From positions 3,168,501 through 3,232,500 of the forward strand of contig NZ_CP107811.1 of assembly GCF_036346105.1 (NCBI RefSeq): a stretch of DNA of 64,000 nt, read 5' to 3'. Position 1 is the first letter of the stretch. The number at the start of each line of letters is the position of its first letter. The position numbers and the translations under genes were made by a program. This document shows positions 1-64,000 of the stretch, one piece after another. The notes under the pieces were generated by a model. That model saw only the letters and a program-made list of their open reading frames with translations. It was not told the origin of the DNA and did no database searches. The DNA is from Streptomyces sp. NBC_00539. GTDB taxonomy: Bacteria > Actinomycetota > Actinomycetes > Streptomycetales > Streptomycetaceae.

Positions 1-15
1 TCCCAAGCAGTCACC

Positions 16-87
16 CGACCCGCGGGCTCGCCGGTACGTCCGGCCGGCTCCTCTCACTGCAGGAGAGGATCCCGAGCCCGCGGGTCG
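16..87. terminator. Nested inverted repeat at window edge, possible terminator
   Basis: Outer arms of 15 bp (16-30 and 73-87) are perfectly complementary. A second hairpin sits inside, with TCCTCTC (49-55) pairing with GAGAGGA (63-69). The structure lies downstream of the pdxH stop codon, so it could end pdxH transcription or that of a gene beyond the window edge. There is no T-tract, which is usual for actinobacterial terminators. The function is inferred from structure and position only. Confidence 0.4.
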
Positions 88-182
88 TCTGCATTTCCGG
101 GGCTCCCCGCGCGCCCTGCGCTCTCCGGGCCTCCCGGACTCCCCGGATGTCCGGCCTCCCGGCCGTCCCTCCTGCGGGACCG

Positions 183-845
183 CTACGGGCAGAGCCGCTC
201 GACCCGCCACTGCCCGCCCTCGCGGACGTAGCGCAGCCGGTCGTGCAGCCGGTTCTCGTGGCCCTGCCAGAACTCCACCGCCTCGGGCACCACCCGCAGG
301 CCTCCCCACTCCGGCGGCACCGGCACCTGCTCGCCCTCCGGGTAGCGCTCCGCCAGCTCCGCGTAGCGCCGGTCCAGCTCCGCCCGGGAGCCGATCACCT
401 GGGACTGCGCACTCGCCCAGGCCCCCAGCTGCGAGCCGTGCGGGCGCGAACGGAAGTACGCGGCGGTCTCGTCGCGGCCGATCCGGGCGGCCGTACCCGT
501 CACGATGACCTGGCGGGCGATCGGGTGCCAGGGGAACAGCAGCGACACGTACGGGTTCTCGGCGATCTCGACCCCCTTGCGGGAGGCGTAGTTGGTGAAG
601 AAGACGAAGCCCCGCTCGTCGAACTGCTTGAGCAGCACCGTGCGGGAGCTGGGCCGCCCGTCGGCGGTCGCGGTCGAGACGACCATCGCGTTGGGTTCGA
701 AGAGGTGCGACGCGGCGGTCTGCCGGAACCACAGCGCGAACTGCTGCATCGGGTCCCCGGCGAGGCTCTCCTCGTCGACGATCTCGGAGCGATAGTGCTT
801 GCGCATGGTGGCGGGATCAAGGTCCTGGTGGGTCACGCGGGCCAT
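183..845 (-). CDS. pdxH: Pyridoxamine 5'-phosphate oxidase PdxH
   Basis: This 220-residue protein is the FMN-dependent oxidase that converts pyridoxine- or pyridoxamine-5'-phosphate to pyridoxal 5'-phosphate, the last step of vitamin B6 synthesis and salvage. The length is normal for the family. The FMN/substrate region is clear around residues 60-105 ([20 protein letters not shown], then [11 protein letters not shown]). The C-terminal family signature is also present ([15 protein letters not shown] near 190-205, ending in RLCP). The ATG at 845 has a modest GGCAGG upstream. It is divergent from citrate synthase, the arrangement known from other Streptomyces. A perfect 7-bp-arm inverted repeat (888-906) lies in the shared promoter region. 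Confidence 0.96.
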
Positions 846-887
846 CCTGCCGCAGTGCGACCGCCAGGGGTGTGCCGTATGTCACGC

Positions 888-906
888 TTCCGCAGGCCAT
901 GCGGAA
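888..906. promoter_or_regulatory. Inverted repeat in the pdxH/citrate synthase divergent promoter
   Basis: TTCCGCA, a 5-bp spacer and TGCGGAA form a perfect 7-bp-arm palindrome about 43 bp upstream of pdxH and 140 bp upstream of the citrate synthase gene. A -10-like CAAAAT follows at 911-916 on the plus strand. The position suits an operator controlling either gene. The binding protein is not identifiable from the window. Confidence 0.45.
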
Positions 907-1045
907 CGGACAAAATCTTGGGGCCGGTCCGAGGGTCCCCGCACGGATGACCATCGGCCGTGCCGGGCATCAACGGGGATGACCGCGCCGGACCGCGAAT
1001 CACGCCGGGAGCCGCGCGTGTTCGCACTATCTGAGGAGCCGCCTG

Positions 1046-2152
1046 ATGTCCGACTTCGTACCCGGGCTCGAAGGGGTCGTCGCGTTCGAGACGGAGATCG
1101 CCGAGCCCGACAAGGAGGGCGGGTCCCTCCGCTACCGGGGGGTGGACATCGAAGACCTGGTCGGCCACGTCTCCTTCGGGAACGTGTGGGGCCTGCTGGT
1201 CGACGGTGCCTTCAACCCCGGTCTGCCGGCCGCCGAGCCCTTCCCGATCCCGGTGCACTCCGGTGACATCCGGGTCGACGTGCAGTCCGCGCTGGCGATG
1301 CTGGCCCCCGTGTGGGGTCTGAAACCGCTCCTCGACATCGACGAGCGGACGGCGCGGGACGACCTGGCGCGGGCGGCCGTGATGGCGCTGTCCTACGTCG
1401 CCCAGTCGGCCCGCGGCCAGGGACTGCCGATGGTGCCGCAGAAGGAGATCGACAAGGCCGAGTCCGTCGTCGAGCGGTTCATGATCCGCTGGCGGGGCGA
1501 GCCGGACCCCCGGCACGTCAAGGCCGTCGACGCGTACTGGACCTCCGCCGCCGAGCACGGCATGAACGCCTCCACCTTCACCGCTCGGGTGATCGCCTCC
1601 ACCGGCGCCGACGTGGCGGCGGCGCTCTCGGGCGCCGTCGGGGCGATGTCCGGGCCGCTGCACGGCGGGGCGCCGTCCCGGGTCCTCGGCATGATCGAGG
1701 AGATCGAGCGCACCGGCGACGCCGTGGCCTACGTGAAGAAGGCCCTGGACAAGGGCGAGCGGCTGATGGGCTTCGGACACCGGGTCTACCGGGCCGAGGA
1801 CCCGCGTGCCCGCGTGCTGCGGCGCACCGCCAAGGAGTTGGACGCGCCGCGCTACGAGGTCGCCGCCGCGCTGGAGAAGGCGGCGCTGGAGGAACTGCAC
1901 GCGCGCCGTCCCGACCGGGTGCTCGCGACGAACGTGGAGTTCTGGGCGGCGATCATGCTGGACTTCGCGGAGGTCCCGGCGCACATGTTCACCTCGATGT
2001 TCACCTGCGCCCGCACGGCGGGCTGGTCGGCGCACATCCTGGAGCAGAAGCGCACGGGCCGCCTGGTCCGCCCGTCGGCCCGCTACATCGGCCCGAGCCG
2101 GCGGGACCCGCGCGACATCCAGGGGTACGCGGACATCGCCGAGACGGCCTGA
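1046..2152 (+). CDS. Citrate synthase family protein (short, type II-like)
   Basis: This 368-residue enzyme condenses oxaloacetate with acetyl-CoA, or propionyl-CoA in methylcitrate synthases. Family landmarks are visible: SGPLHGGAPSRV around residue 207 with the substrate-binding His, MGFGHRVYR around 240 with the second catalytic His, and the late SARYIGPS arginine region. It is shorter than the roughly 430-residue hexameric citrate synthases and resembles the 370-390-residue citrate/2-methylcitrate synthase group. The ATG at 1046 follows GAGGAGCC at good spacing. No prpB or prpD methylcitrate-cycle genes are nearby, so a methylcitrate role has no local support. A strong hairpin (2172-2203) ends the gene. 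Confidence 0.9.
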   Translation: MSDFVPGLEGVVAFETEIAEPDKEGGSLRYRGVDIEDLVGHVSFGNVWGLLVDGAFNPGLPAAEPFPIPVHSGDIRVDVQSALAMLAPVWGLKPLLDIDERTARDDLARAAVMALSYVAQSARGQGLPMVPQKEIDKAESVVERFMIRWRGEPDPRHVKAVDAYWTSAAEHGMNASTFTARVIASTGADVAAALSGAVGAMSGPLHGGAPSRVLGMIEEIERTGDAVAYVKKALDKGERLMGFGHRVYRAEDPRARVLRRTAKELDAPRYEVAAALEKAALEELHARRPDRVLATNVEFWAAIMLDFAEVPAHMFTSMFTCARTAGWSAHILEQKRTGRLVRPSARYIGPSRRDPRDIQGYADIAETA

Positions 2153-2171
2153 TCCGCCGCCCGCTGCGCCG

Positions 2172-2203
2172 GGGCGCCGCACCCCGGACGGGGGGCGGCG
2201 CCC
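2172..2203. terminator. Bidirectional terminator hairpin
   Basis: Nine-bp perfect arms (2172-2180 and 2195-2203) continue inward as a CCCC/GGGG stem after one mismatch. The hairpin lies between the convergent citrate synthase and TetR genes. No T-tract is present. Confidence 0.6.
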
Positions 2204-2239
2204 GCGGTGTGCGCAGGGTGCCCGGGGTCGTCCGGGTGC

Positions 2240-2851
2240 TCAGGCTCCGAGCGCGGCGTCCAGGATGCGGGCCCATTGGGTGACGACGCGGGCCCGGCGG
2301 GCCGTGTCGTCGGACAGGACGTTGGCCAGGCCCAGGCCGCGGGCCATGTCGAGGAGGCCCTGCACGGTCTCCCGCACGCCCGGCACCGACTCGTCCGCGC
2401 CGAGCAGTTCGACGGCGATGCGGTGGGTCTCGCGGCCCACACGGGCTTCGAGCCCACTGACGTGCGGGCGCAGCTGCTCCTCGTTGGAGGCGGCGACCCA
2501 CAGCTGGAGGGCGGCCCGGAAGAGGGTTCCGGTGTACAGGTCGACCAGGGCCTCGACCACGGCCGCGCGCGGGGCCGGGCCCGCGTGGAACAGCTCGCGC
2601 AGGGCGGTGGAGCGTTCCTCGGCGACGTGCTCCACGGCGGCCGTGAACAGCTTCTCGCGGGTCGGGAAGTGGTGCTGGGCCGCGCCGCGCGAGACCCCGG
2701 CCCGTTCGGCGACGACGGCGACGGTGGAACCGGCCCAGCCGTGTTCGGCCAGGCAGGAGACGGCGGCCTCCAGGAGGTGGCGGCGGGTCACGCGGCTGCG
2801 GGCCTGCTTGGGTCCGGCGGTCGTCGTCCCGGCGCCGGTCACCGTGCCCAT
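2240..2851 (-). CDS. TetR/AcrR family transcriptional regulator (AtuR-like position)
   Basis: This is a 203-residue regulator. An N-terminal TetR helix-turn-helix spans about residues 20-70 (RHLLEAAVSCLAEHG, then AERAGVSRGAAQHHF, then TREKL), followed by a helical ligand-binding region. The start chosen is the ATG at 2851, because the longer open frame upstream lies antisense over and beyond the hydratase gene. It overlaps the enoyl-CoA hydratase stop by 13 bp, so it is probably translated from the same mRNA as the last gene of the catabolic operon. By analogy with AtuR and similar repressors, it probably represses the operon and responds to an acyl-CoA intermediate. The palindrome at 11170-11197 is its likely operator. 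Regulator identity is firm and the ligand is unknown. Confidence 0.9.
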   Translation of the reverse strand: MGTVTGAGTTTAGPKQARSRVTRRHLLEAAVSCLAEHGWAGSTVAVVAERAGVSRGAAQHHFPTREKLFTAAVEHVAEERSTALRELFHAGPAPRAAVVEALVDLYTGTLFRAALQLWVAASNEEQLRPHVSGLEARVGRETHRIAVELLGADESVPGVRETVQGLLDMARGLGLANVLSDDTARRARVVTQWARILDAALGA

Positions 2852-3576
2852 GACGGGTCCCGGCGCTCGAAGCGGGCGGTGATGCCCTCGCGGGCCTCTT
2901 CGGAGGCGAAGTGGCGGGCCGACAGCTCGGTCAGGGCGGCGCCGTCCCCGGCGAGCGCGGCCCGGACCGGCGCGGTCAGCAGCCGTTTCGTCGCGGCGAG
3001 GGCCTGGGGGCCGGCTTTGCGCAGGCCCGCGAGGACGGGGGCGAGCACCTCGTCGACGTCCTCGCCGTGCAGGGTGAGCAGGCCGATCCGGGCTGCCTCC
3101 GCGGCGCCGAAGGCCTCGGCGGTCAGGAAGTACCGGGCCGCCGCGCGGGGGTCCAGGCGGGGCAGCAGCGGTGCGGAGATGACGGCCGGTACGACGCCCA
3201 GGTGGGTCTCGGTGAAGGCGTACGTGGACTGCGGCCCGGCGGCGGCGATGTCGCAGGCGCCGAGCAGCCCGAGGCCGCCGGCCCGTACGTGTCCGGTGAC
3301 GCGGGCCACGACGGGCGTGGGGAGCTCCGCGATCTCCCGCAGCAGGGCCAGGAAGTCGGCCGGGGCGCAGGGGGACTTGAGATCGGCGCCGGAGCAGAAG
3401 GTGGTGCCGGTGTGGGTGAGCACGACGGCCCGGGCCGCCGGATCCGCACCGGCCCCGGCGAGGGCCGCGCGCAGCTCGCCGACGAGGGCTGCGGAGAGTG
3501 CGTTGCGGTTGGCCGGGGAGTCGAGGGTCAGCGTGGTGATGCCGGCCGCCTGGGCGGCGTGCACGAGTGGGGCCAT
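2839..3576 (-). CDS. Enoyl-CoA hydratase/isomerase family protein (AtuE-like)
   Basis: This 245-residue crotonase-fold enzyme probably hydrates an unsaturated acyl-CoA made by the neighbouring dehydrogenase and carboxylase. It shows the crotonase oxyanion-hole segment TFCSGADLK (around 63) and the GLGLLGACDIAAA stretch (around 102) followed by FTETHLGVVP, which carries a Glu at the usual acid/base position. The ATG at 3576 has the ribosome binding site GGAGGAG. A 242-bp repeat-rich gap separates it from the upstream acyl-CoA dehydrogenase, so it may also have its own promoter. In Atu/Liu operons this slot is filled by the isohexenylglutaconyl- or methylglutaconyl-CoA hydratase. That role is inferred from context. 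Confidence 0.88.
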   Translation of the reverse strand: MAPLVHAAQAAGITTLTLDSPANRNALSAALVGELRAALAGAGADPAARAVVLTHTGTTFCSGADLKSPCAPADFLALLREIAELPTPVVARVTGHVRAGGLGLLGACDIAAAGPQSTYAFTETHLGVVPAVISAPLLPRLDPRAAARYFLTAEAFGAAEAARIGLLTLHGEDVDEVLAPVLAGLRKAGPQALAATKRLLTAPVRAALAGDGAALTELSARHFASEEAREGITARFERRDPSWAR

Positions 3577-3740
3577 GTCTCCTCCGGAGCTCTGCGCAGG
3601 TCGGGGAACCTCCCCGGTGGGGAGGGTATGCGCCCCGGGTCCGCCCGGCCGAAGCCCCCCTGCGGGGCGGCACCCCCGGCGGGTGGTCGGGCGCGGCCTC
3701 GGCGGGCGGGTCGGCCTGCCCGGCCGAGGCCCCGCCCGGG

Positions 3741-3804
3741 CCCCGTCCGGGGCGAGGCCCGGTCCGGCCCTGTCCGGGGCGAGGCCCTGTCCGGGGTCAG
3801 GCCC
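3741..3804. repeat. Three degenerate 20-bp direct repeats in intra-operon gap
   Basis: Copies at 3741-3760, 3768-3787 and 3785-3804 share the core GTCCGGGGCGAGGCCC with small changes. They fill much of the gap between the acyl-CoA dehydrogenase and hydratase genes (3577-3818), which also holds a GC-rich hairpin near 3625-3645. No gene is seen in the gap. Confidence 0.55.
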
Positions 3805-3818
3805 GGTCCGGACGGGCG

Positions 3819-4982
3819 CTAGTAGGACTTGGGGAGGCCCAGGGTCTGGTGGGAGACGAAGTTGAGGATCATCTCCCGGCTGACCGGGGCGATGCGGGCC
3901 ACGCGGGACGCGGTGATGAGGGAGGCCAGGCCGTACTCGCGGGTGAGGCCGTTGCCGCCGAGGGTGTGGACCGACTGGTCCACCGCCCGGACGCAGGCCT
4001 CGGCGGCGGCGTACTTGGCCATGTTGGCGGCCTCGCCCGCGCCCATGTCGTCGCCCGCGTCGTACAGCAGCGCGGCCTTGCGCATCATCAGGCGGGCCAG
4101 TTCCAGTTCGATGTGGGACTGGGCCAGCGGGTGGGCGATGGCCTGGTGGGCGCCGACGGGCTCCTTCCACACCTGGCGGGTCTTCGCGTAGTCCACGGCC
4201 TTGGCCAGCGCGTACCGGCCCATGCCGAGGGCGAAGGCGGCGGTCATGATCCGCTCGGGGTTGAGCCCGGCGAACAGCTGGAGCAGCCCGGCGTCCTCCT
4301 CGCCGACCAGCGCGTCGGCGGGCAGCCGGACCTCGTCCAGAACCAGCTCGAACTGCTTCTCCGCTGCCTGGAGTTCCATGTCGATGACCGAGCGGGAGAA
4401 CCCGGGCGCATCACGCGGCACGATGAACAGGCAGGGCTTGAGCCGCCCCGACGCGGCGTCCTCGGTGCGGCCGACGATCAAGGTGGCGTCCGCGATGTCC
4501 ACGCCCGAGATGAACACCTTCCGCCCGCTCAGCACCCATGAGTCACCGTCCCGCCGGGCGGTGGTGGTGATGCGGTGCGAGTTGGACCCGGCGTCGGGTT
4601 CGGTGATGCCGAAGGCCATCGTGCGACTGCCGTCGGCCAGGCCGGGCAGCCACGCCCGCTTCTGCGCCTCGGTGCCGAAGCGGGAGATCACGGTGCCGCA
4701 GATGGCGGGCGAGACGACCATCATCAGCAGCGGACATCCGGCGGCGCCCAGCTCTTCGAGGACGATCGAGAGTTCGGTGATGCCACCGCCCCCGCCGCCG
4801 TACTCCTCGGGCAGGTTGACGCCGAGGTAGCCGAGCTTCGCGGCATCGGCCCACAGCTCCTCGGGGTGACGGCCTTCGCGGGCCGTGCGGGCGAGGTACT
4901 CGCGGCCGTAGCGCTGCCCGAGGGCGGCGACGGCCGCGCGCAGTACCTGGTGCTCTTCGGATTCCACAACGGAGTTGCTCAT
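3819..4982 (-). CDS. Acyl-CoA dehydrogenase family protein (AtuD/LiuA-like)
   Basis: This 387-residue FAD flavoenzyme oxidises an acyl-CoA to its 2,3-enoyl-CoA and passes electrons to electron-transfer flavoprotein. The family layout is complete. It has the N-terminal helical domain with GYLGVNLPEEYGGGGG (about 50-66), the middle-domain motif FGITEPDAGSNSHRI (about 138-152), and a C-terminal domain with GGNGLTREYGL near 342-352. Its ATG overlaps the stop of the upstream carboxylase alpha gene by 4 bp (ATGA), so the two are translationally coupled. The substrate cannot be read directly. The carboxylase neighbours suggest a branched or terpenoid acyl-CoA such as citronellyl-, isovaleryl- or a related CoA. 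Confidence 0.93.
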   Translation of the reverse strand: MSNSVVESEEHQVLRAAVAALGQRYGREYLARTAREGRHPEELWADAAKLGYLGVNLPEEYGGGGGGITELSIVLEELGAAGCPLLMMVVSPAICGTVISRFGTEAQKRAWLPGLADGSRTMAFGITEPDAGSNSHRITTTARRDGDSWVLSGRKVFISGVDIADATLIVGRTEDAASGRLKPCLFIVPRDAPGFSRSVIDMELQAAEKQFELVLDEVRLPADALVGEEDAGLLQLFAGLNPERIMTAAFALGMGRYALAKAVDYAKTRQVWKEPVGAHQAIAHPLAQSHIELELARLMMRKAALLYDAGDDMGAGEAANMAKYAAAEACVRAVDQSVHTLGGNGLTREYGLASLITASRVARIAPVSREMILNFVSHQTLGLPKSY

Positions 4983-6937
4983 GCGGGCGTTTCCTCCTGG
5001 ACTACGGCGAGCAGGGCGCCGAATTCGACCTGGTGGCCGGTTGCGGCGTGGAGCGCGGTGAGCGTGCCGGAGGCGGGCGCGACGATGCGGTGTTCCATCT
5101 TCATCGCCTCCAGCCAGAGCAGGGGCTGTCCGGCGGTGACGGCGCAGCCGGGGGCGAGGCCCTCGGCGACGCGCACGACGGTGCCGGGCATCGGAGCGAG
5201 CAGGGAGCCGGGTTCGGTGCGGTCCTCGGGGTCCGCGAACCGGGGCAGCCGGGTCAGGGTGTGGGCACCCGGCGCGCAGTCCACGTAGACCTCCGCCGGG
5301 CCGACACCCCCCTTGTTCGATTTGTGTTTCACGTGGAACACCCGCCGGACGCCGTCCACTTCGAGGGTGACCAGTCCCGGCTCAGCGGCCAGGACCCGGA
5401 CACCGGGGTGGTCGACGGGCTGCGGGGGCCCGCTGCGCGCCGGGTGGTAGGCAACCTCGTATTCGGCGCCGGCCACGGCGTAGCGCCGTACCTGCGGCTG
5501 CGAGCGCAGGTTGCGCCAGCCGCCCAGCCGGGTCGCGAGCCCGGCCTCCGGTCCCGGCGCGGCGTCGGAGAGGGCCGCGGCGAGCGCGGCCAGGGACGCG
5601 GCCCGCTCCGCGTCCGGGGCGGGTTCGGTGAGCGCGGCGAGGTGGCGCTCGTAGAACCCGGTGTCGAGCTGCCCGGCGGTGAACTCCGGGTGCCGCAGGG
5701 ACCGTACGAGGAGGTCCCGGTTGGTCGTCACGCCGTGGATCCGCGCTCCGGCGAGGGCATGGGCGAGACGGCGGACGGCCTCGGCCCGGGTCGGGGCGTG
5801 GGCGACGACCTTGGCCAGCATCGGGTCGTAGTGCACGCCGACGCCGTCCCCGTCCGCGAAGCCGGTGTCCACGCGCACCGCGCCGGGCACGGCGAGGGTG
5901 TGGAGCACCCCGGTCTGCGGGCGCCAGTCCCGGGCGGGATCCTCCGCGTACAGGCGGGCCACGACCGCGTGCCCGGCGGGCTCGGGGGGCGCCGGCGGCA
6001 GCGCCGCACCCTCGGCGATCCGCAGCTGGAGGGCGACGAGGTCGAGGCCGAAGACGGCTTCGGTGACGGGGTGTTCCACCTGGAGGCGGGTGTTCATCTC
6101 CAGGAAGTACGGGCGGCCGTCGGCGGTCACGAGGAACTCGACGGTACCGGCGCCCTCGTAGGAGACGGCCCGGGCGGCGGCCACGGCGGCCTGGTGGAGG
6201 CGCTCGCGCAACGGTCCCGGCAGGCCGGGTGCGGGGGCCTCCTCGATCACCTTCTGGTGGCGCCGCTGGAGCGAGCAGTCGCGGGTGCCGAGCGCCCAGA
6301 CGGTGCCGTGGGCGTCGGCCAGTACCTGCACCTCCACGTGGCGGCCCCGTTCGACGTACGGCTCGGCGAACACCTCGTCGTCGCCGAAGGCGGAGCGGGC
6401 CTCCGCCCGGGCGGCCTCCAGCTCCTCCTTGAGGCGGTCGAGGTCCCGTACGACGCGCATCCCGCGGCCGCCGCCGCCCGCCGCGGCCTTGAGCAGCAGG
6501 GGCAGGTCGGCGGCGGTGACCCCGGCCGGGTCGACGGGGTCCAGGAGCGGCACGCCGGCCGCGCGCACGAGCTCCTTGGCCCGGGTCTTGGAGGCCATGG
6601 CCTCGATGGCCTCGGGCGGCGGGCCGATCCAGGTCAGCCCGGCCTCGCGCACGGCACGCGCGAAGCCGGCGTTCTCGGAGAGGAACCCGTAGCCGGGGTG
6701 CACGGCGTCGGCTCCCGCCGCGAGGGCGGCCCCCACGAGCAGGTCGGCGCGCAGGTAGGTGTCGGCGGGCGCGGTGCCGGGCAGCCGTACGGCCGCGTCG
6801 GCGCGGCGCACGTGCAGGGCGTCGGCGTCGGCATCGGAGTGCACGGCGACGGTGGCCAGGCCCAGGTCACGGGCGGTCCGGAAGATCCGTACGGCGATCT
6901 CGCCGCGGTTGGCGACGAGCAGCGAGGTGATGGTCAT
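4979..6937 (-). CDS. Acyl-CoA carboxylase alpha subunit (biotin carboxylase + BCCP)
   Basis: This 652-residue subunit carboxylates biotin with ATP and bicarbonate and carries the biotin to its partner beta subunit. Domains in order are a biotin carboxylase N-terminus (LLVANRGEIAVR near residue 6), ATP-grasp (GGGGRGMRVV near 160, HVEVQVLAD and CSLQRRHQKVIEEAPAP after it), and a C-terminal biotinyl domain with the acceptor lysine in EAMKMEH about 35 residues from the end. The length fits methylcrotonyl- or geranyl-CoA carboxylase alpha chains. The start is the ATG at 6937. A GTG at 6949 overlapping the beta-subunit stop (GTGA) is an alternative. The segment VFHVKH around residues 533-538 is encoded by a parS-like site and is not typical of the family. 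Confidence 0.93.
   Translation of the reverse strand: MTITSLLVANRGEIAVRIFRTARDLGLATVAVHSDADADALHVRRADAAVRLPGTAPADTYLRADLLVGAALAAGADAVHPGYGFLSENAGFARAVREAGLTWIGPPPEAIEAMASKTRAKELVRAAGVPLLDPVDPAGVTAADLPLLLKAAAGGGGRGMRVVRDLDRLKEELEAARAEARSAFGDDEVFAEPYVERGRHVEVQVLADAHGTVWALGTRDCSLQRRHQKVIEEAPAPGLPGPLRERLHQAAVAAARAVSYEGAGTVEFLVTADGRPYFLEMNTRLQVEHPVTEAVFGLDLVALQLRIAEGAALPPAPPEPAGHAVVARLYAEDPARDWRPQTGVLHTLAVPGAVRVDTGFADGDGVGVHYDPMLAKVVAHAPTRAEAVRRLAHALAGARIHGVTTNRDLLVRSLRHPEFTAGQLDTGFYERHLAALTEPAPDAERAASLAALAAALSDAAPGPEAGLATRLGGWRNLRSQPQVRRYAVAGAEYEVAYHPARSGPPQPVDHPGVRVLAAEPGLVTLEVDGVRRVFHVKHKSNKGGVGPAEVYVDCAPGAHTLTRLPRFADPEDRTEPGSLLAPMPGTVVRVAEGLAPGCAVTAGQPLLWLEAMKMEHRIVAPASGTLTALHAATGHQVEFGALLAVVQEETPA
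5325..5340. other. Intragenic parS-like centromere site
   Basis: The 16-bp sequence TGTTTCACGTGGAACA matches the bacterial parS consensus TGTTTCACGTGAAACA at 15 of 16 positions and is nearly palindromic. Streptomyces carry many parS sites near oriC, where ParB loads, spreads and organises chromosome segregation into spores. This copy lies inside the carboxylase alpha gene, forcing the peptide FHVKH. The match is seen directly, and ParB binding is inferred from the consensus. Confidence 0.82.
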
Positions 6938-6945
6938 CTGCGGGC

Positions 6946-8544
6946 TCACATCCGGAAGACGCCGAAGCCGCCACGGGCGCCCTCGACGGGGGCGTTGTGG
7001 ACGGCCGACAGGCACAGGCCGAGGACGGTACGGGTGTCGCGCGGGTCGATGACCCCGTCGTCGTACAGCCGCCCGGACAGGAACATCGGCAGGGACTCCG
7101 ACTCGATCTGCGCCTCCACGTAGGCGCGCATCCCGGCGTCGGCCTCCTCGTCGTAGGGCCGGCCCTTCGCGGCGGCGGACTGCCGGGCGACGATCGACAG
7201 CACACCGGCCAGCTGCGCGGGCCCCATGACGGCGGACTTGGCGCTGGGCCAGGCGAAGAGGAACCGCGGCTCGTAGGCCCGGCCGCACATGCCGTAGTGG
7301 CCGGCGCCGTAGCTGGCTCCGATGAGGACGGACAGGTGCGGGACGCGGGAGTTGGAGACGGCGTTGATCATCATCGAGCCGTGCTTGACGATGCCGCCCT
7401 GTTCGTACTCCTTGCCGACCATGTAGCCGGTGGTGTTGTGGAGGAACAGCAGCGGGATGTCACGCTGGTTGGCGAGCTGGATGAACTGGGCGGCCTTCTG
7501 CGACTCGGCGCTGAACAGCACGCCTTGGGCGTTGGCGAGGATGCCGACGGGATGGCCGTGCAGGCCGGCCCAGCCGGTGACCAGGCTGGTGCCGTAGAGG
7601 GGCTTGAACTCGTCGAAGTCGGAGGCGTCGACGATCCTGGCGATGACCTCGCGCGGGTCGAAGGGCGTCCTCAGGTCCTCGGGGACGATGCCGAGGAGTT
7701 CCTCGGGGTCGTACAGCGGCTCGGGTGCGGCCGGCGGATCCTGGTACGGCTTGCGGTGGTTGAGCCGGGCGACGATCCGGCGGGCCTGGCGGATGGCGTC
7801 GTACTCGTCGAGGGCGTAGTGGTCGGCGAGACCGGAGGTCCGCGCGTGCATGTCGGCCCCGCCGAGGGACTCGTCGTCGCTCTCCTCGCCGGTCGCCATC
7901 TTGACCAGGGGCGGACCGCCGAGGAACACCTTCGAACGGTCCTTGATCATGACGGTGTGGTCGGACATCCCGGGGATGTACGCGCCTCCGGCGGTGGAGT
8001 TGCCGAAGACGACGGCGACCGTGGGGATGCCGTCGGCCGACAGCCGGGTGATGTCCCGGAAGACGGCGCCGCCCGGGATGAAGATCTCCTTCTGCGAGGG
8101 CAGGTCCGCGCCGCCGGACTCCACGAGGCTGACGCAGGGCAGCCGGTTCTGCCGGGCGATCTCGTGGGCCCGCAGGGCCTTCTTGAGGGTCCAGGGGTTG
8201 CTGGCGCCGCCGCGGACGGTGGGGTCGTTGGCGGTGATCAGGCACTCGACGCCCTCGACGGTGCCGATGCCGGTGATCATCGAGGCTCCCACCGGGTAGT
8301 CGCTGCCCCACGCGGCGAGCGGGGACAGTTCGAGGAACGGCGTGTCGGGGTCCAGCAGCAGCTCGACGCGTTGGCGGGCCAGGAGCTTGCCGCGGCCGAG
8401 GTGGCGGGCGGTGTACTTCTCGCCGCCCCCGCGCAAGGCGCCCTCGTGCTGCGCGTCCAGTTCGGCGAGGCGCTCCAGGGCGGCGGCGCGGGCCGCGGTG
8501 TGCTCGGGCGCGTTCGGGTCGACGGTCGTGGTCAGGCGGGTCAT
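6946..8544 (-). CDS. Acyl-CoA carboxylase beta subunit (carboxyltransferase; AtuC/LiuB-like)
   Basis: This 532-residue carboxyltransferase moves CO2 from carboxybiotin to an acyl-CoA. It has both crotonase-fold halves. The N-half contains VVFGNSTAGGAYIPGMSD and KVFLGGPPLVKMATGEE, and the C-half contains LFLHNTTGYMVGKEYEQGG and GASYGAGHYGMCGRA. The length and these motifs fit the methylcrotonyl/geranyl-CoA carboxylase branch better than propionyl-CoA carboxylase. It overlaps the AtuA-family gene upstream by ATGA and lies 8 bp before the alpha subunit. Substrate choice between leucine-derived and terpene-derived acyl-CoA is not settled by sequence reading alone. Confidence 0.93.
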   Translation of the reverse strand: MTRLTTTVDPNAPEHTAARAAALERLAELDAQHEGALRGGGEKYTARHLGRGKLLARQRVELLLDPDTPFLELSPLAAWGSDYPVGASMITGIGTVEGVECLITANDPTVRGGASNPWTLKKALRAHEIARQNRLPCVSLVESGGADLPSQKEIFIPGGAVFRDITRLSADGIPTVAVVFGNSTAGGAYIPGMSDHTVMIKDRSKVFLGGPPLVKMATGEESDDESLGGADMHARTSGLADHYALDEYDAIRQARRIVARLNHRKPYQDPPAAPEPLYDPEELLGIVPEDLRTPFDPREVIARIVDASDFDEFKPLYGTSLVTGWAGLHGHPVGILANAQGVLFSAESQKAAQFIQLANQRDIPLLFLHNTTGYMVGKEYEQGGIVKHGSMMINAVSNSRVPHLSVLIGASYGAGHYGMCGRAYEPRFLFAWPSAKSAVMGPAQLAGVLSIVARQSAAAKGRPYDEEADAGMRAYVEAQIESESLPMFLSGRLYDDGVIDPRDTRTVLGLCLSAVHNAPVEGARGGFGVFRM

Positions 8545-10292
8545 GAGCCGGTCCCCTCCGGGGCGGACAACAGGTGGTCCGGGATGTCGAGGTGGCGGGC
8601 GCGCAGCCATTCGCCGAGCGCCTTGCCCTGGGGGTCGAAGCGGTGGGCGGAGGCGACGCCGTCGCCGAGGATGCCGGTGACGGTGAAGTTGAGGGCGCGC
8701 AGGTGGGGCAGGACGTGCCGGGTGACGGGCAGGGCCGCGGTCTCCGGCAGCAGCTCCCGCAGCAGCTCGGTGGTCAGCGTGCGCCGCAGCCACGCCCAGG
8801 CGTCGTCGCTCTCGACCCAGACGCCGATGTTGGCGTCCCCGCCCTTGTCGCCGCTCCGCGCCCCGGCCAGCCGCCCGAGCGGCGCCCTGGTGACCCCCGC
8901 GTCCCCGGCCCCGGGCGCAGGCCCGGGCGGTTGCGACGGCGGCTCCGACGGCGGCTCCGGTGGCGGCTCCGGTGGGGTCTGCGGTGCGGCGCTCACCGGC
9001 GCGGCCGGGATGCGGAGGCGGGTGCCGTCCGGGAGGACCGCCGTGTGCGGGACCTCGGCGGCCGGGACGGACTCCGCGGTGAAGACCCCGTACGGCTGCG
9101 CCGGGCCCGGCGGGGCCGTGACGTGGAAGCCCGGGTAACTCGCCAGCGCCAGCTCGATCGCCGCCGAGGTCAGCGACCGTCCCACCCGGTCCGGGGACGG
9201 GTCCCGCACCACCAGGCGCAGCAGTGCGCTCGCCGTCTCCTGCGTCGGCGCGTCCTCGTGGTCCGTGCGGGACAGCGTCCAGTCCACGACGGCCACCTCC
9301 CGCAGCGCGTCCGCGAGTTGCTCCCGGACCAGCCCGGCCTTCTCCTCGATGTCCAGGCCGGTCAGCACGAACACCACCTCGTTGCGCCAGCCCCCCACCC
9401 GGGTCACCCCCACCTTGAGGGTGTCCGGCGGCGGTTCCCCCACGACCCCCGAGATCCGCACCCGGTCCGGCCCGGCCGGCGCCAGCCGGACCGTGTCCAG
9501 GCGGGCCGTCACGTCGGGGCCGGGGTACCGCGCGCCGTGGGTCTCGTAGAGGAGCTGCGCGGTGACCGTGCCGGGAGTGACGGCCCCGCCGGTCCCCGGG
9601 TGCTTCGTGATCACCGACGAGCCGTCCTCGCAGACCTCCGCGAGCGGGAACCCGGGGCGGCCCACGTCGTGCCGCGTGAAGAAGGCGTAGTTGCCACCGG
9701 TGGCCTGCGTCCCGCACTCCAGGACGTGTCCCGCCACCACCGCCCCCGCCAGCCGGTCGAAGTCGTCCGGCGCCCAGTCGAACCACCAGGCGGCAGGCCC
9801 GCTGACCAGCGCGGCGTCCGTGACCCGGCCGGTGACGACCACGTCCGCGCCCGCCCGCAGGCAGGCCGCGATCCCCGCGCCGCCGAGGTAGGCGTTGGCC
9901 GTGAGCGCATCACCGCGCGCGGACGCGTACGGCGTCAGGTCGTCACCCTCCACGTGCGCCACCGCCACGGGGACGCCCGTCTTCGCGGCCAGCTCGCGGA
10001 TCGCGGCCGCGAGTCCGGCCGGGTTGAGGCCGCCCGCGTTGGTGACGATCCGTACGCCCCGCTCGTGCGCGAGGCCCAGGCTCTCCTCCAGCTGGCGCAG
10101 GAAGGTCTTCGCGTAGCCGAGTTCCCGGTCCTTCAAGCGGTCGCGGCCGAGGATCAGCATGGTCAGCTCGGCCAGGTAGTCCCCGGTCAGGACGTCCAGC
10201 GGGCCGCCCGTCAGCATGTCGCGCACCGCGTCGAAACGGTCCCCGTAGAAGCCGGAGGCGTTGCCGATGCGCAGCGGCCGCCGCCCGGTCAC
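8541..10292 (-). CDS. AtuA family (DUF1446) protein
   Basis: This 583-residue protein has the DUF1446/AtuA domain at about residues 5-435, with GNASGFYGDR at the start, TNAGGLNPAG near 85 and VVVTGRVTDAALV near 148. A proline-rich linker (about 455-480) follows, then a C-terminal AtuA-like domain (GARSGDKGGDANIGVWV). AtuA is needed for citronellol/geraniol use in pseudomonads, but its biochemical step is unknown. The GTG at 10292 was chosen because it overlaps the previous stop as GTGA and directly precedes the conserved RIGNASGFYGD. The gene is coupled at both ends within the carboxylase operon. The family call is firm and the function is open. Confidence 0.9.
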   Translation of the reverse strand: MTGRRPLRIGNASGFYGDRFDAVRDMLTGGPLDVLTGDYLAELTMLILGRDRLKDRELGYAKTFLRQLEESLGLAHERGVRIVTNAGGLNPAGLAAAIRELAAKTGVPVAVAHVEGDDLTPYASARGDALTANAYLGGAGIAACLRAGADVVVTGRVTDAALVSGPAAWWFDWAPDDFDRLAGAVVAGHVLECGTQATGGNYAFFTRHDVGRPGFPLAEVCEDGSSVITKHPGTGGAVTPGTVTAQLLYETHGARYPGPDVTARLDTVRLAPAGPDRVRISGVVGEPPPDTLKVGVTRVGGWRNEVVFVLTGLDIEEKAGLVREQLADALREVAVVDWTLSRTDHEDAPTQETASALLRLVVRDPSPDRVGRSLTSAAIELALASYPGFHVTAPPGPAQPYGVFTAESVPAAEVPHTAVLPDGTRLRIPAAPVSAAPQTPPEPPPEPPSEPPSQPPGPAPGAGDAGVTRAPLGRLAGARSGDKGGDANIGVWVESDDAWAWLRRTLTTELLRELLPETAALPVTRHVLPHLRALNFTVTGILGDGVASAHRFDPQGKALGEWLRARHLDIPDHLLSAPEGTGS

Positions 10293-11122
10293 CGGTCGTC
10301 CCGCCCGCCGGCCGAAGGAGCACGCCCGCCCGCCGAGGGTGCGCGGCCGGGGCCGGCCGGGCCGGCGAAGGCCTGGGCGATGTCCAGCCAGCGCGCGGCG
10401 TCGGGGCCGGTCGCCGTCAGGGCCAGGTCGGCGCGGTGGGCGCGCTGGGTGACCAGCAGGCAGAAGTCCAGCGCCGGCCCCGCGACCCGCTGCCCGGCGT
10501 CTTCGGGCCCGAACGCCCAGATGCCGGAGCCGTCCGGGGCGAGCAGTTCCACCCGGAACTCCTCGCCGGGCGCCGGAAGGCCCCGTACCGCGTACGCGTA
10601 GTCCCGCGCCCGCACCCCGATCCGTGCGACGTGCCGCAGCCTGGCCGTCGGGACCCGCCGGACGCCCAGCGCGTCGGCGACGTCCTGCCCGTGCGCCCAG
10701 GTCTCCATCAGCCGGGCGCTCGCCATCGAGGCGGCTTTCATCGGCGGCCCGTACCAGGGGAAACGGGCCCCCGGATCGGCGGCGGCGAGCGCCGCGTCGA
10801 GGGCGGCCCGCCCCTGGCGCCACCGGACCAGCAGCTCGGCGGCGCCCAGCAGGGCCCCCTCGGCGGCGCCCTCGTCCACGAAGGTGTCGGGGGCCTTCGC
10901 CGCCTCCTCGGCCATGACCGCGAAGCTCTCGGCGTCGGTGAGTGCGAGCAGCGAGGCCCGGTCGGTCCAGTGCAGGTGGGCGATCTGGTGGGCGACGGTC
11001 CACCCGGCGGCGGGTGTGGGCTCCGCCCAGCCGGCCTCGGGCAACTGGCCCACCAGCGAGTCGAGTTCGTCTCCCTCCGCGCGGAGATCGGCGAAGACGG
11101 CGACAGCGGACGGATCGGGCAC
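10289..11122 (-). CDS. TIGR03084 family, DinB/maleylpyruvate-isomerase-like protein
   Basis: This 277-residue protein is the first gene of the operon. It has the four-helix DinB/MDMPI layout with candidate metal ligands in HQIAHLHWTD (about 48-57) and in METWAHGQDVAD (about 140-151). A C-terminal alpha/beta part contains GPALDFCLLVTQRAHRADL. Related proteins are thiol-dependent isomerases or transferases that use mycothiol in actinobacteria. No specific reaction can be assigned here. The GTG at 11122 follows GGGGAGCG. The C-terminus ends in a low-complexity Gly/Pro/Ser/Ala stretch with a repeated RAPSAGG. A palindromic operator candidate lies 48 bp upstream. Confidence 0.8.
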   Translation of the reverse strand: MPDPSAVAVFADLRAEGDELDSLVGQLPEAGWAEPTPAAGWTVAHQIAHLHWTDRASLLALTDAESFAVMAEEAAKAPDTFVDEGAAEGALLGAAELLVRWRQGRAALDAALAAADPGARFPWYGPPMKAASMASARLMETWAHGQDVADALGVRRVPTARLRHVARIGVRARDYAYAVRGLPAPGEEFRVELLAPDGSGIWAFGPEDAGQRVAGPALDFCLLVTQRAHRADLALTATGPDAARWLDIAQAFAGPAGPGRAPSAGGRAPSAGGRDDR

Positions 11123-11169
11123 GGTGCGCTCCCCTTCTCGGCGTGGGGGGAAGCCTGGCAGGGGTCGGT

Positions 11170-11197
11170 AAAACAATCAAGCGTGCTTGCATGATTT
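11170..11197. promoter_or_regulatory. Palindromic operator candidate for the AtuA/carboxylase operon
   Basis: A perfect 12-bp core CAAGCGTGCTTG (11178-11189) is extended by matching outer bases to an imperfect 28-bp dyad. It sits just upstream of the first operon gene in an AT-richer stretch, as expected for a TetR-family operator over a promoter. The TetR gene at 2240-2851 is the natural candidate regulator. Confidence 0.6.
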
Positions 11198-11413
11198 TGG
11201 CGATACGCCGGACGGACCCGGTCGCGTTCCCGCCACCCACGGCAACTCCCCCTGGCCGAGACCGAATCGAGGCGGTCCGGTGTCCGGCATGGGCGGCTGC
11301 AGTGGACGGCAGCCGTGGGCCGCCGGTCGGCACGGGGGCGCTTTCGGCCGTACGCCGGAAACTCGCGGAACGTCTGCGATGTCGCGCCGATACTGAATTC
11401 CCCGCCGCCCGCC

Positions 11414-11530
11414 GCACGGCAACCGCACCCGCACGGCCGCCCCCACCGCCCCCGCACCGCCGCACGGCATCCGCACCCGCACGGCCGCACGCCCGCCGCA
11501 CCGCATCCGCTCCCGCACCCGCACGGCCGC
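11414..11530. repeat. C-rich direct repeats between operon and hydrolase gene
   Basis: The 18-bp sequence CCGCACCCGCACGGCCGC occurs exactly three times (11423-11440, 11471-11488, 11513-11530). The first two copies lie within 28-bp repeats differing at one base. They occupy the 504-bp gap 11123-11626, which otherwise holds only the operator at 11170-11197 and a possible promoter. No gene is supported in the gap. Confidence 0.7.
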
Positions 11531-11626
11531 CCGCGACACGCCCGGGGCAGGGCCCCCGCGGCGCAGCGCGGACACCCGTTCCTGTCATGGCACGTGAGGC
11601 ACTCGACGCGAAGAGGACGAACCGAC

Positions 11627-13249
11627 GTGACGTACGCGAACCCAGCCGACTCCTCCCTCTACCCCGAACTCGACGCCGCCGCCCTGGCCGCCTTCGTCGC
11701 CGCTCTGGAAACCGGCGACGTCACGGGGCTCTCCCCCGCCCGGGCCTCCGAGGTCGCCGAGGTGCGCTCGCTCGCCGTGTTCGGCCGGGGCAAGGTGGCC
11801 GGCGCCGGCGGCGCCCTGCTCGACGCCGCACTGTGGCGGCACACCGGACCACAGCCCCGCCCGGTGATCGTGATGCCCTCGCCGTGGACGGACGCCGGCT
11901 GGCTCCCGTACGCCGTCCAGGCGAGCCTGTTCGCAGCCCGCGGCTACGACGTCCTGGCCTACACCGCGCGCGGGTTCGGCGCCTCCGAGGGGCAGGTCGA
12001 GGTCGCCGGCCCGCTCGACATCGCCGACGGCAGCCGCGCCCTGGACCACCTCATCGAGCGCACCTCCGGGCCCGTCACGAAGATCGGCTTCCTCGGGGAC
12101 TCGTACGGCTCCGGCATCAGCCAGCTCGTCGCCGCGCACGACACCCGCGTCGACGCGGTGGTGGCCCTGAGCACCTGGGGCGACCTGGGCGAGGCCTTCC
12201 TGGAGAACTCCACCCGCCACGTCGCCGCCGTGCAGGCCCTGCTGAACGCGGCGGCGCGGGCCCGGCTCAGCCCGCAGACGGAGGGCGTCTTCGAGAACGT
12301 GCTGACCAACCGGGACGTGGAGGGCACCCTGCGCTGGGCGGAGCCCCGCTCGCCCTTCACCCACATCAAGGAACTCAACCGGCGCCGGGTCCCCGTCCTG
12401 TTCGCGCAGGCCTGGCACGAGACGCTCTTCCCGGGCAACCAGACCCTCAAGATGTTCAACGCACTCACCGGACCCAAGCGCCTCGACTTCTCCATCGGCG
12501 ACCACTCGGGCCCCGAGATGCCCGGCCTGCTCGGGCTGCCGAACCGCATATGGACCGACGCCCACCGCTGGTTCGACCACCACCTCAAGGGCATCGAGAC
12601 CGGCATCGCCGCCGAGGGGCAGGTGGTCGCCGAGGTGATGTGGAGCAAGACCCTCGAAGCCAGTCCCACCTGGGACGCCCTCACCGGACGCGTCCGCCGG
12701 GTGCACCTCGCGGACGGCGGGGAACTGGCCGAGAAGCCCGAGGCGGGGTGGACCTCGACCGTCGTCTGCGGGATCGACACCCCGGCGACCGTCGCCGACC
12801 GGATCGTCCGCTCCGGGTACGCGGAGATCGCGGGACGGCCGAAGGCCTACCCGACCGGCGACATCGACCGCACCGTGGCCGCCGTCTGGGCCGCGGCGCC
12901 CGAGGAGGCCGTCCTGCGGCTGCGCGGCACGCCCCGGCTGCGGGTGACGTACCGGGCCGCGAACCCGGGCTCCGGCTTCGTCGCGTACCTCCTGGACACC
13001 GCGCCCGACGGAACGGCCCACATCATCACGCACGCCCCGTACAGCGACCTCGGCTCGGCGCCGGACAGCCTGATCAGCGCGGACATCGACCTCCAGGCAA
13101 CGGCCTACGACGTCCCGCGAGGGCACCGCGTCCTGCTGGTGGTCGACGCCCGCGACCCGTTCTACTCGGACCCCAACCTGCCGCGCGCGACGCTCTCCTT
13201 CACCTCACCGGAACAGACGCCCTCGTACCTGGACCTGCCCCTGGGGTGA
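11627..13249 (+). CDS. CocE/NonD-type alpha/beta hydrolase (X-Pro dipeptidyl-peptidase S15 fold)
   Basis: This 540-residue hydrolase has an N-terminal S15-type alpha/beta-hydrolase domain. Its nucleophile serine is in GDSYGSG (about residue 159) and a candidate catalytic His lies in GDHSGPEMPG. A C-terminal jelly-roll-like domain (about 360-540) is typical of cocaine esterase and glutaryl-7-ACA acylases. No signal peptide is visible, so the enzyme is probably cytoplasmic. The GTG at 11627, preceded by GAGGACGA, was chosen because the longer frame runs through the C-rich repeats. It is transcribed alone and divergently from the catabolic operon, with a repeat-bearing leader. The substrate is unknown. 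Confidence 0.85.
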   Translation: MTYANPADSSLYPELDAAALAAFVAALETGDVTGLSPARASEVAEVRSLAVFGRGKVAGAGGALLDAALWRHTGPQPRPVIVMPSPWTDAGWLPYAVQASLFAARGYDVLAYTARGFGASEGQVEVAGPLDIADGSRALDHLIERTSGPVTKIGFLGDSYGSGISQLVAAHDTRVDAVVALSTWGDLGEAFLENSTRHVAAVQALLNAAARARLSPQTEGVFENVLTNRDVEGTLRWAEPRSPFTHIKELNRRRVPVLFAQAWHETLFPGNQTLKMFNALTGPKRLDFSIGDHSGPEMPGLLGLPNRIWTDAHRWFDHHLKGIETGIAAEGQVVAEVMWSKTLEASPTWDALTGRVRRVHLADGGELAEKPEAGWTSTVVCGIDTPATVADRIVRSGYAEIAGRPKAYPTGDIDRTVAAVWAAAPEEAVLRLRGTPRLRVTYRAANPGSGFVAYLLDTAPDGTAHIITHAPYSDLGSAPDSLISADIDLQATAYDVPRGHRVLLVVDARDPFYSDPNLPRATLSFTSPEQTPSYLDLPLG

Positions 13250-13287
13250 CCGGTGACCTCACCGGGAGAGGGGCGGCCCAAGAGGGA

Positions 13288-13360
13288 CTCCTCAGGAGGA
13301 GGCGGACGCCTCGAACGGAGGGGGGTTCCTCAGGAAGAGGGGGATTCCTCAGGAAGAGGG
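13288..13360. repeat. Three CTCAGGA-type dyad repeats at the convergent gene ends
   Basis: Copies of a short dyad (TTCCTCAGGAAGAGG and one CTCCTCAGGAGGAGG) lie at 13288-13303, 13326-13341 and 13345-13360. The last copy contains the stop codon of the EamA gene. They may serve as a weak bidirectional terminator or be an expanding repeat. Confidence 0.55.
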
Positions 13361-14305
13361 GCGGGCGACCTGCGACCGCACCGCGCCCATGCTCGCCGCG
13401 ATCACCAGCGCGACCGCGACGGCGTCCCCGACCGACATGGCCTGGTGCAGCACCAGGAAGCCGGCGCTCGCCGCGATGGCCGGCTCCAGGCTCATCAGGA
13501 TCGCGAAGGTCGGGGCGGGCAGTCGGCGCAGGGCCAGCAGCTCCAGCGTGTACGGCAGCACGGAGGACAGGACGGCCACGCCCAGGCCCAGTGCCAGGGT
13601 GCTCGGGACGATCAGGTCGGAGCCGGCCTCGACCACCCCGAGCGGCAGCGAGATGACCGCGGCGACGGCCATCGCCAGCGCCAGGCCGTCCGCCTGCGGG
13701 AAGCGCCGGCCCGTACGGGCGCTGAACACGATGTACGCCGCCCACATCCCGCCCGCCGCGACCGCGAAGGCCGCGCCCAGCGGGTCGAGACCGCCGAACC
13801 CGCCCCCGCCGTGGCCGGCGAGCAGGGCCACTCCGGCCAGGGCCAGGGCGGCCCACAGCACGTTCACCAGGCGCCTGGAGACGACCACCGACAGGGCGAG
13901 CGGGCCGAGCACCTCCAGGGTGACGGCGGGGCCGAGCGGGATGCGGTCGATGGCCTGGTAGAAGAGGCCGTTCATGCCCGCCATGGTGACGCCGAACCAG
14001 AACACGGTGACCCAGTCCGCCCGGGCGTAGCCGCGCACCTTGGGCCGGCACACCAGCAGCAGCACGAGCGCGGCCGCCGCGAGCCGCAGGGTGACCACGC
14101 CCGCGGCGCCCGTCCGCGGCATCACCATGACGGCGAGGGCGGCGCCGAACTGCACCGAGATCCCCGCCGAGACCACCAGCGCGACCGGCCCGAAGCGCGC
14201 ACGGGCACGGTCGGGGCCACCGGTGGCGGACGGCGAGCGCACACCGGCGGCGGAGGACGGGGCCGAGGAGGGAGCCGAGGGGGCAGCCGAAGAGGACGGG
14301 GTCAT
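13349..14305 (-). CDS. EamA/RhtA-type DMT family transporter
   Basis: This 318-residue inner-membrane protein has about ten hydrophobic segments arranged as two EamA repeats, after a Ser/Ala/Pro-rich 35-residue tail. The second repeat shows the typical LPYTLELLALRRLPAPTFAI and SLEPAIAASAGF motif. RhtA relatives export threonine, homoserine or other small metabolites, but the substrate here cannot be assigned. The ATG at 14305 is preceded by TAGCCT (14312-14317) only 6 nt away and by no ribosome binding site, so a leaderless transcript is likely. It converges with the CocE-type gene. Confidence 0.88.
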   Translation of the reverse strand: MTPSSSAAPSAPSSAPSSAAGVRSPSATGGPDRARARFGPVALVVSAGISVQFGAALAVMVMPRTGAAGVVTLRLAAAALVLLLVCRPKVRGYARADWVTVFWFGVTMAGMNGLFYQAIDRIPLGPAVTLEVLGPLALSVVVSRRLVNVLWAALALAGVALLAGHGGGGFGGLDPLGAAFAVAAGGMWAAYIVFSARTGRRFPQADGLALAMAVAAVISLPLGVVEAGSDLIVPSTLALGLGVAVLSSVLPYTLELLALRRLPAPTFAILMSLEPAIAASAGFLVLHQAMSVGDAVAVALVIAASMGAVRSQVARPSS

Positions 14306-14381
14306 TCCACCAGGCTAAGGGGTACGTAACGGGTGCCATGCCCCGTTCCGCCTTACCTTGCGCACACCCCTGTAACCCCCG

Positions 14382-18297
<3,916 letters not shown>

Positions 18298-18323
18298 CCT
18301 CCCCCGAGTAGTCACCGCTCCCC

Positions 18324-18351
18324 GAAGGCCCGGGCCACCGCCCGGGCCTTC
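18324..18351 (+). terminator. serC terminator
   Basis: A perfect 12-bp stem (GAAGGCCCGGGC / GCCCGGGCCTTC) with a 4-nt CACC loop lies 27 bp after the serC stop codon. There is no T-tract beyond TCTGCC. Confidence 0.8.
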
Positions 18352-18507
18352 TGCCGTCCCCCGCCCGGATCGTGGCCGGCCGTGCCCGTAGCGCGGCGGG
18401 GTGGTGTTCGCGCACCTCAGCGGCCGGAAGGGGATCCGTACGCGGTACCGTCAGGTCGGGGACCCGGGGCCCTGGGTGCGAGTGCGGTGATACTTGGAGG
18501 CAGCGGC

Positions 18508-21500
18508 GTGAGCGTGCGAGTGACGGCGGCCCAGAGCGGCGTGGACCCCTTCGGTACGGCCCGGTTGCGGCGCGGGGTGCTCGACGCGTGGGGCGCGGGG
18601 CCGGCCCGGTTCCGCGAGGACGCCAACGCCGAGGAGGACCTGGCCCTGGGCGGTTACCGCGACCGGCTCGTGGTGGAACTGGCCCAGAACGCCGCCGACG
18701 CGGCCGCCCGCGCCGGGGTGGCGGGCCGGCTGCGGCTCACCCTGCACCCCGGTGACGCGGAATACGGCCACGCGGTGCTCGCCGTCGCCAACACCGGCTC
18801 CCCGCTGGACGCGGCCGGCGTGGAGTCGCTGTCGACCCTACGGGCCTCGGCGAAGCGGGAACCCGCCGCCGCGGCGGGCTCCGCGCAGACCGTGGGCCGC
18901 TTCGGCGTCGGCTTCGCGGCCGTCCTCGCCGTCACCGACGAGCCGGCCGTGCTCGGCCGGCACGGCGGGGTCCGCTGGTCCCTCGCCGAAGCCCGCGAAC
19001 TGGCCCGGGACGCCGCGGGCGGCAGCCCCGGCCTCGGCGACGAATTGCGCCGCCGCGACGGCCACGTCCCGCTGCTGCGCCTGCCGTTGCCCGCCGAGGG
19101 CACCGCGCCGCAGGGCTACGACACCGTCGTGGTCCTCCCGCTGCGCGACGCCGCCGCCGAGGAACTGGTCGAGCGGCTGCTGGCCGGCATCGACGACGCG
19201 CTGCTCCTGACGCTGCCCGGGCTGCGCGAGGTCGTCGTGGAGACCCCCGCCGCCGGGCACCGGGTGCTGTACCGGCGCACCGAGGGCCCGTACACCGTCA
19301 TCGAAGACTCCGCCTCCGGCACGCACCGCTGGCGCACCGTCCGCCACAGCGGCCCCATCGAGGCGGCGCTGCTCGCCGACCGGCCCGTGGAGGAGCGGCT
19401 GCGCCCGTTCTGGACCGTCACCTGGGCCGTGCCCGCCGACATCGAGGGCACACCCCTCTACCCGCGCACCGCCCCCGTCGTCCACGCGCCGACCCCGACC
19501 GACGAGCCGCTGGGCATCCCCGCCCTGCTCATCGCGTCGCTGCCGCTGGACACCAGCCGCCGCCACCCCGCGCCCGGACCGCTGACCGACTTCCTCGTGG
19601 AGCGCGCAGCCGACGCCTACGCCGAACTCCTCGGCGACTGGGACCCGGTGAGCACCGGCCTCATCGACCTGGTGCCCGGCCCGCTCGGCAAGAGCGAACT
19701 CGACGGTGCCCTGCGCGCCGCCGTCCTCCAGCGGCTGCCCCGCACCGCGTTCCTCGCGCCCGCCGCGCCCTCCGAGGAGCTGAAAGCGCTGCGCCCCTTC
19801 GAGGCCGAGGTGGTGGAGGGCGCGGGCGCCGACACCGTACGGGTCCTCGCGGAGGTGCTGCCGACCCTGCTGCCCGCCGGGCTGGAGCGCCGCCCCGAGC
19901 TGCGCCACCTGGGCGTCGGCCGGCTTCCGCTGGGAGACGCCATCGAGCGGATCGCGGGCATCGAGCGCACCCCGCAGTGGTGGTACCGGCTCTACGACAG
20001 CCTCGCCGGCGTCGACCCGGACCGGCTCTCCGGCCTGCCCGTGCCGCTGGCCGACGGCAGGACCGCGATCGGGCCGCGCCACATCCTGCTGCCCGGCGCG
20101 GACACCCCCGCGAGCCTGGCCCGCCTCGGGCTCAAGGTCGCCCACCCCGACGCCGCGCACCCGCTGCTGGAGAAGCTCGGCGCGCTCCCGGCCACCCCCC
20201 GCGCGGTGCTGACGACCCCGCAGGTGCGGGCGGCGGTGGCGGCCTCCCTGGACGCGGGCGAGATCTGGGACGAGGACGCGCTGGACGCCGACGAGCTGGC
20301 CGAGGTGGTCCTCGCCCTGGTCCGCGACGCCGCCCTGGAGCCGGGTGACGAACCCTGGCTGGGCGCGCTGGCCCTGCCCGACGAGGACGGCGAACCGACC
20401 CCGGCCGGCGAACTGCTGCTGCCCGGGTCCCCGCTGGCGTCGGTGGTCCGCGAGGACGAGATCCCGTACCTGGACGCCGGCTTCGCCGAGCGGTGGGACG
20501 CCCGAACCCTGACCGCCGTCGGGGTACTGGGCACCTTCCAGCTCGTCCGCGCCACCGACGTGGTCCTGGACCCCGACGAACTGGAGCCCCGCGAGGGCGA
20601 CTTCGCCGAGCCCGACGACGCGGGCCTGCTCGACGCCGTCGACGTGTGGTGCGAGGACCTCCTCGACCAGCTCCCCGACACCCCCCTGCCCCCGGTGGCC
20701 ACCGAACTGATCGGGGTACGCGACCTGGACCTCGTCGACGACGACCGCTGGCCCCAGGCCCTGGCCATGCTCGCCCAGCCCCCGCTGCGCGACGCGCTGA
20801 CCCAGCCCGTGCGGGTCCTGCTCCCCGACGGCACCACCCGCTCCGTGCGCCCCTACACGGCCTGGTGGCTGCGCGACCACCCCGTGCTCGACGGCCGGCG
20901 TCCGGCCGGTCTGCGCGCGGCGGGCGGCGACCCGCTGCTGGCCGGGCTGTACACCCCCGCCGACGCCACCGGCTTCGAGGACGAGCAGGTGCTGCGGGCG
21001 CTGGGCGTACGGACCTCCGTGCACGCCCTGCTGGAGGAGCCCGGCGGCGCGGCCGAGCTCCTGGGCCGGCTCGCCGACCCCGACCGGGAGGTGTCCGACC
21101 GGCAGTTGCACGCCCTCTACGGGGCGCTGGCCGAGCTGGACCCCGAGCAGGTCACCCTCCCGGACGACCTGCGGGCGGTGGTGGACGGCGAGGTGCGGGT
21201 CGTGGACGCGGCCGACGCGGTGATCGCCGACGCCCCCGACCTGCTGCCGCTGACCGCCGGCCTGCCCCTGCTGCCGGTCGCGCCCGCGCTGGCCGCCGAC
21301 CTCGCGGAACTGCTCCAGGTGCGCCGCCTGTCGGAGACCGTCCCGGCGGAGGTCACCACTCCGGGCGAGGAGCACGAGGTCCCGGAGGCCGTACGGATCC
21401 TGCTGGGCCCCGCCACACCGCACACGTACGTCGAGCACGAGGAACTCGTCGCGGGCGGCGTCGAACTGGACTGGCGGCTCACGCCGGACGGCACCCTGCA

Positions 21501-21636
21501 CGCCGCCACCCTGGAGGGCGTCGCGGCAGGTCTCGCCTGGTCGGCGGGCCAGTGGCCGCGCCGCTTCGAGGTCGCGGCCCTGCTGGAGGACCCCTCGCGC
21601 ACGGCGGAACTGGCCCGCGACCGCTGGTTCGACTGA
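18508..21636 (+). CDS. Sacsin N-terminal-like GHKL ATPase protein
   Basis: This very large 1042-residue cytoplasmic protein has an Hsp90/sacsin-type ATP-binding fold at the N-terminus. Visible motifs are ELAQNAADAAARAG (about 57-70, the N-box), VANTGSPLDAAGVESLS (about 93-109) and GRFGVGFAAVL (about 130-140, the G-box). The remaining 800 residues are acidic and Leu/Pro-rich with no recognised domain. The GTG at 18508 was chosen because TTGGAGG precedes it by 7 nt; the longer frame has no such site. Streptomyces and other actinobacteria carry such proteins, but their role is unknown; chaperone-like or ATP-switch functions are guesses. It is not in an operon and converges with the P-type ATPase gene. 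Confidence 0.82.
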   Translation: MSVRVTAAQSGVDPFGTARLRRGVLDAWGAGPARFREDANAEEDLALGGYRDRLVVELAQNAADAAARAGVAGRLRLTLHPGDAEYGHAVLAVANTGSPLDAAGVESLSTLRASAKREPAAAAGSAQTVGRFGVGFAAVLAVTDEPAVLGRHGGVRWSLAEARELARDAAGGSPGLGDELRRRDGHVPLLRLPLPAEGTAPQGYDTVVVLPLRDAAAEELVERLLAGIDDALLLTLPGLREVVVETPAAGHRVLYRRTEGPYTVIEDSASGTHRWRTVRHSGPIEAALLADRPVEERLRPFWTVTWAVPADIEGTPLYPRTAPVVHAPTPTDEPLGIPALLIASLPLDTSRRHPAPGPLTDFLVERAADAYAELLGDWDPVSTGLIDLVPGPLGKSELDGALRAAVLQRLPRTAFLAPAAPSEELKALRPFEAEVVEGAGADTVRVLAEVLPTLLPAGLERRPELRHLGVGRLPLGDAIERIAGIERTPQWWYRLYDSLAGVDPDRLSGLPVPLADGRTAIGPRHILLPGADTPASLARLGLKVAHPDAAHPLLEKLGALPATPRAVLTTPQVRAAVAASLDAGEIWDEDALDADELAEVVLALVRDAALEPGDEPWLGALALPDEDGEPTPAGELLLPGSPLASVVREDEIPYLDAGFAERWDARTLTAVGVLGTFQLVRATDVVLDPDELEPREGDFAEPDDAGLLDAVDVWCEDLLDQLPDTPLPPVATELIGVRDLDLVDDDRWPQALAMLAQPPLRDALTQPVRVLLPDGTTRSVRPYTAWWLRDHPVLDGRRPAGLRAAGGDPLLAGLYTPADATGFEDEQVLRALGVRTSVHALLEEPGGAAELLGRLADPDREVSDRQLHALYGALAELDPEQVTLPDDLRAVVDGEVRVVDAADAVIADAPDLLPLTAGLPLLPVAPALAADLAELLQVRRLSETVPAEVTTPGEEHEVPEAVRILLGPATPHTYVEHEELVAGGVELDWRLTPDGTLHAATLEGVAAGLAWSAGQWPRRFEVAALLEDPSRTAELARDRWFD

Positions 21637-21664
21637 ACGGCGGCGGCCGCGGTCCGGGAGCCGG

Positions 21665-24160
21665 CTAAGCCGCGAAGCGGCGGTCGACCCAGCGGAACGT
21701 GAACTCGATCAGCACGGCGGCGGCCGCGGCGACCGCGACCGCCGTCCACGGCAAGGCCGCGCCCACCAGCCTCAGCTGGAAGAAGTCCTGGAGCCACGGC
21801 ACGACCAGCACGAGGAGGAACGCCCCGCCCATCGCCGCGACCAGGGCGATCCGCCACCACGTGTACGGGCGGGCGATGATCGCCAGCACCCACATCGAGG
21901 CCAGGAACAGGGTCAGCGTCGCGGCGCTGGTCTCGGCCTCGAGGCTGTCCGCACCGGTGTAGTGGTGGCGGGCGAGCAGGTAGGTCACGAAGGTGGCGAC
22001 CGCCGCGATCACCCCGCCCGGGATCGCGTACCGCATCACCCGTTTCACGAAGTGCGGTCTCGCCCGCTCCTTGTTGGGGGCGAGCGCGAGGAAGAACGCG
22101 GGGACGCCGATGGTGAGCGTCGACAGCAGCGTCAGGTGGCGCGGCAGGAACGGGTACTCCACCTGCCAGCAGACCACGAGGACGGCCAGCAGCACCGAGT
22201 AGACGGTCTTCACGAGGAAGAGGGTCGCCACCCGGGTGATGTTGCCGATCACCCGGCGGCCCTCGGCGACCACCGAGGGCAAGGTGGCGAAGCTGTTGTT
22301 CAGCAGCACGATCTGCGCGACCGCGCGGGTGGCCTCCGAACCGGAGCCCATGCTCACCCCGATGTCGGCGTCCTTGAGGGCGAGGACGTCGTTGACCCCG
22401 TCGCCCGTCATCGCGACGGTGTGCCCCTTGGACTGGAGCGCGGCGACCATGTCCCGCTTCTGCCGCGGGGAGACCCGGCCGAAGACCGCGTGGCCGTCCA
22501 GGACCTCGGCCATGTCGGCCCTCTCCTCGGGCAGTTCGCGCGCGTCGACCGTGTTCTGGGCGCCGGGCAGCCCGAGTTTGCCGGCCACCGCGCCGACGGA
22601 GACGGCGTTGTCACCGGAGATGACCTTGGCCTTGACCTCCTGGTCCTCGAAGTAGCGCAGCGTGTCGGCGGCGTCGGGCCGCAGCCGCTGCTCCAGGACG
22701 ACGAGGGCGGTGGGCCGGGCCCCGTCGGCGACGGCCGGGTCGTCCAGCTCCCGGGCCGAGCGGGCCAGGAGGAGGACCCGTAGGCCCCGCTCGTTGAGGG
22801 CGCCGATCTCCTCCAGCGCCGGGTCCGCGGCGGGCAGCAGCACGTCCGGGGCGCCGAGCAGCCAGGTGGTGTTCTCCCCGTCGCCCTCGCTGAAACTGGC
22901 GCCGCTGTACTTGCGGGCGGAGGAGAACGGCAGCGACTCGGTGCAGCGCCACTCCGCTGTGTCGGGGTAGGCGTCGATGATCGCCTGGAGGCTGGCGTTG
23001 GGGCGCGGGTCGGACTCGCCGAGCGCGCCGAGCACCTTCTCCACGTACGCGCCGTCCTCGCCGCCGAGCGGGCGCAGCTCGGTGACGTCCATACCGCCTT
23101 CGGTGAGGGTGCCGGTCTTGTCCAGGCAGACGACGTCGACGCGGGCGAGGCCCTCGATGGCGGGCAGTTCCTGGACGAGGCACTGCTTGCGGCCCAGCCG
23201 GATGACGCCTACGGCGAAGGCGACCGAGGTCAGCAGGACGAGCCCTTCCGGGATCATCGGCACGATGCCGCCGACGGTCCGGGCGATGGAGTCCTTGAGG
23301 TCGGACTTCTTGACGACGAGCTGGCTGATGATGAGGCCGATCGAGGTCGGGACCATCATCCAGGTGACGTACTTGAGGATGGTGGAGATGCCGGTGCGCA
23401 GCTCGGAGTGGACGAGCGTGAAACGGGACGCCTCTTCGGCGAGCTGGGCGGCGTAGGCCTCGCGGCCGACTTTGGTGGCCGTGAACGCGCCTCCGCCGGC
23501 GACCACGAAGGACCCCGACATCATGCGGTCGCCGGGCTTCTTGAGCACCGGGTCGGCCTCGCCGGTCAGCAGGGACTCGTCGATCTCCAGGCCTTCGGCC
23601 TCGCCGAGGACCCCGTCGACGACGACCTTGTCGCCGGGTCCGAGTTCGATGACGTCGCCGAGGACGATCTCCGAGGTGGAGATCTCGGCGGTCCGGCCGT
23701 CGCGGCGGACGCCGGGTTTGGCCTCGCCGATGACCGCGAGCCCGTCGAGGGTCTTCTTGGCGCGCATTTCCTGGACGATGCCGATGCCGGTGTTCGCGAT
23801 GATCACGAAGCCGAAGAGGCCGTCCTGGATCGGCGCGACGAAGAGCATGATCAGCCACAGCACGCCGATGATGGCGTTGAAGCGGGTGAAGACGTTCGCC
23901 CGGACGATCTCGGACGTGGAGCGCGAGGAGCGCACGGGTACGTCGTTGACGTCGCCGCGGGCCACGCGTTCGGCGACCTCCGCAGTGCTGAGGCCGCCCC
24001 GCTTGAACCGGGGCGCCGGTGGGCGCACGGGGTGGACCGGGTCCAGCTCGGCCCCCGCGTCGATGGCGGTGCCGTAGGCCGCCGCTCCACCGCCGCCCGT
24101 ACCGCCGCCGCTGCCGCCCGGCTCCGGTCCGTTCGTGTCGGTCTTCGCCCGCTGCGTCAT
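21665..24160 (-). CDS. Cation-translocating P-type ATPase (CtpE-like)
   Basis: This 831-residue membrane pump couples ATP hydrolysis to cation transport. It shows LLTGEADPV (actuator TGE loop), the phosphorylation motif DKTGTLTEGG, MTGDGVNDVLALKDADIG (hinge) and the fourth-helix motif GGIVPMIPEGLVLL. A C-terminal bundle of about six helices follows. The PEGL helix and short N-terminus without heavy-metal domains resemble mycobacterial CtpE, which has been linked to calcium uptake, rather than copper or zinc pumps. The ATG at 24160 begins a Gly/Pro-rich cytoplasmic tail of about 60 residues. The ion is inferred only by family resemblance. Confidence 0.92.
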   Translation of the reverse strand: MTQRAKTDTNGPEPGGSGGGTGGGGAAAYGTAIDAGAELDPVHPVRPPAPRFKRGGLSTAEVAERVARGDVNDVPVRSSRSTSEIVRANVFTRFNAIIGVLWLIMLFVAPIQDGLFGFVIIANTGIGIVQEMRAKKTLDGLAVIGEAKPGVRRDGRTAEISTSEIVLGDVIELGPGDKVVVDGVLGEAEGLEIDESLLTGEADPVLKKPGDRMMSGSFVVAGGGAFTATKVGREAYAAQLAEEASRFTLVHSELRTGISTILKYVTWMMVPTSIGLIISQLVVKKSDLKDSIARTVGGIVPMIPEGLVLLTSVAFAVGVIRLGRKQCLVQELPAIEGLARVDVVCLDKTGTLTEGGMDVTELRPLGGEDGAYVEKVLGALGESDPRPNASLQAIIDAYPDTAEWRCTESLPFSSARKYSGASFSEGDGENTTWLLGAPDVLLPAADPALEEIGALNERGLRVLLLARSARELDDPAVADGARPTALVVLEQRLRPDAADTLRYFEDQEVKAKVISGDNAVSVGAVAGKLGLPGAQNTVDARELPEERADMAEVLDGHAVFGRVSPRQKRDMVAALQSKGHTVAMTGDGVNDVLALKDADIGVSMGSGSEATRAVAQIVLLNNSFATLPSVVAEGRRVIGNITRVATLFLVKTVYSVLLAVLVVCWQVEYPFLPRHLTLLSTLTIGVPAFFLALAPNKERARPHFVKRVMRYAIPGGVIAAVATFVTYLLARHHYTGADSLEAETSAATLTLFLASMWVLAIIARPYTWWRIALVAAMGGAFLLVLVVPWLQDFFQLRLVGAALPWTAVAVAAAAAVLIEFTFRWVDRRFAA

Positions 24161-24285
24161 GCTTTCGACGGTAAAGGGCGTTCGAACGCTCCACCCGCCG
24201 AGCGGACGGAAGATCCGACTTCGGGATGACCCGAACAGTCCCCTGGTAGGGGCCGGCGGGCGGCAGGCGGGCCCGGCGGCTCCCG

Positions 24286-24576
24286 TCAGGCCTCGGGGTG
24301 GGGCTCCCCGGCTTCCGCGGCCCGTGCCGCCTGGTCCCTGTGCCGGCTGATGGCCGCCTCGCGGCCGCGGGCGTACCAGATGCCGAACAGGCCGAGGGCC
24401 GCGCCGGCCGCCGGGGTCCAGACCCACCACAGCATGCCCCGGTCCGCGAACCACCCGTAGAAGGGGAGCTGAACGAGGAAGAGGACGAACCAGATGATCG
24501 TGCCACCGACGACGGTCGCGACGACGGGGCCCTCCAGGGGCTCGGGGGCCTCGTGCTGTGCGGTCCATTTCGCCAT
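24286..24576 (-). CDS. DUF2530 small membrane protein
   Basis: This 96-residue protein has two predicted transmembrane helices (about 20-40 and 48-66) and charged ends. It matches the actinobacterial DUF2530 family, which begins KWTAQHEAPEPLEGP and contains LPFYGWFAD. The function is unknown. The ATG at 24576 sits 6 nt after TAGACT (24583-24588) without a ribosome binding site, so it is probably leaderless. It is divergent from the NCS2 permease and lies 125 bp upstream of the P-type ATPase gene on the same strand. Confidence 0.85.
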   Translation of the reverse strand: MAKWTAQHEAPEPLEGPVVATVVGGTIIWFVLFLVQLPFYGWFADRGMLWWVWTPAAGAALGLFGIWYARGREAAISRHRDQAARAAEAGEPHPEA

Positions 24577-24730
24577 GCGGCCAGTCTAGGCGGGCGGGTG
24601 ACGGCGGCCGCAGAGAGGCCGCCTGCGGCCGTCCGGGGCGGACCGCACCACGCCCGCGTGTGTCTACGCGCGGAGATGGACGGGGGTTCCCTCATCTGTT
24701 CATACTGAAACGGTTTGCCTGCGACCGGTT

Positions 24731-24746
24731 TTATTCGTATGAATAA
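24731..24746. promoter_or_regulatory. AT-rich inverted repeat at the NCS2 permease promoter
   Basis: TTATTC, GTAT and GAATAA form a perfect 6-bp-arm dyad ending 23 bp before the permease start. It lies in a strikingly AT-rich stretch for this genome that probably contains the -10 region. The position suits repression by a purine- or guanine-nucleotide-responsive factor, but no regulator is encoded nearby. Confidence 0.45.
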
Positions 24747-24769
24747 CCAAATGACCCTTTGAGGACCGC

Positions 24770-26197
24770 ATGAGCACCTCGGCACCCGCCGCGGCCCCCA
24801 CCAACGCCACGGACCGCTTCTTCAAGATCTCCGAGCGCGGTTCGACCATGGCCCGCGAGGTCCGCGGCGGTTTCGCGACCTTCTTCGCGATGGCCTACAT
24901 CATCGTGCTGAACCCGATCATCCTCAGCAGCGCGAAGGACATGTACGGCCACCAGCTCGACGGCGGCCAGCTGGTCACCGCCACCGTCCTGACGGCCGCG
25001 TTCTCCACCCTCCTCATGGGCGTCATCGGCAACGTCCCGATCGCGCTCGCGGCCGGCCTCGGCGTCAACACCGTCGTCGCCCTCCAGCTCGCCCCCCGGA
25101 TGAGCTGGCCCGACGCCATGGGCATGGTCGTCCTGGCCGGCTTCGTGGTGATGCTGCTGGTCGCCACCGGCCTGCGCGAGCGGGTCATGAACGCCGTCCC
25201 GCTGGGCCTGCGCAAGGGCATCGCGATCGGCATCGGCCTGTTCATCATGCTGATCGGCCTCGTCGACTCGGGCTTCGTCTCGCGCATCCCCGACCTCGCG
25301 CACACCACGGTGCCCCTCCAGCTCGGCGCCGGGGGCCACCTGCACGGCTGGCCCGTGCTGATCTTCGCGCTCGGGGTGCTGCTCACCCTGACCCTGCTGA
25401 TCCGCAAGACGCCCGGCGCCATCCTGATCTCCATCGTGGCCATGACCGTGCTCGCGGTCGTCGTCCAGCTGGTCACCGACCTCCCGGCCTCGGCCTGGGG
25501 CCTGACCGTGCCGCAGTGGCCGGGCAACCCCGTGGCCGCACCCGACTTCGGGCTCGTCGGCCAGGTCAGCCTGTTCGGCGGCTTCGGCAAGGTCGGCTTC
25601 CTCACCGGCACCCTGTTCGTCTTCACCGTGCTGCTGTCCTGCTTCTTCGACGCGATGGGCACGATCCTCGGCGTCGGCGACGAGGCCAAGCTGACGAAGC
25701 CGGACGGCACCTTCCCCGGGATCAACCGGGTCCTGCTCGTCGACGGTCTGGCCGTCGCCTCGGGCGGCGCCACGTCGTCCTCGGCCACCACCTGCTTCGT
25801 GGAGTCCACGGCCGGCGTCGGCGAGGGAGCGCGCACGGGCATGGCCAACGTGGTGACCGGCGCCCTGTTCGCCGTCTCCCTCTTCCTCACCCCGCTGGCG
25901 ACGATGGTCCCCTCCCAGGCGGCGACGCCCGCCCTGGTGGCGGTGGGCTTCCTGATCCTGGCCGGCTCCGTCAGGGACATCGACTGGAGCGACTTCACCA
26001 TCGCCGTCCCCGCCTTCCTGGCGATGGTGATGATGCCCTTCACCTACTCGATCACCAACGGCATCGGCATCGGCTTCATCAGCTTCTGCACCCTGCGCCT
26101 GACGACCGGCCGGGCCCGCGGCGTCCCGGTTGCCATGTGGGTGGTGGCCGCCGTGTTCGTCTTCTACTACGCGATGCCGGCCCTCGGCCTGACGTAG
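24770..26197 (+). CDS. NCS2 family nucleobase permease (PbuG/AzgA-type)
   Basis: This 475-residue inner-membrane transporter takes up purine bases with protons. It has the AzgA-subgroup features: GFATFFAMAYIIVLNP near residue 32, then GNVPIALAAGLGVN near 80, and a hydrophobic pattern of about 12-14 helices. The later helices contain SATTCFVESTAGVGEGARTG (about 338-357), diagnostic for the hypoxanthine/guanine/adenine branch. The ATG at 24770 follows TTTGAGGACC. An AT-rich dyad (24731-24746) lies in the promoter. It converges with the ribbon-helix-helix gene with only 9 bp between stops. Confidence 0.93.
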   Translation: MSTSAPAAAPTNATDRFFKISERGSTMAREVRGGFATFFAMAYIIVLNPIILSSAKDMYGHQLDGGQLVTATVLTAAFSTLLMGVIGNVPIALAAGLGVNTVVALQLAPRMSWPDAMGMVVLAGFVVMLLVATGLRERVMNAVPLGLRKGIAIGIGLFIMLIGLVDSGFVSRIPDLAHTTVPLQLGAGGHLHGWPVLIFALGVLLTLTLLIRKTPGAILISIVAMTVLAVVVQLVTDLPASAWGLTVPQWPGNPVAAPDFGLVGQVSLFGGFGKVGFLTGTLFVFTVLLSCFFDAMGTILGVGDEAKLTKPDGTFPGINRVLLVDGLAVASGGATSSSATTCFVESTAGVGEGARTGMANVVTGALFAVSLFLTPLATMVPSQAATPALVAVGFLILAGSVRDIDWSDFTIAVPAFLAMVMMPFTYSITNGIGIGFISFCTLRLTTGRARGVPVAMWVVAAVFVFYYAMPALGLT

Positions 26198-26206
26198 GCA
26201 CCGGGC

Positions 26207-26389
26207 TCAGGTGAGCCCGTAGAACTTCTCCGTCTCGTCGACGGCCGCCTTGAAGCGCTCGTCGAAGTCATCGCGAATGAGCGTCCGGACGACATAGTCC
26301 TGGACGCTCATTCCGCGTTTGGCGGCGTGATCGCGGAGGCGGTCGAGCAGCTCCCCGTCTATGCGCATGCTCAGCACATGAGTCCCCAT
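26207..26389 (-). CDS. Ribbon-helix-helix (CopG/Arc-type) protein
   Basis: This 60-residue protein has a predicted N-terminal beta strand (VLSMRIDGELLD) followed by two helices (LRDHAAKRGMSVQDYVVRTLIRD, written here as one helix pair), the classic RHH DNA-binding layout. Such proteins are often antitoxins, but no toxin gene is adjacent. The start at 26389 has weak upstream signals (a GACTCT hexamer 7 nt before the ATG). The gene is flanked upstream by a 22-bp tandem repeat. It may be a solitary regulator. Confidence 0.75.
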   Translation of the reverse strand: MGTHVLSMRIDGELLDRLRDHAAKRGMSVQDYVVRTLIRDDFDERFKAAVDETEKFYGLT

Positions 26390-26470
26390 GCCGCAAAGAG
26401 TCGGGGCACCGCCCGGGGACGCGTGTCACTTTCCGCACGCAGCTCACCCGGACGAGTGACGGAGCCCGTG

Positions 26471-26550
26471 CGGTGTCCGGTGGTGTGACGCGCGGCGCCC
26501 GGCGGTGTGACGCGTGGTGTCCGGTGGTGTGACGCGCGACGCCCGGAAAC
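26471..26550. repeat. 22-bp tandem repeat, about 3.6 copies
   Basis: Three full copies (26471-26492, 26493-26514, 26515-26536) and a partial fourth follow CGGTGTCCGGTGGTGTGACG with a few changes. They end immediately upstream of the MarR promoter. The GTGTGACGCG core recurs every 22 bp, about two helical turns, so protein binding on one face is possible. Confidence 0.75.
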
Positions 26551-26554
26551 CGGT

Positions 26555-26590
26555 GTTCTTTAGCGAGAGTAATGAGTTATTCTAAAGAAC
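26555..26590. promoter_or_regulatory. MarR operator overlapping a leaderless promoter
   Basis: Nine-bp perfect arms GTTCTTTAG (26555-26563) and CTAAAGAAC (26582-26590) are separated by 18 bp. The left arm covers the -35 position, and the right arm overlaps the -10-like TATTCT (26578-26583) and abuts the MarR ATG at 26591. Autorepression by MarR through this site is likely. No ribosome binding site exists. Confidence 0.75.
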
Positions 26591-27028
26591 ATGCACGACC
26601 TTTCCCATGGCGACGACGCCGCCGCCGTGAACGACCTCCGCTCCGCCGTCATGCGGCTGGGCCGCCGGCTCAAGCACCAGCGCGTCGACGAGTCACTGAG
26701 CCCGACCGAGATGTCGGTGCTCGGCACGCTCGCCCGCTGCGGCCAGGCCACCCCCGGCGAGCTGGCGCGGCGCGAGCACGTGCAGCCGCCGTCGATGACG
26801 CGCATCGTCGCGCTGCTGGAGGCCAAGGGACTGGTACGGCTGGAGCCGCACCCCGACGACCGCCGCCAGAAGGTGGTCAGCCAGACGGAGGAAGCCGAAG
26901 CGATGCTCGAAGAGAGCCGTCGCAAGCGCAACGCCTTCCTGGCCGGGCTCGCGGCCGAGCTCACCGAGGACGAATGGGCCAAGCTGCGTGCCGCGGCGCC
27001 CGTCCTGGAGAAGCTCGCGCACTTGTAA
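26591..27028 (+). CDS. MarR family transcriptional regulator
   Basis: This 145-residue regulator has a winged helix at about residues 40-105 (TEMSVLGTLARCG, then GELARREHVQPPSMTRIVALLEAK, then wing HPDDRRQKVV). It is flanked by dimerisation helices. It heads a two-gene unit with a major-facilitator exporter 27 bp downstream, a pairing in which MarR usually represses the pump until a drug or metabolite binds. Streptomyces coelicolor SCO4122-SCO4121 is a studied pair of this type. Its start lies directly against the operator's right arm, and TATTCT ends 7 nt before the ATG, so the mRNA is probably leaderless. Confidence 0.93.
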   Translation: MHDLSHGDDAAAVNDLRSAVMRLGRRLKHQRVDESLSPTEMSVLGTLARCGQATPGELARREHVQPPSMTRIVALLEAKGLVRLEPHPDDRRQKVVSQTEEAEAMLEESRRKRNAFLAGLAAELTEDEWAKLRAAAPVLEKLAHL

Positions 27029-27055
27029 CCGTCCGACGCCAGGAGGCGAACGCTT

Positions 27056-28390
27056 TTGAGTACGGGAACCGGAGCAGACTCCGCACCCGGCCACACATCC
27101 ACCACTACGCGACCCGCGAGCCGGAACTCCATGTTCAGCTCGCTGAGGATCCGGAACTACCGGCTCTTCGCCACGGGACAGGTCGTCTCCAACACCGGTA
27201 CCTGGATGCAGCGCATCGCCCAGGACTGGCTGGTCCTGTCCCTCACCGGCTCGGCCTCCGCGGTGGGCATCACCATCGCGCTGCAGTTCCTGCCGATGCT
27301 GGTGTTCGGCCTCTACGGAGGCGTACTCGCCGACCGGCTGCCGAAGCGGCCGCTGCTGCTGGCCACCCAGGGCGCCATGGGCCTGACGGGCGTCGCGCTC
27401 GCCGCGCTCACCCTCGCCGGACACGTGCAGGTCTGGCACGTGTACCTCGCCGCCTTCGCGCTCGGCCTGGTCACGGTCCTGGACAACCCGGCGCGCCAGA
27501 CGTTCGTCCCGGAGATGGTCGGCAAGGACCAGCTCGCGAACGCGGTCAGCCTGAACTCCGCCAACTTCCAGTCCGCGCGGCTGGTCGGCCCGGCGATCGC
27601 CGGTGTGCTGATCACCGCCGTCGGCTCCGGCTGGGCCTTCCTGCTGAACGGACTGTCCTTCGCCGCGCCGATCGCCGCGCTGCTGATGATGCGGACGCGT
27701 GAACTCCACCCGGTGGAGCGGCAGCCGCGGGGGAAGGGGCAGCTGCGGGAGGGCCTGCGGTACGTCGCCGGGCGGCCCGAGCTGGTCTGGCCGATCGTGC
27801 TGGTCGGGTTCATCGGGACGTTCGGGTTCAACTTCCCGATCTGGCTGTCGGCGTTCGTGGGCAACGTCTTCCACGGGGACGCCGGAACCTACGGCCTGTT
27901 CAACACCCTCATCGCGGCGGGTTCCCTGGCGGGCGCCCTGCTGGCGGCCCGGCGCGGCCACTCGCGGCTGCGGGTGCTGGTCGCGGCGGCCGTGCTGTTC
28001 GGCGGGCTGCTGGTCGTGACGGCCTTCGCCCCGGCGTACTGGCTGTTCGCGGCGCTGCTGGTGCCGATCGGGATGTTCGGCCTGACGGTCAACGTCACCG
28101 CGAATTCGAGCGTGCAGATGGCGACCGACCCGGAGATGCGGGGCCGGGTGATGGCCCTGTTCATGATGGTCTTCACGGGCGGCACCCCGCTCGGGGCCCC
28201 GCTGGTGGGCTGGATCACCGACACGTACGGCGCCCGCATCGGCATGGCGGCGGGCGGCGCGGTCTCCCTGACCGCCGCGCTCGCCATCGCCGTGGTCCTC
28301 TCGCGCGTCGGCAACCTCCGCGTCAGCCTCTCCCGCCACGGCGTGACCTTCGTCCCGACGGCGGGCCGCCAGCTGGTCAAGGCGGCGTGA
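27056..28390 (+). CDS. MFS transporter, MarR-linked efflux pump
   Basis: This 444-residue major facilitator has about twelve membrane helices. The loop-2/3 motif is GGVLADRLPKRPLLL (about 89-103), and an early helix carries NTGTWMQRIAQDWLVL, typical of the enterobactin-exporter-like MFS_3 group. The frame opens with a TTG at 27056, supported by AGGAGG 9 nt upstream. A start further in, at the ATG for MFSSLRIRNYRLFATGQ, would remove a 25-residue Ser/Thr-rich tail. It is co-transcribed with the MarR gene and probably exports toxic compounds. The substrate is unknown. Confidence 0.92.
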   Translation: MSTGTGADSAPGHTSTTTRPASRNSMFSSLRIRNYRLFATGQVVSNTGTWMQRIAQDWLVLSLTGSASAVGITIALQFLPMLVFGLYGGVLADRLPKRPLLLATQGAMGLTGVALAALTLAGHVQVWHVYLAAFALGLVTVLDNPARQTFVPEMVGKDQLANAVSLNSANFQSARLVGPAIAGVLITAVGSGWAFLLNGLSFAAPIAALLMMRTRELHPVERQPRGKGQLREGLRYVAGRPELVWPIVLVGFIGTFGFNFPIWLSAFVGNVFHGDAGTYGLFNTLIAAGSLAGALLAARRGHSRLRVLVAAAVLFGGLLVVTAFAPAYWLFAALLVPIGMFGLTVNVTANSSVQMATDPEMRGRVMALFMMVFTGGTPLGAPLVGWITDTYGARIGMAAGGAVSLTAALAIAVVLSRVGNLRVSLSRHGVTFVPTAGRQLVKAA

Positions 28391-28470
28391 CCCTGCGGGG
28401 GGGCCGGGGGGTCCGGGGGCGGGGGTCCGAGGGCCGGGGTACCTCCCGGCGTGGGACGCCGGTCGGCAAC

Positions 28471-28557
28471 TTCCGGCCTCGCCGGCGATTGAGGCGCGGG
28501 GTCTGGGGCGGAGTCTGGGGCGGAGCCCCAGAAAGCCCCGAGCGGAGCGAGGGGGCC
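28471..28557. repeat. Streptomyces-type dispersed intergenic repeat, copy A
   Basis: The core GCCGGCGATTGAGGCGCGGG is followed by two GTCTGGGGCGGAG blocks and a GGGGC/GCCCC hairpin. It resembles the copy at 39245-39315 and a decayed form near 35096-35180. This GC-rich element is familiar from many Streptomyces intergenic regions. It lies in the 440-bp gap 28391-28830, where no gene is supported. The rest of the gap is low-complexity G/C sequence. Confidence 0.7.
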
Positions 28558-28830
28558 CACCCACCCGCGCGCCGGATCGCCCGTCAGGGGCTGCGCACGG
28601 CCTGCCGGCGACCGCTACGCGGCTGACGTGCTCCGGCGCCGGACAGGACGCCGTTACCGGCCCGGTGAGGCGCCGACCCGCGCATCCAGCCTCGTGGGGG
28701 CGCCTCCCCGCGGCAGCCGGGGGAGTCCGGGGGCCGCGGGTGGGGGCGGAGCCGCCCCGGGGCGGCGCGCAGCGCAGTGGCGGCGCGGGTGAAGACCCGG
28801 GCGTCGCCCCGCAGGGCTAAGGTCACCCCC

Positions 28831-29391
28831 ATGAGGCTGTTCGCCGCCGTTATGCCCCCGGCCGCCGCCGTCGCGGAACTCCGCGAGGCCGTCCGGGCCC
28901 TCACCCGGGACCCCGCGCTCCGGTGGACCGCGGAAGCGTCCTGGCACTTCACGCTCGCCTTCATGGGCGAGGTACGGGCCGAGCTGCTCCCCGAGCTGCA
29001 CGCCCGCCTCGCCCGGGCAGCAGCCCGCACGGAGGCGTTCCCCCTGCGCATCCACGGCTGCGGCCATTTCGGCGACACCGCCCTGTGGGCCGGCGCCGCG
29101 GGGGACCTCGACCGGATGCGGCTCCTCGCCGAGCGCGCCGACGCCGCCGCCCGCCGGGCCGGGATCCCGATGGAGCAGCACCGCCGCTACACCCCGCACC
29201 TCACGCTCGCGCGCGGCTCCCGCGGTGCCTCGCTCCGCCCCCACCTCGACGCCCTCGCCCCCTTCGAGGGCACGCCCTGGCAGGTCGACACCCTCAGCCT
29301 GGTGCGCAGCAACCTGCCCACCCACGGGATCCCCGGCGAGCAGCCCCGCTACGAAGTGGTCGGCGCCTGGCCCCTGTCCGCCGCCGCGTAG
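28831..29391 (+). CDS. thpR: RNA 2',3'-cyclic phosphodiesterase ThpR (2H family)
   Basis: This 186-residue protein belongs to the 2H phosphoesterase family once called 2'-5' RNA ligase. Both catalytic HxTx motifs are present: HFTLAF (about 39-44) and HLTLAR (about 124-129). The C-terminal LVRSNLPTHG and YEVVGAWPL are typical of ThpR. It opens 2',3'-cyclic phosphates on RNA ends. The biological substrate in actinobacteria is unclear. The ATG at 28831 lies 7 nt after TAAGGT (28818-28823) and has no ribosome binding site, so a leaderless start was preferred over an upstream in-frame ATG at 28777. Confidence 0.92.
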   Translation: MRLFAAVMPPAAAVAELREAVRALTRDPALRWTAEASWHFTLAFMGEVRAELLPELHARLARAAARTEAFPLRIHGCGHFGDTALWAGAAGDLDRMRLLAERADAAARRAGIPMEQHRRYTPHLTLARGSRGASLRPHLDALAPFEGTPWQVDTLSLVRSNLPTHGIPGEQPRYEVVGAWPLSAAA

Positions 29392-29468
29392 GGGCAGACG
29401 GCGGCGTGTGAGCGGTGTCGCAGCGGCCCCGCACCGGCGGGCGCCGGGTGTCGCGTTAGGCTCGACGG

Positions 29469-29558
29469 GTGGATCCGAAGACCAGAAACCGTGTCATGGC
29501 CGGTGTGCTCGTGCTGATGTTCGTCGTCGTCGCCGTGGCGGCCGCCGTCGGGCAGTAG
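29469..29558 (+). CDS. 29-residue putative membrane peptide
   Basis: The frame from GTG 29469 encodes VDPKTRNRVMAGVLVLMFVV followed by VAVAAAVGQ. This is a short basic head and a single hydrophobic helix. A TAGGCT hexamer (29457-29462) ends 6 nt before the start, giving a leaderless arrangement like several neighbours. Small peptides of similar form are common in Streptomyces, but I cannot name this one. It lies in the gap between thpR and the aldo/keto reductase. It might be translated or might be chance. Confidence 0.5.
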   Translation: MDPKTRNRVMAGVLVLMFVVVAVAAAVGQ

Positions 29559-29589
29559 TCCCGACGCCCCGACGCCCCCGGCGCTCTTG

Positions 29590-29607
29590 CTTCGAGTCGA
29601 CTCCAAG
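29590..29607. promoter_or_regulatory. MerR-like operator in the aldo/keto reductase promoter
   Basis: CTTCGAGTCGACTCCAAG is an 18-bp dyad with one mismatch, centred in a stretch where TTGCTT (29587-29592) and TTGGCT (29611-29616) would be -35 and -10 boxes about 18 bp apart. A long-spacer promoter with a central dyad is typical of MerR-family control. No MerR gene is in the window. Confidence 0.5.
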
Positions 29608-29624
29608 CAGTTGGCTTGGGTCCC

Positions 29625-30617
29625 ATGAAGTACACGCAGCTCGGACGCACCGGACTCAAAGTCAGCCGACTCGTCCTCGGCACGATGAACTTCGGTCCGC
29701 AGACAGACGAACCGACCAGCCACGGCATCCTGGACGCCGCCCTCGACGCGGGCCTGAACTTCGTGGACACCGCCAACGTCTACGGCTGGGGCGAGAACAA
29801 GGGCCGCACCGAGGCGATCATCGGCACCTGGTTCGCCCAGGGCGGTGGCCGCCGGGACAAGACGGTCCTGGCCACCAAGGTCTACGGGGACATGACCGCC
29901 GACGGCGGCGGCCCCTGGCCCAACCACGACCGCCTGTCGGCCCTCAACATCCGCAGGGCCGTCGACGCCAGCCTCAAGCGGCTGCAGACCGACTACATCG
30001 ACGTCTACCAGTTCCACCACGTCGACCGCCGGACGCCCTTCGAGGAGATCTGGCAGGCCATCGACGTCCTGGTCCGGCAGGGCAAGATCCTCTACGCGGG
30101 CTCCTCCAACTTCCCCGGCTACAAGATCGCCCAGGCCAACGAGACCGCCGCCCGGCGCGGGTCGTTCGGGCTGGTCAGCGAGCAGTGCCTGTACAACCTC
30201 GCCGAACGGCGCGCCGAGATGGAGGTCATCCCGGCCGCCCAGGAGTACGGCCTCGGCGTCATCCCCTGGTCCCCGCTGCACGGCGGGCTGCTCGGCGGTG
30301 TCATCAAGAAGGAGGCGCAGGGCGGGCGCCGCGCCTCGGGCCGCTCGGCGGACGCGCTGGCCAACAGCACCGTGCGGGCGCAGGTGCAGGCGTACGAGGA
30401 CCTCCTCGACAAGCACGGCCTGGAGCCCGGCGAGACGGCTCTGGCCTGGCTGCTGAGCCGGCCCGGGGTCACCGGACCGATCGTCGGCCCCCGTACGTCC
30501 GAGCAGCTCGACAGCGCCCTGCGCGCGCTGGAACTGGAGCTGGACGACGAACTGCTGACGGCGCTGGACGAGATCTTCCCCGGCCCCGGTCCGTCCCCGG
30601 AGGCCTTCGCCTGGTGA
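29625..30617 (+). CDS. Aldo/keto reductase
   Basis: This 330-residue (alpha/beta)8 NADPH-dependent oxidoreductase reduces carbonyl compounds. The catalytic tetrad is visible: Asp in FVDTANVYGWGENKGRTE (about 46-63) with Tyr in the same segment, Lys in TVLATKVYG (about 83), and His in YQFHHVDRRTP (about 129). The C-terminal cofactor motif is GPIVGPRTSEQLDSAL. It resembles the YajO/voltage-gated potassium channel beta-type branch. The ATG at 29625 has no good ribosome binding site; an in-frame TTG at 29616 is possible. A MerR-like dyad lies at its promoter, hinting at stress or electrophile induction. Confidence 0.93.
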   Translation: MKYTQLGRTGLKVSRLVLGTMNFGPQTDEPTSHGILDAALDAGLNFVDTANVYGWGENKGRTEAIIGTWFAQGGGRRDKTVLATKVYGDMTADGGGPWPNHDRLSALNIRRAVDASLKRLQTDYIDVYQFHHVDRRTPFEEIWQAIDVLVRQGKILYAGSSNFPGYKIAQANETAARRGSFGLVSEQCLYNLAERRAEMEVIPAAQEYGLGVIPWSPLHGGLLGGVIKKEAQGGRRASGRSADALANSTVRAQVQAYEDLLDKHGLEPGETALAWLLSRPGVTGPIVGPRTSEQLDSALRALELELDDELLTALDEIFPGPGPSPEAFAW

Positions 30618-30618
30618 G

Positions 30619-30638
30619 CGCCCGGCCCCTGCCGGGCG
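30619..30638. terminator. Bidirectional terminator hairpin
   Basis: An 8-bp perfect stem (CGCCCGGC / GCCGGGCG) with a CCCT loop lies between the convergent aldo/keto reductase and SGNH hydrolase genes. Confidence 0.6.
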
Positions 30639-30645
30639 GCGGACG

Positions 30646-31335
30646 TCAGACGGCGGCCGGCCGGTAGGGGCCGCCGACGGACCACGCCTGGTGGAGTGCC
30701 GACGCGAACTCGGCCGCCAGGCGGTGTTCACCGGAGGCGTTGGGGTGCGTGCCGTCGTACGTGTCCTGACCCAGCTCGTAGCCCTGCGGGCGCGCGGCCA
30801 GCAGGATCGGCGAGGCGGGGGTGGAGAGGTCCGCCACCGCCTTGGCGAGCAGCTCGTTGAAGCGGGCCACCTGGGCGGCGAAGGGCGCGTCGTAGTCGGC
30901 CCGGACGTTCGGTATGACGGGGAGCAGGACCATCCGGATGCCGGGGCGGGCGGCGCGGGCCCGCGCGATGAACCCGCGGACGTTGACGGCGGTCTGCGGC
31001 GCGTCCGTGTAGAAGCCGAGGTCTATCAGCCCGAGCGACACGAGCAGCACGTCCGGCCCGGCGGCGGCGACCGCCGGGCCGATCAGCGGGGCCATGTGCT
31101 GCCAGCCCTCGCCCCACCCGGCCAGGTGGCGGCGGGCGTCCTGCGGGAACGCGGGGTCGGCGTACGCGTGGCTGACGGGCGCGTCGGCCGCCGCGTCGTA
31201 CAGCGCGCTGCGCGGGCCGACGATGCGGAAGGAGTCGCCCAGGGTGGCGCACAGGTGCTGCCACATCCGGTAGCGCCAGGTGTAGTCGCCGGCGCGTCCG
31301 ATGGTCATGGAATCGCCGACGAACATGAAACGCAT
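30646..31335 (-). CDS. SGNH/GDSL-type hydrolase
   Basis: This 229-residue protein has the SGNH esterase pattern: block I VGDSMT at residues 5-10 with the nucleophile Ser, a block III-like VSLGLIDLGF (about 101-110) and block V DGTHPNASGEH (about 197-207) with catalytic Asp and His. The block III Asn is replaced, which is unusual for a fully active SGNH esterase. No signal peptide is visible. The start at 31335 puts GDS near the N-terminus as in relatives and lies 6 nt after GATGAT, a possible -10. An in-frame GTG at 31356 is the alternative. The substrate is unknown. Confidence 0.8.
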   Translation of the reverse strand: MRFMFVGDSMTIGRAGDYTWRYRMWQHLCATLGDSFRIVGPRSALYDAAADAPVSHAYADPAFPQDARRHLAGWGEGWQHMAPLIGPAVAAAGPDVLLVSLGLIDLGFYTDAPQTAVNVRGFIARARAARPGIRMVLLPVIPNVRADYDAPFAAQVARFNELLAKAVADLSTPASPILLAARPQGYELGQDTYDGTHPNASGEHRLAAEFASALHQAWSVGGPYRPAAV

Positions 31336-31411
31336 CCGGTCATCATCGCGGATCACCGGTCACCGGCAGCTGTGATGCCCGCCACGCCGGGCGGCCTGGC
31401 AGGCTTGGGGA

Positions 31412-32401
31412 ATGCGCCTGCTGCCGATCTTGACCGCCTTCGCCGCCGCCGTCGTCCTCACCGGTTCCCCGGCGGCGGCAGCCGCCGCCCCCGGTGCCTC
31501 GGACTTCACCATCCAGGACCCGCGCATCAAGGAGTCCAGCGGACTCGCGGCCAGCCGCGTCCACCCGGGCGTCTACTGGACCCACAACGACAGCGACGAC
31601 GGCCCGTACGTGTACGCCGTCGACTCCGCGACCGGCCGGACGGTGGCGCGGGTGACGCTGACGGGCATCGGGCGGCCGCGCGACGTCGAGGCGATCTCGC
31701 TGGGCCCGGACGGGCAGCTGTACGTCGCCGACATCGGGGACAACAGGGACGGCACCTGGGACCACGTCTGGATCTACCGCTTCCCGGAACCAAGGGAGTT
31801 GGGGGACGCGACGGTCAAGGCGGAGCAGTTCACGGTGCGGTACGCGGACGGCCCGCGCAACGCGGAGGCGCTGATGGTGCATCCGGTGACGGGCAGGGTC
31901 TACATCGCGAGCAAGAACGAGCGGACCGGCGGGCTCTACGAGGGACCCGAGCGGCTGTCGGCCGACGGCACCAACGTGTTCCGGCGGATCGCGGACGTGC
32001 CGTGGGTGACGGACGGGGCGTTCTCGCCGGACGGCGGCCGGCTGACGCTGCGCGGGTACTTCTTCGCGAGGACGTACCCGTGGAAGGACGGGCGGCCGCA
32101 GGGCGCCGGCGAGCCGGTGTCCGCGCCCTGGCAGGGGCAGGCGGAGTCGGTGACGTACTCGGCGGACGGCTCGGCGCTGATGTTCGGCTCGGAGGGGGTG
32201 AACAGCCGGGTCGTCGCGGTCCCGGTGCGCCCGGCGCAGACCGCCCCGCCCACCTCGGCCGCCCCCGTCCCGGGCACCCCGTCCGCTCCCGCGCAGCAGG
32301 AGCCGCGACCGGGCACCTTCACCAAGGGCGCCCTGACCCTCGTCGTGGCCACGGCCCTGGTCCTGGCCGGCCGTCGTCTCGTCCGCCGCCGCAAGCGCTG
32401 A
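31412..32401 (+). CDS. Secreted beta-propeller-like protein with C-terminal membrane anchor
   Basis: This 329-residue protein starts with a signal peptide (MRLLPILTAFAAAVVLTGS, cleavage around AAAAAAP). Strand-rich repeats follow, resembling NHL/YVTN propellers: ESSGLAASRVHPGVYWTHND, DVEAISLGPDGQLYVADIGD and AESVTYSADGSALMFGSEG. A Pro/Ala-rich linker, a hydrophobic helix (about 306-323) and a positively charged tail RRLVRRRKR follow, so the protein is probably anchored on the outer face of the membrane. There is no sortase LPXTG motif. The function is unknown. CAGGCT 6 nt before the ATG suggests a leaderless mRNA. Confidence 0.82.
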   Translation: MRLLPILTAFAAAVVLTGSPAAAAAAPGASDFTIQDPRIKESSGLAASRVHPGVYWTHNDSDDGPYVYAVDSATGRTVARVTLTGIGRPRDVEAISLGPDGQLYVADIGDNRDGTWDHVWIYRFPEPRELGDATVKAEQFTVRYADGPRNAEALMVHPVTGRVYIASKNERTGGLYEGPERLSADGTNVFRRIADVPWVTDGAFSPDGGRLTLRGYFFARTYPWKDGRPQGAGEPVSAPWQGQAESVTYSADGSALMFGSEGVNSRVVAVPVRPAQTAPPTSAAPVPGTPSAPAQQEPRPGTFTKGALTLVVATALVLAGRRLVRRRKR

Positions 32402-32421
32402 TCCGGCGCCGCCCGCCGGAT
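32401..32421. terminator. Bidirectional terminator hairpin
   Basis: ATCCGGCG (32401-32408) pairs with CGCCGGAT (32414-32421) around a 5-nt loop. It directly follows the propeller-protein stop and faces the convergent DUF3027 gene. Confidence 0.6.
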
Positions 32422-32464
32422 CCGGCGCTGCGGCGCCGCAGGGGCCCGTCCGCGGCCGGACCCG

Positions 32465-33373
32465 TCAGGAGTGGCCCAGGTCCGCCGGGGGAAGGTCCGC
32501 CACCGGCACCGACCCGGTGTCCTCGGCCGGCCGCAGGACGAACTCGTCCGAGCCCATCGAGTCGAGCACCGGCGGCGCCGGCCGCAAGGGCTTCGGCATG
32601 ACCGCGGCCTCCGAATGCCCGCCGCACCCGTAGGACAGCGACACCAGCCGCCCGTCCGCCGGACTGAACTCGTTCGCGCACACCCCGAAGGCCTGCCCCA
32701 GCGAGCCGCCGACCTTGACGAGGAACCCGCACGACACGCACGACGCCGGCGCCGCCTGCGCCATCGGGGTCTTCGCCCCGAACGCCTCGTCCCAGCGGTC
32801 CGCCGCACTGTGCAGCCCGTACCGCGACAGCACCCGCGCCCGGCGCATGCCGAGCTCCTCGGCGACCGAGGTGATGGAGCCCCGTACCGGCACCACGACC
32901 CGGTCGGTGACGTCCGCGTCCTCCGCCTCGACCAGCTCGGCCATCTCCTCGGAGACCACCGAGTTCGGCGGCGGCGCGTCCTCGCCCGTCCAGCCCGGCT
33001 CCAGCCGCAGGTCATCGGCCTCGGTGGGCAGCAGGTCGCCGGGGCCGAGGTCACCGGGCCGCAGCCGCTCGCTCCACGGCACCCATTCGGGGGCGAGCAG
33101 CGCGTCGTCGCCCGGGAGGAGCACCGTTTCGTCGAGGGTGACGAGCTTGGCGCGGGAGGCGCGCGTGACGGTGACGGCCCACCGCCAGCCCCGGTAGGCG
33201 GGGTCCTTGCACTCGAAGAAGTGGGTGACGACCCGGTCGCCCTCGGAGACGACGGAGAGGTGCCCGCCCACCACTCCGGGGGCGGCGGCCTCCTCGGCCG
33301 CCGCACGGGCGAGGTCTACCGCCTCGGCACACAGGCGGTCGGGGGTACGGCTTCGCGTCGTCGCAGCACTCAC
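32465..33373 (-). CDS. DUF3027 family protein
   Basis: This 302-residue cytoplasmic protein matches the actinobacterial DUF3027 family. Its N-terminal half contains VVTHFFECKDPAYRGWRWAV (about 48-67). A probable metal site lies in the C-terminal half, with SCVSCGFLVKVGGSLGQAFG, CANEFSPADGR and YGCGG, giving four cysteines at about 212-250. The function is unknown. The GTG at 33373 is preceded by AGGAGAGAACGAGACCT. Streptomyces place this gene beside an MFS transporter, a DUF2771 lipoprotein and the mqnB/mqnD genes, as seen here. Whether that proximity is functional is not known. Confidence 0.85.
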   Translation of the reverse strand: MSAATTRSRTPDRLCAEAVDLARAAAEEAAAPGVVGGHLSVVSEGDRVVTHFFECKDPAYRGWRWAVTVTRASRAKLVTLDETVLLPGDDALLAPEWVPWSERLRPGDLGPGDLLPTEADDLRLEPGWTGEDAPPPNSVVSEEMAELVEAEDADVTDRVVVPVRGSITSVAEELGMRRARVLSRYGLHSAADRWDEAFGAKTPMAQAAPASCVSCGFLVKVGGSLGQAFGVCANEFSPADGRLVSLSYGCGGHSEAAVMPKPLRPAPPVLDSMGSDEFVLRPAEDTGSVPVADLPPADLGHS

Positions 33374-33727
33374 AGGTCTCGTTCTCTCCTACGCCGTCTC
33401 ACGAGTGCGCCGTCCGTACTGTCGTCCACAACGACCCGTCGGTCTTGTCCGTACGTAGCGCGGGCGGAGCGGACCAGAGGGCCGCGTCGACGTCCGCACC
33501 CGATCGGCCTCGGGCGCACCTACCTGCAATCCATTCTGCGGGATCGCGAAGAGGCGCGCGGCCAAGAGCAACCGCCGGTGGCGCGCTACGCACGCTACCT
33601 CCTCCGACGGCTTCGGCCCACATGCAAGGTCCGATTCGCGGACAACCCGGCACCGGCCAGGTGCCCGAAACGCGCCGGGAGGGGTCCGGGAGGGGTCCGT
33701 GAGGGCCCGGTGGGGCACTATGGCCAG
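33374..33727. other. 354-bp divergent intergenic region
   Basis: This gap separates DUF3027 and the MFS gene. It holds the CACTAT hexamer (33716-33721) that would serve the MFS start, and a short tandem GGGAGGGGTCC near 33677-33705. No coding signal or convincing operator was found. Confidence 0.6.
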
Positions 33728-35086
33728 GTGACACCCGTACGGTCGTCCGCCGACGGCCCGGGACCGGCCAGGCGGGCCGGCCGGGCCGTCGGTCGTGCCC
33801 TGCACCTCCCGATCACCGGGACGGCCCGCGGGATCCGGCGGGCCACGCACGCGCACGGGGCGGGTGAATCGGGGCTCGGCAAGCTCATCGAGCTGCACGC
33901 CATCAACGGCGCCGGCGATGTGATGATCACGGTGGCCCTGGCGTCGACGGTGTTCTTCTCCGTCCCCACGGACGAGGCACGCGGCCGTGTGGCCCTGTAC
34001 CTCGCCATCACCATGGCCCCCTTCACCCTGCTGGCCCCGGTGATCGGTCCGCTGCTGGACCGGCTGCCGCACGGGCGGCGGGCCGCGATGGCGAGCGCGA
34101 TGCTCGCGCGGGCGCTGCTGGCGGTGATGATGTCGGGCGCGGTGGCCACGGGCGGGCTGGAGCTGTATCCGGCGGCGCTGGGCGTCCTGGTCGCGTCGAA
34201 GGCGTACGGGGTCGTGCGCAGCGCCGTGGTACCCAGACTGCTCCCGCCGAAGTTCTCACTCGTCAAGGCGAACTCCCGGGTCACGCTGGCCGGGCTGCTG
34301 GCCACGGGCGCGGCGGCGCCGGTCGGGGCCGGGCTCCAGACGATCGGCCCGCCGTGGCCGCTGTACGGGGCCTGCGCGATCTTCATCTGGGGGACCTTCG
34401 CGGCGTTCACGCTGCCGCACAAGGTGGACGAGGCGAAGGGGGAGCGGCGGGCGCGGCTGTCCACGCACGAGGCCCACTCGCGCAGGCCGGGGCTGCGGAC
34501 GATCAGCCGGCCGGTGCTGTGCGGACTGCTCGCGAACGCCTCGATGCGGGTGCTGTCCGGGTTCCTGATCTTCTTCCTGGCGTTCCTGCTGCGCGAACAC
34601 CCCCTGGCGGGGCAGAGCGCGGCGGTGTCGCTGGGCATCGTCGGCGTGGCGGCGGGCGTCGGCAACGCGGGCGGTACGGCGGTGGGCGCCTGGCTGCGGG
34701 CGCGGGCCCCGGAGACCATCATCGCGGCGGTGCTGACGGCCACCCTCGGGGTCGCGGTGCTGGCGGCGGTGTTCTTCAGCGGGCTGATGGTGGCGGTGCT
34801 GGGCGCCACGGCCGGTTTCTGCCAGGCCCTCGCGAAGCTCTCCCTGGACGCGATGATCCAGCGCGACGTCCCGGAGGCGGTGCGCACGTCGGCCTTCGCC
34901 CGCTCGGAGACGCTGCTCCAGATGGCGTGGGTCCTGGGCGGCGGGATAGGCATCGTGCTGCCGCTGAACGGCGTACTGGGCATGTCGGTGGCGGCCGCCG
35001 TCGTGGCCACCGGCACCACCCTCGCCCTCCGCGGCCGCCTCATCACCTCCCACCAGCCGGGCTCCTCCCGGCCCAGGGTGGCCTAG
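33728..35086 (+). CDS. MFS transporter
   Basis: This 452-residue membrane protein has about twelve helices after a 60-residue cytoplasmic head rich in Arg/Ala. A GPLLDRLPHGRRAAM loop (about 114-128) corresponds to the MFS loop 2-3 motif. Later helices contain SGFLIFFLAFLLREHPL and GVGNAGGTAVGAWL. The substrate is unknown. The frame is open far upstream, but the GTG at 33728 was chosen because CACTAT ends 6 nt before it, the leaderless pattern seen in many neighbours, and the upstream part lacks coding character. It is divergent from DUF3027. Confidence 0.85.
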   Translation: MTPVRSSADGPGPARRAGRAVGRALHLPITGTARGIRRATHAHGAGESGLGKLIELHAINGAGDVMITVALASTVFFSVPTDEARGRVALYLAITMAPFTLLAPVIGPLLDRLPHGRRAAMASAMLARALLAVMMSGAVATGGLELYPAALGVLVASKAYGVVRSAVVPRLLPPKFSLVKANSRVTLAGLLATGAAAPVGAGLQTIGPPWPLYGACAIFIWGTFAAFTLPHKVDEAKGERRARLSTHEAHSRRPGLRTISRPVLCGLLANASMRVLSGFLIFFLAFLLREHPLAGQSAAVSLGIVGVAAGVGNAGGTAVGAWLRARAPETIIAAVLTATLGVAVLAAVFFSGLMVAVLGATAGFCQALAKLSLDAMIQRDVPEAVRTSAFARSETLLQMAWVLGGGIGIVLPLNGVLGMSVAAAVVATGTTLALRGRLITSHQPGSSRPRVA

Positions 35087-35095
35087 GCCGTCTCG

Positions 35096-35180
35096 CCGGG
35101 TCCCGCGGGCGTTGCGGGGCGCGGGGTCCGCGGCGCAGCCCCCGGCAGGCCCGGCGCCACCGGGGCCGCACGGCGCAGCG
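35096..35180. repeat. Decayed Streptomyces-type dispersed repeat
   Basis: GGCGTTGCGGGGCGCGGGGT and the following CAGCCCCCGGCAGGCCCGGC align loosely with the repeats at 28471-28557 and 39245-39315, with several changes. It sits between the MFS gene and the DUF2771 lipoprotein gene. Confidence 0.4.
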
Positions 35181-35262
35181 GCGCCGCACCCGCCCCAGAC
35201 GCAGCCACGCCTGAACACCCCCGTGCGGCGGCGCGGCCGACCGGCCAGATAGCCTTCGGCTC

Positions 35263-35760
35263 ATGACCGCACCGCTTATCCCGGGTAGGGCCCGCCGCAG
35301 CGTCGCGGCCCTCGGAGCCGTGTCCGCCGGCCTCCTCCTCATCTCGGCCTGCGACAACGCCAAGCCGACCCCCCTCGCGACCGTGACCGTCGGCAGCTCG
35401 ACGGTGTCCGCGCAGGCCGCCTGCCGCCCCGCCAAGGGCGAGGAACTCTCCATCGAGAAGGTCCAGGCCTGCCTCGCCAACGTCAAGGACGCCAAGACCA
35501 TCGAGTACGGCCGCGGCGACACGCTGCGCCTGGGCGTCGAGCCCGCCGTCGTCGAGGACGACAAGAAGTGGCAGGCGGTCCTCGACGGACAGCCGATCAC
35601 CGAGCCCTCCGCGAACACCTACCGCAGCTTCGCGGGCGCCGACGTCTTCGCCACCGGCGGCCAGGGCGAGGCCCCCGCCTCGAAGATGCTGGGCTTCGTC
35701 CAGGTCGGCCCGGACGGCAAGCCGCTCGCCGTCTGGTCCTTCAAGGTCAAGCTCAAGTAG
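35263..35760 (+). CDS. DUF2771 family lipoprotein
   Basis: This 165-residue exported lipoprotein has a basic N-terminus, a hydrophobic stretch and the lipobox LISAC with the acylated Cys at residue 29. The mature domain contains CRPAKGEELSIEKVQACLAN with two cysteines that may pair. It matches the actinobacterial DUF2771 family of unknown function. TAGCCT (35250-35255) lies 7 nt before the ATG without a ribosome binding site, suggesting a leaderless mRNA. mqnB follows after 7 bp, so it may share a transcript with the menaquinone genes. Confidence 0.85.
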   Translation: MTAPLIPGRARRSVAALGAVSAGLLLISACDNAKPTPLATVTVGSSTVSAQAACRPAKGEELSIEKVQACLANVKDAKTIEYGRGDTLRLGVEPAVVEDDKKWQAVLDGQPITEPSANTYRSFAGADVFATGGQGEAPASKMLGFVQVGPDGKPLAVWSFKVKLK

Positions 35761-35767
35761 CCGCACC

Positions 35768-36496
35768 GTGCGCGTGCTCATCGTGACCGCCGTGGCCGCG
35801 GAGGCAGACTCCGTGACCGCCGGTCTGACCCCTCATCCGGATCCGGTCACCCCGGAGCCGCGCACGCTGCCCGGCCGGTATCCGATCCACCGCCGGGACC
35901 TGCCCGGTCTCGCCGCCGACGTGCTCGTCGGCGGCGTCGGGCCGGCCGCCGTCGCGGCCGCCACGGCCACCGCGCTGGCGCTGGCCGACTACTCGCTCGT
36001 CGTCTCCGCCGGCATCGGCGGCGGGTTCCTGCCCGCCGCCCCGCCCGGCTCCCTCGTCGTCGCCGACGCGATCGTCGCCGCCGACCTCGGGGCCGAGACA
36101 CCCGACGGGTTCCTGCCGGTGGACGCGCTCGGCTTCGGCCACAGCGTGCACCTGCCGCCCGCCGAGCTCGCCGCCCGGGCCGCCGAGGCCACCGGCGCGC
36201 TGCTCGCGCCCGTCCTCACCGTCTCCACCGTCACCGGTACCGCCGCGCGGGCCGCCGGGCTCGCCGCCCGGCACCCCCTCGCCGGCGCCGAGGCCATGGA
36301 GGGCTTCGGCGTGGCGGAGGCGGCCGCCGCGCACGGGCTCCCCGTCCTGGAGGTCCGGGCGGTGTCCAATCCCGTCGGGCCCCGCGACCGGGACGCCTGG
36401 CGGATCGGGGACGCCCTGACCGCGCTCGCCGAGGGCTTCCACGCGCTGGGACCCGTACTCGTCCACTGGGGAGAACACCATGAGCGGCACCCCTGA
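35768..36496 (+). CDS. mqnB: Futalosine hydrolase MqnB
   Basis: This 242-residue enzyme removes the base from futalosine (hypoxanthine) or its relative in the futalosine route to menaquinone, the electron carrier of the actinobacterial respiratory chain. It has the nucleoside-phosphorylase fold motifs VGGVGPAAVAAATA (about 57-70), VSAGIGGGF (about 79-87) and EAMEGFGVAEAA (about 177-188). The GTG at 35768 fits the MRVLIVTAV family start. It overlaps mqnD by 17 bp, so the two are translated together. In S. coelicolor the pair is SCO4327-SCO4326; mqnA and mqnC lie elsewhere there, and none is seen in this window. Confidence 0.95.
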   Translation: MRVLIVTAVAAEADSVTAGLTPHPDPVTPEPRTLPGRYPIHRRDLPGLAADVLVGGVGPAAVAAATATALALADYSLVVSAGIGGGFLPAAPPGSLVVADAIVAADLGAETPDGFLPVDALGFGHSVHLPPAELAARAAEATGALLAPVLTVSTVTGTAARAAGLAARHPLAGAEAMEGFGVAEAAAAHGLPVLEVRAVSNPVGPRDRDAWRIGDALTALAEGFHALGPVLVHWGEHHERHP

Positions 36497-37361
36497 CACC
36501 GGCGTCGACGCCACCGGCGCGACGGCGGTCCGCATCGCCTATTCGCCGTGTCCCAACGACACCTTCGTCTTCGACGCCTGGGCGCACGGCCGGGTCCCCG
36601 GCGCGCCCGTCCTCGACGTCACCTTCGCGGACATCGACGTCACCAACGGCATGGCCGAGCGCGGCGAGCTCGACGTGCTCAAGGTGTCCTACGCGGTGCT
36701 GCCCTGGGTGCTGGAGGAGTACGCGCTGCTGCCCTGCGGCGGGGCGCTGGGGCGCGGCTGCGGCCCCCTCGTGCTCACCCGTGAGCCCGGCACCGACCTC
36801 GTGGGCAAGACGGTCGCCGTGCCGAGCGAGCGTTCAACCGCGTACCTGTTGTTCCGGCTGTGGGCGGCCGACGTGCTGCCCGCGCCGGTCGGCAAGGTGG
36901 TGGTGCTGCCGTTCCACGAGATCATGCCGGCGGTGCGCGACGGCCGGGTGGACGCCGGGCTGGTCATCCACGAGGCCCGGTTCACCTATCAGGACTACGG
37001 GTTGCACTGTCTGGCCGACATGGGCGAGCACTGGGAGACCACCACCGGCCTGCCCATCCCGCTCGGCGCGATCATCGCCAAGCGCTCGCTGGGCACGGAC
37101 GCGCTGCGCGCGCTGGCCGAGTCGGCCCGTGCGTCGGTGCGGATGGCCTGGGACGACCCCGAGGCGTCCCGTCCCTACGTGCGCGCGCACGCGCAGGAGC
37201 TGGACCCGGCCGTCGCCGACCAGCACATCGGGCTGTACGTCAACGAGTTCACCGCGGACCTCGGTGACGACGGCTACGCGGCCGTCCGCGGGCTGCTGAC
37301 CCGGGCGGCCGCGGAGGGTCTGGTTCCCGCCATCGCGCTCGACGCACTGCGCTTCCCGTAG
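36480..37361 (+). CDS. mqnD: 1,4-dihydroxy-6-naphthoate synthase MqnD
   Basis: This 293-residue enzyme converts cyclic dehypoxanthine futalosine to 1,4-dihydroxy-6-naphthoate, which is later prenylated to menaquinone. The periplasmic-binding-protein-like fold is recognisable from YSPCPNDTFVFDAWAHG (about 20-36), VLKVSYAVLPWV and DAGLVIHEARFTYQDYGL (about 158-175), which carries the catalytic-site His. The start overlaps the end of mqnB by 17 bp. A 52-bp perfect palindrome follows the stop. Confidence 0.95.
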   Translation: MSGTPDTGVDATGATAVRIAYSPCPNDTFVFDAWAHGRVPGAPVLDVTFADIDVTNGMAERGELDVLKVSYAVLPWVLEEYALLPCGGALGRGCGPLVLTREPGTDLVGKTVAVPSERSTAYLLFRLWAADVLPAPVGKVVVLPFHEIMPAVRDGRVDAGLVIHEARFTYQDYGLHCLADMGEHWETTTGLPIPLGAIIAKRSLGTDALRALAESARASVRMAWDDPEASRPYVRAHAQELDPAVADQHIGLYVNEFTADLGDDGYAAVRGLLTRAAAEGLVPAIALDALRFP

Positions 37362-37363
37362 CC

Positions 37364-37415
37364 GCGAACGCCGGTGCCCCGCCCCCCTGCAGGGGGGCGG
37401 GGCACCGGCGTTCGC
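37364..37415. terminator. 52-bp perfect palindromic bidirectional terminator
   Basis: Two 26-nt arms centred between 37389 and 37390 are perfectly complementary, with no loop beyond the central CTGCAG. The palindrome sits between the convergent mqnD and cold-shock genes, 2 bp from one stop and 4 bp from the other. It should form a very stable hairpin on both transcripts. No T-tract flanks it. Confidence 0.85.
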
Positions 37416-37419
37416 CGTC

Positions 37420-37803
37420 TCAGACGTCGAGCTGGTCGGCGACCGCCCGCAGCAGCCCGGCGATCTTCGTGCCGTGCGTCTTGTCGGGGTAGCGGCCGCG
37501 CTCCAGCATCGGCGTGATGTTCTCCAGCAGGGTCGTCAGGTCCTGCACGATGGAGGCGAGCTCGTCCGGCTTGCGGCGCTGGGCGGCCGCGACGGACGGT
37601 GCCGGATCCAGCACCGTCACCGAAAGCGCCTGGTCACCGCGCTGTCCGGCGACCACGCCGAACTCCACGCGCTGGCCGGGCTTGAGGGCGTCCACCCCGG
37701 CGGGGAGCACCGACGAGTGGACGAAGACGTCCCCGCCGTCGTCGCGGGAGAGAAAGCCGAAGCCCTTCTCACTGTTGAACCACTTGACCTTGCCGGTAGG
37801 CAC
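37420..37803 (-). CDS. Cold-shock domain protein with C-terminal extension
   Basis: This 127-residue protein has a cold-shock RNA/DNA-binding domain at residues 1-66, with both nucleic-acid motifs KWFNSEKGFGFL and VFVHSS. A helical extension of about 60 residues (ELASIVQDLTTLLENITPML) is not present in the classic 67-residue CspA proteins. The GTG at 37803 follows GAGGACGGAC. It probably acts as an RNA chaperone, with the extension giving oligomerisation or a partner contact; that is inference. It converges with mqnD. Confidence 0.93.
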   Translation of the reverse strand: MPTGKVKWFNSEKGFGFLSRDDGGDVFVHSSVLPAGVDALKPGQRVEFGVVAGQRGDQALSVTVLDPAPSVAAAQRRKPDELASIVQDLTTLLENITPMLERGRYPDKTHGTKIAGLLRAVADQLDV

Positions 37804-37978
37804 GTCCGTCCTCTGTTCTTGTGCGTGTCGGGTCCGAAGGGCCGTGTGACGGCTCCGGACAGCAGTGCAGCGGGTCCCCTGACCCGCCACCTCCAGGCTA
37901 ATGCTCAGGAAACGGGTGACAAGTCGTTACCCGGTCCTTCCCGCACCGCTGCTTCGGCCAGGGAACTACCCTGGTGGG

Positions 37979-38248
37979 GTGACTGTTACTCCTCATCCCG
38001 ATCACGACGACGCGCCCCGGCCGGGCGACGGACTGATCCGGGCCGGCGGCGTCGTGTTCATCGTCGGTGCCGTCGCCACGCTCGTGACGATGGCGCCGTT
38101 GTTCCTCGGCACCGACCCGTTCCCGTCGTACGCGTGGGCCGTGTGCATGCTGATGGGCGTGGGGTTCGCCGTCTCGGCGGCGGGCGTGGTCCGCTCCGCC
38201 GCCGCGCAGCGCAGGGCGGCCCGGGAGTCCGGGGCCGCCGCGGGCTGA
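37979..38248 (+). CDS. Small two-helix membrane protein
   Basis: This 89-residue protein has a charged N-terminus followed by two hydrophobic segments (about 24-43 and 52-70) and a basic Ala-rich tail. I do not recognise a named family. The GTG at 37979 was chosen over the longer frame because TACCCT (37967-37972) ends 6 nt before it, as for other leaderless starts here. It is divergent from the cold-shock gene and converges with the HAD gene. Confidence 0.72.
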   Translation: MTVTPHPDHDDAPRPGDGLIRAGGVVFIVGAVATLVTMAPLFLGTDPFPSYAWAVCMLMGVGFAVSAAGVVRSAAAQRRAARESGAAAG

Positions 38249-38258
38249 GGTCCGCAGG

Positions 38259-38912
38259 TCAGACCTCGCGGGTACGGACGTACTCCGCGAGCCACTCGGG
38301 CAGCGCGGTCAGGTCCTTGAGTACGACGTCGGCACCGGCCGCGCGCAGCTCGGGCTCGGGGCACGGGCCGGTCGGCACGGAAACCGACACCGCCCCGGCG
38401 GCGCGCGCCCCGCGCACGTCGCCGACGTGGTCGCCGACGTAAACCTGCGCCCCGTACTCGCGCAGGGCCTCCGCCTTGGCCTCGGCCCACAGCCAGCCGA
38501 TGACGGCGTCGGGCTCGATGCCGAGGTGCTCCAGGTGCATGCGGGCGTTGGGCTCGTTCTTGGCGGTCACGACGATCGCCCGCCCGCCCATCCCCTGCAC
38601 GGCCTTGATCGCCTCACGGGCACCGGGCATCGCGGGGGTGGAGTGGATGGCGTGCGTGGCGTAGATCTCCCGGTACCGGTCGACCATCGCCGGGATCTGC
38701 TCTTCGGGGAACCACCGGGCGATCTCCTCCTCCAGCGGCGGTCCGAGCCGGGTGACGGCCTCGTCGGCGTCGATGAAGGTCCCGGTCTCCGCGGAAAGCG
38801 CCTGGTAGTTGGCTCTGATGCCGGGGCGGGAGTCGATGAGAGTCATGTCGAGGTCGAATCCGACCGTCAACTGCGGGACGGGGGGTGCGGTGGGGGGCGT
38901 CTCGGAACTCAT
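38259..38912 (-). CDS. HAD family hydrolase (phosphatase)
   Basis: This 217-residue haloacid-dehalogenase-fold enzyme probably hydrolyses a small phosphate ester. Motif I is FDLDMTLIDSR (about 19-29), motif II is the Thr in VVTAK (about 115), and motif IV is VGDHVGDVRGARAAG (about 158-172). Spacing puts an alpha-helical cap at about 32-90, as in phosphoglycolate phosphatase relatives. Of two in-frame ATGs, the one at 38912 lies 7 nt after CACAAT (38920-38925), fitting a leaderless start. The ATG at 38921 lies inside that hexamer. Confidence 0.88.
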   Translation of the reverse strand: MSSETPPTAPPVPQLTVGFDLDMTLIDSRPGIRANYQALSAETGTFIDADEAVTRLGPPLEEEIARWFPEEQIPAMVDRYREIYATHAIHSTPAMPGAREAIKAVQGMGGRAIVVTAKNEPNARMHLEHLGIEPDAVIGWLWAEAKAEALREYGAQVYVGDHVGDVRGARAAGAVSVSVPTGPCPEPELRAAGADVVLKDLTALPEWLAEYVRTREV

Positions 38913-39079
38913 GGGTGCCATTGTGCCGAGACCGGTCGGACCGGAGGGAACAGGTGCGCGGCCCCGGGTGGCCGGGGGATGAAATGTGCGGACTTGTCAG
39001 CCCAGAACCCCCCTCCTGCTATAGGCCCCCTCAAGCAATCCATGACGCCGTGTCGAAGCAACCGGAAACCCCACCACCG

Positions 39080-39095
39080 CTTACCGGCCGGTAAG
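39080..39095. promoter_or_regulatory. Perfect 16-bp palindrome, orphan TetR-type operator candidate
   Basis: CTTACCGGCCGGTAAG is a perfect dyad of the kind bound by TetR-family regulators in actinobacteria. The nearest start on either strand is over 150 bp away and no TetR gene is close. Function is inferred from sequence form only. Confidence 0.5.
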
Positions 39096-39187
39096 TCCGA
39101 AATCCACCCTCGTGCGGTGCGCCCTTTTCAGCCCAGTCCCCCCTAAATCCGGCCACCCGAGCCGCTCCGACCGGGCACCACCTCGGC

Positions 39188-39315
39188 AACCCAGCCCCGC
39201 CGGCGCCCCGCCAAATCCAGCCCCGCCGACGCCCCGGCAAACCCAGCCCCGCCGGCGTTTGAGGCGCGGGGTGCGGGGCGGAGCCCCGGAAAGCCCGGCG
39301 CAGCCGGGGCCGCTT
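39188..39315. repeat. Tandem 26-bp units plus dispersed repeat copy B
   Basis: Three 26-bp units sharing AANCCAGCCCCGCCGNCG run from about 39198 to 39268. The last merges into the element GGCGTTTGAGGCGCGGGG, a GGGGCGGAGCCCC hairpin and a CCGG-rich tail. The element matches the copy near 28471-28557. Confidence 0.7.
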
Positions 39316-39372
39316 CGCGCCGCTGCACCGCAGACGAACCCGCCCGCAGCGCAGCGGCCCCGCACGCGCACC

Positions 39373-40386
39373 TCAGGCCCGGCGCGAGCGCCACGCCACG
39401 TACGCCGCCGCCACCAGGCCGGACACCCGCGCCAGCACCGGCCACATGTCCTGGAAGACCGCCCCCAGCTCCTGGTCCCCCAGCGCCTCCCCCCAGCGCC
39501 CGGCGTGCCGCCCCCACAGCCACACCACGGCCCCCGCGAACACCACCCCCGGCACCCCGAACACCACCGCCTTGCGCTCCGTCGGCCCCAGCACCCGGGA
39601 CCCGTACGGCAGCAGGAAGCCGACCGCCAGGACCAGCCAGTACCCCGACACCGCCCCCGCGACCAGCACCACCGCCGCCAGCAGCAGGAACATGTTCGGC
39701 TTCGGCCGGGCAGCCACCACCGGAACCACCGCCGCCGCCGGCGCAGCCGCGGCCGGGACCCCCTTCCGCCGCTCCCGCAGGGCCCGTACGACCACCCGCA
39801 CCCGGGACGGCGTACCCGGCGCCGCCCCGGCGACAGGGGCCGCCCCCTTCTCGGCGCCCTCGGCACCCTCGGCGTCCTCGTCCTCCCCGAACCGGTCCGG
39901 GATCTCGATCCCCCCGGCGAACCCCTCCACCTGCGGCCCCGCCCCGTAGCCGCTCGGCCCGAGCCGCCACCAGTCCGGCTCGCCGTCGTCGCCGTCGCCC
40001 AGCTCGTCCAGACCGGCCAGGTGCGGCGGCACGTTCTCCGCCGGCCGCGGCTCCGGCGTCTGCTTGCGCCGCACGCCCCCGCGCCCACCGCCCCGCTGCT
40101 CCGGCACCGAAGACACGGACGGCACCGAAGGCGCCGACAGCACCTCCGGCGAGGCCGCCGCCCCCGGCACCCCGGCCAGCACCTCCTCCGGCGTACCGAT
40201 CCGCTCCAGGATCCGCCGGACCGCCGCCGGCGTCTCCGGCTCGTACTTGGCGCGCCGCCGGTCGATCTCGTCCCGCAGCCCCGCCACCAGCCGCATCCGG
40301 TCCCCCGACGACAGCTGCCTGCGCTGCGCCAAGTCCCCGACCCTGCTCAGGTATTCGTAGACCAGCTGGTCACTCTCGATCCCCAC
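39373..40386 (-). CDS. Membrane protein with HAAS-like N-terminus
   Basis: This 337-residue protein has three parts. A helical N-terminal domain (about 5-70) contains LVYEYLSRVGDLAQR, RLVAGLRDEIDRRR and RILERIGTPEEVLAG, resembling the HAAS/DUF1700-type domain. An acidic, Pro/Glu-rich low-complexity middle follows (about 75-225). The C-terminal part has about four membrane helices (about 230-335). The GTG at 40386 follows GGAGGAGG. HAAS domains often sit with PadR regulators, but none is here. It is divergent from the helicase-associated gene. The function is unknown. Confidence 0.78.
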   Translation of the reverse strand: MGIESDQLVYEYLSRVGDLAQRRQLSSGDRMRLVAGLRDEIDRRRAKYEPETPAAVRRILERIGTPEEVLAGVPGAAASPEVLSAPSVPSVSSVPEQRGGGRGGVRRKQTPEPRPAENVPPHLAGLDELGDGDDGEPDWWRLGPSGYGAGPQVEGFAGGIEIPDRFGEDEDAEGAEGAEKGAAPVAGAAPGTPSRVRVVVRALRERRKGVPAAAAPAAAVVPVVAARPKPNMFLLLAAVVLVAGAVSGYWLVLAVGFLLPYGSRVLGPTERKAVVFGVPGVVFAGAVVWLWGRHAGRWGEALGDQELGAVFQDMWPVLARVSGLVAAAYVAWRSRRA

Positions 40387-40528
40387 GCCCCGCCTCCTCC
40401 CGTCCCGCCTGACCCGAAGGTAGCGCGTACGCCGTGGGGCCGCTGGCGGCGCAACGGAGACCGCAGCGGATACCGTTGACCGGATGGGGACCGGCCGACG
40501 GACCGGCCGACGCGACCAGGAGGCGACC

Positions 40529-43009
40529 GTGCCCGACCCAAGCACCGCGGAGCCAAGCACCGCCCAGGCCCGCACCGCGGAGGCCACCGCCGCCGCGGCC
40601 ACCGCCCCGCGCTCCCTCGCCGAGGCGCTCCGCGCCCGCGACGACGTGGCCCTCGCCGCGCTGCTGCACGCCCGCCCGGACCTGCTGACCCCGGTGCCCG
40701 GCGACGTCACCCAGCTCGCCACCCGCGCCGGGACCCGCGCCTCCGTGGTCCGCGCGCTGGACCGCCTCGACCGGTTCGCCCTCCAGACGGCCGAGGCCCT
40801 GGCGGTCGCCCCGGACCCCTGCCCGTACCCGGTGCTGGAGTCGCTGCTGGCCGGCGACACCGGCAGCTCCGGCGAGGACAACGGTGCCCGCGCCGCCCTC
40901 CCCCGGGCCCTCGGCACCCTGCGCGACCAGGCACTGGTGTGGGGGGACGACGACCGGCTCCGCCTGGTCCGCACCGCCCGCGAGCTGCTCGCCCCGTCCC
41001 CGGCCCGCCCCTCCCCCACCGGCCTGGGCCCCACCGTCGCCGAGGCCACCTCCGGGATGTCCCCGAACCGGATCCAGGAGATCGTGGCGACCGCCGGGCT
41101 GCCCGCCACCCACGACCCCGTCTCCGCCGTGTCCGCGCTGACCGCCCTGTTCACCGACCCCGAGCGGATGTCGGCGCTGCTGGACCAGGCCCCGGCGGAG
41201 GCCCACCAGGTGCTGGGCCGGCTCGTGTGGGGGCCGCCGTACGGGGAGGTGACCCCCGATCCGACTCCGCCGGTGCGCTGGCTGCGCGACCGGGGTCTGC
41301 TGCTGCCCGCCTCGGCGCGCACCGTCGTACTGCCCCGCGAGGTGGCGCTGTACCTGCGCGGCGGGCTCGCCCACCGGGTGACGGAGCCGGTCGCGCCCCC
41401 CGTACGGCTGCACCGCGAGCACCGTCCACAGCTTGTGGACGCGAACGCGGCGGGGCAGGCGCTGGCGGCGCTGTCGACCGTGGAGGAGCTCGTCAAGTCC
41501 TGGGAGCACGCCGGTCCCCCGGTGCTGCGGGCCGGCGGCCTGTCCGTACGGGACCTCAAGCGGACCGCGGCCGCCCTGGACACCACCGAGCAGTCGGCGG
41601 CGTTCTGGGCCGAACTCGCCTACGCCTCCGGACTGGTGGCCGGTGACGCCGAGGCGGACGAGCGGTACGCGCCCACCCCCGCCTTCGACGGGTGGCTCGA
41701 ACTCCCGCCCGCCGAGCGCTGGTCGGCGCTGGTACGGGCGTGGCTGCCGGCGACCCGCACGGCCGGGCTGGTCGGCGAACAGGACAGCAAGGGGCGCACG
41801 TTGTCGGCGCTCGGCCCCGACCTGGACCGCTCGGCCGCCGCCGAGGTCCGCCACCGCGTCCTCGTGCTCCTCGCCGAGCTGCCGGAGGGCGGCTCGCCCG
41901 AGCCGGACGCGCTGCTGGCCCGGCTCGCGTGGGAGCGCCCGCCGCGCGGCACCAGCGACCTGCGGGCCCGCCTCGCGCACTGGACGCTGACCGAGGCGGA
42001 GGTCCTCGGCGTCACCGGCCGGGGCGCGCTCAGCGCGTTCGGCCGCGCCCTGCTGGAGGGCCGCGACCCGGCGCCGGTGCTCGCCCCGCAGCTGCCGGAA
42101 CCGGTGGACCACGTCCTGCTGCAGGCCGACCTGACGGCCGTGGCCCCGGGCCCGCTGCGGCGGCCGCTCGGCGACACCCTGGCGGTGCTCGCGGAGGTGG
42201 AGTCCAAGGGCGGCGCGACGGTGTACCGCTTCACGCCGGGCTCGGTGCGCCGGGCCCTGGACGCCGGGCACACCGCCGTCGACCTGCACGCCTTCCTCGC
42301 CGAGCACAGCCGTACCCCGGTCCCGCAGCCGCTGTCGTACCTCATCGACGACGTGGCCCGGCGTCACGGGCACCTGCGGGTCGGCGCCGCCTCCTCGTAC
42401 CTGCGCTGCGACGACGACGGCATGCTGAACGAGATCCTGGCCGACAAGCGCTCCGCCGGGCTGGGGCTGCGGCGGCTCGCGCCGACGGTGCTGGCCGCGC
42501 AGGCCGAACCGGGGGCCCTGCTCGACGGGCTGCGCGCGATGGGCTACGCGCCGGCCGCGGAGTCCCGTTCGGGCGACGTGGTGGTGGCCCGGGCGGACGC
42601 GCACCGCACTCCGGCGCGGTCGGCGCCCGCGCCGGTGCCGGACGGCCCGCCGGTGCCCGACGCGACCCTGCTCGGGGCGGCCGTACGGGCGATCCGCGCG
42701 GGCGACCTGGCGGCGACGGCGGTGCGCAAGGACCCGGCCGGCCCTGCCCCGGGCGGCAGCCGCCCCGGCGACCTCCCGCGCACGAGCGCGGCGGAGACCC
42801 TCGCGACGGTGCAGGCGGCCGCGCTGACCGGCTCGGCGGTGTGGATCGGGTACGTGAACGCGGAGGGCGCGGCGAGCCAGCGGGTCATCGCCCCGGTCCG
42901 GGTCGAGGGCGGCTTCGTCACCGGCTACGACCACACGGCGGACGAGGTCCGCACCTTCGCCCTCCACCGCATCACGGGCGTGGCGGAACTCGCGGAGGAC
43001 CAGGTGTAG
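40529..43009 (+). CDS. Helicase-associated protein with XPB-N-like and WYL-like domains
   Basis: This 826-residue protein is annotated in actinobacteria as helicase C-terminal-domain (Helicase_C_3) protein. No Walker A or DEAD motor motifs are seen. The N-terminal 500 residues are helical, including winged-helix-like TRAGTRASVVRALDRLDRF (about 66-84). Residues about 525-680 (HVLLQADLTAVAPGP, then ATVYRFTPGSVRRALDAG, then SYLIDDVARRHG) resemble the N-terminal damage-recognition-like region of the XPB gene 0.8 kb downstream. Residues about 752-822 look like a WYL domain (WIGYVNAEGAASQRVIAPVR, FALHRITGVAEL). The GTG at 40529 follows AGGAGG at 5 nt. An in-frame ATG at 40484, 7 nt after TACCGT, is a leaderless alternative. 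It is probably an XPB accessory factor. Confidence 0.82.
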   Translation: MPDPSTAEPSTAQARTAEATAAAATAPRSLAEALRARDDVALAALLHARPDLLTPVPGDVTQLATRAGTRASVVRALDRLDRFALQTAEALAVAPDPCPYPVLESLLAGDTGSSGEDNGARAALPRALGTLRDQALVWGDDDRLRLVRTARELLAPSPARPSPTGLGPTVAEATSGMSPNRIQEIVATAGLPATHDPVSAVSALTALFTDPERMSALLDQAPAEAHQVLGRLVWGPPYGEVTPDPTPPVRWLRDRGLLLPASARTVVLPREVALYLRGGLAHRVTEPVAPPVRLHREHRPQLVDANAAGQALAALSTVEELVKSWEHAGPPVLRAGGLSVRDLKRTAAALDTTEQSAAFWAELAYASGLVAGDAEADERYAPTPAFDGWLELPPAERWSALVRAWLPATRTAGLVGEQDSKGRTLSALGPDLDRSAAAEVRHRVLVLLAELPEGGSPEPDALLARLAWERPPRGTSDLRARLAHWTLTEAEVLGVTGRGALSAFGRALLEGRDPAPVLAPQLPEPVDHVLLQADLTAVAPGPLRRPLGDTLAVLAEVESKGGATVYRFTPGSVRRALDAGHTAVDLHAFLAEHSRTPVPQPLSYLIDDVARRHGHLRVGAASSYLRCDDDGMLNEILADKRSAGLGLRRLAPTVLAAQAEPGALLDGLRAMGYAPAAESRSGDVVVARADAHRTPARSAPAPVPDGPPVPDATLLGAAVRAIRAGDLAATAVRKDPAGPAPGGSRPGDLPRTSAAETLATVQAAALTGSAVWIGYVNAEGAASQRVIAPVRVEGGFVTGYDHTADEVRTFALHRITGVAELAEDQV

Positions 43010-43119
43010 GGCGGAACGCGCACAGGACCAGGTCCAGGCCGTCTCTCCCGGATCGTGCCTGACCGCGCCGCCGGCGAAAACCGCTGGCCCGGCGGCGGCT
43101 GCGCCCGCACCCTGGGGGC

Positions 43120-43710
43120 ATGTCCGCACAGCCCGCCCGCGCGATCCGCGCCGCCCACACCGCCTCCACCGTCACCGTCTACCAGGCGTACGCGCCCGCC
43201 CTGGGGCTCCCGGCGGCCCGTGACGGGCGGTTCCCGGCGGCCTGGAAGCGCGAGCGGATGACCTGGATCAAGCCCTCGTTCCTGTGGATGATGTACCGCT
43301 GCGGCTGGGCCACCAAGACCGACCAGGAGACGGTGCTGGCCGTCGAGATCACCCGCGAGGGCTTCGACCGGGCCCTGGCCGGGGCCTGCCTGTCCCACTT
43401 CGAACCCGGCACCCATACCGACCGCGCCGCCTGGCGCGAGGCGCTGTCCCGCTCGGCGGCCCGCGTGCAGTGGGACCCCGAACGCGACCTGCACCTGAAT
43501 CCGTTGCCGTACCGCTCGCTCCAGCTGGGCCTGTCGGGCCCGGCCTCCCGCGCCTACGCCGACACCTGGACGGTCTCCATCCGCGACGTCACCCCGCTCG
43601 CGCGGGAGGTCCACGCCCTGCTCCGCTCCGGCCGCGCGGACGCCGCCCGTGCCCTGCTGCCCGCCGAACCCCCGTACCCCACCGCCCCCCTCCCCCACCT
43701 GGGCGCGTAG
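43120..43710 (+). CDS. DUF4291 family protein
   Basis: This 196-residue cytoplasmic protein has the DUF4291 signature RMTWIKPSFLWMMYRCGWAT (about 46-65), then DQETVLAVEITREGFD, and DPERDLHLNPLPYRSLQLGL (about 124-143). The function is unknown. CACCCT ends 6 nt before the ATG at 43120, so the start may be leaderless. It sits between the helicase-associated gene and XPB on the same strand. That position may be accidental, because DUF4291 also occurs in many unrelated contexts. Confidence 0.88.
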   Translation: MSAQPARAIRAAHTASTVTVYQAYAPALGLPAARDGRFPAAWKRERMTWIKPSFLWMMYRCGWATKTDQETVLAVEITREGFDRALAGACLSHFEPGTHTDRAAWREALSRSAARVQWDPERDLHLNPLPYRSLQLGLSGPASRAYADTWTVSIRDVTPLAREVHALLRSGRADAARALLPAEPPYPTAPLPHLGA

Positions 43711-43821
43711 TCCTCCTCACTCGGCGGCCCGCGAACCGCCCCGACCACGCGGCGATGCGGCAGACTGGAGGTTTGGCCGTCCGCGCCCGGGCGGCCCACC
43801 CCACGCCGGAAAGGGACGCGT

Positions 43822-45465
43822 GTGAACGGGCCTCTCATCGTCCAGAGTGACAAAACCCTTCTTCTCGAGGTCGACCACGAGCTGGCCGGGGCCGCGCGGC
43901 GGGCCATCGCGCCCTTCGCCGAGCTGGAGCGGGCGCCCGAGCACATCCACACCTACCGGATCACCCCGCTCGGGCTGTGGAACGCCCGGGCCGCCGGGCA
44001 CGACGCGGAGCAGGTGGTGGACGCGCTCGTCGAGTTCTCCCGCTACCCCGTGCCGCACGCGCTGCTCGTCGACGTCGCCGAGACCATGGCCCGCTACGGG
44101 CGGCTGACCCTGTCCAAGCACCCCGTCCACGGGCTGGTGCTGACCAGCACCGACCGGCCCGTGCTGGAGGAGATCCTGCGGTCCAAGCGGATCACCCCCC
44201 TGGTCGGGGCCCGGCTCGACCCGGACACCGTGGCCGTGCACCCCTCCGAGCGCGGTCAGATCAAGCAGACCCTGCTCAAGCTGGGCTGGCCGGCCGAGGA
44301 CCTCGCCGGGTACGTCGACGGCGAGGCGCACGCCATCGACCTGGTCGAGGACGGCTGGGCGCTGCGGCCGTACCAGCAGCAGGCCGTCGAAGGGTTCTGG
44401 CACGGCGGCTCCGGCGTCGTCGTGCTGCCCTGCGGCGCCGGCAAGACGCTCGTCGGCGCGGGCGCCATGGCGATGGCCAAGGCGACCACGCTGATCCTCG
44501 TCACCAACACCGTCTCGGCCCGGCAGTGGAAGCACGAGCTGGTCAAGCGGACCTCGCTGACGGAGGAGGAGATCGGCGAGTACTCCGGCACCCGCAAGGA
44601 GATCCGGCCCGTCACCATCGCCACCTACCAGGTGCTGACGACGAAGCGGAAGGGCGTCTACCCGCACCTGGAGCTGTTCGACTCCCGGGACTGGGGCCTG
44701 ATCCTCTATGACGAGGTGCACCTGCTGCCCGCGCCGGTCTTCAAGTTCACGGCCGACCTCCAGGCCCGGCGGCGGCTCGGCCTGACCGCGACCCTGGTCC
44801 GGGAGGACGGCCGCGAGTCGGACGTGTTCTCCCTGATCGGCCCCAAGCGGTTCGACGCGCCGTGGAAGGAGATCGAGGCGCAGGGCTACATCGCGCCGGC
44901 GGACTGCGTCGAGGTGCGGGTGAACCTCACCGACTCGGAGCGGCTCGCGTACGCGACCGCCGAGACGGAGGAGAAGTACCGCTACTGCGCGACGACCGCG
45001 ACGAAGCGGAAGGTCACCGAGGCGCTGGTGCGCAAGCACCGGGGCGAGCAGACCCTGGTCATCGGGCAGTACATCGACCAGCTCGACGAACTCGGCGAGC
45101 ACCTCGACGCGCCCGTCATCAAGGGCGAGACCTCCAACGCGCAGCGCGAGAAGCTCTTCAACGCCTTCCGCGAGGGCGAGATCAACGTGCTGGTCGTCTC
45201 GAAGGTCGCGAACTTCTCCATCGACCTGCCGGAGGCGACCGTCGCGATCCAGGTGTCCGGCACCTTCGGCTCGCGCCAGGAGGAGGCGCAGCGCCTCGGC
45301 CGTGTCCTGCGCCCGAAGGCGGACGGGCACGAGGCGCGGTTCTACTCGGTCGTCGCGCGCGACACGATCGACCAGGACTTCGCCGCGCACCGCCAGCGCT
45401 TCCTGGCGGAGCAGGGCTACGCCTACCGGATCATGGATGCCGACGAGCTGCTGGCGAGCGACTGA
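43822..45465 (+). CDS. XPB-type DNA repair helicase
   Basis: This 547-residue superfamily 2 helicase has an N-terminal XPB/Ssl2-like domain at about 1-130, then a RecA1 domain with Walker A LPCGAGKT (202-209) and DEVH box (297-300). The XPB-specific RED motif follows (VREDGRE, Arg327-Asp329). RecA2 contains the QEEAQRLGRVLRPK motif VI. Eukaryotic and archaeal XPB open DNA for transcription and nucleotide excision repair. The bacterial role is less clear. The GTG at 43822 follows GGAAAGGGA. The helicase-associated gene upstream shares its N-terminal domain type. Its last 35 bp overlap the convergent membrane-protein frame. Confidence 0.95.
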   Translation: MNGPLIVQSDKTLLLEVDHELAGAARRAIAPFAELERAPEHIHTYRITPLGLWNARAAGHDAEQVVDALVEFSRYPVPHALLVDVAETMARYGRLTLSKHPVHGLVLTSTDRPVLEEILRSKRITPLVGARLDPDTVAVHPSERGQIKQTLLKLGWPAEDLAGYVDGEAHAIDLVEDGWALRPYQQQAVEGFWHGGSGVVVLPCGAGKTLVGAGAMAMAKATTLILVTNTVSARQWKHELVKRTSLTEEEIGEYSGTRKEIRPVTIATYQVLTTKRKGVYPHLELFDSRDWGLILYDEVHLLPAPVFKFTADLQARRRLGLTATLVREDGRESDVFSLIGPKRFDAPWKEIEAQGYIAPADCVEVRVNLTDSERLAYATAETEEKYRYCATTATKRKVTEALVRKHRGEQTLVIGQYIDQLDELGEHLDAPVIKGETSNAQREKLFNAFREGEINVLVVSKVANFSIDLPEATVAIQVSGTFGSRQEEAQRLGRVLRPKADGHEARFYSVVARDTIDQDFAAHRQRFLAEQGYAYRIMDADELLASD

Positions 45466-46294
45466 CCCCGGCCGCACCGGCTTCGGGCGGGCGGCCCCCG
45501 GCCCGCCGGGGCGCGCCCGCCCGCGAGACGGATGACCTCGGCGGGGGCACCCTCGCGGCCGGGTCCCGGCGGCGGCCTGCGGCGCGCGTCAGGAACGCCA
45601 GCAGCGGAACGCACCAGACCCACAGGTGCGGCAGCTCCGGCAGCAGGGCCCGGCCCCCCACGGCGAGGTGGCGGGTCCAGAAGTCGGCGGAGGCCTGCGG
45701 CAGGACGAGCAGGCCCAGCAGGCCGGTGCCGGCGAAGGCGGCCAGTGCGGTCAGGCCGGTCCGGATCCGCCCGGTCAGCAGCAGGTACGGGATGAGGACC
45801 GCCGGGGTCAGCGTGATCCCGGCGGCGGTGCCCAGCGCGAAGCCCTTGCCCAGTGCCGCGCGCGGCCGGCCGAGGTCCCAGACGGCGACGCAGGCCAGCG
45901 CCAGGTTGATCTGGCCGGGCAGCGGGCTCTGGAACAGCGGCTCCACCCACAGCCCCGCGACGGTTGCGGCCAGGACGTGCCCCGGCCGGGCCCGCAGTCC
46001 CGCGAGGCGGCAGGACCACAAGGTCAGCAGGGCGAGCAGGCCCGCGCTCCCCAGGACGAGCACGGCCTTGAGGACACCGGCCGGCAGCCAGGCGGCGGGC
46101 GTGAACAGGATCGCGGCGAACGGCGGATAGGCGGTGGGCGGGCGCCACTCGGCGGCGGAGAAGCCGTGGACGAGGGCGTTGGCCACCGGGACGCGCGGGG
46201 CGAGGCACAGCACCCCCAGCGCGAGCAGCGAGCCGGTGATCAGCAGGCGGTAAAGGGGCGACGGCGAGCGGGCGGGCTCGGGGCTCGGGGTCAC
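45431..46294 (-). CDS. GT87-family membrane glycosyltransferase-like protein, shortened
   Basis: This 287-residue protein has about seven hydrophobic segments and matches the core of GT87 (DUF2029) polyprenyl-phosphate-dependent mannosyltransferases: TAYPPFAAILFTPAAWLPAG (about 54-73), LFQSPLPGQINLALACVAVWDL and AAGITLTPAVLIPYLLLTGR. Usual members are about 400 residues. Here the first periplasmic loop, which should carry the catalytic Asp in a DLxVY-like motif, is too short and lacks it. The C-terminal helices are missing and are replaced by a Pro/Arg-rich tail that reads antisense over the XPB 3' end. It may be inactive or a decaying gene. TAGGGT ends 7 nt before the GTG at 46294. Confidence 0.65.
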   Translation of the reverse strand: MTPSPEPARSPSPLYRLLITGSLLALGVLCLAPRVPVANALVHGFSAAEWRPPTAYPPFAAILFTPAAWLPAGVLKAVLVLGSAGLLALLTLWSCRLAGLRARPGHVLAATVAGLWVEPLFQSPLPGQINLALACVAVWDLGRPRAALGKGFALGTAAGITLTPAVLIPYLLLTGRIRTGLTALAAFAGTGLLGLLVLPQASADFWTRHLAVGGRALLPELPHLWVWCVPLLAFLTRAAGRRRDPAARVPPPRSSVSRAGAPRRAGGRPPEAGAAGVSRSPAARRHP

Positions 46295-46443
46295 GCGCGT
46301 GACCCTAGTGGATCAGTGGTCCCGGCAGTGGACGACAGTGGCCCGGCAGCGGATCACTGGCCGGACGCCGTCGGGATCAGGCTGGTTCGCGGCAGGCGCC
46401 GACCGCCGTGGACCGGCACCGCTGCGCCCGGGTCACCCCGCGG

Positions 46444-46629
46444 TCAGCGGCGTATGAGGCCCGTCTCCTCGGAGTACTCACCGAGGACGACGACGCTCAC
46501 GGCGGTCGCGGCGAAGACCTTCGCGGCGCGCAGGACGTTGCCGACGCGGTGGCGGGGACGGTGGTCGGAGGTGGCGGTGGCGCCGCGAGGGCGGCCGCCC
46601 CGGATCGGGGTGAAGGTTGCGCTGCTCAT
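46444..46629 (-). CDS. Small conserved-looking hypothetical protein (61 aa)
   Basis: This 61-residue protein has a basic N-terminus (RGGRPRGATATSDHRPRHRVG), an Ala/Val-rich amphipathic or membrane helix (about 32-50), and the acidic-basic end LGEYSEETGLIRR. I recall similar small Streptomyces proteins but cannot name a family. A ribosome binding site GGGGGAGG lies 17 nt upstream and better fits an overlapping three-codon frame (ATG GAT ACA TGA) whose stop overlaps this start, suggesting coupling. It is divergent from the HelD-like gene. Confidence 0.6.
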   Translation of the reverse strand: MSSATFTPIRGGRPRGATATSDHRPRHRVGNVLRAAKVFAATAVSVVVLGEYSEETGLIRR

Positions 46630-47068
46630 GTATCCATGGTGCGTTTCCTCCCCCGATGTCGCATCGCCCTGAGGAAGGAACCGCCAGGCCCTCCGCCTCC
46701 TCCTCCGGGCGCATGGCCGCCCCTAAGGCCCTCCCTCAGGTCTGACACCCCGACGTATGACACCCACACGGAGTACCGGTCACACGACCCTGCTCACGGG
46801 ACCCTGCGCCGGTCACCGGCCCTGCCGCCGGTCACCGGCCCTGCCCTGGCCGTGGCTCCCCGGCCGTGGCTCCCCGGCCGTGGCCGCCGGCCGGGCCCGG
46901 CCCGTAATCCATTCGCGTACCGGCCGCCCGATGGCTACACTCGCCGCTCTTGCCGCCTCCCTCCGCCCCATCGGGAGAGCGCCCGCCGGCCGGTACCGGC
47001 GGGCACGTGTCCGTACCGCACCGCTCCTGTGGAGCGAGCTCCCGCACACCAGCCGTTGGAGGCAGTCC
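46630..47068. repeat. 439-bp divergent region with 19-bp and 14-bp tandem repeats
   Basis: A perfect 19-bp tandem repeat GCCGGTCACCGGCCCTGCC lies at 46808-46826 and 46827-46845. A 14-bp unit GGCCGTGGCTCCCC repeats 2.6 times at 46848-46884. A possible promoter for the HelD-like gene follows, with TTCGCG (46912-46917), 18 bp and TACACT (46936-46941). No gene beyond the flanking ones is supported. Confidence 0.7.
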
Positions 47069-49180
47069 GTGCCCGCGCACGCCCCCGAACCCGCCGCCCC
47101 CGCCCGGGCGGAGGAGGAAACCGACGCCGCCCACCCCCTCGCCCGCGAGCAGGCGCACCTCACCGCCTCCCGCGCCGCGCTCCGCGCGATGCGCGAGGAC
47201 GTGGAGTCCCTCGACATCCGCGACGTCACCGCTAACTGGGTCAACGCGGCGGTCCTCCAGGGCCAGATCGACGACCGCATCAAAGCCCTCGCCGACCTCG
47301 CCCACACCCCCCTCTTCTTCGGCCGCCTCGACTACCTCCACGCACCCGGCGCCGACCTCGCGGAGGGCGCCGCAGGCGAGCAGTTCTACATCGGCCGCCG
47401 CCACGTCCACGACGCCGACGGCGACCCCATGGTCATCGACTGGCGCGCCCCCGTCTCCCAGCCCTTCTACCGCGCCTCCAAGGCCGACCCCCAAGACGTC
47501 GGCCTGCGCCGCCGGTTCGGCTACACCGGCGGCGAACTCACCGCGTACGAGGACGAGCACCTCAGCGACCCCACCGAGAGCGCCGCCGTCAGCAAGCTCC
47601 TCCAGCAGGAGATCGAGCGCCCGCGCGTCGGCCCCATGCGGGACATCGTCGCGACGATCCAGCCGGAGCAGGACCGGCTCGTCCGCTCCGGCCTGTCCGG
47701 CTCCGTCTGCGTCCAGGGCGGCCCCGGCACCGGAAAGACGGCGGTCGGCCTGCACCGGGTCGCGTACCTGCTGTACGCGCACCGCGAGCGGCTGGCCCGC
47801 ACCGGCACGCTCGTCGTCGGGCCGAACCGTTCCTTCCTCCACTACATCGAGCAGGTCCTGCCGGCCCTGGGCGAGCTGGAGGTCAAGCAGGCCACCGTCG
47901 ACGACCTCGTCGCCCGCGAGGGCCTGGAGGTACGCGCCGCGGACGCCGCCGCGACTGCCGTGGTCAAGGGCGACGCCCGGATGGCGGAGGTGCTGCGCCG
48001 CGCCGTCCGCTCGCACGTCGCCGCGCCGGTCGAGCCGCTGATGGTGGTGCGCGGGTCGCGCCGCTGGCGGGTGCCCGCGTACGAGCTGGAGGAGATCGTC
48101 CGCGAGCTCCTCGACCGGGACGTCCGCTACGGCGCCGCCCGCGAGGCGCTGCCGCAGCGGATCGCGCACACCGTCCTCGTCCGCATGGAGCAGGCGGGCG
48201 AGGCCCCCGACGACCGGGTCCAGGACGCCGTCGCCCGCAACGCGGCGGTCAAGGCGGCGGTACGGGAGATCTGGCCGCCCGTGGAGCCGGCGAAGCTGGT
48301 GCTGCGGCTGCTGTCGGACGCGGAGTTCCTCGCCGCCCACGCGGACGGCGTCCTGACGGACGACGAGCAGAAGCTGCTGCTGTGGCCGAAGCCGTTCCGC
48401 AGCGTGAAGTCGGCGAAGTGGACGGCCGCGGACCTGGTCCTGATCGACGAGGCGGCGGACCTGGTGGAGCGCACGCACTCGCTGGGCCACGTCGTGCTCG
48501 ACGAGGCCCAGGACCTCTCGCCGATGCAGTACCGGGCGGTGGGGCGGCGCTGCACGACGGGCTCGGCGACCGTACTGGGCGACCTCGCACAGGGCACCAC
48601 CCCGTGGGCGACGCGCAGTTGGGACGAGGCGCTGGCGCACCTGGGCAAGCCGGAGGCGGTGCTGGAGGAGCTGACGGCCGGGTTCCGCGTACCGCGCGAG
48701 GTGATCGCGTACGCGTCACGGCTGCTGCCGGTGATCTCGCCGGGGCTGGCGGCGGTGTCCTCGGTCCGTGGGACGCCGGGCTCGCTGGTCGTCTCGGCGG
48801 TGGCGGCGACGGACACGGGTACGGAGCTGACCGCGGCCGTGGTCGCGGCGTGCCGGGACTCCCTGCGGCACGAGGGCTCGATCGGCCTGATCGCGGCGGA
48901 CGCCCGCGTCCCGGAGCTGGCGCGGGCCCTGGAGGCGGCGGGGCTGCCGTACCTGGCGCCGGGCGAGGAGACGACGCAGCGGGCCCGGTTGACGCTGGTG
49001 CCGGCGTCGCTGGCGAAGGGCCTGGAGTACGACCACGTCGTGCTGGACGAGCCGGCGGCGGTCGTCTCGGGCGAACCGGACGAACGCACCGGCCTGCGCC
49101 GGCTCTACGTCTGCCTCACCCGAGCCGTCTCCGGCCTCCACCTCCTCCACGCGGCCCCGCTCCCCGAAGCCCTGGCCTGA
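47069..49180 (+). CDS. HelD-like ATPase (UvrD/Rep superfamily 1)
   Basis: This 703-residue protein has a long N-terminal coiled arm (about 15-80) rather than a normal 1A start. Then come Walker A VCVQGGPGTGKTA (about 214-225), a Walker B region HVVLDEAQDLSP (about 475-486) and C-terminal motifs GLEYDHVVLDEP (about 654-665) and RRLYVCLTRAV. This layout fits HelD, the RNA-polymerase-bound motor that frees stalled polymerase. Some Streptomyces homologues (HelR) protect against rifamycins. The GTG at 47069 follows TTGGAGG by 6 nt, and the open frame upstream runs through repeats. No rifamycin-associated element was seen upstream, so the drug role has no local support. Confidence 0.9.
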   Translation: MPAHAPEPAAPARAEEETDAAHPLAREQAHLTASRAALRAMREDVESLDIRDVTANWVNAAVLQGQIDDRIKALADLAHTPLFFGRLDYLHAPGADLAEGAAGEQFYIGRRHVHDADGDPMVIDWRAPVSQPFYRASKADPQDVGLRRRFGYTGGELTAYEDEHLSDPTESAAVSKLLQQEIERPRVGPMRDIVATIQPEQDRLVRSGLSGSVCVQGGPGTGKTAVGLHRVAYLLYAHRERLARTGTLVVGPNRSFLHYIEQVLPALGELEVKQATVDDLVAREGLEVRAADAAATAVVKGDARMAEVLRRAVRSHVAAPVEPLMVVRGSRRWRVPAYELEEIVRELLDRDVRYGAAREALPQRIAHTVLVRMEQAGEAPDDRVQDAVARNAAVKAAVREIWPPVEPAKLVLRLLSDAEFLAAHADGVLTDDEQKLLLWPKPFRSVKSAKWTAADLVLIDEAADLVERTHSLGHVVLDEAQDLSPMQYRAVGRRCTTGSATVLGDLAQGTTPWATRSWDEALAHLGKPEAVLEELTAGFRVPREVIAYASRLLPVISPGLAAVSSVRGTPGSLVVSAVAATDTGTELTAAVVAACRDSLRHEGSIGLIAADARVPELARALEAAGLPYLAPGEETTQRARLTLVPASLAKGLEYDHVVLDEPAAVVSGEPDERTGLRRLYVCLTRAVSGLHLLHAAPLPEALA

Positions 49181-49278
49181 CGCTCCCGGCGGCCCTCGCA
49201 CCGGAGCGGGCAGCGGACCGGATGTCTGCTCACCTGTAACTCCGGTGGACAGGGGGCGGGGACGGCCGGACGATGGAA

Positions 49279-49331
49279 GCACCTCGTGAAGGTGCCCCGG
49301 GCCGCCCCTGCGGGCGGGGTCCACGAGGTGC
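49279..49331. terminator. Cruciform-type structure after the HelD-like gene
   Basis: GCACCTCGTG (49279-49288) pairs with CACGAGGTGC (49322-49331), and CCGCCC/GGGCGG form a second hairpin inside. It lies in the 301-bp gap 49181-49481 and may end helD transcription or form part of the downstream gene's leader. No gene is seen in the gap. Confidence 0.45.
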
Positions 49332-49414
49332 GGGGCCCGTGAGGGGCCACCGCCCCGGGAGGCCCGTGGGCCCCCGTTCCCGCCGGGCCGGCCCGCGCCG
49401 CACGCTGGTTGCCG

Positions 49415-49458
49415 CGTGGTGCCCGCTCAGCCGTCGCGTGGTCCCCGCTCGGCCGTCT
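49415..49458 (+). repeat. 22-bp tandem repeat before the secreted protein gene
   Basis: Two adjacent 22-bp units begin CGTGGTGCCCGCTCAGCCGT and CGTGGTCCCCGCTCGGCCGT, differing at a few positions. They end 23 bp before the ATG of the secreted protein and therefore lie in its promoter or leader. Confidence 0.6.
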
Positions 49459-49481
49459 TGTCTCCGAGAGAAGGACGAACA

Positions 49482-49997
49482 ATGAACCGACGTGTACGAC
49501 TGGCCGTTCTGACGCCGCTGGCGGTGTCCTCGCTGGCCTTCGGGTCGGTGTCGCTCCTGGCGGGTTCCGCGCAGGCGGCGGCGCCCTCGCTCACCTGCAG
49601 CGTGAAGCAGACCCCGACCAGTCCGGGCCGCTACGACGTCAACGTCACGGGCGCCCAGCCCGGAGTGGAGGTGTCCGTCCAGGGCGGCACCGCCACCCAC
49701 AGGTTCACCGCCAGCGGCTCCGCCGACGACGACGGTGTGTTCAACTCCAGCGGCTTCATCCCGGCCGGCAAGGTGACCGCCTCTTCGGGCGACGACAAGG
49801 CCACGTGCGGCACGGTCAAGGAAGCCGAGCAGAAGGGCGCTCAGGACCAGTACGCCAAGGGCTACGCGAAGGGCTTCAGCGACACGAAGGCCAACTGCAA
49901 GATGATCGCGCAGAACAACCTCACCCAGCTCGACCCGAACTACGAGAAGGGCTACAACGCCGGCGCGAAGGCCGCGCTGGAGAGCAAGTTCTGCTGA
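49482..49997 (+). CDS. Small secreted protein of unknown function
   Basis: This 171-residue protein has a clear signal peptide with cleavage near AGSAQAAAPS (about residue 33). An Ig-like or beta-rich part follows (about 35-105, with QPGVEVSVQGGTATHRFTAS). The Gly/Lys/Tyr-rich C-terminus has related short repeats (YAKGYAKGF and YEKGYNAGAKAA). Cysteines at about 41, 107, 132 and the penultimate position could form disulfides. The ATG at 49482 follows GAGAAGGACG. The function is unknown. A good terminator hairpin (50034-50058) follows. Confidence 0.82.
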   Translation: MNRRVRLAVLTPLAVSSLAFGSVSLLAGSAQAAAPSLTCSVKQTPTSPGRYDVNVTGAQPGVEVSVQGGTATHRFTASGSADDDGVFNSSGFIPAGKVTASSGDDKATCGTVKEAEQKGAQDQYAKGYAKGFSDTKANCKMIAQNNLTQLDPNYEKGYNAGAKAALESKFC

Positions 49998-50033
49998 CGC
50001 TGCCCAGCCGCCGGGCATCGCGGCGCCCGCGCA

Positions 50034-50058
50034 CCGGGGTTGACTCGTCGTCAACCCC
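50034..50058 (+). terminator. Terminator hairpin after the secreted protein gene
   Basis: A perfect 10-bp stem (CGGGGTTGAC / GTCAACCCCG) with a 5-nt loop is followed by TTGCGTG. It lies 37 bp after the stop codon. Confidence 0.75.
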
Positions 50059-50166
50059 GTTGCGTGACGGCCCTGCGACACCCGGCACCCCGGCACCCGG
50101 CGCGCAGCCGCTCGGCGCGCAGCCGCTCGGATGAGGCCGCGCGCCGGCTCCGCGTCGGAGCGCCGC

Positions 50167-50853
50167 TCAGCCGAGGGCCGTGCGCCACTCGGCCACCGCG
50201 GCGGCCGAGACCGGGCCCGACCAGCCCGACGGCCTGGCCGCGCCGCCGATGTGGAAGGCGTCGATGCCCGCCGCCCGCAGGGCCGGGAGGTGGGCCAGCG
50301 CCAGGCCGCCGCCGACGAGGATCCGTGCCTTGTACCCGGGCTCACCCCGGCGCGCCGCCTCCGCCGCCAGCACCGGGAGCCCCGCGTCCACCCCCGCCGC
50401 CGACCCGGCCGTCAGGAACGTGTCCAGCCCCGGCAGGTCCGCGAGGGCCTTGCGGGCCTGGTCCCGGTCGGCCGCCCGGTCGATGGCCCGGTGGAAGGTC
50501 CAGCGGCAGCCGTCCAGTTCCGCCACCACCGCTTCGACGGCGGCGAGGTCGGGCCCGCCCTCCGGGCCCAGGAAGCCGAGGACGAACTCCCGCGCACCCT
50601 CCGCCCGCAGCTCCCGCGCCTGCGCGGCGAGGAGGTCGATCCGGCCGGCGGCGAACCCGTCCGTCCGGCGGAGCATCACGCGCAGCGGGATGTCGACCGC
50701 CGCCCGGATCGCCGCGAAGGTCTCGCGCGAGGGGGTGAGCCCGTCGGCGGCCATGTCGGTGACGAGTTCGAGACGGTCCGCCCCACCGGCCTGGGCCGCG
50801 ACCGCGTCCTCCACGTCGAGGGCGATCACCTCCAGGAGCGCACGGTTGCTCAT
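50167..50853 (-). CDS. cutC: CutC family protein
   Basis: This 228-residue TIM-barrel-like protein matches CutC: LEVIALDVEDAVAAQAGGAD near the start, RLELVTDMAADGLTPS, LRVMLRRTDGF, then FVLGFLGPEG and WTFHRAIDRAADRDQA, with ILVGGGL near the end. CutC was named for copper homeostasis in E. coli, but that role has been questioned and the reaction is unknown. A near-consensus DasR site (dre) lies 24 bp upstream. That would place the gene under control of the N-acetylglucosamine-responsive regulator and links it to amino-sugar metabolism, with murQ-murP nearby. This regulatory link is inferred. Confidence 0.93.
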   Translation of the reverse strand: MSNRALLEVIALDVEDAVAAQAGGADRLELVTDMAADGLTPSRETFAAIRAAVDIPLRVMLRRTDGFAAGRIDLLAAQARELRAEGAREFVLGFLGPEGGPDLAAVEAVVAELDGCRWTFHRAIDRAADRDQARKALADLPGLDTFLTAGSAAGVDAGLPVLAAEAARRGEPGYKARILVGGGLALAHLPALRAAGIDAFHIGGAARPSGWSGPVSAAAVAEWRTALG

Positions 50854-50877
50854 TCGATCGATCCCATCCTCGGAAAA

Positions 50878-50893
50878 ATAGGTCTAGTCCAAT
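50878..50893 (-). promoter_or_regulatory. DasR-responsive element (dre-like) upstream of cutC
   Basis: On the minus strand the sequence reads ATTGGACTAGACCTAT, matching 12 of 16 positions of the published dre consensus ACTGGTCTAGACCACT, including the CTAGACC core. It lies 24 bp before the cutC start, within the likely promoter, where DasR would repress until glucosamine-6-phosphate accumulates. Confidence 0.7.
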
Positions 50894-50956
50894 CTCAGAA
50901 TACGGGCCCACGCCCATCCACCACCAGCACCGGCGCGCCACCCCCAGAATGTGCCC

Positions 50957-51598
50957 ATGACCGCAGACCTCCGCGACCGCTGGCGGGCGACCGCCGCCGC
51001 CGCCGGCGCCGCCCCCGGGCTCGACGCCACGCCCTACGCCGACCGCCTCCTCGCCGCCTGGGCGGAGCCGCAGCGCCGGTACCACACCACCGCGCACCTG
51101 GCCGACGTCCTCGCGCGCATCGACGTGCTCGCGCCGCACGCGCAGGACCAGGCCGCCGTCGAGCTCGCGGCCTGGTTCCACGACGCCGTCTACCGGCCCG
51201 ACCGGTCCGAGAACGAGGAGCGCAGCGCCGCCCTCGCCGAGCGCGCCCTGCCGGAACTGGGCATCGACGCCGCCCGCACCGCCGAGGTCGCCCGGCTGGT
51301 CCGCCTCACCGTCACCCACGACCCCGCGCCCGGCGACACCAACGGCGAGGTGCTCTGCGACGCAGACCTCGCCGTCCTCGCCGGGCCCCCGGACGCCTAC
51401 GCCGCCTACGTCGCCGCCGTCCGCGCCGAGTACGGCTTCGTCCCCGACGACGCCTTCCGTGACGGCCGCGCCGCCGTACTGCGCCAGCTGCTGGGCCTGC
51501 CCCGGCTCTTCCGCACCCCCTACGGCACCGCGCACTGGGAGGCCACGGCCCGCCGCAACCTGGCCGCCGAGCTGGCCACCCTGACGGACGCCGGCTGA
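50957..51598 (+). CDS. HD-domain metal-dependent hydrolase-like protein
   Basis: This 213-residue protein has an HD-type pattern with YHTTAHLADVL (about 41-51) and AAWFHDAVY (about 70-78), followed by a candidate Asp in EVLCDADLAVL (about 133). It resembles the HD-like family sometimes labelled NMDAR2C-subunit-like in databases. Such proteins hydrolyse phosphate esters or nucleotides, but no substrate is evident. CAGAAT (50945-50950) ends 6 nt before the ATG at 50957, suggesting a leaderless start. An in-frame GTG at 50951 is possible. It is divergent from cutC, so the dre site may also influence it. Confidence 0.82.
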   Translation: MTADLRDRWRATAAAAGAAPGLDATPYADRLLAAWAEPQRRYHTTAHLADVLARIDVLAPHAQDQAAVELAAWFHDAVYRPDRSENEERSAALAERALPELGIDAARTAEVARLVRLTVTHDPAPGDTNGEVLCDADLAVLAGPPDAYAAYVAAVRAEYGFVPDDAFRDGRAAVLRQLLGLPRLFRTPYGTAHWEATARRNLAAELATLTDAG

Positions 51599-51644
51599 CG
51601 GACGCGCCGGGGGCGGAACCTGACGGACGTACCGGCGGTCGGGA

Positions 51645-52925
51645 ATGCGCCACCGTTCCGGCTGGTTCATGCACTACATGCCCGCAGCCCCCGCACGCTC
51701 CCGCATGCCCGTCGCCGTGTACGTCCTCGGCCTGTCCGTCTTCGCCCTCGGCACCAGCGAATTCATGCTCTCCGGGCTCCTGCCGCCCATCGCCGAGGAC
51801 ATGGGCGTCACCATCCCGCAGGCCGGCCTGCTGATATCGGCCTTCGCCATCGGCATGGTCGTGGGGGCCCCGCTGCTGGCCGTCGCCACCCTGCGCCTGC
51901 CGCGCCGTACGACCCTGGTGAGCCTGATCTCCCTCTTCGGCCTCGGGCAGGTCGCGGGCGCGCTGGCCCCCTCGTACGAGCTGCTCTTCGCCTGCCGCGT
52001 GGTCTCCGCGCTCGCCTGCGCCGGGTTCTGGGCGGTCGGCGCGGCCGTCGCCATCGCCATGGTCGACAAGGACCAGCGCGCGCGGGCGATGTCCGTCATG
52101 ATCGGCGGGCTGTCGATCGCCAACGTCCTCGGCGTGCCCGCCGGGGCCTTCCTCGGCGAGCAGCTCGGCTGGCGCTCGGCGTTCTGGGCGGTCGGCGCGG
52201 CCTCCGCGATCGCCCTGGCCGGAATCCTGGCGCTGATCCCGCGCATCCCGCTGCCCGCCGAGAAGCCGCGGCTGCGCAGGGAGCTGCGGATCTACCGGGA
52301 CCGCCAGGTGTGGCTGTCGGTCGGCGTCACCTCGCTCGCCGCGGGCGGTGTCTTCTGCGCGTTCAGCTACCTGTCCCCGCTGCTCACGGACGTGGCCGGG
52401 CTGGACTCCGGCTGGGTGCCGTGGACCCTCGGCCTGTTCGGGGTGGGCGCGCTCGTCGGTACGACCATCGGCGGGCGGGTCGCGGACGCCCACCTGTTCG
52501 GGGTGCTGCTGTGGGGCATCGCCGCCTCGACGGTGTTCCTCGTCGCGCTGGCCCTGCTCGCGTCCTTCGCGGTGGCGGCGGTCGCGCTGTCGTTCCTGAT
52601 CGGCTTCTCGGCCTTCTTCACCGCCCCGGCGCTGAACGCCCGGCTGTTCAACGTCGCCGGGGCCGCCCCCACCCTCGCGGGCGCCACGACCACCGCCGCG
52701 TTCAACCTGGGCAACACCGGCGGCCCCTGGCTCGGCGGCACCGTCATCGACGCCGGTCTCGGCTTCGCCTCCACCGCCTGGGCGGGCGCCGCGATGACGG
52801 TCACCGCCCTCGCCCTGACCGCCCTCGCCCTGCGGCTCGACCGCCCCACGCGCTCCCGCGTCCTGGCCTCCTCCACGCCCCGCCCGGCCCACTCCGACGC
52901 CCTGAGCGGGGCGCAGGACCGCTGA
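51645..52925 (+). CDS. Cmx/CmlR-type chloramphenicol-efflux MFS transporter
   Basis: This protein of up to 426 residues is a twelve-helix major facilitator in the drug:H+ antiporter-1 group. The region starting MPVAVYVLGLSVFALGTSEF is characteristic of Cmx/CmlR chloramphenicol exporters of actinobacteria. Supporting motifs are GVPAGAFLGEQLGWRSAFW (about 165-183) and LRLPRRTTL at loop 2-3. The start is uncertain: ATGs at 51645, 51669, 51678 and 51705 are in frame, and none has a strong ribosome binding site. Relatives begin near the last. It may give chloramphenicol tolerance or export a metabolite. It lies 46 bp after the HD gene, possibly one transcript. Confidence 0.87.
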   Translation: MRHRSGWFMHYMPAAPARSRMPVAVYVLGLSVFALGTSEFMLSGLLPPIAEDMGVTIPQAGLLISAFAIGMVVGAPLLAVATLRLPRRTTLVSLISLFGLGQVAGALAPSYELLFACRVVSALACAGFWAVGAAVAIAMVDKDQRARAMSVMIGGLSIANVLGVPAGAFLGEQLGWRSAFWAVGAASAIALAGILALIPRIPLPAEKPRLRRELRIYRDRQVWLSVGVTSLAAGGVFCAFSYLSPLLTDVAGLDSGWVPWTLGLFGVGALVGTTIGGRVADAHLFGVLLWGIAASTVFLVALALLASFAVAAVALSFLIGFSAFFTAPALNARLFNVAGAAPTLAGATTTAAFNLGNTGGPWLGGTVIDAGLGFASTAWAGAAMTVTALALTALALRLDRPTRSRVLASSTPRPAHSDALSGAQDR

Positions 52926-52932
52926 GGGGGCG

Positions 52933-52980
52933 GGACCGCCGACCCGGGCGCTGGACCGCCGACCCGGGCGCTGGACCGCT
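52933..52980. repeat. 20-bp tandem repeat, 2.4 copies
   Basis: GGACCGCCGACCCGGGCGCT occurs at 52933-52952 and 52953-52972, followed by a partial third copy. It begins just after the exporter stop codon. Confidence 0.75.
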
Positions 52981-53005
52981 GAGCGGGCCGGACGGCCCCG
53001 CTCAG
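52979..53005. terminator. Terminator hairpin with duplicated 3' flank
   Basis: CTGAGCGGG pairs with CCCGCTCAG around GGCC/GGCC with one bulged C. The sequence GGCCGGACGGCC followed by GCTCAGAGC recurs 30 bp later over the DUF4031 stop, so the 3' region appears duplicated. It separates the convergent exporter and DUF4031 genes. Confidence 0.6.
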
Positions 53006-53030
53006 AGCCTGCGGGGGCCGGACGGCCCGC

Positions 53031-53297
53031 TCAGAGCGTGCGCCCCTTCGGGCGGCGCAGGCCCGCCTCCGTGATGCGGCGGACCAGCTCCTTGCTGCCC
53101 ACCTCCACCGCACCCGCCGCCACCGCGTCCGCGTACCGGTACGACGGCACGTCGTAGTGGTCCCGCTCGAAGGCCCGCGGCGGGCAGCCGATCGACGCCG
53201 CGAAGGCGTGCAGCTCTTCGTAGGAGACGTCGCTGACCAGGTGCGACCACATCCGGCCGTGCCCCGGCCAGGTGGGCGGGTCTATGTACACCGTCAC
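53031..53297 (-). CDS. DUF4031 family protein
   Basis: This 88-residue protein matches DUF4031: TVYIDPPTWPGHGRMWSHLV at the start, then SDVSYEELHAFA and FERDHYDVPSYRYADAVAAG, with a basic end RRPKGR. The conserved His, Asp and Trp positions suggest an enzyme or ligand-binding protein, but none has a known function. The GTG at 53297 lies 7 bp after the upstream gene's stop, so it is in an operon with it. Its stop codon lies within a duplicated terminator-like stretch. Confidence 0.85.
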   Translation of the reverse strand: MTVYIDPPTWPGHGRMWSHLVSDVSYEELHAFAASIGCPPRAFERDHYDVPSYRYADAVAAGAVEVGSKELVRRITEAGLRRPKGRTL

Positions 53298-53304
53298 CCG
53301 CCGC

Positions 53305-53679
53305 TCACCGCCGGCCGAAGACGGGGCCGAGTCCGCCCACCGCCGCCACCCGCACGCCCGCCTCCGAGCACACCCAGTGCGGATCCGGCCCGAGCTCCGG
53401 CTCGACGTCCAGGGAGTGCGGATCACCGTGCGCGCACACCGGGCACAGCGGCCACCGCCCGTACTTCTCCAGCAGCGCGTCCTGCACGTCCTGCGCGACG
53501 AGTCCGGCGAGGTAGTCGACCCCCTCCGGCCACTGCTCCACCCACCAGCGGCGGTGCGTGACCGAGTCCTCCACGAGGGACACGACATCGGCCTCGGCGA
53601 CCTCGCCCGCGACGAGATCGGCGAGTACAAGGGCACGGGCGGCATGCAGCGCCTGCTCAAGGGGGGTCGCGTGGTCCAT
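53305..53679 (-). CDS. Hypothetical protein upstream of DUF4031
   Basis: This 124-residue protein has a helical N-terminal half (LEQALHAARALVLADLVAGE) and a candidate metal site in its second half (CPVCAHGDPHSLDVEP, then HWVCSEAG). I do not recognise the family. The ATG at 53679 lies 6 nt after CACAAT (53686-53691) with no ribosome binding site, so it was preferred over a longer frame. Co-transcription with DUF4031 across a 7-bp gap suggests a shared role. The function is unknown. Confidence 0.75.
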   Translation of the reverse strand: MDHATPLEQALHAARALVLADLVAGEVAEADVVSLVEDSVTHRRWWVEQWPEGVDYLAGLVAQDVQDALLEKYGRWPLCPVCAHGDPHSLDVEPELGPDPHWVCSEAGVRVAAVGGLGPVFGRR

Positions 53680-53837
53680 GGGCCCATTGTGAACCCGTAC
53701 GGGCGAGTACGGGGAAAGCCGGTGCCCCTTGCCCCGCGGCCCCGCCCCGGGCATGGCGCCTTGACCCCCACCCCGGACGAAAATACGGTGCCGACCTCAG
53801 CCCCGAAGCGAGACGCCCCCAGCGCGAGGACCCGCCC

Positions 53838-54761
53838 ATGACCGCCCACGCGGAACTGCGTGCCCAGCTCGACGCCCTCACCACCGAGGCCTTCCGGCCC
53901 GACCTCGCCGAGATCGACCGGCTGCCCACCCTCGACATCGTCCGCCTCATGAACGCCGAGGACGCCACCGTCCCGGCCGCCGTCGCCGACCGGCTCCCGC
54001 AGATCGCCGCGGCCGTCGACGCGATCGCCGCCCGCATGGCCCGCGGCGGCCGGCTCCTCTACGCGGGCGCCGGCACCGCCGGCCGCATGGGCATCCTCGA
54101 CGCCAGCGAGTGCCCGCCGACCTTCAACACCGACCCCCGCCAGGTCGTCGGCCTGATCGCGGGCGGCCCCACCGCCATGGTCCGGGCAGTCGAGGGCGCC
54201 GAGGACTCCACCGCCCTCGCCGCCGAGGACCTCACCGCACTCGACCTCACCGCCACCGACACCGTCATCGGCATCTCCGCCTCCGGCCGCACCCCGTACG
54301 CGGTCGGCGCCGTCGAGTTCGCCCGTACGCGCGGCGCGCTCACCGTCGGGCTGTCCTGCAACGCCGGCTCCGCGCTCGCCGCGGCCGCCGAGCACGGCAT
54401 CGAAGTCGTCGTCGGCCCCGAATTCCTCACCGGATCCACCCGGTTGAAGGCCGGGACCGCCCAGAAGCTCGTACTGAACCTCATCTCGACCGTCACCATG
54501 ATCCGCCTCGGCAAGACGTACGGGAACCTGATGGTCGACGTCCGCGCCACCAACGACAAGCTGCGTGCCCGCTCCCGGCGCATCGTCGCCCTCGCCACCG
54601 GCGCCCCGGACGACGAGATCGAGGCCGCGCTCGCCGCGACCGGCGGTGAGGTCAAGGACGCGGTCCTCGTCATCCTCGGCGGGGTCGACGGCCCCACCGC
54701 CGCCACCCTCCTCGCGGACGCGGACGGCCACCTGCGCGCGGCCCTCGCCCGGACCCGCTGA
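53838..54761 (+). CDS. murQ: N-acetylmuramic acid 6-phosphate etherase MurQ
   Basis: This 307-residue SIS-domain lyase removes D-lactate from N-acetylmuramate-6-phosphate, giving N-acetylglucosamine-6-phosphate for recycling or catabolism. Family motifs are present: LYAGAGTAGRMGILDASECP (about 74-93), LIAGGPTAMVRAVEGAED (about 109-126), and the phosphosugar loop GISASGRTPYAVGA (about 145-158). Near the end are MVDVRATNDKLRARSRRI and a GVDGPTAATLL stretch. The start follows GAGGACC. The PTS gene murP follows after 52 bp containing two 15-bp direct repeats. No RpiR-type regulator is adjacent. Confidence 0.96.
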   Translation: MTAHAELRAQLDALTTEAFRPDLAEIDRLPTLDIVRLMNAEDATVPAAVADRLPQIAAAVDAIAARMARGGRLLYAGAGTAGRMGILDASECPPTFNTDPRQVVGLIAGGPTAMVRAVEGAEDSTALAAEDLTALDLTATDTVIGISASGRTPYAVGAVEFARTRGALTVGLSCNAGSALAAAAEHGIEVVVGPEFLTGSTRLKAGTAQKLVLNLISTVTMIRLGKTYGNLMVDVRATNDKLRARSRRIVALATGAPDDEIEAALAATGGEVKDAVLVILGGVDGPTAATLLADADGHLRAALARTR

Positions 54762-54813
54762 CCCCCACCGACCAGCAGCCGCCCACCGACCAGCAGCGAG
54801 GCGATCCCCACCC

Positions 54814-56295
54814 ATGTCCCCCGACACGCACCGCGCCACGGCCGCCGCGATCCTCCCCCTGGTCGGCGGCCCGGACAACGTCACCTCCATCGCGCACTGC
54901 ATGACCCGGCTGCGCCTCGGCCTGCGCGACCGCGCCCTCGTCCAGGACGAGGCCCTCAAGGCCGTCCCGGCCGTCCTCGGCGTCGTGGACGACGACACCT
55001 ACCAGATCGTGCTCGGCCCGGGCGCCGTCGCCCGGGTGACGCCCGAGTTCGAGGCGCTGGTGCGGCAGGCACCCCCCGGACGGGCCGCACCCTGCACGCC
55101 CCCCGCCACCGCCGAGGCCCTCCGGGCGCGCGGGACGGCGCTGAAAGAGGCCCGCACGGCGCGCAACTCCACCCCCGTCAAACTGCTGCTGCGCCGCATC
55201 GCGAACATCTTCGTCCCGCTGATCCCGGCCCTCATCGGCTGCGGCATCATCGCCGGGCTGAACGGCCTGCTCACCAACTCCGGCCTGCTGCCCGCCGTCG
55301 TCCCCGCCCTCGCCGCGATCGCGTCCGGCTTCATGTCCCTGATCGCCGTGTTCGTCGGCTACCACACCGCCAAGGAGTTCGGCGGCACGCCCGTACTCGG
55401 CGGCGCCGTCGCCGCGATCATCGTCTTCCCGGGCGTGGCGAAGATCGAGGCGTTCGGCCAGCACCTCGCGCCGGGGCAGGGCGGTGTGCTCGGCGCGCTG
55501 GGCGCCGCACTGCTCGCCGTGTACGTGGAGAAGTGGTGCCGGACCTGGGTCCCGCAGGCCGTGGACAACCTGGTCACGCCCACCCTCACCGTCCTCCTCC
55601 CGGGCCTGGTCACCCTCTTCGGCCTGATGTACCTCGCCGGTGAAGTCGCCGAGGGCATCGGCTGGTTCGCCGACCGGCTCCTCGCGACCGGCGGGGCGTT
55701 CGCCGGGCTGGTGCTGGGCGGCCTCTTCCTGCCCCTGGTCATGCTGGGCCTGCACCAGGCCCTGATCCCGATCCACACCACCCTCATCGAGCACTCCGGC
55801 TACACCGTGCTGCTGCCGATCCTCGCGATGGCGGGCGCGGGCCAGGTCGGCGCGGCCCTCGCCGTGTACTGCCGCCTCCCGCGCAACCGGTCGCTGCGCA
55901 CCACCATCAAGTCGGCGCTCCCGGCCGGTTTCCTGGGCGTCGGGGAACCGCTGATCTACGGGGTCTCCCTGCCGCTGGGCCGCCCGTTCGTCACCGCCTG
56001 CGTCGGCGGGGCGGCGGGCGGCGCGTTCGTCGGCCTCTTCAACCAGCTGGGCGCCGGCTTCGGCTCGACGGCCATCGGCCCCTCGGGCTGGGCCCTGTTC
56101 CCGCTCCTGGACGGCCCGACGGGCCTCGGCACGGCCGTCGCCGTCTACGCGGGCGGCCTGTCGGTCGGCTACACGGCCGGCTTCGCCGCGACCTACTTCT
56201 TCGGTTTCACCCCCCGCATGCTCGCGGAACTCGACACGGACCCCGACCCGTCCCCGGCCACGGCACCCCCTTCCCCCGAACCGGCTCCGGCTTGA
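54814..56295 (+). CDS. murP: PTS permease EIIBC for N-acetylmuramate (MurP-like)
   Basis: This 493-residue phosphotransferase permease imports and phosphorylates a sugar. The N-terminal EIIB domain has the phosphorylated cysteine in IAHCMTRLRL (Cys29). A linker (about 88-125) is followed by the EIIC domain with about ten membrane helices and the loop motifs GYHTAKEFGGTPVLGGAVAA, LGLHQALIPIH and GVGEPLIYGVSLPLG. There is no EIIA domain, so phosphate must come from another EIIA, as for E. coli MurP. Coupling with murQ makes N-acetylmuramate the likely substrate. The ATG at 54814 has a GAGGCGATCC-type site upstream. The Pro-rich tail is not conserved. Confidence 0.9.
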   Translation: MSPDTHRATAAAILPLVGGPDNVTSIAHCMTRLRLGLRDRALVQDEALKAVPAVLGVVDDDTYQIVLGPGAVARVTPEFEALVRQAPPGRAAPCTPPATAEALRARGTALKEARTARNSTPVKLLLRRIANIFVPLIPALIGCGIIAGLNGLLTNSGLLPAVVPALAAIASGFMSLIAVFVGYHTAKEFGGTPVLGGAVAAIIVFPGVAKIEAFGQHLAPGQGGVLGALGAALLAVYVEKWCRTWVPQAVDNLVTPTLTVLLPGLVTLFGLMYLAGEVAEGIGWFADRLLATGGAFAGLVLGGLFLPLVMLGLHQALIPIHTTLIEHSGYTVLLPILAMAGAGQVGAALAVYCRLPRNRSLRTTIKSALPAGFLGVGEPLIYGVSLPLGRPFVTACVGGAAGGAFVGLFNQLGAGFGSTAIGPSGWALFPLLDGPTGLGTAVAVYAGGLSVGYTAGFAATYFFGFTPRMLAELDTDPDPSPATAPPSPEPAPA

Positions 56296-56340
56296 CCGGT
56301 TCTCCGGCCCGCGCGGGGACGGCGTGCATAAGGTGATCGG

Positions 56341-56838
56341 ATGATCGACATTCGCCGCGCCATGCCGTCCGACGGGGACGCGCTCGGGGAGATCCACGCC
56401 GCCTCGTGGGAAGCGGCGTACGCCCCCTTCTTCGAGGCGGAGTTCGCCTCCCGGGAAGTACGCGCCCGGCTCACCCGCTGGCACGCCCGGGTCGCCGACG
56501 ACACCGCCACGATCCTCCTCGCCCGGCTCGACGGCCGCCCGCTCGCCATGTCCTCCTCCGGCCCGTCCGCGGACCGGCCCGCCCTTGCGGAGATCCACAC
56601 CTTCTACGCCCACCCCGACGCCTGGGGCACCGGCATCGCCGACGCCCTCATGACCGCGACGCTCCGGCGCCTGCACGACGACGGGTACGGCGGCGCACAC
56701 CTGTGGACGCTGCGCGACACGCCCCGCTCCCGCCGCTTCTACGTGAAATCCGGCTTCGCCGAATCCGGCGCCGTGCGCACCCACGACTTCGGCGACGGCA
56801 CACCCCTCGCCCAGGTCGAGTACGTCCGCGGCCGCTGA
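56341..56838 (+). CDS. GNAT family N-acetyltransferase
   Basis: This 165-residue protein has the GNAT fold: IRRAMPSDGDALGEIHAASW at the start, strand 4 LAEIHTFYAHPDAWGTGIAD (about 82-101) with a degenerate acetyl-CoA loop, and RRFYVKSGFAESGAVR (about 130-145). The usual Q/RxxGxG/A loop is reduced to PDAWGTGIA. The substrate is unknown. TAAGGT (56329-56334) ends 6 nt before the ATG, so the mRNA may be leaderless. Its stop codon abuts that of the convergent gene, with no base between (TGATCA). Confidence 0.88.
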   Translation: MIDIRRAMPSDGDALGEIHAASWEAAYAPFFEAEFASREVRARLTRWHARVADDTATILLARLDGRPLAMSSSGPSADRPALAEIHTFYAHPDAWGTGIADALMTATLRRLHDDGYGGAHLWTLRDTPRSRRFYVKSGFAESGAVRTHDFGDGTPLAQVEYVRGR

Positions 56839-57549
56839 TCAGGCCCCCCGCGCCCCGGCGGCGGTGCGGAGGTAGGCCACCAGGTCCTCCACGTCGTAGC
56901 CCAGCTTCGGGCCGCGTTCGGCGGCCATCAGCAGCAGCTGCCCGACGATCTCCGCGCCCCAGCCGTCCGGGCCGTCCTGCGACCACTCCCACAGCTTCTC
57001 GATCCCGAGCCCGGTCATCAGCAACCCGTATCCGGCGCGGATCTCCCCGCACAGCGGCGCCACGGCGTCGAGCAGCCGCGCCCCCGGCCGCTCGCAGCGC
57101 AGCCCGAAGCACCCGCCGAAGTCCTCGACCACGCAACCGGTCGGCGGGCACGCCTTGATCGCGTCGTAGCGTCTGTCGTCGAACCCCGGGAACTCGCCGG
57201 CCGGGCTGTGCACCAGCGAGAACCGCTGCCAGCCCGGCGGCGGGGGCGGCTGCGGGCGCCACGCCTTGAGACCGAACGCCTCCTGCACCAACGCCGTCGC
57301 CTCGTCCGCCGTATCGGCCGTCTCGCTCACCCTCCGCTTCCCGTCATCGCCGACAGCGGTCCACAACCCGCTGCGCCCGTCCTGCGACACGCGCACCGAA
57401 AGGCCCATGCCCGCACGCTTCCACCCGGCTCTCTCCAGCCCCTTCTCCAGCCAGCACAACTTCCACGCCAGCTCGAACTCCCACCCGCGCGCGGCCTCCG
57501 CCAACCCCTTCAAGACCGCCTCGCACCGCGCCCGTTCGTCTCCCGTCAC
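56839..57549 (-). CDS. Hypothetical protein (236 aa), partner of the 57546 gene
   Basis: This protein has no family I recognise. It has a charged helical N-terminus (RARCEAVLKGLAEAARGWEF), a basic middle with a Pro run near 100, and a C-terminal half with several cysteines (KACPPTGCVVEDFGGCFGLR, CGEIRAGYG). The GTG at 57549 overlaps the stop of the small upstream gene as GTGA, so the two are coupled. The pair is divergent from an XRE/DUF5753-DUF397 pair across a 113-bp region with a perfect 12-bp palindrome. It might be a target of that regulator. No function is proposed. Confidence 0.75.
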   Translation of the reverse strand: MTGDERARCEAVLKGLAEAARGWEFELAWKLCWLEKGLERAGWKRAGMGLSVRVSQDGRSGLWTAVGDDGKRRVSETADTADEATALVQEAFGLKAWRPQPPPPPGWQRFSLVHSPAGEFPGFDDRRYDAIKACPPTGCVVEDFGGCFGLRCERPGARLLDAVAPLCGEIRAGYGLLMTGLGIEKLWEWSQDGPDGWGAEIVGQLLLMAAERGPKLGYDVEDLVAYLRTAAGARGA

Positions 57550-57764
57550 GGATGCGCCCGCTCGTGCAGCACGGCGGCCAGCCGCAGCGCGGTGTCGAGG
57601 TTGCAGCGCCCGAGGTCGACCAGCGGCAGCCCGTACGTCCCGGCGGCGGACACCCCGTCCACGCCCAGCGACGGGAAGACCACTCCCACATCACCGAGGG
57701 CTTCCTTCAACTGCCCCACGGCCTCCTCGGCCGCCAGCATGCGTTCCTTCGGTGTGAGCACCAT
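57546..57764 (-). CDS. Hypothetical protein (72 aa)
   Basis: This small protein has a helical N-terminus (LTPKERMLAAEEAVGQLKEA) and a beta-rich middle (VFPSLGVDGVSAAGTYGLPL), then ALRLAAVLHERAHP. The start at 57764 was chosen because GAAAGGGA lies 7 nt upstream, whereas the longer frame has none. It is coupled to the 236-residue gene by GTGA overlap. The family is unknown to me. Confidence 0.7.
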   Translation of the reverse strand: MVLTPKERMLAAEEAVGQLKEALGDVGVVFPSLGVDGVSAAGTYGLPLVDLGRCNLDTALRLAAVLHERAHP

Positions 57765-57805
57765 GACGTTTCCCTTTCGCTCTGGGTAATCGCATTCTGC
57801 ACACA

Positions 57806-57817
57806 GAGTGGCCACTC
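57806..57817. promoter_or_regulatory. Perfect 12-bp palindrome in divergent promoter
   Basis: GAGTGGCCACTC lies midway between the divergent 57764 and 57878 starts, just before a TAGCCT hexamer (57834-57839). The position suits an operator for the XRE-type regulator encoded to its right. Confidence 0.55.
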
Positions 57818-57877
57818 GGTAGCTAGCCTTTCAACGTCGGACCCTGCACAAACGCACGTGTTGGACCAGGAGTTGTT

Positions 57878-58717
57878 ATGCCGGGACCAAAGAACCTCGA
57901 CCCCTCCTCCTCACCCCGCGCCCTCCTGGGCGCGGAACTCCGAGTCGCCCGCGAACGCGCGGGCCTCACTCAGGCCGAACTGGCCGAACGACTTTTCGTC
58001 AGCGGCTCGTTCATCGGCCAGCTCGAAGCCGGGACGCGCCGGATGCACCTCGATGTCGCCCGCCAGATAGACGAGATCCTCCACACGGACGGCTTCTTCG
58101 CCCGCAACTGCGAGGCCGCGGCCAAGTCCAAGTACCCGGACCACTTCGCGGCGGCGGCCGAGGCGGAGGCGCTGGCGAAGACCATCCGGGAGTACGCGCC
58201 GCTGATCGTCCCGGGTCTGTTGCAGACGGAGGCGTACGCGCGGGCCGTGTTCCGCGCGTACCAGCCGACGGCGGCGGAGGACGTGATCGACGAGCTGGTA
58301 CGGAACCGCCTGGACCGGGCGGCGCTGCTCGGCGATCCAACAACCCCCATGTTCTGGTGCGTGCTTGACGAGGCGATCCTGCGCCGGAGCGGGGACGACC
58401 CGTCGATCCTCGCCGAGGCCCTGCGTCACATCGCGAGTCTGATCCGGTCACACCGGATCGTCGTGCAGGTGCTGCCGTTCAGCGCGGGCCCCCACGCTTC
58501 ATTGGCGGGCACCCTCAAACTGATGTCCTTCGACGACGCTCCCCCGCTCGCGTATGTCACAGGGCTCGGGACGGGCCAGCTGTTCGACGATCCGGCCACG
58601 GTGGCCCAACACACCCTGACCTACGATCTCCTCATGGCCAACGCGCTCTCTCCGCGGGAGTCGCTAGCCCTGATCGAGTCGGTGGCGGAGGAGTACGAAA
58701 ATGACCAGAACGCCTGA
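57878..58717 (+). CDS. XRE-type regulator with DUF5753 domain
   Basis: This 279-residue protein has an N-terminal helix-turn-helix (LRVARERAGLTQAELAERLF, VSGSFIGQLEAGTRRMHLD; about 22-61) and a DUF5753 C-terminal domain (IREYAPLIVPGLLQTEAYAR, about 105-270). Streptomyces carry dozens of such regulators, including WhiJ-type, usually next to a DUF397 protein as here. They act in development and secondary metabolism, with DUF397 proteins thought to modulate DNA binding. The ATG follows CCAGGAGTTG. It overlaps the DUF397 gene by 17 bp. Confidence 0.93.
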   Translation: MPGPKNLDPSSSPRALLGAELRVARERAGLTQAELAERLFVSGSFIGQLEAGTRRMHLDVARQIDEILHTDGFFARNCEAAAKSKYPDHFAAAAEAEALAKTIREYAPLIVPGLLQTEAYARAVFRAYQPTAAEDVIDELVRNRLDRAALLGDPTTPMFWCVLDEAILRRSGDDPSILAEALRHIASLIRSHRIVVQVLPFSAGPHASLAGTLKLMSFDDAPPLAYVTGLGTGQLFDDPATVAQHTLTYDLLMANALSPRESLALIESVAEEYENDQNA

Positions 58718-58967
58718 GTACGACCTGTCGGCAGCCATCTGGCACAAGTCCAGCTACAGCGCCGGCGATGGCGGCGACTGCCTGGAGATGGCGACCTGGC
58801 GGAAGTCCACCCACAGCGGAGGCGACGGCGGCGACTGCCTCGAAGTCTCCGACGGCCACCCCGCCATCGTCCCCGTCCGGGACTCCAAGCAGCCCGAAGG
58901 CCCGCACGTGGTGTTCCGCGCGCAGGCCTGGGCCCACTTCGTGGGATCGCTCAGAGACCGTTGGTGA
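58701..58967 (+). CDS. DUF397 protein with internal duplication
   Basis: This 88-residue partner of the DUF5753 regulator has the DUF397 motif W-K-S-x-x-S-x-G-D-G-G-D-C-L-E twice in tandem: WHKSSYSAGDGGDCLEMA (about 14-31) and WRKSTHSGGDGGDCLEVS (about 33-50). A single DVK-like ending follows (VRDSKQPEGPHVVF, AWAHFVGSL). Usual members carry the motif once in 60-80 residues. Its stop lies 17 bp inside the convergent protease gene's 3' end. Confidence 0.92.
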   Translation: MTRTPEYDLSAAIWHKSSYSAGDGGDCLEMATWRKSTHSGGDGGDCLEVSDGHPAIVPVRDSKQPEGPHVVFRAQAWAHFVGSLRDRW

Positions 58968-60138
58968 ACAGCAGCCGGTTGGGGCTGGCCGGGCTGACGC
59001 TGGTCAGGACGTCCTTCGTGGACGCGTCGCCCAGGAAGTCCGCGACCTCCGCCGGGGTCGCGGCCGGGTGCGCCTGCTTGTAGAGCACCGCGACGCCGGT
59101 GACGTGCGGCGAGGCCATGGACGTACCGTTCAGGGCCACGCTGCCGCCGCCGAGCTTCGCGGAGGTGATGTCCTGGCCGGGCGCGTAGATGCTGACGCAG
59201 CGACCGTAGTTGGAGAAGCTCGTCTCCTCGTCCCACCTGTTGCTCGCCGCCACCGTCACCACGCGGTCGGCGGACGCGGGCGAGACGTTGCACGCGTCCT
59301 CGGAGCTGTTGCCCGCCGCGACGACGGGCAGGACCCCCCGGTCGGAGAGGGCGTTCGCGGCGTTGTTGACCGCCTCGGACCAGGGGCCGCCGAGGGAGGC
59401 GTTCAGTACCGCGGGCTGCTTGGCGTTGTTCGCGACCCAGTCCATGCCGGCGATGATGCCCGAGTAGGAGCCCGTGCCGTCGCAGCCCAGGACGCGGACG
59501 GCGACCAGGTTGGTCTTGCGCGCGACCCCATACGTCTTGCCGCCGACCGTTCCCGCGACGTGCGTGCCGTGGCCCTGGCAGTCCATGCCCTGCCTGCCGT
59601 CGCCGACGGCGTCGAAGCCGAAGGTCGCGCGGCCGTCGAACTCGTCGTGGTCGTAGTCGATGCCGGTGTCCAGGATGTACGCCGTCACCCCGGCGCCGTT
59701 GCCCTTGGTGGTGAAGTCATCGTCGAGCGGCAGCGTCCTCTGGTCGATCCGGTCCAGGCCCCAGAGCGACGTCGGGGAGCTCATCGCCCGCCCGTCGTCG
59801 TCCGAGCCGTCCGACACGGCCGAGATCCTCGTGTCCTCCTCGACCGTCTTCACCCCGACGGTCTTCCGTGCGGCCTCCAGCTGGAGCCGGGTCATCGGCA
59901 CGGCGAAGCCGTTGATGGCGTGGCGGTACATGAACCTGGGCCTCAGGCCCAGCTTCCTCGTCAGCGCGGCCGCGTCGACGCCCTTGTCCAGCGTGACGAT
60001 GTACTGGCCGGGTACCGCGTCCGTCGAGGCGATCAGCGGTGCCGGGGTCGGCTCGGGGGCGGCCGCGGACGCGCTGCCGGTGAGGGCGGGGGTCATGGCG
60101 AGCAGGGCGGCGGTCGTCACACGGGCGAGCAGGCGCAT
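58951..60138 (-). CDS. Secreted S8 subtilisin-like serine protease
   Basis: This 395-residue protein has a signal peptide (MRLLARVTTAALLAMTPALT, to about 26), an I9 propeptide (about 43-106, with PGQYIVTLDKGVD) and a subtilase domain. The catalytic triad is Asp157 in ILDTGIDYDHDEF, His190 in CQGHGTHVAG and Ser340 in NGTSMASPHVTG. Cysteine pairs (187, 219, 283, 314) suggest disulfides in an extracellular enzyme related to the proteinase K group. The start at 60138 puts the signal peptide first; a TGGAG lies 7 nt upstream. A free-standing I9-like protein is divergently encoded 229 bp away. Confidence 0.94.
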   Translation of the reverse strand: MRLLARVTTAALLAMTPALTGSASAAAPEPTPAPLIASTDAVPGQYIVTLDKGVDAAALTRKLGLRPRFMYRHAINGFAVPMTRLQLEAARKTVGVKTVEEDTRISAVSDGSDDDGRAMSSPTSLWGLDRIDQRTLPLDDDFTTKGNGAGVTAYILDTGIDYDHDEFDGRATFGFDAVGDGRQGMDCQGHGTHVAGTVGGKTYGVARKTNLVAVRVLGCDGTGSYSGIIAGMDWVANNAKQPAVLNASLGGPWSEAVNNAANALSDRGVLPVVAAGNSSEDACNVSPASADRVVTVAASNRWDEETSFSNYGRCVSIYAPGQDITSAKLGGGSVALNGTSMASPHVTGVAVLYKQAHPAATPAEVADFLGDASTKDVLTSVSPASPNRLLFTNGL

Positions 60139-60202
60139 GGAGGAGCTCCAGGGAAGGCGGCGGGGGATGCGGGGCCCGCCGCCCACGGACGAGTGCACCG
60201 GG

Positions 60203-60216
60203 AGGGGCGCGCCCCT
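60203..60216. promoter_or_regulatory. 14-bp palindrome in the protease/I9 divergent promoter
   Basis: AGGGGCGCGCCCCT is a perfect dyad, extended by GGG and CCC with one bulge, 65 bp before the protease start. It could be an operator or a leader hairpin. Confidence 0.4.
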
Positions 60217-60367
60217 TCCCTGCATCGGGCACCTACCGGTGCGCCTTGAGGAGCCTTGCCCGGTTGGCCGACAGGGAGGGGGCGCATTCGGTGTTCACCA
60301 CCGCCGGGCCGGGGCCCGCCGTCGGGCCTCGTTGACCGGGACCTGCGTGCGTGATGGCCTCGCGCCC

Positions 60368-60721
60368 ATGCGCTCTCGACCGAGTGGGACCCGCCGGGCG
60401 GCCGTCGCCGTCACCGTCCTCGCCGCCGTGGCCGCCCTGCCGGTCACCGCCACCGCCGCCGCCCCCCATGACCCCGCGCCCCTTGCCGCCCACCCGGCTC
60501 CGGCCGAGTGGCCGACGTACGTGGTGACCGTCCGCAGGGGCATGGACCCTGCCATGGTGGCGGGCCACCACGGGATCAGGCCCGTGCACGTCTTCCGCAC
60601 CGCGATGAACGGCTTCGCCGCCCCGCTCTCCCCCGACCAGGTCGCCGGCCTGCGGGCGAACCCGCTCGTGGAGTCCGTCGAGGAGGACGGAGTCGGCTCC
60701 TCGTTCGGTACGCCCGCCTGA
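60368..60721 (+). CDS. Free-standing secreted I9 propeptide-like protein
   Basis: This 117-residue protein has a signal peptide (to about 32) and a single inhibitor-I9 domain (about 48-108). The domain contains PTYVVTVRRGMDPAMVAGHH, then VFRTAMNGFAAPLSPDQVAG and NPLVESVEEDGV, closely parallel in layout to the propeptide of the divergent S8 protease. There is no protease domain. Known stand-alone I9 proteins act as protease inhibitors or folding chaperones. Adjacent divergent placement suggests a cognate inhibitor or intermolecular chaperone, which is an inference. The ATG at 60368 lacks a good ribosome binding site. Confidence 0.85.
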   Translation: MRSRPSGTRRAAVAVTVLAAVAALPVTATAAAPHDPAPLAAHPAPAEWPTYVVTVRRGMDPAMVAGHHGIRPVHVFRTAMNGFAAPLSPDQVAGLRANPLVESVEEDGVGSSFGTPA

Positions 60722-60755
60722 CCGGACCGCCTGACGGGCCGCCCGACCGGACCGG

Positions 60756-61166
60756 TCAGCTCTGGTCGGTCTCCACCGTGTCCGCGTGGCGGTGGCAGAC
60801 CTTCCACTCGCCGTCCTCGCGGCGGTAGACCTGGGTCGCCCGCAGGACGTACCGGCGCGGCTCGCCGTTGACGCGGACCCGGGTGCGTTCGTAGCCGGTG
60901 GTGTAAGCCATGTCGCCGATCACGTCGGCCGCGACGATCTCGTGCTCGTAGGAGGTGCAGTCCGAGAACGACTCGGCCAGCTCGTGGAAGAGCGCGCCGA
61001 CCTGCTCGTGCCCGACGGCCGACTTCCAGGCCCCCATCACCGAGACCGGCTCGCGGCGGGACCAGATCGCGAAGCGCGGCCCGGCGTCCCCGTCGTGCAA
61101 GGCGTTCTCGGCGTCCCGCAGTCGGGTCCGCGCCCATGCGAGGAACACGTCACGTTCGTCGCTCAT
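60756..61166 (-). CDS. NTF2-like (SnoaL/DUF4440-type) protein
   Basis: This 136-residue protein has the cone-shaped NTF2-like pattern. It opens with a helical DVFLAWARTRLRDAENALHD and has a GAWKSAVGHEQVGALFHELA middle. The strands VIGDMAYTTGYERTRVRVNG and YVLRATQVYRREDGEWKVCH close it, ending in RHAD. Members include enzymes and ligand-binding proteins, so no function is assigned. The ATG at 61166 follows GGGAGGCC. The gene converges with the I9 gene and is divergent from the next membrane protein. Confidence 0.85.
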   Translation of the reverse strand: MSDERDVFLAWARTRLRDAENALHDGDAGPRFAIWSRREPVSVMGAWKSAVGHEQVGALFHELAESFSDCTSYEHEIVAADVIGDMAYTTGYERTRVRVNGEPRRYVLRATQVYRREDGEWKVCHRHADTVETDQS

Positions 61167-61310
61167 CGCCGGCCTCCCAGGCTCCGGGGACGACACCCCG
61201 ACTCGATCACTTCCCACCGTAGACGCGGGCGGGCGCGAGGGCCTGCGGGTGGAGACTTGGAGGAGGGGGGAAGCCGAGGACGGCTCTCCGCGACAGGTCT
61301 TGGAGGCGTC

Positions 61311-61781
61311 ATGGCACAGGGCGAACAGGTTCTGTGGCGGTCACACGCGGCGAACCGGTGGATGCAGGCCTCGGCCGTGTTCCTCGCCCTCATCGCGGTC
61401 GGGCTCGCGGTCGTCGGGCTGGTGGGTCCGGTGGTCACCGTGTGGGCCCCGGCGGTGGTGCTGTTCCTGTCGGCCCTGCTGCTCCTGGTGTTCGCCTCCG
61501 TGACCGTGCGGATCACCGGCCGGGCGCTGGAAGTGGCCTACGGACCGATTGGGCGGCCCGTGCGGCGCTGGTCCCCCGCCGACCTCGAGGCACCGGCCCG
61601 CGTGGAGGAGCGCAGGCCCCTGCAGGTCGGCGGCTGGGGTTACCGCATCAGCGGGCTCGGTACGACGGTGATGGTGCGACGGGGCCCCTGCCTCGTGGTC
61701 CGCTCCCGGGGCAGGGACTTCGCGGTCAGCGTGGACGACGCCGAGCGGGGCGCCGCCCTGCTGAACTCCCTGCCGCGCTGA
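61311..61781 (+). CDS. Two-helix membrane protein, PH-like C-terminus
   Basis: This 156-residue protein has two adjacent hydrophobic helices (about 18-40 and 42-62) and a cytoplasmic beta-rich domain containing ITGRALEVAYGPIGRPVRRW, then YRISGLGTTVMVRRGPCLVV and FAVSVDDAERGAALLNSL, resembling bacterial PH-like DUFs. The ATG at 61311 follows TTGGAGG. The function is unknown. It converges with the first TAP-family hydrolase. Confidence 0.78.
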   Translation: MAQGEQVLWRSHAANRWMQASAVFLALIAVGLAVVGLVGPVVTVWAPAVVLFLSALLLLVFASVTVRITGRALEVAYGPIGRPVRRWSPADLEAPARVEERRPLQVGGWGYRISGLGTTVMVRRGPCLVVRSRGRDFAVSVDDAERGAALLNSLPR

Positions 61782-61800
61782 CGCACCCGTCGCCGCCCGC

Positions 61801-63390
61801 TCAGGAACCGGTCTCGAACGCGGGCGGCTTGAGGCTCTTGAGGCATCCCGGTTCCGGTGCGGCCGGGTCGTCGAAGAAGGAGACGGCGATCTCCTGGGCG
61901 CACTTCGAGGTCGCGAACACCACGTGCGGCTCGTAGGGGACGGTGACGACCTTCGCCCTGCTCAGCGTACGGGCGACGTACGGCCCGTTGTCCGCGCCGG
62001 TCTGGGAGTCGAAGCTGCCCGACAGGGCGAGGGTGGGGATGTCGCCGCGCGTGACGTCCCGGATCGAGGGCGCCGCCGCGGGGACGTTCCAGACGTCGCA
62101 GTCAGGACGCAGGAAGGCGAGCTGCGGGGCCTGGGCCTGCACCGACCGGGGGAAGGACGGGAACGCCGCCTGTCCGCCCCGCAGCGCCTGTTCCTGGCTC
62201 TCGTAAGGCGTCCACTCGCTGCAGAAGACGCCGTAGCCGAGGCCGTGCGCGACCCTGCCCATGGCCGCCGGGCTGAGCTTGCCGCCCGCCCACTGCGTGG
62301 CGATCCGCTGGGGCTTGCCGTGCGCCAGCTCGTCCAGTGCGATCGGGACCTGGGGCGCCACGTGGGTGGCGGAGGTCATCCAGGTCACCAGCGCCCCGCC
62401 GTCCAGTACGACCTTCACCGGCTTGTCGCTGCCGGGGAGCGTGACGGTGGTCGTGACCGGCTTGGCTTCGAGGTCGCGGACCAGCTTGTCGAAGGTGGCC
62501 GACAGGTTCGGGTAGCGCTTGTTGCAGGCGGGCTGGTCGGCACATGCCTTGAACAGGCCGTCGAAGCCCTGCCGGGCGCTGCTCCAGGTCAGGGCCGAGC
62601 CGCCCTTGGAGGGCGGCAGGATGCCGTCGAGGCCCACCGAGCGGAGCCCGGCCGGGTGCAGGCGCATGTAGACGAGCGCCAGGTGGGTGCCGTAGGAGAT
62701 GCCGTACAGGTTCCACTGCTTGACGCCGAGCGCGTTGCGCAGGTCCTCGTAGTCGGCGGCGCTCTCGGTGTCGTTGTAGGCGCCGAGGTCGATGCCGCGG
62801 GCCGCCAACCGGTCGCGGCAGGCCTTCGTGGCCGCGACGTGCAGGCGCTCGGTGGACGGTGCGCCGTAGACGAGGCCGACGGCTTTCGCGTTGAACTCGT
62901 CGATGTCGGGGCACAGCAGGTTCGGCTCGGCCGAGTACGTACCGCGCTGGGACATGAAGACCACGTCGCGGTCGCGGTTCAGGCCGCCGTCGATCGCCAT
63001 CTTCGCCTCGCCGACCGCGTCGTCGCCGGGGCCGCCCGCCAGCCACACGATGGGGTCGGGTTTCGGTGTGGCGGACTTGGCGGGGACGATCGCGACACCG
63101 AGCCTGATCGTCTTGCCCTTCGGCTCGGCCCGGTTCTCGGGGACGGTGAGGGTTCCGCAGCGGGCTCCCTTGAGCGCCTCGATCGGTTCCGGTGTCCTGG
63201 GGCAGGGGCCCGGCTCGTAGCGGGCGTCGCCCACCGTGCGGGCGGCGGTGCCGATCGGCGCCCCGGGGCTGGGGCTCGGGCTGGTGCCGGTGCGGGACTG
63301 GGCCTGGGCGGGCGCTGCGAGCAGGCCGCCGACGAGGAGACCGGCCGCCATGCGCACGGTGCTCCGACGGGGCGTGTGATGGCGTGTCAT
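61801..63390 (-). CDS. Secreted alpha/beta hydrolase of the tripeptidyl aminopeptidase (TAP) family
   Basis: This 529-residue protein has a signal peptide (to about 30), an alpha/beta hydrolase domain with oxyanion-type WLAGGPGDDAVG (about 115-126) and nucleophile Ser in YGISYGTHLALVY (about 223-235). It ends in the TAP C-terminal region with HVVFATSKCAQEI, in which the His is catalytic. Such enzymes remove N-terminal peptides from extracellular proteins or hydrolyse related substrates. The ATG at 63390 follows CGGGAGGG. A similar second gene lies 12 bp upstream on the same strand, so the two are an operon and a likely tandem duplication. Confidence 0.9.
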   Translation of the reverse strand: MTRHHTPRRSTVRMAAGLLVGGLLAAPAQAQSRTGTSPSPSPGAPIGTAARTVGDARYEPGPCPRTPEPIEALKGARCGTLTVPENRAEPKGKTIRLGVAIVPAKSATPKPDPIVWLAGGPGDDAVGEAKMAIDGGLNRDRDVVFMSQRGTYSAEPNLLCPDIDEFNAKAVGLVYGAPSTERLHVAATKACRDRLAARGIDLGAYNDTESAADYEDLRNALGVKQWNLYGISYGTHLALVYMRLHPAGLRSVGLDGILPPSKGGSALTWSSARQGFDGLFKACADQPACNKRYPNLSATFDKLVRDLEAKPVTTTVTLPGSDKPVKVVLDGGALVTWMTSATHVAPQVPIALDELAHGKPQRIATQWAGGKLSPAAMGRVAHGLGYGVFCSEWTPYESQEQALRGGQAAFPSFPRSVQAQAPQLAFLRPDCDVWNVPAAAPSIRDVTRGDIPTLALSGSFDSQTGADNGPYVARTLSRAKVVTVPYEPHVVFATSKCAQEIAVSFFDDPAAPEPGCLKSLKPPAFETGS

Positions 63391-63402
63391 CTGCCCTCCC
63401 GG

Positions 63403-64000
63403 TTACTTCGGGACGATCGTGAACGGTTCGGGTTCGAGACCGTCCACGCACGAGGTGTCGGGAGCGGTCGGACGGGCGAAGAACGAGGCCAGCACGCGCT
63501 GCGCGCAGGGGGACTGCGGGACCACCCAGTGGCCGATCCCGGGGACCTGCACGGCGGTCGAGCGGGACAGGTTGCGGGCCACGCCCTCCGCCCAGCTCGC
63601 CCCGGTCTTCACGTCGAACGTGCCGGAGACCAGGAGCGCCGGGACCGGGCTGATCGTGGGCACCCGCTGGACCTCCGCGCGGTCCGCAACGTCCCAGATT
63701 CCGCACACCGGGTACTGGAAGGGCAGTTGCGGCACCTGGGCCAGGACCGTGTCGGGCCACCCGGGGAAGGCCTTGCGCCCCGCCTTGAGCACGTCGGGTT
63801 CCGCGTAGCCCGGCGCCCACTCGGCGCACGCTATCGAGTTCGTCAGGCCGTGCGCGAACATGCCGACGTGCTGGACCGAGCCGGCCGCGCGGGCCTTGGC
63901 GAAGCGCTCGGGGTTCCCGCGGCTGAGCTCGTCGAGCGCCGCCGGGAGGTCCTTGGGCCGGGGGGTGAAGGCGACGATCAGGTTCAGCAGCGCGCCCCCG
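63403..64000 (-). CDS. TAP-family alpha/beta hydrolase, partial at window edge
   Basis: The reading frame stays open to the window end, giving about 198 C-terminal residues: LLNLIVAFTPRPKDLPAALD, SVQHVGMFAHGLTNSIACAE, then PALLVSGTFDVKTGASWAEG and VPGIGHWVVPQSPCAQRV, with the catalytic His in GIGHW. It is similar in layout to the downstream gene, with the same order of cysteines and C-terminal motif. The N-terminal part, including nucleophile and signal peptide, is outside the window. Confidence 0.85.
   Translation of the reverse strand, partial: GGALLNLIVAFTPRPKDLPAALDELSRGNPERFAKARAAGSVQHVGMFAHGLTNSIACAEWAPGYAEPDVLKAGRKAFPGWPDTVLAQVPQLPFQYPVCGIWDVADRAEVQRVPTISPVPALLVSGTFDVKTGASWAEGVARNLSRSTAVQVPGIGHWVVPQSPCAQRVLASFFARPTAPDTSCVDGLEPEPFTIVPK

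Follow-up and report, generated by a model that had tools for sequence, protein, structure and literature searches.

Why should a centromere site sit inside a metabolic gene, and is it kept there for the sake of the DNA or of the protein? The question is raised by a stretch of 64,000 nucleotides from Streptomyces sp. NBC_00539 (contig NZ_CP107811.1, positions 3,168,501 to 3,232,500; hereafter the window), in which the coding strand of an acyl-CoA carboxylase alpha gene reads TGTTCCACGTGAAACA. The comparisons that follow, all made on sequence, indicate that this element is very probably a true chromosomal parS, one at which ParB would load and which selection maintains at the DNA level. The first-pass annotation had described it as a 15/16 match to parS. 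That count holds against the perfect palindrome; against the general parS consensus given in a review, TGTTNCACGTGAAACA (PMC7022226), however, all 16 of the 16 bases agree, as expected of a chromosomal parS. The one deviation from the palindrome falls at the third position of a conserved Phe codon, where TTC is strongly preferred over TTT in these genes (342 of 344 Phe codons in 24 site-bearing rows). On the plus strand, positions 5325-5340 read TGTTTCACGTGGAACA, the sole match in the window to the perfect palindrome at three or fewer mismatches; at the same tolerance, shuffled windows contained 0.04 matches on average, with 4 of 100 shuffles having one. The outermost bases of the 16-mer vary in relatives, being T or C at one end and A or G at the other.

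Because the variant matches both TGTTNCACGTGAAACA and the parS found within B. subtilis parB, it is an accepted form of parS. Intragenic parS sites are already known: the B. subtilis parB (spo0J) gene is reported to carry the identical coding-strand 16-mer, likewise within a protein gene and bound by ParB (PMC4333373). That site sits in a segregation gene, however, whereas the carboxylase parS lies 402 kb away from dnaA in a gene of metabolism and, unlike the B. subtilis case, comes with codon evidence from a whole clade for selection on the DNA. A literature search yielded no parS in this gene among the titles and abstract openings of the matches listed; supplementary lists of parS positions lie outside that coverage.

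The minus-strand open reading frame confirmed that the site lies inside the carboxylase alpha gene (Table 1), where it is read as TG TTC CAC GTG AAA CA and encodes F-H-V-K-H, residues 534-538 of 652 when the start is taken at the ATG of MTITSLL. This peptide had first been placed in the linker before the biotin domain; it belongs instead to the BT domain, since the Pfam BT_MCC_alpha match spans residues 448-540. That match follows the biotin carboxylase domains and precedes the biotinyl domain (581-645), and the three domains of an MCC-alpha protein are found in a single chain with Pfam scores above the cut-offs. The gene also has the neighbours expected of MCC-alpha, carboxyltransferase beta and acyl-CoA dehydrogenase. 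Among the 25 NCBIfam matches listed for the carboxylase alpha protein, none reached the equivalog cut-off. Judged by the families to which its products belong, the gene set would be that expected of leucine breakdown.

Table 1. Window positions of the site, its flank and the genes around it
Feature	Position	Strand	Basis
Full 16-mer, TGTTCCACGTGAAACA on the coding strand	5325..5340	-	sequence match
parS core, coding strand GTTCCACGTGAAAC, plus strand GTTTCACGTGGAAC	5326..5339	-	14-mer kept by the clade
3' flank, coding strand CACAAATCGAAC; the core ends on its first C	5315..5326	-	row comparison
Host gene, 3-methylcrotonyl-CoA carboxylase-type alpha subunit	4979..6937	-	biotin carboxylase, BT and biotinyl domains
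Acyl-CoA dehydrogenase, following gene in the operon-like run	3819..4982	-	Pfam
Carboxyltransferase beta subunit, gene upstream of the host in the operon-like run	6946..8541	-	Pfam

Across the 7.5 Mb NBC_00539 genome (G000), the palindromic 14-mer GTTTCACGTGAAAC occurs in 29 perfect copies, all between 3,433,459 and 3,891,126, and the genome-wide scan that the first-pass annotation had proposed thus revealed perfect copies surrounding dnaA, which was found at 3,576,232. Exactly two copies have one mismatch, both reading GTTTCACGTGGAAC: the carboxylase site at 3,173,826 and a copy at 3,638,620. The five two-mismatch copies are scattered across the genome, and the pattern read backwards has none. 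One two-mismatch copy, at 3,146,845, lies 27 kb farther out than the carboxylase site, and weak matches therefore do arise by chance in this area. Clustering around oriC and dnaA is what is expected of chromosomal parS, and the carboxylase copy lies outside the dense part of the cluster, with 402 kb between it and dnaA and 260 kb between it and the nearest perfect copy. It shares its side of dnaA with 21 of the 29 perfect copies; in 20 closed streptomycete genomes, parS sites are reported to favour one side of oriC (PMC8743542). Six pairs of copies in the NBC_00539 genome are spaced 19-29 bp apart.

Placing the window near oriC, as had been done from the sequence alone, is thus roughly right as to region, but the distance from dnaA puts it outside the dense parS cluster: the carboxylase site, an outpost, stands at the periphery of the parS region, and the window does not lie beside oriC. 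The same motif serves as parS in S. coelicolor, S. venezuelae and other Streptomyces, with most copies reported near oriC (PMC4852455). In S. venezuelae, 16 parS are reported within about 200 kb of oriC (PMC4852455), and function at 400 kb is therefore an extrapolation. Single distant copies are known, since 23 parS of S. coelicolor are described as central on the chromosome and one as close to a chromosome end (PMC4852455).

By a codon-usage score, only 2 of the genome's own 31 copies with at most one mismatch are flanked on either side by coding sequence within a single open frame. These are the carboxylase site (29.1) and the 3,638,620 copy (32.8), exactly the two that carry the A-to-G variant, and the score, having been trained on five window genes including this carboxylase, is partly circular for the former and not for the latter. 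The next best copy scored 17.8 and has a stop codon inside the site. By the same score, none of the 29 perfect copies has coding sequence on both flanks, which sets the carboxylase copy apart from them. The 3,638,620 copy (L159 1521-1534, G000:C1:3638620-3638633) lies in an FtsX-like gene, a weak label at 24 bits against a cut-off of 25.5, and encodes the peptide GFTWN. In its frame the perfect palindrome would be an in-frame TGA stop, and the variant is TGG. The copy recurs in 6 of the 8 relatives' variant loci that were read, which is not evidence of selection because these loci were picked by the pattern.

The distribution of the carboxylase site was followed in 393 genomes of the genus. 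A pattern search with two mismatches allowed gave a context match in 27 of them, 22 in the carboxylase gene and 5 elsewhere. A protein-based search, which makes no selection for codons, matched 217 of the 393 genomes at E 1e-70 or better, and the loci of the best 50 of these 217 (the best 30 and the next 20) were read. Among the 24 best orthologs (at least 323 bits, a cut placed at the gap between 323 and 296 bits after that gap had been seen), 23 have the exact core, as GTTCCACGTGAAAC in 22 and as GTTTCACGTGAAAC in G188; the other one, G250, encodes FHVAH and has no site. The next 26 orthologs have the site only in G012. Together, the 22 genomes of the pattern search, G173 and G012 bring the genomes known to carry the site to 24 of 393, where the other 167 protein-matching genomes and the 176 that the protein search did not match are covered by the two-mismatch pattern alone. 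Being known in so few genomes, the site is dispensable in the genus.

A further set of 80 named loci includes 79 that cover the stretch (L099, from S. katrae, stops short of it), and only L045, from Streptomyces sp. ISL-87, has the site; the other loci covering the stretch have at least 6 mismatches to the 16-mer. The idea that the peptide accompanies the site was borne out in both sets: L045 is the sole FHVK among the 79 loci, and the site-free sequences among the 50 genus orthologs read FHVA, FHVT or otherwise. G188 has two parS copies 24 bp apart in its carboxylase gene (L020, L148), encoding FHVKHHGMFHVKP, and an added second copy was seen only there; the spacing resembles that of the six NBC_00539 pairs.

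We next consider the codons of the site, which were compared in 24 site rows (23 from the protein search and L045, the G012 piece being left out). The Lys codon of the site is AAA in 24 of 24 rows, whereas AAG outnumbers AAA by 143 to 1 in the six other invariant Lys columns. The Val codon is GTG in all 24, and the 34 other invariant Val columns keep to a single codon in only four cases, all GTC. Changes at the neighbouring codons were counted on a tree of 23 rows, which was built without the site region and from which G188 was also left out for its tandem copy. The codon before Phe has undergone 10 amino-acid changes (among V, L, T, A and M) and no third-base change, always ending in G; of 77 other codons with 5 or more amino-acid changes, 3 likewise show no third-base change. 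Likewise, the codon after Lys has undergone 8 amino-acid changes (among H, Q and R) and no first-base change, always starting with C; a first-base change is also absent from 8 of 96 other codons with 4 or more amino-acid changes. The aligned gene holds four invariant runs of at least 14 bases (17, 16, 14 and 14), of which the site is one. The site thus displays the conservation at the DNA level that is expected of a chromosomal parS, and these codon-level comparisons support the earlier proposal that a centromere site constrains protein sequence.

The same comparisons bear on two other explanations. Selection might keep the peptide FHVK[HQR]xSN for the function of the BT domain, with the parS match as a by-product, and F, H, V, K, S and N are indeed invariant in 23 rows. 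However, synonymous choices that such selection would leave free are fixed (AAA for Lys, GTG for Val), the third base stays G across five amino acids before Phe, and the first base stays C across H, Q and R after Lys. FHVK is, moreover, absent from the 25 site-free orthologs outside the best 24 (58-74% identity), and we regard this explanation as very improbable. It is scarcely credible, too, that the site is a chance match or a functionless relic kept only by a young clade: a single clade carries it and G250 is without it, but codons for the same amino acid differ between row pairs in 20% of their third bases on average, and the codons on both sides have changed many times while the 14-mer has not. 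Protein-level selection and a chance match were both rejected by the codon and tree comparisons.

How the site came to be there was addressed on a carboxylase gene tree of 70 rows. A single change accounts for all 25 site rows (support 79/88; recovered in 80% of 200 bootstrap trees); the branch that unites them with G250 has support 100/97, and G250 falls within the same unresolved base. The site probably evolved where it now lies, through substitutions within a variable part of the BT domain in which F-x-V codons (TTC nnn GTn) would already have contributed part of the motif. A mobile-segment insertion was rejected, and substitution in place preferred, because site-free orthologs align through the stretch at similar length. 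The gene may also have passed between lineages, although one change suffices on a tree that is of the carboxylase gene alone.

The position of the site is also shared among relatives. In the ten genomes with the site and dnaA on one contig, the two lie 402-484 kb apart, with the site always upstream of dnaA. Among the site-free orthologs read, the 13 with a listed dnaA on the same contig are all on the same side, at 431-689 kb, and since they sit likewise, the gene probably held this position before the site arose; lower-scoring rows of the protein search fall outside this comparison, and at least one of them (G300) lies on the other side of dnaA. In the site-bearing genomes that were mapped (G000, G199 and G134), the carboxylase site is the outermost on its side among copies with at most one mismatch, with a gap to the next copy of 297 kb in G199 and 223 kb in G134. 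The carboxylase copy differs from other Streptomyces parS in lying 223-297 kb beyond its nearest neighbour in all three genomes. G199 has 26 copies with at most one mismatch, the carboxylase site included, at 3.81-4.53 Mb, with dnaA at 4.24 Mb, and G134 has 29 copies within one mismatch. Two site-free genomes have fewer, 20 in G171 and 11 in G379. The four variant copies of the site-free G250 lie elsewhere, on a single other contig.

Beyond the core, conservation continues for about 10 bp, which parS alone leaves unexplained. In 23 of 23 rows, the 3' flank reads CRH, then AAA or AAT (once CAT), then TCG AAC. Its conserved codons (5315-5323, minus strand) include rare AT-ending choices, and codon +5 is never GC-ending in the 23 rows, the mean GC3 being 0.945. 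Among the contexts listed, the 3' part was not seen beside other parS copies. This, and a conserved element of about 25 bp that is longer than parS, would fit a palindrome bound by another protein, for example a transcription regulator within the operon, perhaps together with the 3' flank; a TetR-like frame, so labelled by eye, lies inside the minus-strand ORF 2240-3673. However, the core is exactly parS, the other near-perfect copies in the genome surround dnaA, the copies in G199 cluster about dnaA with the carboxylase one among them, and a second parS copy stands beside the first in G188. We therefore consider binding by another protein improbable.

As a genuine parS, the site would be a place where the chromosomal ParB clamp loads and from which it slides into flanking DNA; in S. 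venezuelae, ParB is reported to spread 2.5-3 kb around its sites (PMC12511625). Such loading would create, on the arm upstream of dnaA, a small partition or condensin-loading patch of ParB/SMC at some 400-485 kb from oriC. More tentatively, and as a possibility that we consider rather unlikely, the composite of about 25 bp, parS with an AT-rich flank ending in TCGAAC, could be a dedicated distant centromere outpost, loading ParB and condensin on the parS-rich arm at a nearly constant distance of 400-485 kb and extending arm alignment or tip anchoring, with a metabolic protein recoded at its codons across the clade. The position of an extra parS is reported to matter for fitness in the permissive zone of Caulobacter (PMC5815017); the ectopic parS described there were engineered, whereas the carboxylase site is natural, distant and kept by a clade. 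The locus would provide a clean natural case of a centromere site that shapes the codons of a protein, and even the adjacent amino acids. Moreover, since some relatives carry the site and others lack it, and since it is isolated far from the cluster, it would allow a simple test of the effect of one distant parS on ParB/SMC loading and arm organisation.

Two relatives depart from the common arrangement. In G012, a piece of the carboxylase (residues 445-649; L184, G012:C1:8905000-8920000) keeps the exact parS core and adjoins an acyl-CoA dehydrogenase at 8.91 Mb, with dnaA at 1.98 Mb on the same contig; this truncated piece may be a misassembly. G171, which has no carboxylase site, carries an outlying variant at G171:C1:3164854 (L186 1555-1568), 343 kb from dnaA; it lies near the start of a coding-like frame (LFHVKH) and is possibly an independent outpost.
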